From Selenomonadales bacterium (lineage in GTDB: Bacteria; Bacillota; Negativicutes; Sporomusales; UBA7701), in the NCBI GenBank assembly GCA_029975165.1, contig JARKPR010000051.1:1-35838 (forward strand): DNA of 35,838 nt, given 5' to 3'. Under the pieces are notes generated by a model. The model worked only from the letters and a program-made list of their open reading frames with translations. It made no database searches and was not told the DNA's origin. Below are positions 1-35,838 of this stretch, one piece after another. The translations under genes were made by a program, and so were the position numbers. Within the stretch, counting starts at the first letter, position 1. Each line of letters begins with the position of its first letter.

Positions 1-45
1 CGTCTCTGGTACTGTTGTGGGGCAACAGTACACCAAACAGAGACG
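1..45. repeat. Long inverted repeat (hairpin) at the window start
   Basis: Bases 1-8 pair with 38-45 and 9-17 pair with 23-31, giving a 17-bp interrupted stem with a 5-nt loop and a 6-nt bulge (32-37). A T-rich stretch follows at 46-58. It lies inside the reading frame of the IS OrfA gene, so it may be a hairpin that lowers read-through into the transposase or a trace of an earlier insertion. The pairing is seen directly; the role is a guess. Confidence 0.6.
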
Positions 46-343
46 TCTTTTCCTTTTTCAGATTGATATGGCCATTATACCCAGCAATTTTCGGTCAGGC
101 AATCCCGTCAGCTTTCGGGCATTTAATTTTGGCAGCTACAAATTTGGGTTAACCAAGGCACAGATTAAACATCTGGTAAAACGATACAACAGGGCAAGAC
201 GTGCCCCGATAGTTGTTTCGAAGCACCGAGGCCGACCAAGAAAGCAATCGGCTACCAAGCAGGATTATTTACGGCGAATCAAACAACTTGAAATGGAAGT
301 GGAATTATTCAAGTCTTTTCTTCAAACTGTTGGAAGGATGTGA
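17..343 (+). CDS. IS3-family transposase OrfA-like protein (N-terminus uncertain)
   Basis: This 108-residue basic protein precedes an IS3 OrfB and overlaps it by four bases (GTGA). It carries RGRPRK at residues 71-76 and a heptad-like segment at about 84-104 ending in FLQTVGRM. Both are typical of the C-terminal half of IS3 OrfA, which binds DNA and dimerises. The first 40 residues look unlike a normal OrfA helix-turn-helix, and the frame stays open to the window edge, so the GTG at 17 may not be the true start. The gene could be N-terminally rearranged or begin upstream. The OrfB frame lies -1 relative to OrfA, as expected for frameshifting members, but I see no classical A6G slippery site; coupled reinitiation is possible. 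Confidence 0.6.
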   Translation: MGQQYTKQRRLFLFQIDMAIIPSNFRSGNPVSFRAFNFGSYKFGLTKAQIKHLVKRYNRARRAPIVVSKHRGRPRKQSATKQDYLRRIKQLEMEVELFKSFLQTVGRM

Positions 344-1194
344 GAGCACAGATTAAATACATAGCCATAATGAAAAATGCCGGCAAGCATCCGGTTGCAG
401 TAATGTGTAAATTCTTTGGGGTATCAAGAAGCGGCTACTACGCATTTTTGAAACGGCGATACCGGCCATTCGCCGATGAATGGCTGGCCACCCTGATTGA
501 AAAATGCCAGCAGCAGTCGTATGGAACTTACGGCTATAGACGTATGGTGCTGTGGCTTGAGCGGCAAGGCATTGAGAAAAACCATAAGGCGGTATTGCGC
601 ATCATGAACAAATACGGGTTGCTGGCGCAAATTCGGCGTAGAAGAAAGTACCGCCAGATGAGCGATCAGCTGCACCGCTACCCCAACATCCTCAACCGTG
701 ATTTCACGGCCATACGACCCAATCAAAAATGGGTAACGGATATATCCTATATTCATACGCCGCAGGGAACCTTGTATCTGTCCATGATTCGCGATCTGTT
801 TGACAATAGCATTGTTGCCTACAAAACGGGAACCGAGCAGTCGATCAATCTGGTTCTGCGAACCGTTCGCCAGGCCAAGGCAAAAGAAGCGGTCACTGCA
901 GAGTTGCACCTCCACAGTGACCAGGGGTTCCAATACACATCACAAGCGTATTTTACCCTAACTCAAAATTACGGCATTACACCGTCCATGTCAAGACGGG
1001 GAAACTGCTATGACAACGCGCCGGCGGAAAACTTTTTCAGCATCCTGAAGACCGAATGTATCCGCCGGCATAAACCCAAGACTATCAACCAGGCGCGCTT
1101 GCTTATTGATAACTACGTTTTCTTCTACAACCACGAGCGTATTCAGCTAAAAACAAAACTGACGCCGCTTGAAAAACGACGCCAGCTTGTTTAA
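340..1194 (+). CDS. IS3-family transposase OrfB (DDE integrase core)
   Basis: The 284-residue catalytic half of an IS3 transposase joins and cuts the element ends. An N-terminal helix-turn-helix-like region (about 1-100, with YGTYGYRRM at 61-69) precedes an rve/RNase H-fold core. The acidic residues are D134 (WVTDISY), D194 (HSDQGFQY) and E230 (AENFFSILKTE). D194 and E230 are separated by 35 residues, the exact DD(35)E spacing of the family. The frame is intact, so the transposase may be active. It starts at a GTG overlapping the OrfA stop. The copy sits at the upstream end of an AT-rich island, consistent with acquired DNA. Confidence 0.9.
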   Translation: MRAQIKYIAIMKNAGKHPVAVMCKFFGVSRSGYYAFLKRRYRPFADEWLATLIEKCQQQSYGTYGYRRMVLWLERQGIEKNHKAVLRIMNKYGLLAQIRRRRKYRQMSDQLHRYPNILNRDFTAIRPNQKWVTDISYIHTPQGTLYLSMIRDLFDNSIVAYKTGTEQSINLVLRTVRQAKAKEAVTAELHLHSDQGFQYTSQAYFTLTQNYGITPSMSRRGNCYDNAPAENFFSILKTECIRRHKPKTINQARLLIDNYVFFYNHERIQLKTKLTPLEKRRQLV

Positions 1195-1225
1195 TCTCTT
1201 GGAATCCTACGATAGGGGCTTTTAT

Positions 1226-1248
1226 CTGTGTCTATTGGGCGGGGTTCA
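1226..1248. repeat. Candidate right terminal inverted repeat of the IS3 element
   Basis: Read on the minus strand this segment begins TGAACCCCGCCCAATAGACA, which has the TGA start and GC/AT layout of IS3-family ends, and it lies 31 bp after the OrfB stop. The matching left end should lie upstream of the window, so neither the pair nor the target duplication can be confirmed here. Confidence 0.4.
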
Positions 1249-1364
1249 GTCCAATGCGGTCGGGGGCTTTTTTCGTTAATTTAAAGAAAATTGTAGCCTT
1301 ACTTGTTGTAATATGACATAATTTAACATAAGAATAAAGCATATTATGCATTAGGAGTATTTTT

Positions 1365-2858
1365 ATGTTGTTCAATTCGCATGTCTTTATTTTTTTATTT
1401 CTTCCTATTACTGCAGTAGTATATTATCTGTTAGTTAATAATAAGCAGACGTCGAGGACGCCTATAATAATAGCGTGGCTTTCCTTAATGTCACTTTTCT
1501 TTTATGCATGGTGGGATTTTAGATATTTAGTGTTGTTAATATTATCAATACTTTTTAATTATAGCGTCGGGTTAATTATAAGATATGCCAATAAGCACAA
1601 GAGTCCTCAAATTAGACCAAAGATTGCATTGGTTATTGGAATTTCTATAAACTTACTTGCCCTAGGCTATTACAAATACTGCGACTTTTTAATTGCAAAT
1701 ATAACCTCGTTCACTGGAATTCCTATCCCTTTACAATATATCCTTTTACCCATTGGTATTTCATTTTTTACTTTTACTCAAATTGCATTTTTAGTAGATG
1801 TTTATCGGGGTTATGATGCCAAAGTTAGTTTTCTTTCCTACTTGCTGTTTGTTACCTTTTTCCCGCATTTGATAGCTGGACCAATACTCCACCATAAAGA
1901 AATGATGCCTCAATTTGAAGACATTTGTAATTTAAAAGTCGATTGGCAAAATATCCTGGTAGGTATGGTAATCTTTATTTTCGGGCTGTTTAAAAAAGTA
2001 ATTATTGCCGATAATCTTGCCGAATTTGCGACGCCGATATTTAATACGGTGTCCCAGGGAGTAATTCCTGGCTTAATTGAATCCTGGACGGGGGCCTTAG
2101 CTTATACTTTACAACTCTATTTTGATTTCTCCGGTTATTCGGATATGGCAATTGGGCTTGCTTTACTTTTTAATATAAGATTACCTGTCAACTTTTTTTC
2201 CCCTTATAAGGCAACATCAATTATTGATTTTTGGCGCAGATGGCATATGACTTTATCGCGCTACTTGAGAGATTATCTATATATTCCACTTGGCGGAAAT
2301 CGACATGGGGAATATCAGCGCACTCGTAATTTAATGGTTACCATGTTATTAGGGGGCTTATGGCATGGCGCAGGCTGGACCTTTATTGTTTGGGGCGGAT
2401 TACATGGAGCATATCTTATAATTAATCATCTTTGGAGGAAGGTAGGAGTATCAACGCCGTGGTTTTGTGGTTGGCTCATAACTTTTATTAGCGTTGTAAT
2501 TGCTTGGGTATTTTTTCGAGCAGATTCGCTTGGCAGTGGAATAATGATAGTGAAAGGTATGTTCGGCATTAACGGTTTGGCTGTAAATCATTTCATTACT
2601 GAAACAGTTTCCTTGGTGAAAGCACGTTCTTGGATTTTTGCATCTTTAAGCATTGTTCTGTTCATGCCAAACGTTTTGGAACTTACTGCAAAGTATAACC
2701 CTGCATTAGAGATTAACGAAAAAAGTATAGAATCTCGCTTAGTACAATATATACAATGGAACCCATCGTATCTCTGGGCATTATTTGTTAGTCTTATCGC
2801 TATAATTAGTATTCTTGAAATGGTAAAAGTGTCTGAGTTTTTATATTTCCAATTTTAA
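1365..2858 (+). CDS. MBOAT-family O-acyltransferase, AlgI/PatA type
   Basis: This 497-residue polytopic membrane protein is of usual AlgI length. Such proteins move an acyl (usually acetyl) group across the membrane for O-acylation of a cell-surface polysaccharide or other polymer. Family blocks occur in order: SFFTFTQIAFLVDVYRG at 133-149, FFPHLIAGPILHH at 165-177, FDFSGYSDMAIGLA at 253-266, WRRWHMTLSRYLRDY at 290-304 and GGLWHGAGWTF at 330-340. H334 in the last block matches the catalytic histidine and H294 is the second conserved one. The ATG at 1365 has AGGAG 8 nt upstream. Base composition is far more AT-rich than the chromosome after 4171, so it came with the island. The next gene is the expected SGNH-like partner. 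Acceptor polymer is unknown. Confidence 0.88.
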   Translation: MLFNSHVFIFLFLPITAVVYYLLVNNKQTSRTPIIIAWLSLMSLFFYAWWDFRYLVLLILSILFNYSVGLIIRYANKHKSPQIRPKIALVIGISINLLALGYYKYCDFLIANITSFTGIPIPLQYILLPIGISFFTFTQIAFLVDVYRGYDAKVSFLSYLLFVTFFPHLIAGPILHHKEMMPQFEDICNLKVDWQNILVGMVIFIFGLFKKVIIADNLAEFATPIFNTVSQGVIPGLIESWTGALAYTLQLYFDFSGYSDMAIGLALLFNIRLPVNFFSPYKATSIIDFWRRWHMTLSRYLRDYLYIPLGGNRHGEYQRTRNLMVTMLLGGLWHGAGWTFIVWGGLHGAYLIINHLWRKVGVSTPWFCGWLITFISVVIAWVFFRADSLGSGIMIVKGMFGINGLAVNHFITETVSLVKARSWIFASLSIVLFMPNVLELTAKYNPALEINEKSIESRLVQYIQWNPSYLWALFVSLIAIISILEMVKVSEFLYFQF

Positions 2859-2880
2859 AGTATACACGGGAGTTGGGATA

Positions 2881-3951
2881 ATGATATATAAAAAACACTT
2901 TATTGTTATTTTGGTAGTTATATTAATTTCTTTGGCTTTTGTTGCATGCTTTAATTATGTAATAGATCCGGCAGGTTTATTTCGTCCGATCGGTTATGAA
3001 GATGGGATTGCGGCTATTGTCGTTAGCCGTCGAAATGTCGCCAATATAACAAACTACGACGAAAGGCTGGTGCAAAAGTATGTAATTAAAAAAGTGGAGC
3101 AAAAAATAGATGTTATAGCGTTGGGATCAAGCCGATCAATGCAAATTCGTAGTTATTTATTTCCTCAATATACTTTTTTTAATCATAGTGTATCTGGTGC
3201 TTCTATTGAAGATTATTTGGCAATTATTCAAATGTACAAAGAACGAAACTTGCTTCCTCAAAAAGTAATAATAGGATTAGATCCCTGGGTATTAAATCGA
3301 GAAAGCGGCCAAAATCGTTGGCAGTCTTTGGAGGACGAGTATATAAGATCATGCGAACAATTAGGTTTATCAGTATCTACTCGGCAAGATAACAAAACGG
3401 CCCGCAAATATATAGAACTTATCTCAATGCCATACTTGAAAGAATCGTATGATCAATGGAAGAAGCCATCTCGAGCCTCGTATTATGCAACGACACAAAA
3501 TGAATTGCAGGTTGACATAGAACTTGCTGACGGATCACGGAGTTATCATGAGACCTATAGGAACAAATCGGTCAATGAAGCAAGGCAAGAAGCAATAGCG
3601 TATGCCAATGCTGATCCTATTTATGCACTTGGAAATTTTCAACAACTTGATAACAAGAGCATTATAATGTTTGAAGCATTTATCAATAATCTACAAAAGA
3701 TGAATATAGAAGTGGTATTTTTCTTACCACCATACCATCCTACAGTTTATCAAGCACTTGCCAATAATCCTAAATACATAATGGTTTTTGCGGTTGAAAA
3801 ATATTTCAATGATTTAGCTCGAAGCCGCGACATACATGTTATTGGGTCGTATAACCCAGTGGAATGTTCTTTATCAGAGGCTGATTTTTATGATGGAATG
3901 CATCCCAAAACCGCAGCAGTAGAAAAGCTTTTTTATTCAGGCACCAAGTAA
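2881..3951 (+). CDS. AlgJ/AlgX-like SGNH-fold acyltransferase partner (membrane-anchored)
   Basis: A 356-residue protein with one N-terminal hydrophobic segment (about 7-26) that would anchor it with the body outside the cytoplasm. GSSRS at 82-86 follows a hydrophobic strand, as the nucleophile block does in SGNH hydrolase-like proteins, and DGMH at 338-341 near the C-terminus supplies the Asp-His pair. In alginate- and DltB/DltD-type systems an MBOAT protein hands the acyl group to an extracytoplasmic SGNH protein that modifies the polymer. Position 22 nt after the MBOAT gene supports that pairing. Sequence identity to named AlgJ/AlgX cannot be judged by eye, so the role is inferred from motifs and neighbour. 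It shares the AT-rich composition of the island. Confidence 0.7.
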   Translation: MIYKKHFIVILVVILISLAFVACFNYVIDPAGLFRPIGYEDGIAAIVVSRRNVANITNYDERLVQKYVIKKVEQKIDVIALGSSRSMQIRSYLFPQYTFFNHSVSGASIEDYLAIIQMYKERNLLPQKVIIGLDPWVLNRESGQNRWQSLEDEYIRSCEQLGLSVSTRQDNKTARKYIELISMPYLKESYDQWKKPSRASYYATTQNELQVDIELADGSRSYHETYRNKSVNEARQEAIAYANADPIYALGNFQQLDNKSIIMFEAFINNLQKMNIEVVFFLPPYHPTVYQALANNPKYIMVFAVEKYFNDLARSRDIHVIGSYNPVECSLSEADFYDGMHPKTAAVEKLFYSGTK

Positions 3952-4021
3952 CTGACGTACATTCGACGAATGCGCCGCCCTTAGCTTGCGACCATAGATT
4001 GAATGGCATTCAAGAGGCCTG

Positions 4022-4090
4022 TTTATGACTACTTTATGACTACCGTTAGAAAGAATCGTCTATAACTTTTTATAACCGTGTATAACTACA
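4022..4090. repeat. Short direct repeats next to the tRNA fragment (candidate integrase arm sites)
   Basis: TTTATGACTAC occurs twice in tandem (4022-4032, 4033-4043). The hexamer TATAAC then occurs three times at exact 10-bp spacing (4061, 4071, 4081). Clustered direct repeats 80-150 bp inside an element end are typical of arm-type sites of tyrosine integrases. The repeats are seen; binding is inferred. No integrase gene lies between 1249 and 4170. The rest of 3952-4170 shows no gene. Confidence 0.5.
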
Positions 4091-4170
4091 CAATATCGCC
4101 CATCCCAGTATTGACAAGGGAAAATGGCGAAGTAGTCAACGTTATCGGCATTTGGCCAAAACCCAAGATT

Positions 4171-4227
4171 CGGACTTAGGATCCGTTGGGTAAAACCGTG
4201 GGGGTTCAAGTCCCTTCGCCCGCACCA
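4171..4227 (+). pseudogene. 3' half of tRNA-Leu(UAG): displaced tRNA end at an integration junction
   Basis: The segment contains the anticodon arm (stem CGGA/TCCG, loop 4175-4181, anticodon TAG at 4177-4179), variable arm, T arm (TTCAAGT loop at 4205-4211), acceptor 3' strand CGCCCGC, discriminator A4224 and encoded CCA at 4225-4227. The D arm and 5' acceptor strand (expected GCGGGCG) are absent: sequence before 4171 is AT-rich and unrelated, and the next expected anticodon-stem pair fails at 4170. This pattern arises when an element integrates into a tRNA 3' half and displaces the original end; an intact copy should lie at the other border, outside the window. Not a functional tRNA. Confidence 0.85.
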
Positions 4228-4240
4228 GTAGTATATGCGG

Positions 4241-4268
4241 AGCCCCCGGCCTAGGCCGGGGGCTTTTG
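4241..4268 (+). terminator. Rho-independent terminator of the former tRNA-Leu gene
   Basis: AGCCCCCGGC pairs with GCCGGGGGCT (4255-4264) around a CTAG loop, followed by TTTT. It lies 13 bp after the tRNA CCA, as the native tRNA terminator would. Confidence 0.85.
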
Positions 4269-4367
4269 GCGCTGCGGCCGCCGGCGGGCGGGCCGTAGAA
4301 TCGCCTGGTGAGAATATGGACAGGCGCTCGCCGACCGCCGGGGGCTGAGCGGAAAAGAGGGAGACAG

Positions 4368-5978
4368 ATGGATTTCGACGCGCTGTATTATCCTTATCCG
4401 TCGCGGCGAAGCGTGGTGTACGCGCGCGGCGGTATGGTGGCCACTTCGCAGCCGCTGGCGGCGCAGGCCGGGCTGGCCGTGCTACGCCGGGGCGGCAACG
4501 CCGTGGACGCGGCGGTGGCCACGGCGGCCTGCCTGGCCGTCGTCGAGCCGACTTCGAACGGTATCGGCGGCGACGCGTTCGCACTGGTCTGGCACGGGGA
4601 CAGGTTGTACGGCCTGAACGCGAGCGGGCCGGCGCCGGCCGCCCTCACTGCCGGCGCGGTGAGGAAGGCCGGTTTTGCGGAGATTCCCTGCGACGGCTGG
4701 CCGGGCGTGACTGTTCCCGGGGCGCCGGCGGCCTGGGCGGCGCTGGCGGAAAGGTTCGGCAGCCTGCCGCTGCCCGCGGTGCTGCAGCCGGCGGTGGAAT
4801 ACGCCGAGGCCGGGTATCCCGTGTCGCCGGTGTGCAGCCGGATGTGGGAGCTGGGGTTCCGGCGGTTCGCCGCGGCCGGAAGGGAGGAGTTCGGGCCCTG
4901 GTTCGCGACGTTCGCCCCCGGCGGTAGGGCGCCGCGCGCCGGGGAGGTGTGGCGGTCGGCCGATCACGGGCGGACGCTGCGCCGCATCGCCGAGACGGGG
5001 GCGCGGGATTTTTACCGGGGAGAGCTGGCGGAACGGACGGTAGCGTTCGCCAGGCGCACCGGCGGGTATCTGGGAGCGGAGGATCTGGCCGCTTACCGCC
5101 CCGAGTGGGTGGAGCCGATCAGCGTGAATTACCGCGGCTACGAGGTGTGGGAGATCCCGCCCAACGGGCACGGTCTGGTGACGCTGCTGGCCCTGAATAT
5201 CCTCAAGGGGTTCGCGTTTGATCCCGGCGCCAGGGACGGGGCGGAGACTTATCACAAGCAGTTCGAGGCCGTGAAGTTGGCGTTCGCCGACGGCCTGGCC
5301 CATATCGCCGACCCGCGGCAGATGCGGGTCAGAGTGGCGGACCTGCTGTCGGACGCTTATGCTGACGAACGCCGCCGGCTGATCGGCCGGGAGGCGCTGG
5401 CCGCGGCGCCGGGGTCGCCGCCCCAAGGCGGCACGGTGTACCTGGCGACGGCCGACGCCGCCGGCAATATGGTGTCGTTTATCCAGAGCAATTATCTGGG
5501 GTTCGGCTCGGGGCTGGTGGTTCCCGGGACAGGGATCGCCCTCCACAATCGGGGCTGCAATTTTTCGCTCGACCCGGATCACGCCAATTGCCTGGAGCCG
5601 GGGAAAAAGCCTTACCATACGATCATTCCGGGGTTTCTCACCAAGGACGGCCGGGCAATCGGTCCCTTCGGGGTGATGGGGGGGTTCGTGCAGCCCCAGG
5701 GCCATCTACAGATGGTGATGAACACGGTGGATTTCGGGCTCAATCCCCAGGCGGCCCTGGACGCGCCGCGCTGGCAGTGGACGCGCGGCCAAACGGTCGA
5801 GGTGGAGCACCAGTTCCCGGAGGCGGTCGCCGAGGCGCTGACGCGGCGCGGCCACGACATCCGCCGCGCCGCGGGCAATCTGGCTATGGGCCGGGGGCAG
5901 ATCATCTGGCGCGGGGCCGACGGCGTGCTGGCCGGCGGCTCGGAGCCGCGGACGGACGGGACGGTGGCGGCCTGGTAG
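4368..5978 (+). CDS. Gamma-glutamyltransferase family protein (Ntn hydrolase)
   Basis: A 536-residue protein of the gamma-glutamyltranspeptidase family. These precursors cleave themselves before a threonine that becomes the N-terminal nucleophile of the small subunit. Here GGTVYLATADAAGN places the Thr at about residue 356, followed by the conserved GNMVSFIQSNY. The N-terminal part carries the family hallmark GGNAVDAAVATAACLAVVEP and GIGGDAFALVW. LGFGSGLVVPGTG and GPFGVMGGFVQPQGH resemble the YwrD-like subgroup rather than periplasmic Ggt. No signal peptide is seen, so it is probably cytoplasmic, and the physiological substrate is unknown. The ATG at 4368 is chosen because GAGGGAGA lies just upstream and homology starts soon after. 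First gene on the chromosomal side of the island; it stands alone and has its own terminator. Confidence 0.88.
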   Translation: MDFDALYYPYPSRRSVVYARGGMVATSQPLAAQAGLAVLRRGGNAVDAAVATAACLAVVEPTSNGIGGDAFALVWHGDRLYGLNASGPAPAALTAGAVRKAGFAEIPCDGWPGVTVPGAPAAWAALAERFGSLPLPAVLQPAVEYAEAGYPVSPVCSRMWELGFRRFAAAGREEFGPWFATFAPGGRAPRAGEVWRSADHGRTLRRIAETGARDFYRGELAERTVAFARRTGGYLGAEDLAAYRPEWVEPISVNYRGYEVWEIPPNGHGLVTLLALNILKGFAFDPGARDGAETYHKQFEAVKLAFADGLAHIADPRQMRVRVADLLSDAYADERRRLIGREALAAAPGSPPQGGTVYLATADAAGNMVSFIQSNYLGFGSGLVVPGTGIALHNRGCNFSLDPDHANCLEPGKKPYHTIIPGFLTKDGRAIGPFGVMGGFVQPQGHLQMVMNTVDFGLNPQAALDAPRWQWTRGQTVEVEHQFPEAVAEALTRRGHDIRRAAGNLAMGRGQIIWRGADGVLAGGSEPRTDGTVAAW

Positions 5979-5992
5979 GCTGGTACATAGGG

Positions 5993-6019
5993 AAACCCCC
6001 GGTGATGCCGGGGGTTTTT
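5993..6019 (+). terminator. Rho-independent terminator after the gamma-glutamyltransferase gene
   Basis: AAACCCCCGG (5993-6002) pairs with CCGGGGGTTT (6008-6017) around a 5-nt loop, with further Ts, 14 bp after the stop codon. Confidence 0.85.
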
Positions 6020-6038
6020 GGCGGTTGATGCCGATAAA

Positions 6039-6350
6039 TTAGACTGGTGAGAAAGGTCCAGATGCACGTTCTGATTAATTCAGCCTGTCAGCGTTCAAAG
6101 GCTGTAGGCGGTAGTATTCTCGTGCAGTGTGCGGGGCGCACCGGAGGCTGACACCACCGTTTACTCCGCGACAACGTTTAGATACGTTGTTTGCACAGGG
6201 CCGGTTTAACAGCATCGCGCGTACACGGACGTACGCTGAGGATGGCAGCCGACGACGGCCCCGGACGGGCCTAGTCCCGGGCGCGCCATGGACGGCATAG
6301 CACCCGCAGGGGGGAGCAACGCAGCAGATGGGTCTTTATCGACAGTCTAA
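6039..6350. repeat. Terminal-inverted-repeat element, copy A (312 bp, MITE-like)
   Basis: The ends TTAGACTG (6039-6046) and CAGTCTAA (6343-6350) are perfect inverted repeats that continue imperfectly inward for about 27 bp, through AAAG and CCAGATGC on the left and CAGATGGG on the right. A core at 6219-6332 is about 93% identical by eye to copy B (7067-7178), in the same orientation. It contains the palindrome GCGTAC-N6-GTACGC and, on the minus strand, a CATCTGC(T/G)GCGTTGC motif shared with copies B and C. There is no ORF of its own. It occupies nearly all of the 6020-6346 gap, and its right end overlaps the stop codon of the DUF1259 gene. Confidence 0.75.
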
Positions 6351-6811
6351 TCGTCGTCGTCGTCGGTGGCGCGGCCGGTGAAGACGGTGAAGGCGGCGGC
6401 GACGGCCTGGGCGAAGACGAGCGGGTCGCCGACGCTTTCGAAGTGCACGAACATGAGGCGCGGCCGGTCGAACAGCCAGTGGGTGTGGACGGCGGTGACG
6501 AGGATGTCGTTGTCGCGCAGGCTGTCGATGAAGGGGTTGACTTCGCGCTGGAGCATCGGCACTTCGCCGGTGTTGAGGGTGAGGCCGCGGGTGTCGGGGG
6601 ACTGGTAGCCGAACATGGCCATGGCGTCGTAGGGGCGGCCGAGGATGGTAGGCGAGAGCTCGGGGCGGTCGCGCGCGACGCTGCAGAAGTCGTCGTCCGA
6701 GGCCAGGATGCTGCCGCCGAGGATGCGGGCGAACTGCCGGCAGACGTTGGCGCCGTTGGTGAGGGCGCCGGCGGTGTAGGCGGCGGTGGCGGTCTTTTTA
6801 TTTTTGGGCAT
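6347..6811 (-). CDS. DUF1259 (LppY/LpqO)-like small protein
   Basis: A 154-residue protein whose middle and C-terminal parts match the DUF1259 pattern: LTLNTGEVPMLQREVNPFI, then ILVTAVHTHWLFDRPRLMFVHFES, where the His-X-His and following FVHF are the conserved core, then a Gly-Asp-Pro and a helix with AQAVAAAF. The function of the family is not established. The start chosen is ATG at 6811 with GGGAGA 8 nt upstream; an in-frame ATG further out lacks a ribosome site. The C-terminus is a run of aspartates (GTC/GTCGTC codons), and the TAG stop lies inside the terminal repeat of element A, so insertion may have trimmed or rebuilt the end. Flanked by elements A and B and read opposite to its neighbours. 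Confidence 0.7.
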   Translation of the reverse strand: MPKNKKTATAAYTAGALTNGANVCRQFARILGGSILASDDDFCSVARDRPELSPTILGRPYDAMAMFGYQSPDTRGLTLNTGEVPMLQREVNPFIDSLRDNDILVTAVHTHWLFDRPRLMFVHFESVGDPLVFAQAVAAAFTVFTGRATDDDDD

Positions 6812-6954
6812 GCTATCATCTCCCACAGTAGTCTTCATTAATATAGTATGGGTGTCGGCGGGGTTATGTGAAGGCGGGGAGAGAGGGGGTTGGATACGCG
6901 TCTTCTTCTGGCGGAGAGCCACCTCCCGGCGTCTCCCGAAAACTATGAACTGCC

Positions 6955-7194
6955 GCGGCCGTTCAGAAGCCCCCAGATGCCAGGCAACCGTGTTCGTAGC
7001 ACTTGTTGGCTGCCGCTGTTAGCGGAGAATAATCTGCGACACGCAGGTTACTAAATCGCACCGGAAGCGTACACGGACGCACGCTGAGGATGGCAGCCGA
7101 CGACGGCCCAGGATGGGCCTAGTCCCGGGCGCGCCAAGGACAGCATAGCGCCCGGGGGGAGCAACGCCGCAGATGGGGGCTTCTGGACGGCCGC
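6955..7194. repeat. Terminal-inverted-repeat element, copy B (240 bp)
   Basis: The left end 6955-6975 and right end 7174-7194 are inverted copies differing at one of 21 positions (both contain CAGAAGCCCCCA or its complement). The core 7067-7178 matches copy A in the same orientation with about seven substitutions and one 3-nt gap. The left portion (6976-7066) differs from copy A and holds two small hairpins (CCGCT/AGCGG and CTGCG/CGCAG). Its outer ends differ from those of A although the inner core is the same. This element fills most of the 6812-7286 gap. Confidence 0.75.
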
Positions 7195-7202
7195 CCAATG
7201 TG

Positions 7203-7231
7203 TTGCATGTGGGCAACGGTTATGCTACTCT
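7203..7231 (+). promoter_or_regulatory. Candidate sigma-A promoter of the IclR gene
   Basis: TTGCAT (7203-7208), a 17-bp spacer and TACTCT (7226-7231). The -35 region lies inside an inverted repeat TTGC-N6-GCAA (7203-7216), which could be an autoregulatory operator. Matches are moderate. Confidence 0.35.
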
Positions 7232-7286
7232 GGAATAAATGATGGCTTCGGCCGCCGCGGGGCCAAGGGCCGCAGGAGGGGACATT

Positions 7287-8060
7287 TTGGCCGGTGACAA
7301 GGAACTGATCAATTCCATCGACCGGGCGTTGGACGTGCTGCTGCTCCTCCAGCAGGAGGGCAGGGAGATGGGGGTGACGCAGATCAGCGCCGCCCTCGGC
7401 ATCTACAAGAGCACCGCCCACCGGACGCTGGCCACGCTGGAGAGCAAGGGCTTCGTGCAGCAGAACGCGGATAACGGCAAGTACTGGCTGGGCCTCCGCC
7501 TGTATTCGCTGGGGATGCTGATCCGCGAGCGGCTGCCGCTGCGGAATATCGCCTACCCGTACGCGAAGGAGCTGTCGGAGATGTTCGACGAGGTCGTGCA
7601 TATCTCCGTTCTGGACAAGAATTCGCCTACTTATCCCAAGCATATCATCATCGACAAGATCCAGGGCCGGCAACAGGTGTTGAGCCTTACGCCGCCAGTG
7701 GGGTCGAGCGCCGCCTGCCACAGCGCGGCGGTGGGCAAATGCCTGCTGGCGTTCGGCTCCCGCCAGTATTTGGCGCGGTACATCGGCAACCCGCTGCCGG
7801 CCTTCACGGATAAGACGATCTGCGACTGGGACGCGCTGCTGGCCGAGCTGGACAGCATCCGGCGGCGGGGCTACGCGGTGGACGACGAGGAGCTGGAGCT
7901 GGGCCTGACGTGCGTGGCCGGCCCGATCCTCGACCGCCATGCCGGCATTATCGCCGCTCTCAGCTTGTCGGGGCCGACGACGCGGGTGCGGGCCAGGTTC
8001 GGGGAGATCGTGGCCGAGGTTATGAGGACGGCGCGGGCGATTTCGGCCAGCCTCGGGTGA
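7287..8060 (+). CDS. IclR-family transcriptional regulator
   Basis: A 257-residue regulator with an N-terminal winged helix (about residues 5-65; DRALDVLLLLQQEG, then MGVTQISAALGIYKSTAHRT as the recognition region) and a C-terminal IclR ligand-binding domain (about 80-250; ending in AGPILDRHAGIIAALSLSGP and EVMRTARAIS). Length is standard. The TTG at 7287 is preferred because AGGAGGGG lies 5 nt before it; an ATG at 7239 has no ribosome site. It lies 169 nt upstream of glcD-like and glcF-like genes on the same strand, so it probably controls the 2-hydroxyacid block in response to a small carboxylate. The ligand is unknown. Insertion of element B lies just upstream of its promoter region. Confidence 0.9.
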   Translation: MAGDKELINSIDRALDVLLLLQQEGREMGVTQISAALGIYKSTAHRTLATLESKGFVQQNADNGKYWLGLRLYSLGMLIRERLPLRNIAYPYAKELSEMFDEVVHISVLDKNSPTYPKHIIIDKIQGRQQVLSLTPPVGSSAACHSAAVGKCLLAFGSRQYLARYIGNPLPAFTDKTICDWDALLAELDSIRRRGYAVDDEELELGLTCVAGPILDRHAGIIAALSLSGPTTRVRARFGEIVAEVMRTARAISASLG

Positions 8061-8084
8061 CTGCTTTATCAGATCGATATTTTT

Positions 8085-8110
8085 CCGGTCTTTCGCGGGG
8101 CCGGTTTTTT
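8085..8110 (+). terminator. Probable terminator after the IclR gene
   Basis: CCGGTC and GGCCGG flank a short loop and are followed by TTTTTT (8105-8110). The stem is short and has a mismatch, so it may be only partly efficient. Confidence 0.55.
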
Positions 8111-8229
8111 GTTGGCCGGGCAGAAGGAATATTACACTTTCCAGCGAATTTGGGAAAGAAATATGTTCGCCAGGGGTGGACGGCTTTGGTCCGTCGTTCC
8201 AACTGGCGGAACAATATGGGGGTCTGAGC

Positions 8230-9609
8230 TTGGAAGAGGCGGTAGTGGCGGCGATCAAGGGCATCGTCGGGGCGGAAAATGTGCTGGAGGCATACGAGGA
8301 CAGGTATTGTTACACTTACGACGCTTCGGCGGTGACGGCGGGCCGGGAAGGGACGCCGGCGCTGGTGGTCTATCCGGGCAGCGCGGCCGAGGTTTCCGCC
8401 CTGCTTGTGCTCGCCAACGCGCATAAGATACCGGTAATCCCCCGCGGGGCGGGGTCGAACGTGAGCGGCGGCAGCATCCCCCGCGCCGGGGCGATGGTGA
8501 TGGTGCTCACAAGGATGAACAGAATTGTGATTATCGACCGCCGCAATATGATCGCCGAGGCGGAGGCGGGGGTGATTACGGCCGATTTCCAGGCCGAGGT
8601 GGAGAAGCTCGGCCTGTTTTACCCGCCCGACCCGGCGAGCAAGGCGTTTTCGACGCTGGGCGGCAATGTGGCCGAGTGCGCCGGCGGCCCCCGCGGGGCG
8701 AAGTACGGCGTGACGCGCGACTATGTGCTCGGCCTGGAGGCGGTGCTGCCGACGGGCGAGATCGTGAAGACGGGGGCGCGGACGATGAAGTGCGTGGCCG
8801 GCTACGACCTGACGCGGCTGATCACCGGCTCGGAGGGGACGCTGGCGGTGGTGACGAAGGTGATCGTCAAGCTGCTGCCGCTGCCGGAGGCGAAGAAGAC
8901 GCTGCTGGCGGTGTTCGCCGATATGGACAGGGCGGCGGAGACGGTGTCGCAGGTGTTCATGGCCGGGGTGGTCCCGACGACGCTGGAGCTGCTGGACAAT
9001 ATCTATATCCGCAATATCGAGGAGTATGTGCATATCGGCCTGCCGGTGGACGCCGAGGCGGTGCTGCTGATCGAGGTGGACGGCGACCCGGCGGTGCTGG
9101 ACAAGCAGGCGGGGATCATCGCCCGCATCTGCCGCGAGCAGGGGGCGACCGAGGTGAAGGTGGCCAGGGACGCCAAGGAGGCCGACGAGCTGTGGGTGGC
9201 CCGGCGGGCGGCGTTCGCCGCTATGTCGCGGGTGCGGCCGACGGTCATCGGCGAGGACTGTACGGTGCCCCGCGACCGGATCCCGGAGATGGTGAGGGCG
9301 ATCCGCGCTATCGCGGCGAAATACGATATTATTATCGCCGTGCTCGGCCATGCCGGCGACGGCAATCTGCACGCGACCATCCTGACCGACGAGCGGGACA
9401 GGGAGGAGATGGCGCGGGTGGAGCAGGCGGCGGCGGAGATTTTCACGGCCACGCTGGCGATGGACGGCACGCTGACCGGCGAGCACGGCATCGGCCTGGT
9501 GAAGAAGAAGTACCTGCCGCTGGAGATGGGCGAGGGCGGCATGATGGCGATGCGGGCCATCAAGCGGGCGCTGGACCCGAACAATATCCTCAACCCCGAT
9601 CTTATATAG
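8230..9609 (+). CDS. glcD: FAD-linked 2-hydroxyacid oxidase, GlcD/D-lactate dehydrogenase type
   Basis: About 459 residues of the FAD-binding PCMH plus FAD-oxidase C-terminal architecture. It would oxidise a 2-hydroxyacid (glycolate, D-lactate or similar) to the 2-oxoacid. Flavin-binding segments VIPRGAGSNVSGGSIPRAG (about 70-88) and TLGGNVAECAGGPRG (about 140-155) are clear, as are C-terminal GHAGDGNLH (about 375-383) and TGEHGIG (about 416-422). The TTG at 8230 is chosen because GGGGG lies 7 nt upstream and homologues begin around this point; a GTG at 8176 is possible but poorly placed. It lies 12 nt before the Fe-S partner, forming the usual two-subunit oxidase. Substrate cannot be fixed from sequence; see the downstream transporter and oxidoreductase genes. 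Confidence 0.88.
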   Translation: MEEAVVAAIKGIVGAENVLEAYEDRYCYTYDASAVTAGREGTPALVVYPGSAAEVSALLVLANAHKIPVIPRGAGSNVSGGSIPRAGAMVMVLTRMNRIVIIDRRNMIAEAEAGVITADFQAEVEKLGLFYPPDPASKAFSTLGGNVAECAGGPRGAKYGVTRDYVLGLEAVLPTGEIVKTGARTMKCVAGYDLTRLITGSEGTLAVVTKVIVKLLPLPEAKKTLLAVFADMDRAAETVSQVFMAGVVPTTLELLDNIYIRNIEEYVHIGLPVDAEAVLLIEVDGDPAVLDKQAGIIARICREQGATEVKVARDAKEADELWVARRAAFAAMSRVRPTVIGEDCTVPRDRIPEMVRAIRAIAAKYDIIIAVLGHAGDGNLHATILTDERDREEMARVEQAAAEIFTATLAMDGTLTGEHGIGLVKKKYLPLEMGEGGMMAMRAIKRALDPNNILNPDLI

Positions 9610-9621
9610 GGGGTGGGGAGT

Positions 9622-10890
9622 ATGCAGTGGAGCGAGCTGGAACGGGAAGTAATCAGGTGTATAAGGTGCGGCGCCTGCCAGTCGGTGTGCCCGGTTTTCC
9701 GGGAAATGAGAGCCGAGTCGACGGTGGCCCGCGGCAAGATAAGCCTCATCAGGGCGGTCATCCGCGGCGAGGTGGACGCGGCCGGGCCGGCGTTCGCGGA
9801 GCGGATGTCGTGGTGCCTGATGTGCAGGGCGTGCCAGGAGAGCTGCCCGAGCGGGGTTAACCTGGGCGAGCTGATGCTGGCGGCGCGCCGCAAGCTGGCC
9901 GAGGACAACGGCCTGCCGCTGTTGAAGAGGCTGATTTTCCGCCTGGGCCTCAGGAACAGGCGCCTGTTCGAGCTGGGGATGGGCCTGGGGGCAATCTTCC
10001 AGGGGCTGCTGCTGCGGCCGGCGCCGGGCGGCGGCGGGATGCTGCCGCGGCTGCCGATGGGCCTCGACAGGCGGCGGCTGGTGTCGCCGGTGGTGGCGAG
10101 ACCTTTCCGGGCCAGGGTGCCGGCGCGGGTGGACGCGGCGGGGGCGCGCGGCACGGTGGCCTTGTTCACCGGCTGCATGATCAATTACGTTTACCCGCGC
10201 ATCGGCGAGGCGGTCGTCGCGGTGCTGACGCGCAACGGTTTCAACGTGGTCATCCCCGCCGGCCAGCATTGCTGCGGCACGCCGGTGTACGTGAACGGCG
10301 ACGTGCCGACGGCGGTGGAGCTGGCGCGGGCGACGGTGGACGCGTTCGCGGACCTGGACGCGGACGCGGTGATAACGGCCTGCGGGTCGTGCGGGGCGGC
10401 GCTCAGGAAGGAGTACGGCCCGCTGTTGGCGAACGAGCCGGGCTACGCGGAAAAAGTAGCCCGGCTGGCGGCCAAGACGAGGGATTTTGCCGAGTTTTTG
10501 GCCGCGGCCGGGCTGACGTCCGCAATGAAGGGGCTGGCGGCGACGGTTACTTACCACGATTCCTGCCACCTGGCCCGCTCGCAGGGGGTGCGGGGGCAGC
10601 CGCGCGAGCTTATTGCCGCCGTGCCGGGACTGACGTTCACGGAGCTCAAGGCGCCGGCCCGCTGCTGCGGGGCGGCCGGCAGCTTCAGCCTCAGCCATTA
10701 CGGGCTGTCGCGCAAGATCAACGACCACAAGGTGGACGACATCGCCGCCGGCGGGGCGGACATCGTGGCGACCGGCTGCCCGATGTGCCTGATGCATATC
10801 CGGGACGGCATGAACCAGCGGGGCGTGGGCGGCGAGGTGCTGCACACGGCCGAGCTGCTGGCGCGGGCGTACGGGGAAGAGGGGATATAG
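9622..10890 (+). CDS. glcF: (Fe-S)-binding subunit of 2-hydroxyacid oxidase, GlcF type
   Basis: A 422-residue electron-transfer subunit. Two 4Fe-4S motifs at the N-terminus, CIRCGACQSVCP (about 13-24) and CLMCRACQESCP (about 65-76), are followed by two cysteine-rich CCG domains: HCCGTPV plus CGSCG in the first and DSCH plus RCCGAAGSFSL in the second. This layout matches GlcF and related HdrD-like proteins, which pass electrons from the flavin subunit to a quinone or another carrier. No membrane segment is seen, so attachment to the membrane would need a partner. The ATG at 9622 follows a G-rich ribosome site. Translated after glcD with a 12-nt gap. Confidence 0.88.
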   Translation: MQWSELEREVIRCIRCGACQSVCPVFREMRAESTVARGKISLIRAVIRGEVDAAGPAFAERMSWCLMCRACQESCPSGVNLGELMLAARRKLAEDNGLPLLKRLIFRLGLRNRRLFELGMGLGAIFQGLLLRPAPGGGGMLPRLPMGLDRRRLVSPVVARPFRARVPARVDAAGARGTVALFTGCMINYVYPRIGEAVVAVLTRNGFNVVIPAGQHCCGTPVYVNGDVPTAVELARATVDAFADLDADAVITACGSCGAALRKEYGPLLANEPGYAEKVARLAAKTRDFAEFLAAAGLTSAMKGLAATVTYHDSCHLARSQGVRGQPRELIAAVPGLTFTELKAPARCCGAAGSFSLSHYGLSRKINDHKVDDIAAGGADIVATGCPMCLMHIRDGMNQRGVGGEVLHTAELLARAYGEEGI

Positions 10891-10955
10891 GAGCGCGGGG
10901 GAGGTGAGGGAAGGGGTCTGCCGGTTATAGAGAGATATGGAAAATAAGGGGAGGT

Positions 10956-12371
10956 ATGCAGGTGAACATCGCTCTCGGTATTGTCATCGTTTATATCGTA
11001 GTTCTTTACGCGGTGTCCTGGTATTCCACCAAGCTGAGCAAAGGCGGCTACCTCGGCTATCTGCTGGCTGGCCGCGGCTTCGGCCCGGTGATCGTGGCGA
11101 CGATGATCGCCGGCTTGGCTGTCGGCGGCGCGTCGACGATCGGCGTGTCCGAGGGGGCGTATACGCAGGGCCTGGCCGCTGGCTGGTACAACGCCGCCTG
11201 GGCGGCGGGGGCTGTCGCCGCCGGTTTCCTGGTGGCGGAAAAGTTCCGCCAGTTCGAGACGACGTCGGTGCCGGAAATCCTCGAACGCCATTTCGACACT
11301 TCCGGCCGGGTCATCGGCGTGTTCGGCCAGATAATCATCCAGATGGTCATTACCTCGCTGCAGTACGTGGCTGGCGGGGCCATCCTGTCCGCGCTCATGC
11401 CCGAGTTCTTCACGTTCAATAGCGGCATGGCCGTCAGCGCGCTCGTGTTCATCGGCATCACGCTCGTGGGCGGCTACTGGGCCGCCGGCCTGAGCAACAT
11501 CATCAACGTCATCGTGATATATGTAGGAGTCGTCGCCGGCGCGGTGCTGGTGGTGAACAACGCCGGCGGATTCGGCCACGTAATGGCGTCGCTGCCGGCG
11601 AACCACCCTGGCCTCGATCTGTTCGCCGGCCTGCCGCTGGCGATCATCGTCGCCTGGTTCGTGGTCATGATGACCCAGACCCAGTCCATCCAGGCGGTGG
11701 CGCAGATCGCCTTCGCCGCCAAGGACGGCAAAACGGCCAAGCGGGGCTTCATCCTCGGCGGCCTGATCATTTTCCCGGCCGGCTTCATCTGTGCCCTGTT
11801 CGGCATCGTGGCCGCAGCCAAGTTCCCCGGCATCACCCCGGCGCTCGCCCTGCCCAAGACGCTGCTGGAGCTCAACCCGTGGGCCGCCGGCCTGGCGCTT
11901 TCCGGCCTGTGGGCGGCCGACGTGTCGACGGCGGTCGGCCTGCTGCTGGGCAGTTCGACGCTGGTGGTCAACGACATTTACAAGCGGTTCGTCAATCCCG
12001 ACCTGCCGGAGAAGCGGCAGATGCTGATCTCCCGCCTGACCGTGCTCGGCATCAGCGCCCTGACCTACTGGATGGCCACGTACGCGGTGGGGATCATCAA
12101 GACGCTGCTCATCGGCCTGACGCTGACGACGTCGTATACCGTCGTCATCCTCGGCCTGCTGTTCGCGCCCGGCCTGTGCAAGAAGGGCTCGGCGTTCTGG
12201 ACGCTGCTGACCGGGATCGTGTTCCTGGCGCTGTGGCAGTTCGTGCCGGCGGTCCGCATCGTGTCCCATCCCATCTACCTCGCCTGGCCGGTGGCCATCG
12301 TGACCTTCCTGCTGGTGTACTTCCTCGACCCGCGGCCGGCGAACGTCGGCGGCCGGACGACCGCCGGCTGA
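10956..12371 (+). CDS. Sodium:solute symporter family (SSS/SLC5) transporter
   Basis: A 471-residue, very hydrophobic protein with about 13 predicted membrane segments. It has SSS-family features: the N-terminal AGRGFGP and GLAVGGASTIGVSEGAYTQG region after the first segments, and GGYWAAGLSNIINVIVIY in the middle. It would drive uptake of an organic solute with Na+. It follows the glcDF-like pair by 65 nt and precedes the Buk/Ptb/oxidoreductase genes, so a 2-hydroxy- or 2-oxoacid is a reasonable substrate guess. GGGGAGG lies directly before the ATG at 10956, but is 7 nt from a GTG at 10962, which may be the real start. Substrate is not readable from the sequence. Confidence 0.85.
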   Translation: MQVNIALGIVIVYIVVLYAVSWYSTKLSKGGYLGYLLAGRGFGPVIVATMIAGLAVGGASTIGVSEGAYTQGLAAGWYNAAWAAGAVAAGFLVAEKFRQFETTSVPEILERHFDTSGRVIGVFGQIIIQMVITSLQYVAGGAILSALMPEFFTFNSGMAVSALVFIGITLVGGYWAAGLSNIINVIVIYVGVVAGAVLVVNNAGGFGHVMASLPANHPGLDLFAGLPLAIIVAWFVVMMTQTQSIQAVAQIAFAAKDGKTAKRGFILGGLIIFPAGFICALFGIVAAAKFPGITPALALPKTLLELNPWAAGLALSGLWAADVSTAVGLLLGSSTLVVNDIYKRFVNPDLPEKRQMLISRLTVLGISALTYWMATYAVGIIKTLLIGLTLTTSYTVVILGLLFAPGLCKKGSAFWTLLTGIVFLALWQFVPAVRIVSHPIYLAWPVAIVTFLLVYFLDPRPANVGGRTTAG

Positions 12372-12396
12372 GATCGCCGCGCCGGACGGATATTTG

Positions 12397-12425
12397 TTGC
12401 AGACGAGGAAGATATGGGGTAGAAT
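12397..12425 (+). promoter_or_regulatory. Candidate sigma-A promoter for the buk-ptb-oxidoreductase genes
   Basis: TTGCAG (12397-12402), a 17-bp spacer and TAGAAT (12420-12425). Transcription would begin just before the hairpin at 12437. Further on, ATGTTC-N9-GAACAT (12492-12512) is an operator-like inverted repeat ahead of the ribosome site. Confidence 0.5.
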
Positions 12426-12436
12426 CATAGTAGAAA

Positions 12437-12473
12437 AAGTAGATAAGCGGGGCGGCGCTCCGCTTATCTACTT
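12437..12473. terminator. Perfect 14-bp hairpin between the symporter and butyrate kinase genes
   Basis: AAGTAGATAAGCGG pairs without mismatch with CCGCTTATCTACTT around a 9-nt GC-rich loop. On the + strand it is followed by CACGTGTTTT rather than a clean U-tract. On the minus strand five Ts follow the stem. It could end symporter transcripts, act as a 5'-end stabiliser or attenuator of buk mRNA, or do both. Confidence 0.6.
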
Positions 12474-12528
12474 CACGTGTTTTGGGGAACGATGTTCCGC
12501 TTGGTAGAACATATTGGGGAGGTTTGTT

Positions 12529-13593
12529 GTGGAAAGGATTCTCGTCATCAATCCGGGAGCCACGTCGACCAAGCTGGCCGTGTTCGACGGCGAACAGCCG
12601 CGGTTCAAGAAGACGGTGGAGCATCACGGCGACGAACTGAAGGGATTTGCCCGCATTTTCGACCAGGAGGGCTACCGTTTCGAGCTTATCCTCAAGACGC
12701 TGGCGGAGGCCGGCGTCGAGTTGGCGAGCCTGGATGCGGTGGTCGCCCGCGGCGGCCTGATGAAGCCGCTTGTCAGCGGTACATACGAGGTGAACGAGCA
12801 GATGGTCGACGACCTGGAGCACCGCCCCCAGGGCGAGCACGCCTCTAATCTCGGCGCGGCCCTGGCGCTCGACCTGGCGAGGAAGCTATCCATTCCCGCT
12901 TATATCGTCGATCCGGTGTCGATCGACGAACTGGAGGACGTGGCTCGCGTCTCCGGGATGCCGGAGCTGCCGCGCGTCAGCCTGGTGCACGCCCTCAACC
13001 ACAAGGCGGTGGCCCGCAAGGTGGCCGCGGAGAAGAGGCGCCGTTACGAGGAGCTCAATCTGGTGGTGGCCCATCTCGGCACAGGCATTTCCGTCGCCGC
13101 CCACTGCAAGGGGCGGATGATCGATGTGAGCAACGGCAAGGACGAGGGGGCGTTTTCCCCCGACCGCTGCGCCGGGCTGCCGGCGACGCTGCTGATGAAG
13201 CTATGCTATTCCGGCAGGTATACCGCCCAGGAACTGGCGGCGAAGATGATGGGTTCGGGCGGCATGTTCGCCTACATCGGCACGCGGGACGTCCGCGAGG
13301 CCGAGAGGATGGCCGCCGAGGGGAATGCCCAGGCCGACCTGGTGCTGGAGGCGATGGCTTACCAGGTGGCGAAGGAGGTCGCAGCGATGGCGGCCGTGCT
13401 GGCGGGGGACGTGGATTATGTCGTGCTGACCGGCGGGATCGCGTATTCGCAGCGGATCGTGGCGGCCGTAAGCCGCAGGGTGGCGTTCGTCGCCCCGGTG
13501 GTCGTGTCGCCCGGCGAGGAGGAGATGGAGGCGCTGGCGGCGGGGGCGCTACGGGTGCTCAGGGGGGAAGAGAAGGCGAAGATTTATCAGTAA
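12529..13593 (+). CDS. buk: Butyrate kinase (branched-chain/short-chain acid kinase)
   Basis: A 354-residue ASKHA-fold acyl kinase of the normal Buk length. It makes ATP from an acyl phosphate (butyryl, isobutyryl or similar) and ADP. Seen are the N-terminal phosphate loop LVINPGATSTKLAVF, VVARGGLMKP, HALNHKAVAR, the AHLGTGISVAAH segment, and GGIAYSQRIV plus PGEEEMEALAAGALRVL at the C-terminus. The GTG at 12529 has GGGGAGG 6 nt upstream and is followed directly by the conserved ERILVINPG. It is followed by ptb, the enzyme that supplies acyl phosphate, and then by a 2-oxoacid oxidoreductase, which supplies acyl-CoA. Chain-length preference cannot be read; branched-chain acids are likely from context. 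Confidence 0.93.
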   Translation: MERILVINPGATSTKLAVFDGEQPRFKKTVEHHGDELKGFARIFDQEGYRFELILKTLAEAGVELASLDAVVARGGLMKPLVSGTYEVNEQMVDDLEHRPQGEHASNLGAALALDLARKLSIPAYIVDPVSIDELEDVARVSGMPELPRVSLVHALNHKAVARKVAAEKRRRYEELNLVVAHLGTGISVAAHCKGRMIDVSNGKDEGAFSPDRCAGLPATLLMKLCYSGRYTAQELAAKMMGSGGMFAYIGTRDVREAERMAAEGNAQADLVLEAMAYQVAKEVAAMAAVLAGDVDYVVLTGGIAYSQRIVAAVSRRVAFVAPVVVSPGEEEMEALAAGALRVLRGEEKAKIYQ

Positions 13594-13614
13594 TAATATT
13601 CGCCGATACAAGGC

Positions 13615-13733
13615 GGCTGTTTAGGAAGTCCATCTGCGGCGTTACCTTTCCGGGCGCTTGCTAGCGTACGTTCCGAGTACGCGTCGCGGCGCGTCCTCAA
13701 GGTGCCTTGCATCTGGAGCTTCCTAAATCAGCC
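13615..13733. repeat. Terminal-inverted-repeat element, copy C (119 bp)
   Basis: The ends GGCTGTTTAGGAAG (13615-13628) and CTTCCTAAATCAGCC (13719-13733) are inverted copies with one inserted base. Inside are TCCATCTGCGGCGTTACC at one side, GCATCTGG at the other, and the palindrome GCGTAC-N7-GTACGC (13664-13682) in between. The CATCTGCGGCGTT motif and the GCGTAC/GTACGC core tie it to copies A and B, though it is less than half their length. It lies in the 177-bp gap between buk and ptb, which belong to the same pathway. Confidence 0.7.
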
Positions 13734-13770
13734 GGCACTATTCGGGGAGACGGCTAGGGAGGAACGCTCA

Positions 13771-14682
13771 GTGTTACGGAATTTCAAAGAGGTTCTCGCC
13801 TGGGCCCGGCGGCCGGGGCAGATGGCCATCAGCGTGGCGGTCGCCCAGGACAAGGATGTGCTGCAGGCGGTCAAGCTGGCCCAGGACAACGGCCTGGCCC
13901 GGCCGCTGCTCGTGGGGGACGCCGCCGCCATCAGGCCGTTGCTGGCCGAGGTCGGTCTGCCGGCCGATACGGCGGTGGTGGACGAGAAGGATATGAAGCA
14001 GGCGGCGCTTACGGCGGTGGCGCTGGTGAGTGGGGGCGAGGCTCAGGTGGTGATGAAGGGCCTCGTCAACACGAGCGATTTCCTGCGCGCGGTGCTGGAC
14101 CCGGAGGTGGGCCTGCGCACGGGGCGGCTTTTGAGCCACCTGGCGGCGTACGAGGTGCCGGGGGAGCCGAAGCTGGTTTTCCATAGCGACGGCGGGATGA
14201 ATATCGCCCCGACCCTGGCGGAAAAGCGGGATATCCTCGTCAACGCCATGGTGGCGCTGCGCGCCTTCGGGATCGAGCATCCGAACGTGGCGGTGCTGAC
14301 GGCCAACGAGCAGGTCAGCCCGCGGATGCCGGCGACGGTGGACGCGCAGGCGCTGGCGGAAATGGCGGCGGCCGGCGAGCTGCCGCCGGGGACGGTGGAG
14401 GGGCCGATCGCCTTCGACGTGGCGGTCAACCCGGCGGCGGCCCGCCACAAAGGTTTGACGAGCCAGGTTTCCGGGCAGGTGGATCTTTTCCTGATGCCGA
14501 ATATTGAGACAGGTAACGCCCTGGGCAAGGCGATGATTCACTACGCCAAGGCGCAGATGGCCGGCATCGTGCTCGGGGCGAGGAACCCGATCGTGTTGAC
14601 TTCCCGCGCGGAGACGCCGGAAGGCAAACTGTATTCGATTGCCCTGGCCTGCCTGGTGGCGGGCGGGACGGAAAGGCGGTGA
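13771..14682 (+). CDS. ptb: Phosphate butyryltransferase
   Basis: A 303-residue phosphate acyltransferase of Ptb length. It exchanges CoA for phosphate on butyryl- or branched acyl-CoA, giving the acyl phosphate used by Buk. Typical segments are VMKGLVNTSDFLRAVLD, LRTGRLLSHLAAYEVPG, the NIAPTLAEKRDILVNA helix, AARHKGLTSQVSGQVD and MPNIETGNALGKAMIHYA. The GTG at 13771 is preferred because AGGGAGGA lies 7 nt upstream; the longer frame upstream runs into repeat C. It is followed 4 nt later by the ferredoxin subunit of the oxidoreductase, so it is part of that transcription unit. A second, clearly diverged paralogue is at 29417. Confidence 0.92.
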   Translation: MLRNFKEVLAWARRPGQMAISVAVAQDKDVLQAVKLAQDNGLARPLLVGDAAAIRPLLAEVGLPADTAVVDEKDMKQAALTAVALVSGGEAQVVMKGLVNTSDFLRAVLDPEVGLRTGRLLSHLAAYEVPGEPKLVFHSDGGMNIAPTLAEKRDILVNAMVALRAFGIEHPNVAVLTANEQVSPRMPATVDAQALAEMAAAGELPPGTVEGPIAFDVAVNPAAARHKGLTSQVSGQVDLFLMPNIETGNALGKAMIHYAKAQMAGIVLGARNPIVLTSRAETPEGKLYSIALACLVAGGTERR

Positions 14683-14686
14683 GCGA

Positions 14687-14890
14687 ATGGCGAAGGTGGT
14701 TGTTCTCGGGGAGTACTGCAAGAGCTGCGGCCTGTGCGTGGCGGCCTGTCCCCGGAAGGTGCTGGCTATAGGCGACAAGGCCAATTCCAAGGGCTATTAC
14801 GTGGCGGTGCCGGCCGACCCCGACAAGTGTATCGGCTGCGGGCTGTGCGGAACGGTCTGCCCCGATCTGGCCCTGGAGATTTATAAGTAG
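14687..14890 (+). CDS. 2-oxoacid:ferredoxin oxidoreductase, delta (4Fe-4S) subunit, cluster 1
   Basis: A 67-residue bacterial ferredoxin-type protein with two 4Fe-4S motifs: CKSCGLCVAACP (about 11-22) and CIGCGLCGTVCP (about 48-59). It accepts electrons from the catalytic subunits encoded next and passes them to free ferredoxin. It starts at ATG 14687, 4 nt after ptb, and lies 20 nt before the alpha gene, giving a delta-alpha-beta-gamma order. All eight cysteines are present. The second site has the full spacing, so both clusters should assemble. Confidence 0.9.
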   Translation: MAKVVVLGEYCKSCGLCVAACPRKVLAIGDKANSKGYYVAVPADPDKCIGCGLCGTVCPDLALEIYK

Positions 14891-14910
14891 CGGCGGGAGG
14901 AGTGAAGCGC

Positions 14911-15972
14911 GTGTCCAAGGAGCTTATGAAGGGGAACGAGGCGATCGGCGAGGCTGCCATCCGCGCCGGCTGCAAGCTGTTTTTCGGCTACCCGATTACC
15001 CCTTCGACCGAGATTGTCGAGTATCTGGCGAAGTATCTCCCCAAGGCGGGCGGCACCGTCCTCCAGGGGGAGGACGAGGTGGCGTCGATCAATATGTGCT
15101 ACGGCGCCGCCACGACGGGGACGCGGGTCATGACCGCCTCTTCCAGCCCGGGGTTCAGCCTCAAGCAGGAGGGGCTTTCGTTCCTGGCGGCGGCCGAGCT
15201 GCCGGTGGTCATCGTGAATGTGAACCGCGTCGGCCCCGGCCTGGGCGGCCTGGGACCGTCGCAGGCCGATTATTTCCAGTGCACCAAGGGCGGCGGCCAC
15301 GGCGGCTACCGCCAGATCGTGCTGGCGCCGTCCAAGGGCCAGGAGCTGTACGATTTCACGCTGGAGGCGTTCGACCTGGCGGATAGGTACCGCACGCCGG
15401 TGGTCATCATGGCCGACGGCTTCCTCGGCCAGATGATGGAGCCGGTGGAACTGAAGAAGCCGGCCCAGGCCGAGCTGCCGGCCAAGGACTGGACGGTGGG
15501 CGGCTGCCGCGGGCGGGCCAAGCGCAAGATCGCCAGCTACGCGCTGACGAACGAGGTGGGCGAGGCCAATAACCTCCATTGGCAGGCCAAGTGGGCGAGG
15601 ATGCAGGATACGCTGCAGCGGTGGGAGTCGTTCCATGCCGAGGATGCGGAGTACCTGATCGTCGGCTTCGGCACGTGCGGCCGCATCGCCAAGAGCACGG
15701 TGCTGGCGGCCCGCAGGCAGGGGCTGAAGGTCGGGCTGATCCGGCCGATCACCTTGTGGCCGTTCCCGGTGAAGGCGTTCGCCGACCTGGGCGGGGTGAA
15801 GGGCATCCTTACCGTGGAGCTGAATTTCGGCCAGATGGTGGAGGATGTGAAGCTGGCGGTAGAGTGCCGCACGCCGGTGTTCTCCCACAACCGCGTGGGC
15901 GGGATGATGCCCAGCGAAGGCGAGATTCTGCGCAAGCTCGGCCAGGTCTTCGGCCTGGCGGTGGAGGTGTAA
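14911..15972 (+). CDS. 2-oxoacid:ferredoxin oxidoreductase, alpha subunit (VorB/KorA type), cluster 1
   Basis: A subunit of about 353 residues that carries the pyrimidine-binding and transketolase-like domains for a thiamine diphosphate enzyme converting a 2-oxoacid and CoA to acyl-CoA, CO2 and reduced ferredoxin. Family motifs include KGNEAIGEAAIRAGC, FFGYPITPSTEIVEYL, LQGEDEVASINMCYGAA and TASSSPGFSLKQEG. The C-terminal part has LIRPITLWPFPVKAF and VELNFGQMVEDVKLAV. The GTG at 14911 is preferred, with GGAGGAG about 8 nt upstream; a GTG at 14902 is too close to it. Ptb/Buk next door point to branched-chain or other non-acetyl 2-oxoacids, as in the VOR group, but 2-oxoglutarate or indolepyruvate-type use cannot be excluded. 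Confidence 0.9.
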   Translation: MSKELMKGNEAIGEAAIRAGCKLFFGYPITPSTEIVEYLAKYLPKAGGTVLQGEDEVASINMCYGAATTGTRVMTASSSPGFSLKQEGLSFLAAAELPVVIVNVNRVGPGLGGLGPSQADYFQCTKGGGHGGYRQIVLAPSKGQELYDFTLEAFDLADRYRTPVVIMADGFLGQMMEPVELKKPAQAELPAKDWTVGGCRGRAKRKIASYALTNEVGEANNLHWQAKWARMQDTLQRWESFHAEDAEYLIVGFGTCGRIAKSTVLAARRQGLKVGLIRPITLWPFPVKAFADLGGVKGILTVELNFGQMVEDVKLAVECRTPVFSHNRVGGMMPSEGEILRKLGQVFGLAVEV

Positions 15973-15978
15973 GAGAGG

Positions 15979-16731
15979 ATGCAAAAAGTATTCGGCCGGC
16001 CCCAGGGCCTTACCGATCTGCCTTTCCACTACTGTCCCGGCTGCACCCACGGCATCGTCCACCGCCTGGTCGGCGAGGTGCTGGAGGAGCTCGACATCAT
16101 CGGCGATACTATCGGCGTGGCGCCGGTGGGCTGCGCCGGTTTCTCGCTCGATTTCTTCGCCTGCGATTTCGTGGGCGCCGCCCACGGGCGCGCCCAGGCG
16201 GTGGCGACGGGCATCAAGCGCGCCCTGCCGGACAAGATCGTATTTACGTACCAGGGCGACGGCGATATCGCCGCCATCGGCACGGCCCACGCCATCCACG
16301 TGGCGGCCCGCGGCGAGAAGATCACCACTATTATGGTTAACAACGCGGTGTTCGGCATGACGGGCGGCCAGATGGCGCCGACGACGATCGGCGGCCAAGT
16401 TACTACTACCAGCCCGTACGGCCGCGACTGCGCCCTGGTGGGGGCGCCGATCGACCTGCCCAAGACGGTGGCGACGCTGAACGGGGCGGTGTATGTGGCC
16501 GCCTGCGCGGTGGATACGCCGAAGAATATCCTGCAGGCCAAGAAGTGCATCAAGAAGGCGTTCCAGGTGCAGCAGAGGGGGCTGGGCTACGCGCTGGTGA
16601 GCGTGCTGTCGACCTGCCCGACCAACTGGGGCCTGTCGCCGGTGGACTGCCTGAAGTGGCTGCAGGAGAATATGATGCCTGTGTACGAGATGGGCGAGCT
16701 GAAGATGACCGAGGAGGTGAAGGCGCTGTGA
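15979..16731 (+). CDS. 2-oxoacid:ferredoxin oxidoreductase, beta (thiamine diphosphate-binding) subunit, cluster 1
   Basis: A 250-residue subunit holding the thiamine diphosphate site. QGDGDIAAIG at about 92-101, followed by MVNNAVFGMTGGQMAPTT, is the GDG-X(about 25)-NN cofactor motif. HYCPGCTHG (about 15-23), the GCAGF segment and STCPTNWG supply cysteines for the Fe-S cluster of this class. It starts 6 nt after the alpha stop, and its TGA overlaps the gamma ATG by one base, so the subunits are translationally coupled. Length agrees with VorA/KorB-type proteins. Confidence 0.92.
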   Translation: MQKVFGRPQGLTDLPFHYCPGCTHGIVHRLVGEVLEELDIIGDTIGVAPVGCAGFSLDFFACDFVGAAHGRAQAVATGIKRALPDKIVFTYQGDGDIAAIGTAHAIHVAARGEKITTIMVNNAVFGMTGGQMAPTTIGGQVTTTSPYGRDCALVGAPIDLPKTVATLNGAVYVAACAVDTPKNILQAKKCIKKAFQVQQRGLGYALVSVLSTCPTNWGLSPVDCLKWLQENMMPVYEMGELKMTEEVKAL

Positions 16732-17258
16732 TGGATAAGATTCTCCTGGCCGGCTTCGGCGGCCAGGGCGTGATGTTCGTCGGCAAGATCCTGACCTACG
16801 CCGGCATGCTGGCCGGGCGCGAGGTGTGCTGGATCCCTTCCTACGGTCCGGAGATGCGCGGCGGCACCGCCAACTGCTCGGTGGTCATTTCCGACGAGGA
16901 GATCCATTCCCCGGTGATCGAGTACGCCGACTGCGGCATCGTCCTCAACCAGCAGTCGTACGAGAAGTTCCTGCCGCGCATCAAACCGGGCGGGACGCTG
17001 GTGGCGAACAGTTCGATCGTCGATACGGCGCAAAAGCGCGACGATATCAATGTCGTCGCCGTCCCGGCCGGGGAGCTGGCCAACGGGCTGGGCAACGCCA
17101 GCCTGGCCAACATGGTCTGCCTGGGGGCGCTGCTGGCTGCGCTGACGACGGTGGATATGGCCGGCGTGGAGAAGGCGGTGGACGCCGTGGTGGGCAAGAA
17201 GAAGCCGGAGCTGTACGAGATCAACCTGGCGGCCGTGCGCAAGGGCGCCGGCAAGTGA
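16731..17258 (+). CDS. 2-oxoacid:ferredoxin oxidoreductase, gamma subunit, cluster 1
   Basis: A 175-residue pyruvate/ketoisovalerate oxidoreductase catalytic-domain protein. The signature GFGGQGVMFVGKIL is at the N-terminus, followed by SYGPEMRGGTANCSVVIS, which contacts the CoA and active-site region in the family. The start ATG overlaps the beta stop. It is shorter than the gamma subunit of cluster 2 (239 residues), which has a C-terminal-half insertion. The stop overlaps the start of the next membrane-protein gene. Confidence 0.92.
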   Translation: MDKILLAGFGGQGVMFVGKILTYAGMLAGREVCWIPSYGPEMRGGTANCSVVISDEEIHSPVIEYADCGIVLNQQSYEKFLPRIKPGGTLVANSSIVDTAQKRDDINVVAVPAGELANGLGNASLANMVCLGALLAALTTVDMAGVEKAVDAVVGKKKPELYEINLAAVRKGAGK

Positions 17259-17935
17259 GGTTGGGGGATTTCCTGTGGCTGGCGGGTCTGGGCGCCGTAG
17301 TGCTCGTGCTGGCGGTGCCCGCGACCCGCGAGCTGTTCGTGCTTTACAGCACGGCGCACCCGTACTGGATGGGGTTCGCGAAGTTCGCCGTGCTGGCCAC
17401 GATGGGCGAGCTGCTGGCGGTGCGGATCACGGGCGGCGGGTGGCGGCGGCCGGACGGCCTGCTGCTGAAGGCCGCGCTGTGGGGTGCGCTCGGGGTGGGC
17501 ATCACGCTGATGTTCACGGTGTTCGCCGCCGGGGTGTCGGCGGCGATCGCCCGGGGGATGCTGCCGGGCGGCTACAGCGCGACGGCGGCGTTCGTGACGG
17601 CTTTGCTGACCAGCACGGTGATGAACGCGGCGTTCGCGCCGACTTTCATGGCGTTCCACCGCATCGCCGATACGTATATCGACTTGGCGGACGGCAAACT
17701 GGCCAACCTGGCGCGGGTCGAGTTGCGCCAGGCGGTGGCGCGGGTGGACTGGCAGGGGTTCGTGGGGTTCGTGGTCCTGCGGACGGTGCCGCTGTTCTGG
17801 ATCCCGGCCCATACGGCGACTTTCCTGCTGCCGTCGGAGTACCGCGTGCTGATGGCGGCGGTGCTGTCGATCGCGCTGGGGGCGATACTGGCGTTCGCCA
17901 AGCGTCGTTCGCCGGCGATCAGGAGAATAAAGTGA
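17255..17935 (+). CDS. Uncharacterised multi-pass membrane protein at the end of the oxidoreductase operon
   Basis: A 226-residue hydrophobic protein with about five or six membrane segments: roughly 8-24, 44-58, 72-96, 112-130, 165-185 and 195-215. Polar stretches between them include LADGKLANLARVELRQAV. I recognise no transporter or enzyme family, although the layout is faintly like small Mpv17-type proteins. The GTG at 17255 overlaps the gamma-subunit stop by three bases, so it is translated with the oxidoreductase. A role in moving substrate, product or CO2/acid is possible but unsupported by motifs. The gene ends directly at a strong hairpin. Confidence 0.75.
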   Translation: MRLGDFLWLAGLGAVVLVLAVPATRELFVLYSTAHPYWMGFAKFAVLATMGELLAVRITGGGWRRPDGLLLKAALWGALGVGITLMFTVFAAGVSAAIARGMLPGGYSATAAFVTALLTSTVMNAAFAPTFMAFHRIADTYIDLADGKLANLARVELRQAVARVDWQGFVGFVVLRTVPLFWIPAHTATFLLPSEYRVLMAAVLSIALGAILAFAKRRSPAIRRIK

Positions 17936-17963
17936 GAGGCCGCACTACGAATAGTGCGGCCTC
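17936..17963. terminator. Bidirectional terminator-like hairpin between convergent genes
   Basis: GAGGCCGCACTA pairs perfectly with TAGTGCGGCCTC around a CGAA loop, between the stop of the + strand membrane-protein gene and the minus-strand Cys-X-Pro gene. No strong U-tract on the + side; on the minus side CACTTTATT follows. Confidence 0.7.
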
Positions 17964-17981
17964 TGGCCGTAAGGGGGGCGT

Positions 17982-18449
17982 TTAACCAGGGGGGAAGCAC
18001 TGCGGGCCGCAGGGGGGGGAACAGGGAACGCGCGGCCGGCAGTGGGGATTGCAGCCTGTGCTGGGGTTGCAGGCGGTGTTGGGGTTGCAGCGCGGGCGAC
18101 AAGAGGGATTGCAGTTGGGGTTGCAGGCAGTGTTGGGGTTGCAGCGCGGGCGGCAGTTGGGGTTGCAGTTAGGGTTGCAGTTGGGGTTGCAGCGCGGGCG
18201 GCAGAAGCGGGGCCGGCAGACAGGGAAGCAGGTGGTGGGGGGGCAGAAGGGCCGGCAGTTGGGGTTGCAGCCGGGCGGCGGGCAGGCCGGGTTGCAGCGC
18301 GGCTGGCAGTTGGGGTAGCAGGGGGTGCCGGTGGGTGGACAGCCTATGACAGCCGGCCGCTCGTCGTCGTCGTCCCATTCGCTGTCCCAGTCGTTCATTT
18401 CCGGGGCTTCCCATTTGGGGCGGTTAAGTTTTTCTTCTTCGTCGGCCAT
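17982..18449 (-). CDS. Cys-X-Pro repeat protein, candidate RiPP precursor or structural protein
   Basis: A 155-residue protein in two parts. Residues 1-36 are acidic with several Trp (WDSEWDDDDE near 21-30) and no Cys. Residues 37-155 contain 26 cysteines, and every one is followed by any residue and then proline. Most repeats are four residues (CNPN, CRPR, CNPS, CNPH); an 18-residue unit ending CRPR is partly duplicated. There is no signal peptide or membrane segment. It begins 6 nt after the stop of a radical SAM/SPASM gene, whose last codons contain its ribosome site (GGGAGGAA), so the two are coupled. An acidic leader plus a repetitive Cys core beside a radical SAM enzyme suggests a modified peptide. 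A spore-coat or metal-binding protein is the alternative. I know of no named family with this repeat. Confidence 0.8.
   Translation of the reverse strand: MADEEEKLNRPKWEAPEMNDWDSEWDDDDERPAVIGCPPTGTPCYPNCQPRCNPACPPPGCNPNCRPFCPPTTCFPVCRPRFCRPRCNPNCNPNCNPNCRPRCNPNTACNPNCNPSCRPRCNPNTACNPSTGCNPHCRPRVPCSPPCGPQCFPPG
18063..18200. repeat. Tandem DNA repeats within the Cys-X-Pro gene
   Basis: GGGTTGCAG-type 12-bp units recur (each encodes Cys-Asn-Pro-Asn on the minus strand). They are organised in a higher-order unit of 54 bp: TTGCAGGC at 18067 recurs at 18121, encoding an 18-residue block. The repeats suggest length change by slippage or unequal exchange. Confidence 0.75.
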
Positions 18450-18455
18450 GTAAGT

Positions 18456-19691
18456 TCATTCCTCCCATTTTCCCGTGTAGGGGTTATACGGGCAGTCCAC
18501 CGAACAGGCCAGCCAGCGTTTGGCGGCGTCCGAGCCCTGCGCCAGCGGCCGGCAGTCGGTGCAGGCGTAGCGGTATTCGCAGTCTTTGCATTTGTCGACC
18601 TGGTCCTTGGTGGTGTGCCAGCACTGCTGAAGGCGCTGCCCGTTAAGTACGTCCGCGAGGGGGGTGGCCAGTATGTTGCCGCAGATTTCGCCGCGGGCGA
18701 AGATGCAGGGGATGACGTCGCCGGCGGCGGTGACGGCGATTTTGCCGTGGAGGCAGCTGTGGCAGCTGTGGGCGCGGGCGAAGGTTTCGGGGTCAGTGTA
18801 GAAGGGGGGACGGATGGGCGGTTTGGCGTAGGCGGCCGGCAGGAGATCTTTGTCGTCGCCGCGGCCGGTGGGGCGGACGACGTCGGGCGGGGTGACTTCG
18901 ACGCCCAGCCTGGCGCACAGGTCCATGATGTTTTTGGCTTCGTGCTCGTTGGCTTTCATGACGATGGAGGCGATGCGCAGGGGGATGCCAGTGGCGAGGA
19001 TCTTTTCCACGGCGCCCATGGTGGCGGCGAAGCTGCCGGGGTTCAGGGTGACGCGGTCGTGGACGGTGGCGTTGTCGGCGTAGATGGTGGTGGCGATGTT
19101 GACGTTGTGCTTTTTGCAGAAGGCGACGCAGTCGTCGTCGACGAGGGTGGCGTTGGTGAAGATCTCGATGAATTCGTAGCCTTCGGCGGAGGCCTTTTCC
19201 ACGAGCTCCCGCCAGCGGGGGTAGAGGAGGGGCTCGCCGCCGATGAGCTGGATGGCGGCGGCGCCGGCGGCGCGGGCTTCGCCGATAAGAGAAAGCCACC
19301 TTTCGTGGGGCACGGCGTCGCTGTCGGCGCAGGGGCCGCTGGTGGCGTAGCAGTGGAGGCATCGGTTGTTGCAAGCGGCGGTGATCTCGAGCCAGAGGAA
19401 GTTGAGCTTGGGCGGCTCTTCGTCCGGGGCGCCGGCTTTGGCGGGGGTCGGCTCGGTTAGGTATAAGGAGCCGAGGCCCATGCCGGTGAGGCGGTGGAGG
19501 AAGTCGACGAAGGTTTTGTCTTCGGGGGCCTGTATGTCGAGGATGTCCTCCAGGGGACTCTGTTCGCAGGCGAGGAGGAGCTGGAGGGCGCCTTGATTTA
19601 CGGACAGGACTTTGCCTGTCTGGAGGTTGTAGATGGCGCCGCGGCTGGCACCGGCGACCAGCCGGCAGTATTCCTGGAGCCGGTAGTACAA
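18456..19691 (-). CDS. Radical SAM/SPASM protein, candidate peptide maturase
   Basis: About 411 residues. The radical SAM motif CNNRCLHC (cysteines at about 107, 111, 114) binds the cluster that cleaves S-adenosylmethionine. IGGEPLL, TNATLVDD and IYADNATVHDRV follow in the usual barrel order. The C-terminal SPASM region supplies auxiliary cluster ligands: SCHSCLHGKIAVTAAGDVIPC, then CKDCEYRYACTDC and ACSVDC. The first 85 residues (YNLQTGKVLSVN, then GALQLLLACEQSP) resemble a PqqD-like peptide-recognition domain, an inference from pattern. The TTG at 19691 is preferred: AAAGGGGGG lies about 5 nt before it, while an ATG at 19721 falls inside a TATTAT -10-like element. The next gene encodes the Cys-X-Pro repeat protein. 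AnSME-like or other SPASM roles are possible. Confidence 0.88.
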   Translation of the reverse strand: MYYRLQEYCRLVAGASRGAIYNLQTGKVLSVNQGALQLLLACEQSPLEDILDIQAPEDKTFVDFLHRLTGMGLGSLYLTEPTPAKAGAPDEEPPKLNFLWLEITAACNNRCLHCYATSGPCADSDAVPHERWLSLIGEARAAGAAAIQLIGGEPLLYPRWRELVEKASAEGYEFIEIFTNATLVDDDCVAFCKKHNVNIATTIYADNATVHDRVTLNPGSFAATMGAVEKILATGIPLRIASIVMKANEHEAKNIMDLCARLGVEVTPPDVVRPTGRGDDKDLLPAAYAKPPIRPPFYTDPETFARAHSCHSCLHGKIAVTAAGDVIPCIFARGEICGNILATPLADVLNGQRLQQCWHTTKDQVDKCKDCEYRYACTDCRPLAQGSDAAKRWLACSVDCPYNPYTGKWEE

Positions 19692-19807
19692 AAAAATCCC
19701 CCCTTTGCATGTTTGGTACATAATATGCTACCCGTATCCCCTGTGTGCATCGGGGCGCCGGGGGAGGCGCGGGGCGGGGGCGGGAGAATTTTCTGCCGGC
19801 GGCGCTG

Positions 19808-19836
19808 TTGACAGGCCGGGAAAAATCCGCTATAAT
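19808..19836 (+). promoter_or_regulatory. Consensus sigma-A promoter of tRNA-Gly
   Basis: TTGACA (19808-19813), exactly 17 bp, then TATAAT (19831-19836). All twelve consensus bases match. The tRNA begins 20 bp further on. Confidence 0.93.
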
Positions 19837-19855
19837 AACCCTTGTCCCGAAACGC

Positions 19856-19930
19856 GCGGAAGTAGCTCAGTGGTAGAGCATCGCCTTGCCAAGGCGGGGG
19901 TCGCGAGTTCGAATCTCGTTTTCCGCTCCA
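19856..19930 (+). tRNA. tRNA-Gly (anticodon GCC)
   Basis: A full cloverleaf with encoded CCA. Acceptor GCGGAAG pairs with TTTCCGC (one G-U), followed by the D arm (GCTC/GAGC), the anticodon arm with loop TTGCCAA giving GCC, the T arm with TTCGAAT, discriminator T and CCA at 19928-19930. It reads glycine GGC/GGU codons. Confidence 0.97.
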
Positions 19931-19942
19931 CAGGAATGAAGG

Positions 19943-19974
19943 AAACCCCCGGATGGAAAATCCGGGGGTTTCTC
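19943..19974 (+). terminator. Terminator of tRNA-Gly
   Basis: AAACCCCCGGAT (19943-19954) pairs with ATCCGGGGGTTT (19960-19971), followed by TCTCT, 12 bp after the tRNA. Confidence 0.85.
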
Positions 19975-20070
19975 TGCCGTATATGCCGCGTTCGGCGGCG
20001 ATCCGGACGGCCCGCCGCAGGCGAAGCGGACTGGCGCCGCAGGGGGCATTTCTGAACGGCGGTAACTGTC

Positions 20071-20105
20071 TTGATTTTTGGGTAATAATTATGTTATCAT
20101 ATAAT
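20071..20105 (+). promoter_or_regulatory. Candidate promoter of the tig gene
   Basis: TTGATT (20071-20076), then after 17 bp TTATCA (20094-20099), directly followed by TATAAT (20100-20105). Either hexamer could be the -10. The AT-rich patch contrasts with GC-rich flanks. Confidence 0.5.
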
Positions 20106-20191
20106 TCATGGCATAAATGTCGGGAATTTTCCCCCGATGGTAATACTAAGCCTGAATTACATAATTAAATAAGGGAGGATGCAACGCGTCT

Positions 20192-21481
20192 ATGAAAGTT
20201 ACCGCAGAGAAGATCGATGCCCATAAAGTCGTACTGGAGCTTGAGGTTCCGCAGCCCGAGGTGGCCAAGGCGGTGGACAGGGCTTATCATAAACTGGCCG
20301 CGCAGGTGAACATTCCCGGGTTCCGCAAGGGGAAGGCGCCCCGCAAGATTCTGGAGATGCGCCTGGGCAAGCAGGCGCTGCTGGACGAGGCGTTCGAGAT
20401 GCTGGCGACGCCGGCGTACGCGAAGGCGCTCGACGAGCAGAGTATCGAGCCTGTGACCCGTCCGGAGATCGAGGTGGTCACGTTCGAGGAGGATAAGCCG
20501 CTGGTGTTCAAGGCCACGGTCGTCGCCAAGCCGGAGATCGAGCTGGGCGAGTACAAGGGCCTGAAGGTGGCGAAGCCGGCGGTGACGATCGGCGAGGAGG
20601 ACATCAGCAGGCAGCTGACCAATTTGCAGAACCGCCACGCGAAGATGGTGGTGGCCGAGGATGCCGCCCTGGAGAAGGGCGATTTCGCGATCATCGATTT
20701 CCAGGGCACTATCGACGGTGTGCCGTTCGAGGGCGGCGAAGGCAAGGGTTATCCGCTGGAGATCGGCTCGGGCAGTTTCATTCCCGGCTTCGAGGAGCAG
20801 CTGATCGGCGCCAAGGCCGGCGAGGAGCGCCTGGTGACGGTGACGTTCCCGGCCGATTATCACGCGAAGGAGCTGGCCGGCAAGGAGGCGGATTTCGCGG
20901 TGAAGATCGAGGATGTCAAGCGCAAGGAAGTGCCTGCCATCGACGACGACTTCGCCAAGGAGGTCGGCGAATTTAACAGCGTGGAGGAATTAAAGGCTGA
21001 CATAGAGAATAGGTTAAAACAGGCCGCAGCCGACAAGGCGGACCGCGATTTCCGCCAGAACGCGGTCAAGGCGGCGGCCGACAATTGCACGGTCGATATC
21101 CCGACGGTGATGATCGAGAGTGAGATCGACAATATGCTGCGGGAGATGGATATCAGCCTCCAGAACCGCGGCTTGAGCCTGGCGCAGTATCTTGAGGCCA
21201 CGAAGACGGATATAGCGACGATGCGGGCCGGTTACCGCGAGTCGGCGGCCGCGAGCGTGAAGACGGACCTGATGCTGGCGGCGATCGCCAAGGCCGAGAA
21301 GGTGGAGGCGACGCCGGAGGACCTGGATAACGAGGTGGCCGCGATGGCCGCCGGTTATAAGGCCCCGGTGGAGGAGGTCAAGAAGATCATTCTTGCCGAA
21401 GGCAGGCTGGATGCGCTGGCCCGTTCGGTGGTCCGCAAGAAGGCGGCGCAACTTGTGGTCGATAGCGCGGTGGCCGAATAA
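20192..21481 (+). CDS. tig: Trigger factor, ribosome-associated chaperone and peptidyl-prolyl isomerase
   Basis: A 429-residue protein of normal trigger-factor length and three-domain order. The N-terminal ribosome-docking domain has the signature GFRKGKAP at 43-50. A middle FKBP-type isomerase domain (about 160-245) includes FEGGEGKGYPLEIGSGSFIPGFEEQLIGAKAGEE in short form, with the surrounding acidic pattern. A long helical C-terminal chaperone domain follows. It binds nascent chains at the ribosome exit. The ATG at 20192 begins the conserved MKVTAEK; the AAGGGAGG ribosome site is rather far (about 13 nt). It lies ahead of clpP and clpX, the standard Firmicute arrangement. Confidence 0.96.
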   Translation: MKVTAEKIDAHKVVLELEVPQPEVAKAVDRAYHKLAAQVNIPGFRKGKAPRKILEMRLGKQALLDEAFEMLATPAYAKALDEQSIEPVTRPEIEVVTFEEDKPLVFKATVVAKPEIELGEYKGLKVAKPAVTIGEEDISRQLTNLQNRHAKMVVAEDAALEKGDFAIIDFQGTIDGVPFEGGEGKGYPLEIGSGSFIPGFEEQLIGAKAGEERLVTVTFPADYHAKELAGKEADFAVKIEDVKRKEVPAIDDDFAKEVGEFNSVEELKADIENRLKQAAADKADRDFRQNAVKAAADNCTVDIPTVMIESEIDNMLREMDISLQNRGLSLAQYLEATKTDIATMRAGYRESAAASVKTDLMLAAIAKAEKVEATPEDLDNEVAAMAAGYKAPVEEVKKIILAEGRLDALARSVVRKKAAQLVVDSAVAE

Positions 21482-21539
21482 CATCCCGCCCCGCTATGTA
21501 ATAATATAGAGTGAAAATATGGATACCGAGGTGTGTATG

Positions 21540-22127
21540 ATGAATTTTGTCCCGATAGTTGTCGAGCAGAATAACCGCGGCGAGCGGGCTTACGATATAT
21601 ATTCCCGTCTTTTGAAGGACAGGATCGTTTTCATCGGCGGCCCGATCGACGATACGGTGGCGAATCTGGTTATCGCCCAGTTGCTTTTTCTGGAGTCCGA
21701 GGATCCCGACAAGGATATTCATTTGTATATCAACAGCCCGGGCGGCGTCGTGACTGCCGGCCTGGCAATTTATGATACGATGCAGCATGTGAAGCCGGAT
21801 GTGTCGACGATTTGCATCGGCCTGGCGGCCAGCGCCGCGGCCCTGCTGCTGTCGGCCGGCGCGAAGGGCAAGCGCTATGCTTTGCCGTACGCGCGGGTGA
21901 TGATCCATCAGCCGCACGGGGGCGCCCAGGGGCAAGCTACCGATATCGAGATCCATGCCCGGGAGATCCTGCGTCTGCGGGAGATCGGCAACGAGATTCT
22001 CGCCCGCCACACCGGCCAGCCGATGGAGAAGGTTCAGCACGATGTGGAACGGGATTTCTTCATGTCCAGCGAAGAGGCGAAAGAATACGGCATCATCGAT
22101 TCGGTGATGGTCCAGCGCCGCAAGTAA
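21540..22127 (+). CDS. clpP: ATP-dependent Clp protease proteolytic subunit ClpP
   Basis: A 195-residue serine peptidase of usual length that forms the two-ring proteolytic chamber served by ClpX or other Clp ATPases. The catalytic triad is visible: S98 in GLAASAA, H123 in MIHQP and D172 in ERDFFM. The N-terminal VPIVVEQ and [12 protein letters not shown] are typical. The ATG at 21540 lies 8 nt after GAGG; in-frame ATGs at 21519 and 21537 are less well placed. It is 24 nt ahead of clpX. Confidence 0.97.
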
Positions 22128-22151
22128 ATTCCCAGGTAAAGGGGTGTTGTG

Positions 22152-23414
22152 ATGCTGAAGTTCGGCGATGACAGAGGTCAACTGAAGTGCTCGTTTTGCG
22201 GCAAGCTGCAGGAACAGGTCAAGAAGCTGGTTGCCGGTCCCGGGGTATATATCTGCGATGAGTGCATCGAGCTGTGCAACGAGATAATCGAGGAAGAGCT
22301 GAGCGAGGATGTCGAAGTCGAACTGCGCGACATCCCCAAGCCCAAGGAGATCAGGGATATCCTCGACCAGTACGTCATCGGCCAGGAAGAGGCCAAGAAG
22401 ACGCTGGCGGTGGCTGTCTACAACCACTACAAGCGGATCAATCTCGGCGCGAAGCTGGAAGATGTCGAGCTGCAGAAGTCGAATATCGTGATGCTCGGGC
22501 CGACCGGCAGCGGCAAGACGCTGCTGGCCCAGACGCTGGCCAAGATTCTGAACGTGCCGTTCGCGATCGCCGACGCCACGTCGCTGACCGAGGCCGGCTA
22601 TGTGGGCGAGGATGTGGAGAATATCCTCCTCAAGCTCATTCAGGCCGCCGACTACGATGTGGAGAAGGCCGAGAAGGGCATCGTCTATATCGACGAGATC
22701 GACAAGATCGCCCGCAAGTCGGAGAATCCGTCGATCACCCGCGATGTGTCGGGCGAGGGCGTGCAGCAGGCGCTCTTGAAGATTCTCGAGGGCACGGTGG
22801 CGAGCGTGCCGCCCCAGGGCGGACGCAAGCATCCCCACCAGGAGTTCATCCAGATCGATACGACGAATATCCTGTTCATTTGCGGCGGGGCGTTCGACGG
22901 CGTCGACAAGATAATCGGCAACCGCACCGGCAAGAAGCAGATGGGCTTCGGGGCCGATATCAAGAGCCGCGAGGAGAAGAAGGTGGGCGAGATTCTGCGG
23001 CAGATTCTGCCGGAGGATTTGCTGAAGTTCGGGCTGATTCCCGAGTTCGTCGGCCGCCTGCCGGTGATCGTGACGCTGGACGCGCTGGATGAGGAGGCGC
23101 TGATGCGCATCCTGGTCGAGCCGAAGAATGCGCTGGTGAAGCAGTACCAGAAGTTCCTCGATCTCGACAATGTGCAGCTCGAGTTCAAGGAGGACGCGCT
23201 GCGCTCGATCGCCCAGGAGGCGCTGAAGCGCAAGACGGGAGCCCGCGGCCTGCGGTCGATCATCGAGGGCATCATGCGCAATGTGATGTACGAGGTGCCG
23301 TCGCGCGGCGATGTGGCCAAGTGCATCGTGACCCGCGAGGTGGTCGCGAACAAGGAGGAGCCCATCCTGGTGACGACCGACCGCAAGGGCAAGAAGAAAG
23401 AGGAGTCGGCTTAA
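22152..23414 (+). CDS. clpX: ATP-dependent Clp protease ATP-binding subunit ClpX
   Basis: A 420-residue AAA+ unfoldase that delivers substrates to ClpP. The N-terminal zinc-binding domain has C13, C16, C35 and C38. Walker A GPTGSGKT is at 116-123 and Walker B VYIDEID at 178-184. The pore loop GYVGED lies at about 149-154, and the sensor-2 and C-terminal domains are complete ([12 protein letters not shown] near the end). The ATG at 22152 lies 7 nt after GGGG. A strong terminator follows, closing the tig-clpP-clpX unit. Confidence 0.97.
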
Positions 23415-23426
23415 GCAGCCGCACGG

Positions 23427-23461
23427 CCGGGGGAGAATGCGAATTCTCTCCCGGTTTTTTG
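23427..23461 (+). terminator. Rho-independent terminator after clpX
   Basis: CCGGGGGAGAAT (23427-23438) pairs with ATTCTCTCCCGG (23443-23454, one G-U), followed by TTTTTTG. A second hairpin, GGGGGCA/TGCCCCC around a loop of seven Ts (23467-23487), follows at once. Confidence 0.88.
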
Positions 23462-23592
23462 TTTGCGGGGGCATTTTTTTTGCCCCCAGGTCCACTTATC
23501 GTGGCCGCTTTTGCCAGGATAAAACGGCCGCCGCTGCCTATACTAAGATTGAAGGCGCCGGGAATTCGCGAGGGAGGAGGAAGGCTGGAACA

Positions 23593-25278
23593 ATGGATTA
23601 CGCGGTAAATATCATCACCGTGATTCAGTTCTTCTTTGCGATCGTCATAGGCATGTATTTCTGGAATCTCCTCCGTTCCCAGCAGGGCAATCGGGTGGCC
23701 GTGGAGCGGGAGTCGAAGAAGGAGATGGAGAAGCTGCAGCGGATGCGGGAGATTTCGCTGACCGAGCCGCTGGCGGAGAAGACCCGCCCGGCGAGCTTCG
23801 GCGAGATCGTCGGCCAGGTCGAGGGGCTGAAGGCGCTCCGGGCGGCGTTGTGCGGGCCGAATCCCCAGCACGTCATTATGTACGGGCCGCCGGGGGTGGG
23901 CAAGACGGCGGCCGCCAGGCTGGTGCTGGAGGAGGCGAAGCGCAATCCGCTGTCGCCGTTCGGGGCGAGCGCGAAGTTCATCGAGATGGACGCGACGACG
24001 GCCCGGTTCGACGAGCGCGGTATCGCCGACCCGCTGATCGGCACGGTGCACGATCCGATTTACCAGGGGGCGGGGCCAATGGGCGTCGCCGGCATCCCCC
24101 AGCCGAAGCCGGGAGCGGTGACCAAGGCCCACGGCGGGCTGCTGTTCATCGACGAGATCGGCGAGCTGCACCATATCCAGATGAACAAGCTGCTGAAGGT
24201 GCTGGAGGACCGCAAGGTTTTCCTGGAGAGCTCGTATTACAACACCGAGGATACCAACATTCCGTCGCATATCCACGATATTTTCCAGAACGGCCTGCCG
24301 GCCGATTTCCGCCTGATCGGCGCGACGACCCGTATGCCCCAGGATATACCGCCGGCCATCCGCTCGCGGTGCGTGGAGATTTTTTTCCGTCCGCTGCTGG
24401 CCGACGAGGTGGCGCTGATCGCCGGCAACGCCGTCCGCAAGGTGGATCTGGCGATCGACGACGCGGCGGTCGAGGTTCTGAAAAAGTATGCGACCAACGG
24501 CCGCGAGGCGGTGAATATCGTGCAGATCGTCGCCGGGGTGGCGCTTAACGACGGCAAGAAGAATATCGCCGCCGCCGATGTGGAGTGGGTGGTGAATTTC
24601 GGCCAGTACAGCCCGCAGCCGGACCGGAAGATTCCGCCCAAGCCGCAGGTGGGGTTCGCGAACGGCCTGGCGGTGTACGGCCCGAATATGGGCACGCTGA
24701 TGGAGATCGAGGTGTCGGTGCTGCCGAACGCCTTCGGCAACGGCAAGCTGACGGTGACCGGGGTGGTGGACGAGGAGGAGATCGGCACTCCGGGCCGGAC
24801 GATGCGCCGCAAGAGCATGGCCAGAGGGTCGCTGGAAAATGTACTTACCGTGCTGTGGAGCCGGTTCGGCATCGATTACCACAAGTACGACATTCACGTG
24901 AATTTCCCCGGCGGCGGCCCGATCGACGGCCCGTCGGCGGGGGTGACGGCGGCGGCGGCCATTTATTCGGCGATCAACAATATCCCCATCGACAATACGG
25001 TGGCGATGACGGGGGAGATTTCCATCCGCGGGCTGGTGAAGCCGGTGGGCGGGGTGAGCGCGAAGATCGCGGCCGCGAGGCAGGCCGGGGCGCGGCGGGT
25101 GATCATCCCGAAGGAGAATTGGCAGGAGCTTTACCGGACGATCGGCGTGGAGGTGGTGACGGTGGAGACGATCGAGGAGGTGCTGCGCCACGCGCTGGTG
25201 AAGGTGGGCGACTTGTGCCGGCTGGAGGTGCTGGCGCCGAAGCACGATTATCTGACGGCGGCGGGGATAAAGATGTAG
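23593..25278 (+). CDS. lonB: ATP-dependent protease LonB (membrane-anchored, spore-former type)
   Basis: A 561-residue Lon-like protease lacking the large N-terminal Lon domain. One membrane segment (about 8-25) replaces it. The AAA+ part has Walker [10 protein letters not shown] (about 97-105) and Walker B LLFIDEIGEL. The C-terminal serine-lysine peptidase domain carries S448 in DGPSAGVT and K491 in GGVSAKIAAA, a 43-residue separation as in Lon. In Bacillus the LonB gene is next to lonA and is used in the forespore. The ATG at 23593 starts the conserved N-terminus; an open frame upstream to 23437 covers the clpX terminator and is not coding. No clear sporulation promoter was found. Confidence 0.93.
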   Translation: MDYAVNIITVIQFFFAIVIGMYFWNLLRSQQGNRVAVERESKKEMEKLQRMREISLTEPLAEKTRPASFGEIVGQVEGLKALRAALCGPNPQHVIMYGPPGVGKTAAARLVLEEAKRNPLSPFGASAKFIEMDATTARFDERGIADPLIGTVHDPIYQGAGPMGVAGIPQPKPGAVTKAHGGLLFIDEIGELHHIQMNKLLKVLEDRKVFLESSYYNTEDTNIPSHIHDIFQNGLPADFRLIGATTRMPQDIPPAIRSRCVEIFFRPLLADEVALIAGNAVRKVDLAIDDAAVEVLKKYATNGREAVNIVQIVAGVALNDGKKNIAAADVEWVVNFGQYSPQPDRKIPPKPQVGFANGLAVYGPNMGTLMEIEVSVLPNAFGNGKLTVTGVVDEEEIGTPGRTMRRKSMARGSLENVLTVLWSRFGIDYHKYDIHVNFPGGGPIDGPSAGVTAAAAIYSAINNIPIDNTVAMTGEISIRGLVKPVGGVSAKIAAARQAGARRVIIPKENWQELYRTIGVEVVTVETIEEVLRHALVKVGDLCRLEVLAPKHDYLTAAGIKM

Positions 25279-25283
25279 GATTA

Positions 25284-25311
25284 AAAGGGGTCGATGGCAT
25301 CGACCCCTTTA
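25284..25311 (+). terminator. Terminator between lonB and lon
   Basis: AAAGGGGTCGAT (25284-25295) pairs with ATCGACCCCTTT (25299-25310) around GGC; perfect 12-bp stem with little U-tract beyond the stem Ts. It separates lonB from lon, so lon has its own promoter in 25312-25437. Confidence 0.75.
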
Positions 25312-25437
25312 TAGTTGGGAAAATTGCCCCTGATGGACGTATGCGCGGTGGAGGATTTTTCCCGGGGGTCTGAGAATATTTATAAATAGTGACGTTGAAA
25401 CTAACACTGCCATGCGAATCAGAAGGGGGCGACACGC

Positions 25438-27753
25438 TTGTCCAAGCAGCTCAGGAAGATGCCGCTATTGCCGCTACGGGGCATTCTCGTTTTTCCATAT
25501 ATGATCATTCATCTCGACGTCGGCCGCGAGAAGTCGATCGGCGCGCTGGAGGAGGCGATGGTCCACGATCGCCTTATCATGCTGGCCAGCCAGCGCGACG
25601 CCCAGAACGACAAGCCGCAGCCCGAGGATATTTTCAGCGTGGGCACGGTGGCCGAGATCAAGCAGCTTTTGAAGCTGCCGGGCGGGACGATCAGGGTGCT
25701 GGTGGAGGGCCTCCACCGGGCGGAGATCGTGCGCTATGCCGAGCTGGAGCCTTTTTACATGGCGGAGATCCGCGAACACAACGAGGCGGAGACGAAGACG
25801 CCCGAAATCGAGGCGCTGACGCGCACGGCGATCAGCCAGTTCGAGCAGTGGGTGAAGCTGAGCAAGAAGATTCCGCCGGAGACGCTGGTGTCGGTGGTGA
25901 TGGTGGAGGAGCCCGGCCGCCTGACCGATCTGATCGCCAGCCACCTGGCGCTGAAGATCGAGGATAAGCAGGTGCTGCTGGACGCCGTCGACGTGAAGGA
26001 GCGGCTGGAGCGGCTGTGCGATATTCTCGGCCGCGAGATGGAGATCCTCGAGTTGGAGAAGAAGATCAATGTCCGCGTCCGCAAGCAGATGGAGAAGACG
26101 CAGAAGGAGTATTACCTGCGCGAGCAGCTCAAGGCCATTCAGAAGGAGCTGGGCGATAAGGACGACCGCCTGGCGGAGGCGGACGAATACCGCCAGAAGC
26201 TGAAGGAGCAGGAGCTGCCCAAGGATGTGGCCGAGAAGATAACGAAGGAGATCGAAAGGCTGGAGAAGATGCCGCCGATGGTGGCCGAGAGCGCCGTCAT
26301 CCGCACGTATCTCGACTGGCTGCTGGCGCTGCCGTGGGCGAAGGAGACGACCGACCGCCTCGATATCGGCATCGCCGAGAAGATCCTCGAGGAGGACCAC
26401 TACGGGCTGGAAAAGGTTAAGGAGCGCATTCTGGAGTATCTGTCGATCCGCAAGCTGACCGAGAAGATGAAGGGGCCCATCCTTTGCCTGGTGGGGCCGC
26501 CGGGCGTGGGCAAGACGTCGCTGGCCCGCTCGATCGCCCGGGCGATGGAGCGCAAGTTCGTGCGCGTGTCGCTGGGGGGCGTGCGGGACGAGGCCGAGGT
26601 CCGCGGCCACCGACGCACGTATGTGGGGGCGCTGCCGGGGAGGATTATCCAGGGGATGCGCACCGCGGGCTCGAAGAATCCCGTTTTCCTGCTGGACGAG
26701 ATCGACAAGATGAGCGCCGATTTCCGCGGCGACCCGTCGGCGGCGCTGCTGGAGGTGCTCGACCCGGAGCAGAACAACAGCTTCAGCGACCATTACATCG
26801 AGGTGCCGTTCGATTTGTCGCGGGTGTTGTGGGTGGTGACGGCCAATGTTATGCACAACATCCCCCGCCCGCTGTTCGACCGCATGGAGACGATCACGAT
26901 CGCCGGCTATACCGAGGAGGAGAAGACGCAGATCGCGATCCGCTACCTGATTCCCAAGCAGGTGCGCGACCACGGCCTGACCGATAAGCAGATCGTATTT
27001 TCCGAGGGGACGATCCAGAAGGTTATCCGCGATTATACCCGCGAGGCCGGGGTGCGGAACCTGGAGCGCAATATCGCCAACCTGTGCCGCAAGGCGGCCC
27101 GTCAGATCGTGCAGGACAAGCGGACGGTGGTGAAGATCACCGCCCAGAACCTACATACGTTCCTGGGGGCGCCGAAGTACCGCCACAAGCAGGCGGAACG
27201 CAACCTGCAGGTGGGGGTGGCGACCGGCCTGGCCTGGACCGAGGTGGGCGGCGATGTGCTGGGGGTCGAGGTGTCGACGATGAAGGGCAAGGGCAAGCTG
27301 ACGCTCACCGGCCAGCTGGGCGATGTGATGAAGGAGTCGGCCCAGGCGGGGTTCAGCTATATCCGCAGCCGCGCCCAGGAGCTGGGCGTCGATCCCGAGT
27401 TTTACGAAAAGACGGATATCCATATCCATTTGCCGGAGGGCGCCATCCCCAAAGACGGGCCGTCGGCGGGCATCACGATGGCGACGGCGGTGGCTTCGGC
27501 GCTGTCGGGCCGGCCGGTGAAGAACGATGTGGCGATGACGGGCGAGATCACGCTGCGCGGCCGGGTGCTGCCGGTCGGCGGCGTCAAGGAGAAGGTGCTG
27601 GCCGCCCATCGCGTGGGCATTAAGAAGATTATCCTCCCCAAGGAGAACAAGCGGGATATGGATGAGATACCGGTGAATGTGAAGCGCAGCCTGGAGTTCG
27701 TCCTGGTGGAGCATATGGACGAGGTGCTCAAGGCCGCGCTGGCCGACCAATGA
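25438..27753 (+). CDS. lon: ATP-dependent protease Lon (LonA)
   Basis: A 771-residue Lon with all three parts: N-terminal substrate-binding domain ([14 protein letters not shown] at the start), AAA+ domain with Walker A GPPGVGKT at 353-360 and LLDEIDKM as Walker B, and the peptidase domain with S676 in DGPSAGIT and K719 in [11 protein letters not shown] (43 residues apart). It degrades damaged and regulatory proteins in the cytoplasm. The TTG at 25438 has GAAGGGGG about 8 nt upstream and begins the conserved [15 protein letters not shown] saw no clear HrcA or CtsR site. Its stop overlaps the ysxC start (ATGA), giving coupling. Confidence 0.97.
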
Positions 27754-28376
27754 GCGCGGCGGCGCCGAACGTGGTGGCGGCCCGCTATGTGGCGTCGGCC
27801 GTCCGCCCCGACCAGTACCCGCCGGGGGATTTTGCCGAGGTGGCGTTCGTCGGCCGTTCGAATGTGGGCAAGTCGTCGCTGATAAATTCGCTCTGCCGCC
27901 ACGGCGGCCTGGCCCGCACGAGCGGCACGCCGGGCAAGACGCAGACGCTCAATTTTTACGCGGTGACGGTGAAGCTGGGCGAGGGGGAGCGGCGCGAGTT
28001 CCTGCTCGTGGACCTGCCGGGCTACGGCTACGCCCGCACCGGCCGCGCTATGCGCCGCCAGTGGGCGCAGTTCATCGACGAGTACCTGGCGGCTTCGCCG
28101 CGCCTCAGGCTGGTGTGCCAACTGATCGACAGCCGCCACCCGCCGATGGACAGCGATCTGGCGGCATATAGGCGGCTGGCGGAGCTGGGGCTGACCGTGC
28201 AGGTGGTGGCGACGAAGACGGACAAGCTGTCCCGCCAGGCGGCGAAAAAGAATGTGGCCGTGATCCGGGCCGCCCTCGCCCTGCCGGCGGCGGCGACGGT
28301 GATCGCTTATTCGGCGCCGGAGGGGACGGGGCGCGACGAGCTCCTTGACGTCATCGACCACCTTTTGCTAAAATGA
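27750..28376 (+). CDS. ysxC: Ribosome biogenesis GTPase YsxC/EngB
   Basis: A 208-residue TRAFAC GTPase needed for assembly of the large ribosomal subunit. G1 GRSNVGKSS (about 34-42), G2-region [14 protein letters not shown]3 DLPGYGYA and G4 TKTDK are all present. The ATG lies in the ATGA overlap with lon, and lon-ysxC is a widespread Firmicute pairing. The end of the gene contains a promoter for the next operon. Confidence 0.96.
28345..28374 (+). promoter_or_regulatory. Sigma-A promoter for the ahbAB operon, within the end of ysxC
   Basis: TTGACG (28345-28350), an 18-bp spacer, then TAAAAT (28369-28374). The transcript would start near 28381, at the foot of a 7-bp GC hairpin (28381-28387 with 28402-28408), leaving a leader of about 100 nt before ahbA. 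Confidence 0.6.
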
Positions 28377-28480
28377 AGGTGCGCGGGTGGCAAGGATGAC
28401 GCCCGCGCGGCCAGAACGACTGTGGTTTTCGTCCGGATGCGACGAAGGCCAGGTCTTTTTATATGTTTGCGGGAGGCGTC

Positions 28481-28933
28481 ATGTTAAGCGATTTCGACAA
28501 GCGGCTTTTGAACACCATCCAAAGCGATATTCCCCTGGTTGCCCGGCCGTTCGCGGCCGTGGCCGAGCGCCTGGGCGCCGACGAGGCGACAGTGATCGGG
28601 CGGCTCGAGCATCTGCGCGACAACGGTTTCATCCGCCGTATCGGCCCGTTTTTCGATTCGGCCCGCTTAGGCTACGTGAGCACGCTGGTGGCGTTGGCGG
28701 TCGAGCCGGAGGCGATGGCGGCGGTGGCGGCGGCGGTGAACGCTTACCCCGGCGTGACCCACAATTATGAGCGCGAGGGCGGGTATAACCTGTGGTTCGC
28801 CCTTCTGACGCCCGACATGGCGTCCCAGGAGGGTATCCTGGCGGCCGTCGCCCGCCTGCCGGGGGTGAGCGGGCTGATGAATCTGCCGGCGACGAGCAAG
28901 TTCAAGGTCAATGTGCGTTTTACGCTGGAGTAG
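28481..28933 (+). CDS. ahbA: Siroheme decarboxylase subunit AhbA (AsnC/Lrp-like fold)
   Basis: A 150-residue protein with an AsnC/Lrp-type helix-turn-helix and RAM domain. It matches the AhbA group rather than true regulators: LNTIQSDIPLVARPFAAVAE, LRDNGFIRRIGPFFDSARLGY and NAYPGVTHNYEREGGYNLWFAL, where the His in THNY and the LWFAL block are typical. AhbA with AhbB removes two carboxyl groups from siroheme on the alternative heme route. The ATG at 28481 follows GGGAGG. The partner AhbB gene begins 7 nt later. NirD/L-type proteins of heme d1 synthesis are close relatives, but no nir genes are nearby. A regulator role is less likely. Confidence 0.85.
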   Translation: MLSDFDKRLLNTIQSDIPLVARPFAAVAERLGADEATVIGRLEHLRDNGFIRRIGPFFDSARLGYVSTLVALAVEPEAMAAVAAAVNAYPGVTHNYEREGGYNLWFALLTPDMASQEGILAAVARLPGVSGLMNLPATSKFKVNVRFTLE

Positions 28934-28940
28934 GTGAGCG

Positions 28941-29420
28941 ATGCTGGACGATCTGGACAAGCGGATAATCGCCGCCATGCAGGACGATCTGCCGCTGGTG
29001 CCGGAGCCTTACAAGGCGGTGGCCGAACGGCTGGGCATCGCCGAGGAGGTGCTGCTGGCGAGGCTCGCGGGCTACCGCGCCCGCGGCGAGCTCAGGCGGA
29101 TGGGGGCGGTGCTGCGCCATCGCGAGGTGGGCTACGCCGCCAACGCGCTGTGCGCCTGGCAGGTGCCGGCGGACAAAATGGCGGCGGCGGCGGCGGCGAT
29201 GAAGGCGAGCGCGGCGGTGACGCATTGTTACGCCCGCGTGCCCCGGCCCGGCTGGCCGTATAATTTTTATATAATGCTCCATGGCCATACCCGCGAGGAA
29301 TGCACGCGGACGGCGGCCGCCCTGGCCGAGGGCCTCGGTCTGGGCGATTTCGTCATGCTTTTTTCCACCCGCGAGTGGAAGAAGACGAGTATGCGTTATT
29401 TCGGGGAGGATGAGGTATGA
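28941..29420 (+). CDS. ahbB: Siroheme decarboxylase subunit AhbB (AsnC/Lrp-like fold)
   Basis: A 159-residue partner of AhbA. AhbB-type features are LVPEPYKAVAERLG, the segment RRMGAVLRHREVGYAANAL, HCYARVPRPGWPYNFYIMLHG and the C-terminal REWKKTSMRYF. The pair forms the heterodimeric enzyme converting siroheme to 12,18-didecarboxysiroheme. The rest of the pathway (ahbC, ahbD) is not in this window. The gene's ATGA overlaps the start of the second ptb-like gene, an unusual partner for heme synthesis. Confidence 0.87.
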   Translation: MLDDLDKRIIAAMQDDLPLVPEPYKAVAERLGIAEEVLLARLAGYRARGELRRMGAVLRHREVGYAANALCAWQVPADKMAAAAAAMKASAAVTHCYARVPRPGWPYNFYIMLHGHTREECTRTAAALAEGLGLGDFVMLFSTREWKKTSMRYFGEDEV

Positions 29421-30328
29421 TAAGGAACTTCGCGGCTTTGCTGGCGGCGGTCCGCAAGCTGCCGCCCCGCCGGGTGGCGGTGGCGGCGGCCCACGACGAG
29501 GCCGTGCTGGCGGCGGTGCGGGAGGCGCGGGCCCAGGGCATCGCCGATTTCGTGCTGATCGGCGACCAGGGGAGGCTGCGGCCGCTGGCGGCCGCAGCCG
29601 GGGTGAACCTGGACGAGTGCGAGGTCGTCCACGAGCCGGACGCCCGCCAGGCGGCCCGCCGGGCGGCGATGATGGCGGGCGGCGGCCAGGCCGATATGCT
29701 GATGAAGGGCCTGATCGGCACGGGCGATTTCCTGCGGGCGTTGCTGGACAAGGAGGCCGGCCTGCGCACGGGGGCGCTGCTGAGCCATGTGTTCGCCCTC
29801 GAGGTGGCCGGCTACGACCGGCTGCTCTTCCTGACCGACGCGGCGATGAACGTCAGCCCGACGCTGGTCGAGAAGGCGGCCATCATCGAAAATGCGGCCG
29901 CCCTGGCCGGCGCGCTGGGGATCGAGCGGCCGAAGGTGGCGGCGCTGGCGGCGGTGGAAACGGTGGAGTCCGGCATGCTGGCGACGCAGGAGGCGGCCGC
30001 GCTGGCGAAGATGGCCGACCGGGGCCAGATCAGGGGCGGGGCAATCGTCGACGGGCCGCTAGCGCTCGACAACGCGGTGAGCGCCGAGGCGGCCCGCCAC
30101 AAGGGGATTGTCAGCCCGGTGGCCGGCGAGGCCGATATCCTGATGGTGCCCGATATCGAGGCCGGCAATGTGCTCGTCAAGTCGATGGTGTATTTCGCCG
30201 GCGCGCGGCTCGCCGGGCTGGTGATGGGGGCCGCGCGGCCGGTCGTCGTCACGTCGCGGGCCGACAGCGCCGAAGCGAAGGTGCTGTCGATCGCGCTGGG
30301 GGCGATGACGGCGCCGGGACGGCGATAA
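29417..30328 (+). CDS. Phosphate butyryltransferase-like protein (second paralogue)
   Basis: A 303-residue phosphate acetyl/butyryltransferase-family protein, same length as the one at 13771 and co-linear with it: LMKGLIGTGDFLRALLD, LRTGALLSHVFALEV, NVSPTLVEKAAIIENA, AARHKGIVSPVAGEAD and VPDIEAGNVLVKSMVYFA. Differences include loss of the ATVDA-like region wording and a more Ala-rich sequence, so its acyl-CoA preference may differ. Its ATG overlaps the ahbB stop (ATGA), so it is translated with ahbAB, and it precedes the second oxidoreductase operon by 434 nt. No kinase gene accompanies it here; it may share the buk product encoded at 12529. Confidence 0.85.
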   Translation: MIRNFAALLAAVRKLPPRRVAVAAAHDEAVLAAVREARAQGIADFVLIGDQGRLRPLAAAAGVNLDECEVVHEPDARQAARRAAMMAGGGQADMLMKGLIGTGDFLRALLDKEAGLRTGALLSHVFALEVAGYDRLLFLTDAAMNVSPTLVEKAAIIENAAALAGALGIERPKVAALAAVETVESGMLATQEAAALAKMADRGQIRGGAIVDGPLALDNAVSAEAARHKGIVSPVAGEADILMVPDIEAGNVLVKSMVYFAGARLAGLVMGAARPVVVTSRADSAEAKVLSIALGAMTAPGRR

Positions 30329-30349
30329 ATTTTTCACATTTTGCCAGCC

Positions 30350-30378
30350 TGGCAGGATTTTGGCAGGCCGGCTAGAAT
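30350..30378 (+). promoter_or_regulatory. Sigma-54-like (or weak sigma-A) promoter before the second oxidoreductase operon
   Basis: TGGCAGGATTTTGGCA (30350-30365) has GG and GC separated by 10 bp and fits the -24/-12 consensus TGGCAC-N5-TTGCA except for about two bases. TAGAAT (30373-30378) is a possible sigma-A -10 but lacks a good -35. An inverted repeat TGCCA-N3-TGGCA (30342-30354) overlaps the -24 region. No sigma-54 activator gene is in the window. Confidence 0.35.
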
Positions 30379-30383
30379 ACGTG

Positions 30384-30745
30384 AATTGATAAGTACTGGT
30401 CAGGCCACCTGTCCACCACGCCGGCTGTAGGCCGAGGCGGGGTCTGGCTGCATGCTGGCGCATGTATTTAACGCCGGCGGGTGGTAAAAACTAACGCATA
30501 GTTATGAAGGCACGGGGTTCCCGCCTTTGTATACGGAGCCGCCCATGCGGGCCGGCCGTTTCCCTCACCCCGCGCGCACCGCAGTTCCGCCCGTCGGCAG
30601 CGTGGCGGGGCTGCTCTCTTGCTCCCCCGCCGCCGGCGTGGTCCGGGCGGCGGGCGGCGGGGTTTCCGCGGAACGCGCGGGGTTCCCGCAAAGCGGAACG
30701 GGGACGGGTGGCATGGCGGCGGCTTCCGGGGGACACATTATTTTC
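30384..30745 (+). ncRNA. Candidate structured 5' leader RNA (no family recognised)
   Basis: This non-coding stretch is rich in ordered hairpins. GCCGGC at 30420-30425 and 30473-30478, with CCACC and GGTGG further out, closes a domain holding CATGC-TGGC-GCATG (30451-30464). Next come TAAC/GTTA (30492-30504), an AAGG/CCTT hairpin with an inner CGGG/CCCG (30507-30527), GCCC-ATGC-GGGC (30541-30552), TTCCGCGGAA (30664-30673) and a GTTC/GAAC hairpin near 30682-30699. I tested it by eye against T-box, TPP, FMN, cobalamin, glycine, SAM, c-di-GMP and 6S patterns and none fits. Short ORFs here have no family likeness. GC-rich DNA folds easily, so the RNA role is unproven. Confidence 0.35.
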
Positions 30746-30762
30746 AGGAGGTGGCTTGTTTT

Positions 30763-31833
30763 ATGGCCGAAGTTTCACTGCAAGGCGAACAGAGAGTATT
30801 CATGACAGGCAACGAGGTGGTTGCCTGGGCCGCCGTGGCGGCCAAGGTCGACATCATGTACGGGTACCCGATCACGCCGCAGAACGAGATCATGCATTAC
30901 TGGACAAGGCTGGCGCCGAAATACGGCAAGCGGTTCCTGCAGACCGAGGACGAGATTTCGGCCGGCTTCACGATGCTTGGCGGCGTTATGACCGGGCGCA
31001 AGGCGTTCACGGCGACGGCCGGCCCCGGCAACGTGCTGATGCAGGAGTCGTGCGTGATGGCCGAGATGATGCGCCTGCCGGCGGTGTACGTCATCCAGCA
31101 GCGCGGCGGCCCGTCGACGGCGACGGTCATCTACGCCCAGCAGGAGACGCAGCTCACCTGCTTCGGCGGCAACGGCGAAGGCCATCGCATCGTGTTTTCG
31201 ACGTCGACCCACCAGGAATTGTTCGATTACACGCTTAAGGCGTTCAACGCGGCCTGGACGTATCGTTTCCCGTCGTTCGTGCTCGGCGACGGCTATCAGG
31301 CCAAGATGCGCGAACCGCTGACGATCTACGAGGCGGCGGCGCGCGGCGTGGACCTGGTGCCGACGACGCCTTTGGTCGGCGAGGCCAAGCCCGGCCAGTT
31401 CAAGCACCTGCGCAACACGTACAATACCGAGGACGAGCTGTACGAGGTGGTGATGGCCAACCAGCGCGACTGGGACGCCATGGCCCCGAAGGTCGTCGAG
31501 TGGAAGGATATGCACTGCCAGGACGCCGACGTGGTGTTCATCTGCCACGGCGTCGTCGCCCGCGCGGCCGTCGGCGCTGTCGAGGAGCTGCGGGCCCAGG
31601 GCAAGAAGGTCGGCCTGTTCCGCCCCATCACCGTTCGTCCCTTCCCGGACAAGCAGCTGGCCGACGCGGTCAAGAACGCCAAGAAGGTCATCGTGGCCGA
31701 ATCGGCGTACGGCCAGTTCCTGAAGATGGTGGATCTCGCGCTGTGCGGCTCGAAGGTGGAGCGCGTGCCTGTGCTTCGCCCGGGGATCGGCATCACCACC
31801 GAAGAGCTTGTGGAAGAATACAACAAACTGTGA
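30763..31833 (+). CDS. 2-oxoacid:ferredoxin oxidoreductase, alpha subunit (VorB/KorA type), cluster 2
   Basis: A 356-residue alpha subunit, paralogous to the one at 14911: FMTGNEVVAWAAVAAKVD, MYGYPITPQNEIMHYW, LQTEDEISAGFTMLGG and TATAGPGNVLMQE replace the equivalent blocks. The C-terminal part has LFRPITVRPFPDKQL. The divergence in the substrate-side region suggests another 2-oxoacid. The ATG at 30763 has AGGAGG about 11 nt upstream. It is the first gene of an alpha-beta-gamma-delta operon, in contrast to delta-alpha-beta-gamma in cluster 1. Confidence 0.9.
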   Translation: MAEVSLQGEQRVFMTGNEVVAWAAVAAKVDIMYGYPITPQNEIMHYWTRLAPKYGKRFLQTEDEISAGFTMLGGVMTGRKAFTATAGPGNVLMQESCVMAEMMRLPAVYVIQQRGGPSTATVIYAQQETQLTCFGGNGEGHRIVFSTSTHQELFDYTLKAFNAAWTYRFPSFVLGDGYQAKMREPLTIYEAAARGVDLVPTTPLVGEAKPGQFKHLRNTYNTEDELYEVVMANQRDWDAMAPKVVEWKDMHCQDADVVFICHGVVARAAVGAVEELRAQGKKVGLFRPITVRPFPDKQLADAVKNAKKVIVAESAYGQFLKMVDLALCGSKVERVPVLRPGIGITTEELVEEYNKL

Positions 31834-31851
31834 TGGCAGGGGGAAGATAGC

Positions 31852-32625
31852 ATGCAAGAAGTGAGAGAGAACAACGTTCTTCAGCCGGCTATGCCCAAGT
31901 GCTGGAACGAAGAGACCAAACCGCACAAATTCTGTCCCGGCTGCGGCCACGGGATGATTCTCAAGGCGCTCGGCGAGGCGATCGACGAGCTCGGCATCCA
32001 GGAAAAGGTGGTTTTCGGCTGCGATATCGGCTGTTCGCTCTTGTCGTGGGATTTCTTCGCCTGCGACAGCGTCCAGACGCACCACGGCCGCACGACCCCG
32101 GTCATCACGGGGATGAAGCGGGCCAACCCCGATATAATCGGCATCGCTTACATGGGCGACGGCGGCGGCTACGCGATCGGCTCGCAGCATCTTTTCAACG
32201 CCGCGGTCCGCAATGAGAAGATGACGATTATCCTCTGCAACAACTGCAACTACGGGATGACGGGCGGCCAGATGGCGCCGACCACCCTGCCGGGGATGAA
32301 GACGGAGACGTCGCCTTACGGCCGCGATGTCGAACAGACCGGCTACCCGACGAAGGGGCCGGAGATGGTGGCCGCGGTGGCCCCCGAGGGCGCGTACGTG
32401 GCCCGCGGCACGGTCGCCAATATCCGCCAGCTCAAGGGCTTCATCAAGAAGGCCCTGGAGAACCAGCTGGCCGGCAACGGCATCTCGTTCGTGGAATGCC
32501 TGTCGTCGTGCCCGACGAACTGGCGCACTAACGCCAAGCAGACGTGGGAGTTCGTGGAAAAGGATATGGCCCAGTATTTCAAGGTCGGAGAATTGCGCAC
32601 CCCGCAGGCAAAGGAGGGCAAATAG
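31852..32625 (+). CDS. 2-oxoacid:ferredoxin oxidoreductase, beta (thiamine diphosphate-binding) subunit, cluster 2
   Basis: A 257-residue subunit. KFCPGCGHG near 23-31, GCDIGCSLLSWDFFACD and SSCPTNWR provide the cluster cysteines. MGDGGGYAIGSQHL (about 99-112), followed by LCNNCNYGMTGGQMAPTT, is the cofactor site, with GDGG where cluster 1 has GDGD. Start ATG 31852, 18 nt after alpha. Confidence 0.92.
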   Translation: MQEVRENNVLQPAMPKCWNEETKPHKFCPGCGHGMILKALGEAIDELGIQEKVVFGCDIGCSLLSWDFFACDSVQTHHGRTTPVITGMKRANPDIIGIAYMGDGGGYAIGSQHLFNAAVRNEKMTIILCNNCNYGMTGGQMAPTTLPGMKTETSPYGRDVEQTGYPTKGPEMVAAVAPEGAYVARGTVANIRQLKGFIKKALENQLAGNGISFVECLSSCPTNWRTNAKQTWEFVEKDMAQYFKVGELRTPQAKEGK

Positions 32626-32626
32626 C

Positions 32627-33346
32627 ATGGCAAAAGTCATAAAAATCGCCCTGGCCGGCGAAGGCGGGCAAGGCGTGCAGTCGATAGCCGAGATTCTGGC
32701 CGAGGCGGCCAACGAGGAAGGGAAGAACGCCCTGTATATCCCGAACTTCGGCGTGGAGCAGCGGGGCGGCGTTTCCATCGCGTATGTGCAGATTTCCGAC
32801 GGGGCGATCGGCGCTCCCAAGTTCGTGAAGGCCGACATCCTCATCCCCCTCAGCCCGCGGGCCGTCAAGCGGACGAAGATGCACGCCGGCAAGGACACGG
32901 TGTATATTTACGATAATTCGCTCGTGCAGGAGGCGGAGGTCAACGACAATGTTGTCGGGATGCAGTATTTCGACGTCACGCCGCCCTGCCCGACGGCCGA
33001 CGAGGCCAATAGGGACATGCAGCAGGATATGATCGCCGGCGAGCCCAAGACATGCTCGTTCACCAAGCCCGGCCCCGGCGTGGACCCGGCCGATATCCCG
33101 GAGAACGTCAAGAAGGTCATCGCCTGCCCTGCCAACGATATCGCCAAGAACGAGCTCCATCCGCGCGTTTTCAACATCATCATCCTCGGGGCGATCATCG
33201 CCGCGACCGAGGTGCTGCCGCTGGATACGATCAAGAACGCGCTCGAAATCAAGCTCGGCGATAAGTTCAAGGCCAATCCCCAGCTGCGCGACATGAACTT
33301 CAAGGCGCTGGACCGCGGCTACGAACTTATCAAGAGCGCGATGTGA
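32627..33346 (+). CDS. 2-oxoacid:ferredoxin oxidoreductase, gamma subunit, cluster 2
   Basis: A 239-residue gamma subunit with GEGGQGVQSIAEIL at the N-terminus and NFGVEQRGGVSIAYVQIS after it. It is 64 residues longer than the cluster 1 gamma: an extra middle region (about 105-160) contains PPCPTADEANRDMQQDM and FTKPGPGVDPADIP. The start ATG lies 1 nt after the beta stop, preceded by GGAGGG inside the end of beta. Confidence 0.9.
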   Translation: MAKVIKIALAGEGGQGVQSIAEILAEAANEEGKNALYIPNFGVEQRGGVSIAYVQISDGAIGAPKFVKADILIPLSPRAVKRTKMHAGKDTVYIYDNSLVQEAEVNDNVVGMQYFDVTPPCPTADEANRDMQQDMIAGEPKTCSFTKPGPGVDPADIPENVKKVIACPANDIAKNELHPRVFNIIILGAIIAATEVLPLDTIKNALEIKLGDKFKANPQLRDMNFKALDRGYELIKSAM

Positions 33347-33359
33347 GGAGGGTGTAAAC

Positions 33360-33608
33360 GTGGCAAAAGTTGACTGGGAATCGGCTGCGTACGAGAGCAA
33401 TAAGGGAATGTGGGCGATTTTCGCCGGCCTGTGCAAGGGCTGCGGCCTGTGCATCGAGAAGTGTCCGGTGAAGTGCATAAGCTGGTCGGAGGGCCTCGGC
33501 GTGTACGGGACGCCCCGCGTGGAAGCGGATATGGACAAGTGCATCACTTGCGGAATCTGCCAGATGGTGTGCCCCGACTGCGCCATCCGCGTGGAGAAGA
33601 AGAAATAG
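33360..33608 (+). CDS. 2-oxoacid:ferredoxin oxidoreductase, delta (4Fe-4S) subunit, cluster 2
   Basis: An 82-residue ferredoxin-like subunit with CKGCGLCIEKCP (about 25-36) and CITCGICQMVCP (about 61-72). The GTG at 33360 follows GAGGAGGG. It is the last gene of the operon; about 75 nt follow before the polyprenyl synthase gene without a clear terminator. Confidence 0.9.
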   Translation: MAKVDWESAAYESNKGMWAIFAGLCKGCGLCIEKCPVKCISWSEGLGVYGTPRVEADMDKCITCGICQMVCPDCAIRVEKKK

Positions 33609-33684
33609 CCCCCACCTATGGACTGACCAGGAGGGATAGTGTATCATAGAAGCAGACTTTCAGGTTGAGCGGGAGACTTCGAGG

Positions 33685-34653
33685 GTGAAACAACACGCCT
33701 TTTTTGGACTAGTGCAGGCCGAACTTGCCGCCGTGGAACGGGAGCTGGCTTCTGTCATCCTATCTCGGGTAGACCTGGTCACCGATATCGGTGGTCATTT
33801 GCTCAGGGCGGGCGGCAAACGCCTGCGGCCCGCCCTGTTTATCCTGTGCGCCAAAGGCGGCCGGCCGGACCCGGCGGGGCTCGTGCCGGTGGCCGCGGCG
33901 ATCGAACTCATCCATATGGCGACGCTGGTGCACGACGATGTGATCGACAACGCCGCGACCAGGCGGGGCATGGCGACGGCCAACGCCCGCTGGGACAATC
34001 ATGTGGCGGTGCTGGCCGGCGATTTCCTGTTCGCCAAGGCGTTCGCGCTCATCGCCGCCCACGGCGCCGCCGGCGCCCTGAAGATCCTGACCGCCACCAT
34101 CTGCGCCATTTGCGAGGGCGAGATCAGCCAGGCCAAGGATATTTTCAACCCCGATCAGACGGAGGGCGATTATCTGGCCCGTATCGACAATAAAACGGCC
34201 AATTTTATCGCCGCTAGCTGCGAACTCGGCGCCCTTGCCGCCGGGATGCCGGACGCCGATGTCCGGGCTTTGCGCCAGTACGGCTATGCCATCGGCATGG
34301 CCTTTCAGATTACCGACGATGTCCTCGACATCACCGCTTCGTCGGAGCAGGTTGGCAAGCCGGTGGGCAACGATCTGCGCCAGGGGGTCCTGACCTTGCC
34401 GGTCCTTTACGCCCTGCGGCACAGCCCCCGGCGGGAGGAGCTCAGGCAGATCGTCGCCGCCCGCAATATGACGGATGAACAGGTGCGCAAGGGCTTGGCC
34501 GCCGTGCATGCGACCGACGCCGTGGAATACTGCTACCGCCAGGCGAGCGATTATCTGGCGTCTGCGCGCCGTGTGCTGCCGGCTTCGCTGCCGGCCCCGG
34601 TTCACGGAGCGTTGACGGATATAGCCGATTTTGTCGGACTCCGCAAATATTAG
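33685..34653 (+). CDS. Polyprenyl (probably heptaprenyl/octaprenyl) diphosphate synthase
   Basis: A 322-residue trans-isoprenyl diphosphate synthase that extends farnesyl diphosphate with isopentenyl diphosphate to make a quinone side chain. GGKRLRP is at 43-49, the first aspartate-rich motif is in LVHDDVID (81-88) and the second in ITDDVLD (about 207-213), followed by GKPVGNDLRQG. The chain-length class cannot be fixed by eye; a menaquinone precursor is likely. The GTG at 33685 has GGGAGA about 9 nt upstream. It is alone of its pathway here, between the oxidoreductase and a FadR-type regulator 16 nt downstream. Confidence 0.9.
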   Translation: MKQHAFFGLVQAELAAVERELASVILSRVDLVTDIGGHLLRAGGKRLRPALFILCAKGGRPDPAGLVPVAAAIELIHMATLVHDDVIDNAATRRGMATANARWDNHVAVLAGDFLFAKAFALIAAHGAAGALKILTATICAICEGEISQAKDIFNPDQTEGDYLARIDNKTANFIAASCELGALAAGMPDADVRALRQYGYAIGMAFQITDDVLDITASSEQVGKPVGNDLRQGVLTLPVLYALRHSPRREELRQIVAARNMTDEQVRKGLAAVHATDAVEYCYRQASDYLASARRVLPASLPAPVHGALTDIADFVGLRKY

Positions 34654-34669
34654 CACGACGGAGGAACGG

Positions 34670-35452
34670 ATGTTCAGGCCGGTTAAGACCAAGAAGGTCT
34701 ACGAGGAGATTATCGGACAGATCAAAAAGCTGATCGTCGACGGCAAGCTGCAGCCTGGCGACAAGCTGCTGTCAGAACGCGAGCTTTCGGAAAAGCTCAA
34801 CGTGAGCCGGGCCTCGGTCCGGGAGGCGTTCAGCGCCCTGGAGATGATGGGCATCATCGCCATCAGGCCGGGGGAGGGGAGCTTCGTGCGCCAGGTGTCG
34901 TTCGAGGGCATGCTGGAACCGCTGTCGTTCATCCTCCGCATGGAGATCGACGATATCATGCAGCTTTTGGAGGTGCGCAAGATCCTCGAGGTGGAGACGG
35001 CCGCCCTGGCCGCCCAGCGCAGCTCGGCGGAGGACCTGGAGGATATCCAGGGCTCGCTGGTGAGCATGACGGAGGAGCTTAAGCGGGGCGAGATCGGCGA
35101 CGCCGCCGACGCCAGCTTCCATTTCGCCGTTGCCAAGGCGGCCAACAATCCCGTCCTGATAAGGGTGATGAATACCATTTCCGATCTGATGAACAGCACT
35201 TTTCGCTCGTCGCGGCAGAAGCTGTTTCTGGTCGAGAACATGCCGGCGGTGCTGTATAACGCCCATCTGGGGATCTTCGAGGCGATCGCCGACCACAACG
35301 CCGCTCTGGCCCGCCTGCGGATGCGCGACCATCTGACGATGGTGGAGGATGCCATGCGCGAGCTCCGCGACGGCGGCGTCAATTCACTGAAGAATTTCCG
35401 CACCATTCCTTCAGAGCACAAGATCAGAAAAGACTTCGGCTTCCCTTCTTAA
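34670..35452 (+). CDS. FadR-subfamily GntR regulator (LldR-like)
   Basis: A 260-residue regulator: an N-terminal GntR winged helix (about 8-72; GDKLLSERELSEKLNVSRAS, then REAFSALEMMGI and RPGEGSFV) and a C-terminal FCD ligand domain (about 95-235) with the metal-site histidines in the SFHFAVAKAANNP, NAHLGIFEAI and MRDHL segments. The gene next in line is an L-lactate permease, so lactate control is a reasonable inference, as for LldR/LutR. The ATG at 34670 follows GGAGG. Its 3' end carries one arm of the terminator. Confidence 0.88.
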   Translation: MFRPVKTKKVYEEIIGQIKKLIVDGKLQPGDKLLSERELSEKLNVSRASVREAFSALEMMGIIAIRPGEGSFVRQVSFEGMLEPLSFILRMEIDDIMQLLEVRKILEVETAALAAQRSSAEDLEDIQGSLVSMTEELKRGEIGDAADASFHFAVAKAANNPVLIRVMNTISDLMNSTFRSSRQKLFLVENMPAVLYNAHLGIFEAIADHNAALARLRMRDHLTMVEDAMRELRDGGVNSLKNFRTIPSEHKIRKDFGFPS

Positions 35453-35490
35453 ACCCCGGATGACGGTTTTGAAGCGCGAAGTCTTTTTTT
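35428..35490 (+). terminator. Terminator overlapping the end of the FadR-type gene
   Basis: AAAAGACTTCG (35428-35438), inside the last coding codons, pairs with CGAAGTCTTTT (35477-35487), followed by more Ts to 35490. Stem 11 bp with a 38-nt loop. A conventional short loop is missing, but the U-tract is strong. Confidence 0.6.
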
Positions 35491-35709
35491 AGGCGGGGAA
35501 TTTTCAGAATTATGGGAATGTTATAGATATTTGCTTATGCCCATATAACTGATTTCGGGGGTGTGCCGGCGAGGGTGCACGGCTGTCCGCCATGACGGCC
35601 TGACCAATAGACCGACGGAAGGGGGGATGCCGGGACAGAAACGGGAGAGGAGTTTTGCCGGGATTGATATGGTTGCCAAGAAGGAGCAAAAAATTAGGGG
35701 GTGTAACAG

Positions 35710-35838
35710 ATGAAGTGGACGCAAATCTACGATCCGCTGGGGAGTATCGGGCTATCGGCGCTCATCGCCGCCATTCCGCTCTTTATCCTACTGTACATGC
35801 TGGGAGTGAGGAGGTCGAAAGGCCATCACGCGGCATTC
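35710..35838 (+). CDS. lldP: L-lactate permease, N-terminal fragment (runs off the window)
   Basis: The first 43 residues match the start of LctP/LldP permeases: KWTQIYDPLG, then a membrane helix (SIGLSALIAAIPLFILLYML) and a basic turn. The full protein is about 500-560 residues with a dozen or more membrane segments and takes up lactate with H+. The ATG at 35710 has TAGGGGG 8 nt upstream. The 257-nt gap after the regulator (35453-35709) should hold its promoter and operator, but I could not identify them with confidence. Confidence 0.85.
   Translation, partial: MKWTQIYDPLGSIGLSALIAAIPLFILLYMLGVRRSKGHHAAF

Follow-up and report, generated by a model that had tools for sequence, protein, structure and literature searches.

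Sactipeptide and ranthipeptide maturases such as SkfB, CteB, AlbA and RumMC comprise a RiPP recognition element (RRE), a radical SAM domain and a SPASM/Twitch domain, and their cysteine-containing substrates are encoded next door. Known substrates of this kind are short peptides with a few cysteines; sactipeptides are characterised by a thioether from Cys sulfur to an alpha-carbon, and the hallmark of SCIFF peptides and six-Cys ranthipeptides is six cysteines in about 45 residues. The His-Xaa-Ser (HxsA-D) systems, which also appear among the NCBIfam names, join a repeat protein carrying a fixed tripeptide to radical SAM partners. The SPASM enzyme anSME acts on the cysteine of C-X-P-X-R, the known formylglycine sequon with Cys-X-Pro (CXP) as its core, and modifies one cysteine per sulfatase. 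Spore coats and exosporia contain cysteine-rich proteins without known radical chemistry, and CdeC and CdeM of Clostridioides difficile are cysteine-rich, sporulation-linked exosporium proteins. The Negativicutes are diderm spore-formers. In their relevant parts, reviews of sactipeptides and ranthipeptides likewise describe short substrates with few cysteines, and the sections of the TvgA/TvgB report on poly-cyclopropylglycine describe a SPASM enzyme that repeats a small change on TVGG repeats (PMC9062424).

The gene pair described here lies in a 35,838-nucleotide stretch of DNA, here called the window. Like the sactipeptide and ranthipeptide maturases, the enzyme combines RRE, radical SAM and SPASM regions and has a cysteine-containing candidate substrate encoded next door. 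The features of the locus are as follows.

17982-18449, minus strand: CXP-repeat protein gene, 155 amino acids
18342-18449, minus strand: head of the CXP protein, residues 1-36, acidic, Cys-free and leader-like, with the motif PKWExPEM..W
17985-18341, minus strand: body of the CXP protein, residues 37-155, with 26 C-X-P tripeptides by residue count
18456-19691, minus strand: radical SAM/SPASM enzyme gene, 411 amino acids, TTG start (Pfam, alignment and model)
19437-19691, minus strand: predicted RRE (PqqD-type winged helix), enzyme residues 1-85 (predicted structure)
19350-19373, minus strand: CX3CX2C radical SAM cluster motif, C107/C111/C114, in 35/35 aligned enzymes
18492-18755, minus strand: SPASM domain with seven invariant Cys, CX10GX4CX38CX2CX5CX2CX19C (C313-C400), in 35/35 enzymes
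18459-18466, minus strand: ribosome-binding site GGGAGGAA of the CXP gene, within the enzyme gene end, read from the sequence
19697-19706, minus strand: ribosome-binding site AAAGGGGGGA of the enzyme gene, read from the sequence
19719-19746, minus strand: sigma-K-type promoter by pattern match, -35 AC (19746-19745), 17 nt, -10 CATATTATG (19727-19719)
17935-17964, minus strand: terminator-like 13-pair stem-loop 3' of the CXP gene, between convergent genes (terminator scan)

The sequence supports a compact two-gene operon on the minus strand. Only 6 nt separate the enzyme gene from the CXP gene behind it, and GGGAGGAA overlaps the final sense codons of the enzyme gene (Trp-Glu-Glu), which agrees with the placement of this ribosome site in the earlier note. 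Two terminator-like sites lie between the convergent genes, against 2.4 expected from shuffled sequences, and the 13-pair one was retained for its stem length. Upstream are a tRNA-Gly gene (19856-19930), trigger factor and Lon-type genes (Pfam) and clpP-like and clpX-like genes, while on the other side lie convergent 2-oxoacid oxidoreductase and ptb/buk-like genes. Neither a transporter nor an immunity gene was recognised beside the enzyme/CXP pair.

Each of the 26 cysteines of the CXP protein is followed by X-Pro, and residues 1-36 contain none; the Cys spacing is four in 17 of 25 intervals and five, six or seven in the rest. These residue counts agree with the earlier description of an acidic, Cys-free 36-residue head and a body in which every cysteine falls in C-X-P, mostly at period four. 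Shuffling the 119 body residues 20,000 times gave a mean of 7.4 and a maximum of 16 CXP tripeptides, compared with the 26 observed. Across 23 aligned CXP proteins, P11, W13 and P16 of the head motif are invariant. The window protein matched no Pfam or NCBIfam family (NCBIfam at E 0.1), and with 26 cysteines in 119 residues it does not have the six-Cys-in-45 arrangement of SCIFF peptides and ranthipeptides. Precursor models for Cys-every-fifth and CXXX-repeat peptides were absent from the NCBIfam matches of 23 + 9 CXP proteins, the presence of such models in the library being itself uncertain. The elgicin/penisin lantibiotic model matched six of the 23 relatives (best E 1.8e-4), and this identity was rejected, the matches being taken as effects of Cys composition; the two scores of 37.9 bits (L067) and 20.9 bits (L155) fall below the lantibiotic cut-off of 40 bits.

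The enzyme clears only general Pfam domain cut-offs (Radical_SAM, 64.9 bits against 29.5; SPASM, 33.2 bits against 21.5). Among the best 25 of its 66 NCBIfam matches none exceeds a curated cut-off, the sactipeptide models reaching 79.9 of 625 bits (StsB), 68.6 of 300 (SkfB) and 56.6 of 850 (AlbA); a curated NCBIfam family was rejected because these best matches lie far under cut-off. For the window enzyme the anSME model (TIGR03942) is not among these best 25 of 66 matches; the relatives L135 and L064 score 67.6 and 52 of 349.45 bits against it. The enzyme starts at 19691 with TTG and the residues LYYRL, and most of 19 aligned relatives start with MYYRL or similar. Both CX3CX2C and the seven SPASM cysteines are invariant in all 35 aligned enzymes, with no further invariant Cys in the SPASM region. 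The sactisynthase RumMC likewise has a seven-Cys SPASM motif, given in the section of PMC8188230 concerned as CX13GX4CX36CX2CX5CX2CX18C, close to that of the window enzyme (PMC8188230).

A sequence-profile search of the PDB ranked SkfB first (4.6e-23) and CteB at 4.7e-11; these thioether enzymes are the best matches, and anSME gave no match at E 1e-3. The whole-enzyme AlphaFold2 model, made with 35 sequences, has a pLDDT of 91, and its VIA-align neighbours are SkfB (Z 23.0, 251 residues, 3.1 A), CteB (22.8), SuiB (22.4), viperin (22.2), ChlB (21.9) and anSME (21.5 over 292 residues, covering model residues 95-402 with the RRE outside). The structural ranking was rejected as proof of chemistry, and the fold cannot settle it, because the Z scores are nearly tied. 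Residues 1-85 modelled alone gave a pLDDT of 93.8 and resemble the lasso-peptide B1 RRE (6jx3_B, Z 10.0), TbiB1 (5v1v and 5v1u, 9.5) and PqqD (5sxy, 7.8) over 74-79 residues; the matched structures include RREs bound to leader peptides (6jx3, TbiB1). The best Foldseek E value for this model is only 2.3e-3, and Pfam gave no match to these residues at E 1, PqqD included. The predicted structure thus supports an RRE fold at the enzyme N-terminus, bearing out the PqqD-type assignment of the first 85 residues in the earlier note, which had proposed structure prediction as a check.

We searched for the enzyme at E <= 1e-40 in 60 related genomes including the window's own, and for CXP proteins with a head-bearing alignment (A1) of 23 of the 25 adjacent CXP genes at close loci, L007 and L025 having been missed by the motif filter. 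Enzyme and CXP (A1) occur in the identical 41 genomes and are both missing from the identical 19 (Fisher p 4.9e-16, kinship uncorrected), and at least one CXP ORF was read in each of the 41 carriers. These and the following counts are not independent, because the genomes and sites are interrelated. The sole enzyme of G003 (87% complete) is a 38%-identical paralogue. An adjacent CXP gene was found at 25 of the 30 close loci, the exceptions being L008, L010, L017 (with two within about 3 kb), L031 and L028, which has a truncated remnant; all five genomes concerned carry CXP ORFs elsewhere, head-bearing at least in G009, G022 and G052. Of the 38 named loci, 31 have a CXP ORF no more than 1.5 kb away. 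The exceptions there are L104, L111, L115, L124, L127, where two CXP ORFs lie at a greater distance, and L128 and L138, whose enzymes are cut by the contig end, that of L138 at its 5' end. Enzymes that are 32-43% identical (L131-L139) have a CXP ORF beside them in 8 of 9 cases, the ninth being the cut L138 and only the ORF end being present at L132. Their hosts are Woesebacteria, Latescibacterota, Clostridia, a Deltaproteobacterium and an unclassified bacterium, class and phylum names beyond the named records being inferred from these records.

In a phylum-wide sample of 199 genomes the enzyme was found in two. The earlier note had held that CXP homologues regularly occurring without the enzyme would speak against a functional pair, and had proposed a search for homologues beside this radical SAM clade. 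The A1 search of the 198 other phylum genomes gave two weak matches (G132 and G082), both judged false: one reads opposite a longer ORF, the other is a stretch of 15 residues. Since A1 overlooks the GG-type CXP ORFs of G165, this negative is valid only for the head-bearing type. What lies beside the enzyme is a small candidate substrate gene encoding a conserved leader-like head and a variable repetitive core, and the pairing, the predicted RRE fold and the layout of a GG-leader paralogue (see below) together support the reading of the two genes as a putative precursor-maturase pair of RiPP type.

CXP matches away from the enzyme gene occur in 38 of the 41 carriers (not G017, G045 and G046), these places having been read only in part, and the window's genome has three more CXP genes (L140-L142). 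A W..PE-like head motif is present in 38 of 47 unlinked CXP proteins, with bodies that vary (CFPRQ, CYPRR, GCRPRYY and others). Because the off-locus matches often share the head motif, a single enzyme probably serves several substrates per cell. A second enzyme in G002 and G004, and the only enzyme in G003, has 37-38% identity and, as neighbours, three to six small ORFs that combine a GG-type leader (VEKLTDEKLDKVSGG) with CXP cores; a paralogue with double-glycine-leader CXP peptides is a plain RiPP layout. In G165, a genome of the same phylum, two CXP ORFs lie upstream of a distant enzyme. The CXP protein of the Deltaproteobacterium (L139) bears a C-terminal peptidoglycan-binding domain, and its score against the HxsA model (33.8 bits, cut-off 121.65) comes from the peptidoglycan-binding part only. 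Since head-bearing unlinked proteins and GG-leader proteins both occur, the head would be a leader that can be exchanged, with CXP forming the core. The presence of CXP ORFs beside both the distant enzymes and the GG-leader paralogue makes CXP appear to be the common core of a RiPP-like system.

The motif was examined in hand-picked intact ORFs among the fetched places, namely 27 adjacent, 47 unlinked, 12 GG-type and seven distant sequences; L025, L079, two L084 ORFs, L094/L121, L129 (masked), L157 and some GG-type ORFs were left out. Cysteine falls in CXP in 419/424 cases in the adjacent set, 524/539 in the unlinked set, 56/61 in the GG cores and 87/92 in the distant set, against composition-based expectations of 81, 83, 11 and 15, respectively. 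X is nearly any residue, Gly and Pro included, and in the unlinked set is often aromatic (193 Phe and 103 Tyr of 524). Cys spacing runs from three upward, and +3 is the next Cys in 27 of 87 distant CXPs. Arg occupies +3 in 320/524 unlinked and 152/419 adjacent CXPs; at +4 it is found in 47/524 unlinked and 4/56 GG-type CXPs and lies outside the eight commonest residues in the adjacent and distant sets. Because X may be Gly or Pro and +3 may be Cys, the target is probably Cys alone or lies within Cys-X-Pro. A thioether to a fixed residue beyond the tripeptide is disfavoured, as +3 can itself be Cys.

SpoIVA, used as a proxy for spore formation, was found in 42 of the 60 genomes, 39 of which are among the 41 carriers (Fisher p 8.7e-10, kinship uncorrected). 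The carriers without a SpoIVA match are G055 and G017 (65% complete), and G006, G032 and G050 have SpoIVA without enzyme or CXP. Across the phylum sample SpoIVA is present in 173 of 199 genomes, and the A1 match was accepted solely in the window's genome, so CXP was rejected as a general sporulation trait; together with the two enzyme-bearing genomes of 199, these counts indicate a lineage-specific one. The Woesebacteria, Latescibacterota and Deltaproteobacterium that carry distant relatives are, to our knowledge, not known as spore-formers, and spores therefore need not be the original setting.

An AC -35 element followed after 15-17 nt by a CATA-type -10 (AC-N15-17-CATANNNT), a sigma-K-like spacing, was found in the 200 nt ahead of 28 enzyme genes out of 30 and of 39 unlinked CXP genes out of 47, 67 of 77 in total, and was absent from the remaining two and eight. 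The -10 is exactly CATATTATG in 48 of the 67, which include the promoter of the window. Shuffled regions gave means of 1.7/30 and 2.2/47 (maxima 6 and 8), the reverse strand gave 2/30 and 7/47, and among 2724 segments of 200 nt taken from the named close loci 133 match, enzyme promoters included. The part of PMC3789822 on these promoters states that an AC -35 separates sigma-K from sigma-E and gives the sigma-K-type promoter of sigK as CATATAAT with AC (PMC3789822). With SpoIVA in 39 of 41 carriers and the promoter at 67 of 77 genes, the modified spore-surface protein that the earlier note had offered as an alternative is compatible with a RiPP-like pair and is its likely setting. In these spore-formers the CXP system most likely makes a mother-cell protein, which we infer would probably be located at the spore surface.

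We favour, with some confidence, a two-gene operon of a RiPP-like system in which RRE-guided modification at many CXP cysteines, preferably to thioethers, would yield a sigma-K-timed spore protein. At the level of sequence comparison and prediction, the pairing, the head motif on unlinked genes, the RRE fold, the co-occurrence with SpoIVA and the sigma-K-type promoter are well supported. The enzyme would be a three-cluster radical SAM/SPASM peptide maturase. Through its RRE it probably holds the adjacent CXP protein, and several unlinked ones, by the acidic head (PKWExPEM..W), and it would then work along the body, modifying the C-X-P cysteines successively. The Cys thiolate may bind an open site of auxiliary cluster I; a radical made inside the same tripeptide, on Pro or X as the putative acceptor, would be captured by sulfur to give a small thioether ring per CXP. 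Sigma-K probably turns the genes on late in the mother cell of spore-forming Negativicutes, and because of this late expression the modified Cys/Pro-rich protein would probably reside in the spore coat or outermost layer, where it may harden or seal a spore layer.

Were the enzyme to work like anSME, it would oxidise the CXP cysteines to formylglycine and the poly-aldehyde body could cross-link through Schiff bases to amines of spore proteins, a reading that we regard as unlikely. CXP is indeed the core of the formylglycine sequon, the X position accepts almost every residue, Gly and Pro among them, and Arg is frequent at +3, but it is uncommon at +4, and +3 is Cys in many distant CXPs. Although anSME is a SPASM enzyme that acts on Cys and has a similar fold, within 2 Z units of the best neighbour, it misses the threshold of the profile search that SkfB and CteB reach. 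The passages of PMC6231123 on cluster ligation describe the auxiliary clusters of anSME as fully ligated, as are those of SuiB and PqqE, and assign an open auxiliary site to CteB and SkfB; the window enzyme and its relatives have only seven conserved SPASM Cys, with no conserved eighth ligand (PMC6231123). Because of the SkfB and CteB profile matches, the seven-Cys SPASM motif and this comparison of auxiliary ligation, we prefer thioether over formylglycine chemistry with modest confidence.

We also think it improbable that the cysteines are left free, with epimerisation or another change of Pro or X, or a non-thioether bond, and with the thiols serving disulfides or metal in the coat. The fold is common to radical SAM epimerases and to enzymes that form carbon-carbon bonds (EpeE and SuiB are among the structural neighbours), and aromatic residues are frequent at X in the unlinked set; the sole fixed residues of the motif are, however, Cys and Pro, and the tolerance of Gly and Pro speaks against X as a target. 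That the CXP protein is an ordinary disulfide-linked or metal-binding spore protein, merely co-regulated with an enzyme that acts elsewhere, appears very unlikely. Cysteine-rich coat and exosporium proteins without known radical chemistry are familiar, and five of 30 close loci lack an intact adjacent CXP gene, yet the genomes concerned have CXP ORFs elsewhere, the pairing holds at 32-43% enzyme identity and outside the Bacillota, and the enzyme has a predicted RRE fold.

The thioether-favouring RiPP-like reading departs from the sactipeptide and ranthipeptide systems in that the CXP protein looks structural and carries one tripeptide 26 times, unlinked CXP genes number several per genome, the promoter is of sigma-K type, and no transporter or immunity gene was recognised beside the pair. 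The HxsA-D systems resemble it in joining a fixed-tripeptide repeat protein to radical SAM enzymes, and differ in both tripeptide and enzymes. CdeC and CdeM are comparable cysteine-rich, sporulation-linked surface proteins. The nearest described idea, in the sections of PMC9062424 concerned, is that of TvgA/TvgB, where one small change is repeated along a repeat peptide as proposed for CXP, but with another motif, Val as the residue and a five-gene cluster with transporters (PMC9062424). The word 'spore' is absent from that paper, and the words Pelosinus and Sporomusa are absent from PMC4289311. No CXP radical SAM system was among the matches listed in open PMC full text, subscription papers lying outside the scope of this search. 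Radical SAM RiPP-like systems are a known kind; the setting of the CXP pair is unusual.

The analysis suggests a previously undescribed multi-site chemical modification of a spore protein. We give about even chances to a wider proposal, in which unlinked, sigma-K-controlled CXP spore-surface proteins would have every C-X-P modified in trans by one enzyme, the RiPP chemistry would serve developmental hardening and not an antibiotic or signal, and the system would be an old portable module found also on GG-leader peptides and an exported peptidoglycan-binding protein. If true, the enzyme's tolerance of nearly every X in C-X-P would make it useful for peptide stapling, and the new post-translational modification would be easy to test, with one tripeptide and clear mass shifts. 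A radical SAM RiPP maturase would then be a morphogenetic enzyme of the endospore, making dozens of identical modifications per protein on several substrates per cell, and would give molecular access to the Negativicutes spore surface.

The pairing of the radical SAM/SPASM enzyme with a Cys-X-Pro (CXP) repeat protein is also encountered in distant lineages, as in the following deltaproteobacterial locus (identities here and below are to the window enzyme; coordinates in related genomes are locus-internal).

L139, 6277-6843: deltaproteobacterial CXP protein, adjoining a 39%-identical enzyme

The C-terminal part of this protein is a peptidoglycan-binding domain (PF01471, 57.2 bits), and the N-terminus appears, on our reading of the residues, to be twin-arginine-like. 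An enzyme-CXP pair is likewise present in a Woesebacteria genome (L131, 5001-6579), a lineage far outside the known spore-formers. In Latescibacterota, the L132 enzyme carries a fused PqqD domain (PF05402) at its C-terminus, and a gene recognised from its sequence as PIG-L type deacetylase-like lies downstream in all three loci (L132, L133 and L138). A record titled Ruminiclostridium sufflavum (Clostridia; L129, 4300-6230) contains a 63%-identical enzyme, upstream of which lies a CXP gene whose sequence is partly masked; lateral transfer or contamination is possible for this locus.

A radical SAM paralogue (37-38% identity) is preceded by clusters of small ORFs at three further loci.

L062, 3267-5411: small-ORF cluster
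L063, 2163-5697: small-ORF cluster
L064, 2315-5103: small-ORF cluster

Each cluster comprises 3-6 small ORFs, which have double-glycine leaders and, in most cases, CXP cores; no transporter was recognised among the ORFs read there.

A promoter match was noted in the window.

19808-19836, + strand: sigma-70 promoter match, TTGACA-17-TATAAT, perfect 12/12

It precedes the tRNA-Gly gene and is divergent from the CXP operon.

In Sporomusa silvacetica (L115 and L028, taken as the same contig), the enzyme-adjacent CXP gene (L028, 2736-2837) is truncated just past the head, the acidic Cys-free N-terminus; four CXP ORFs away from the enzyme gene were read in this genome (L073-L076). Some head-bearing CXP proteins (L140, 991-1260; L069; L074; L101) contain Gly/aromatic-rich stretches such as GFGFGGF and GLGIGFG, located before or between the CXP units, which perhaps constitute a second material-forming segment.
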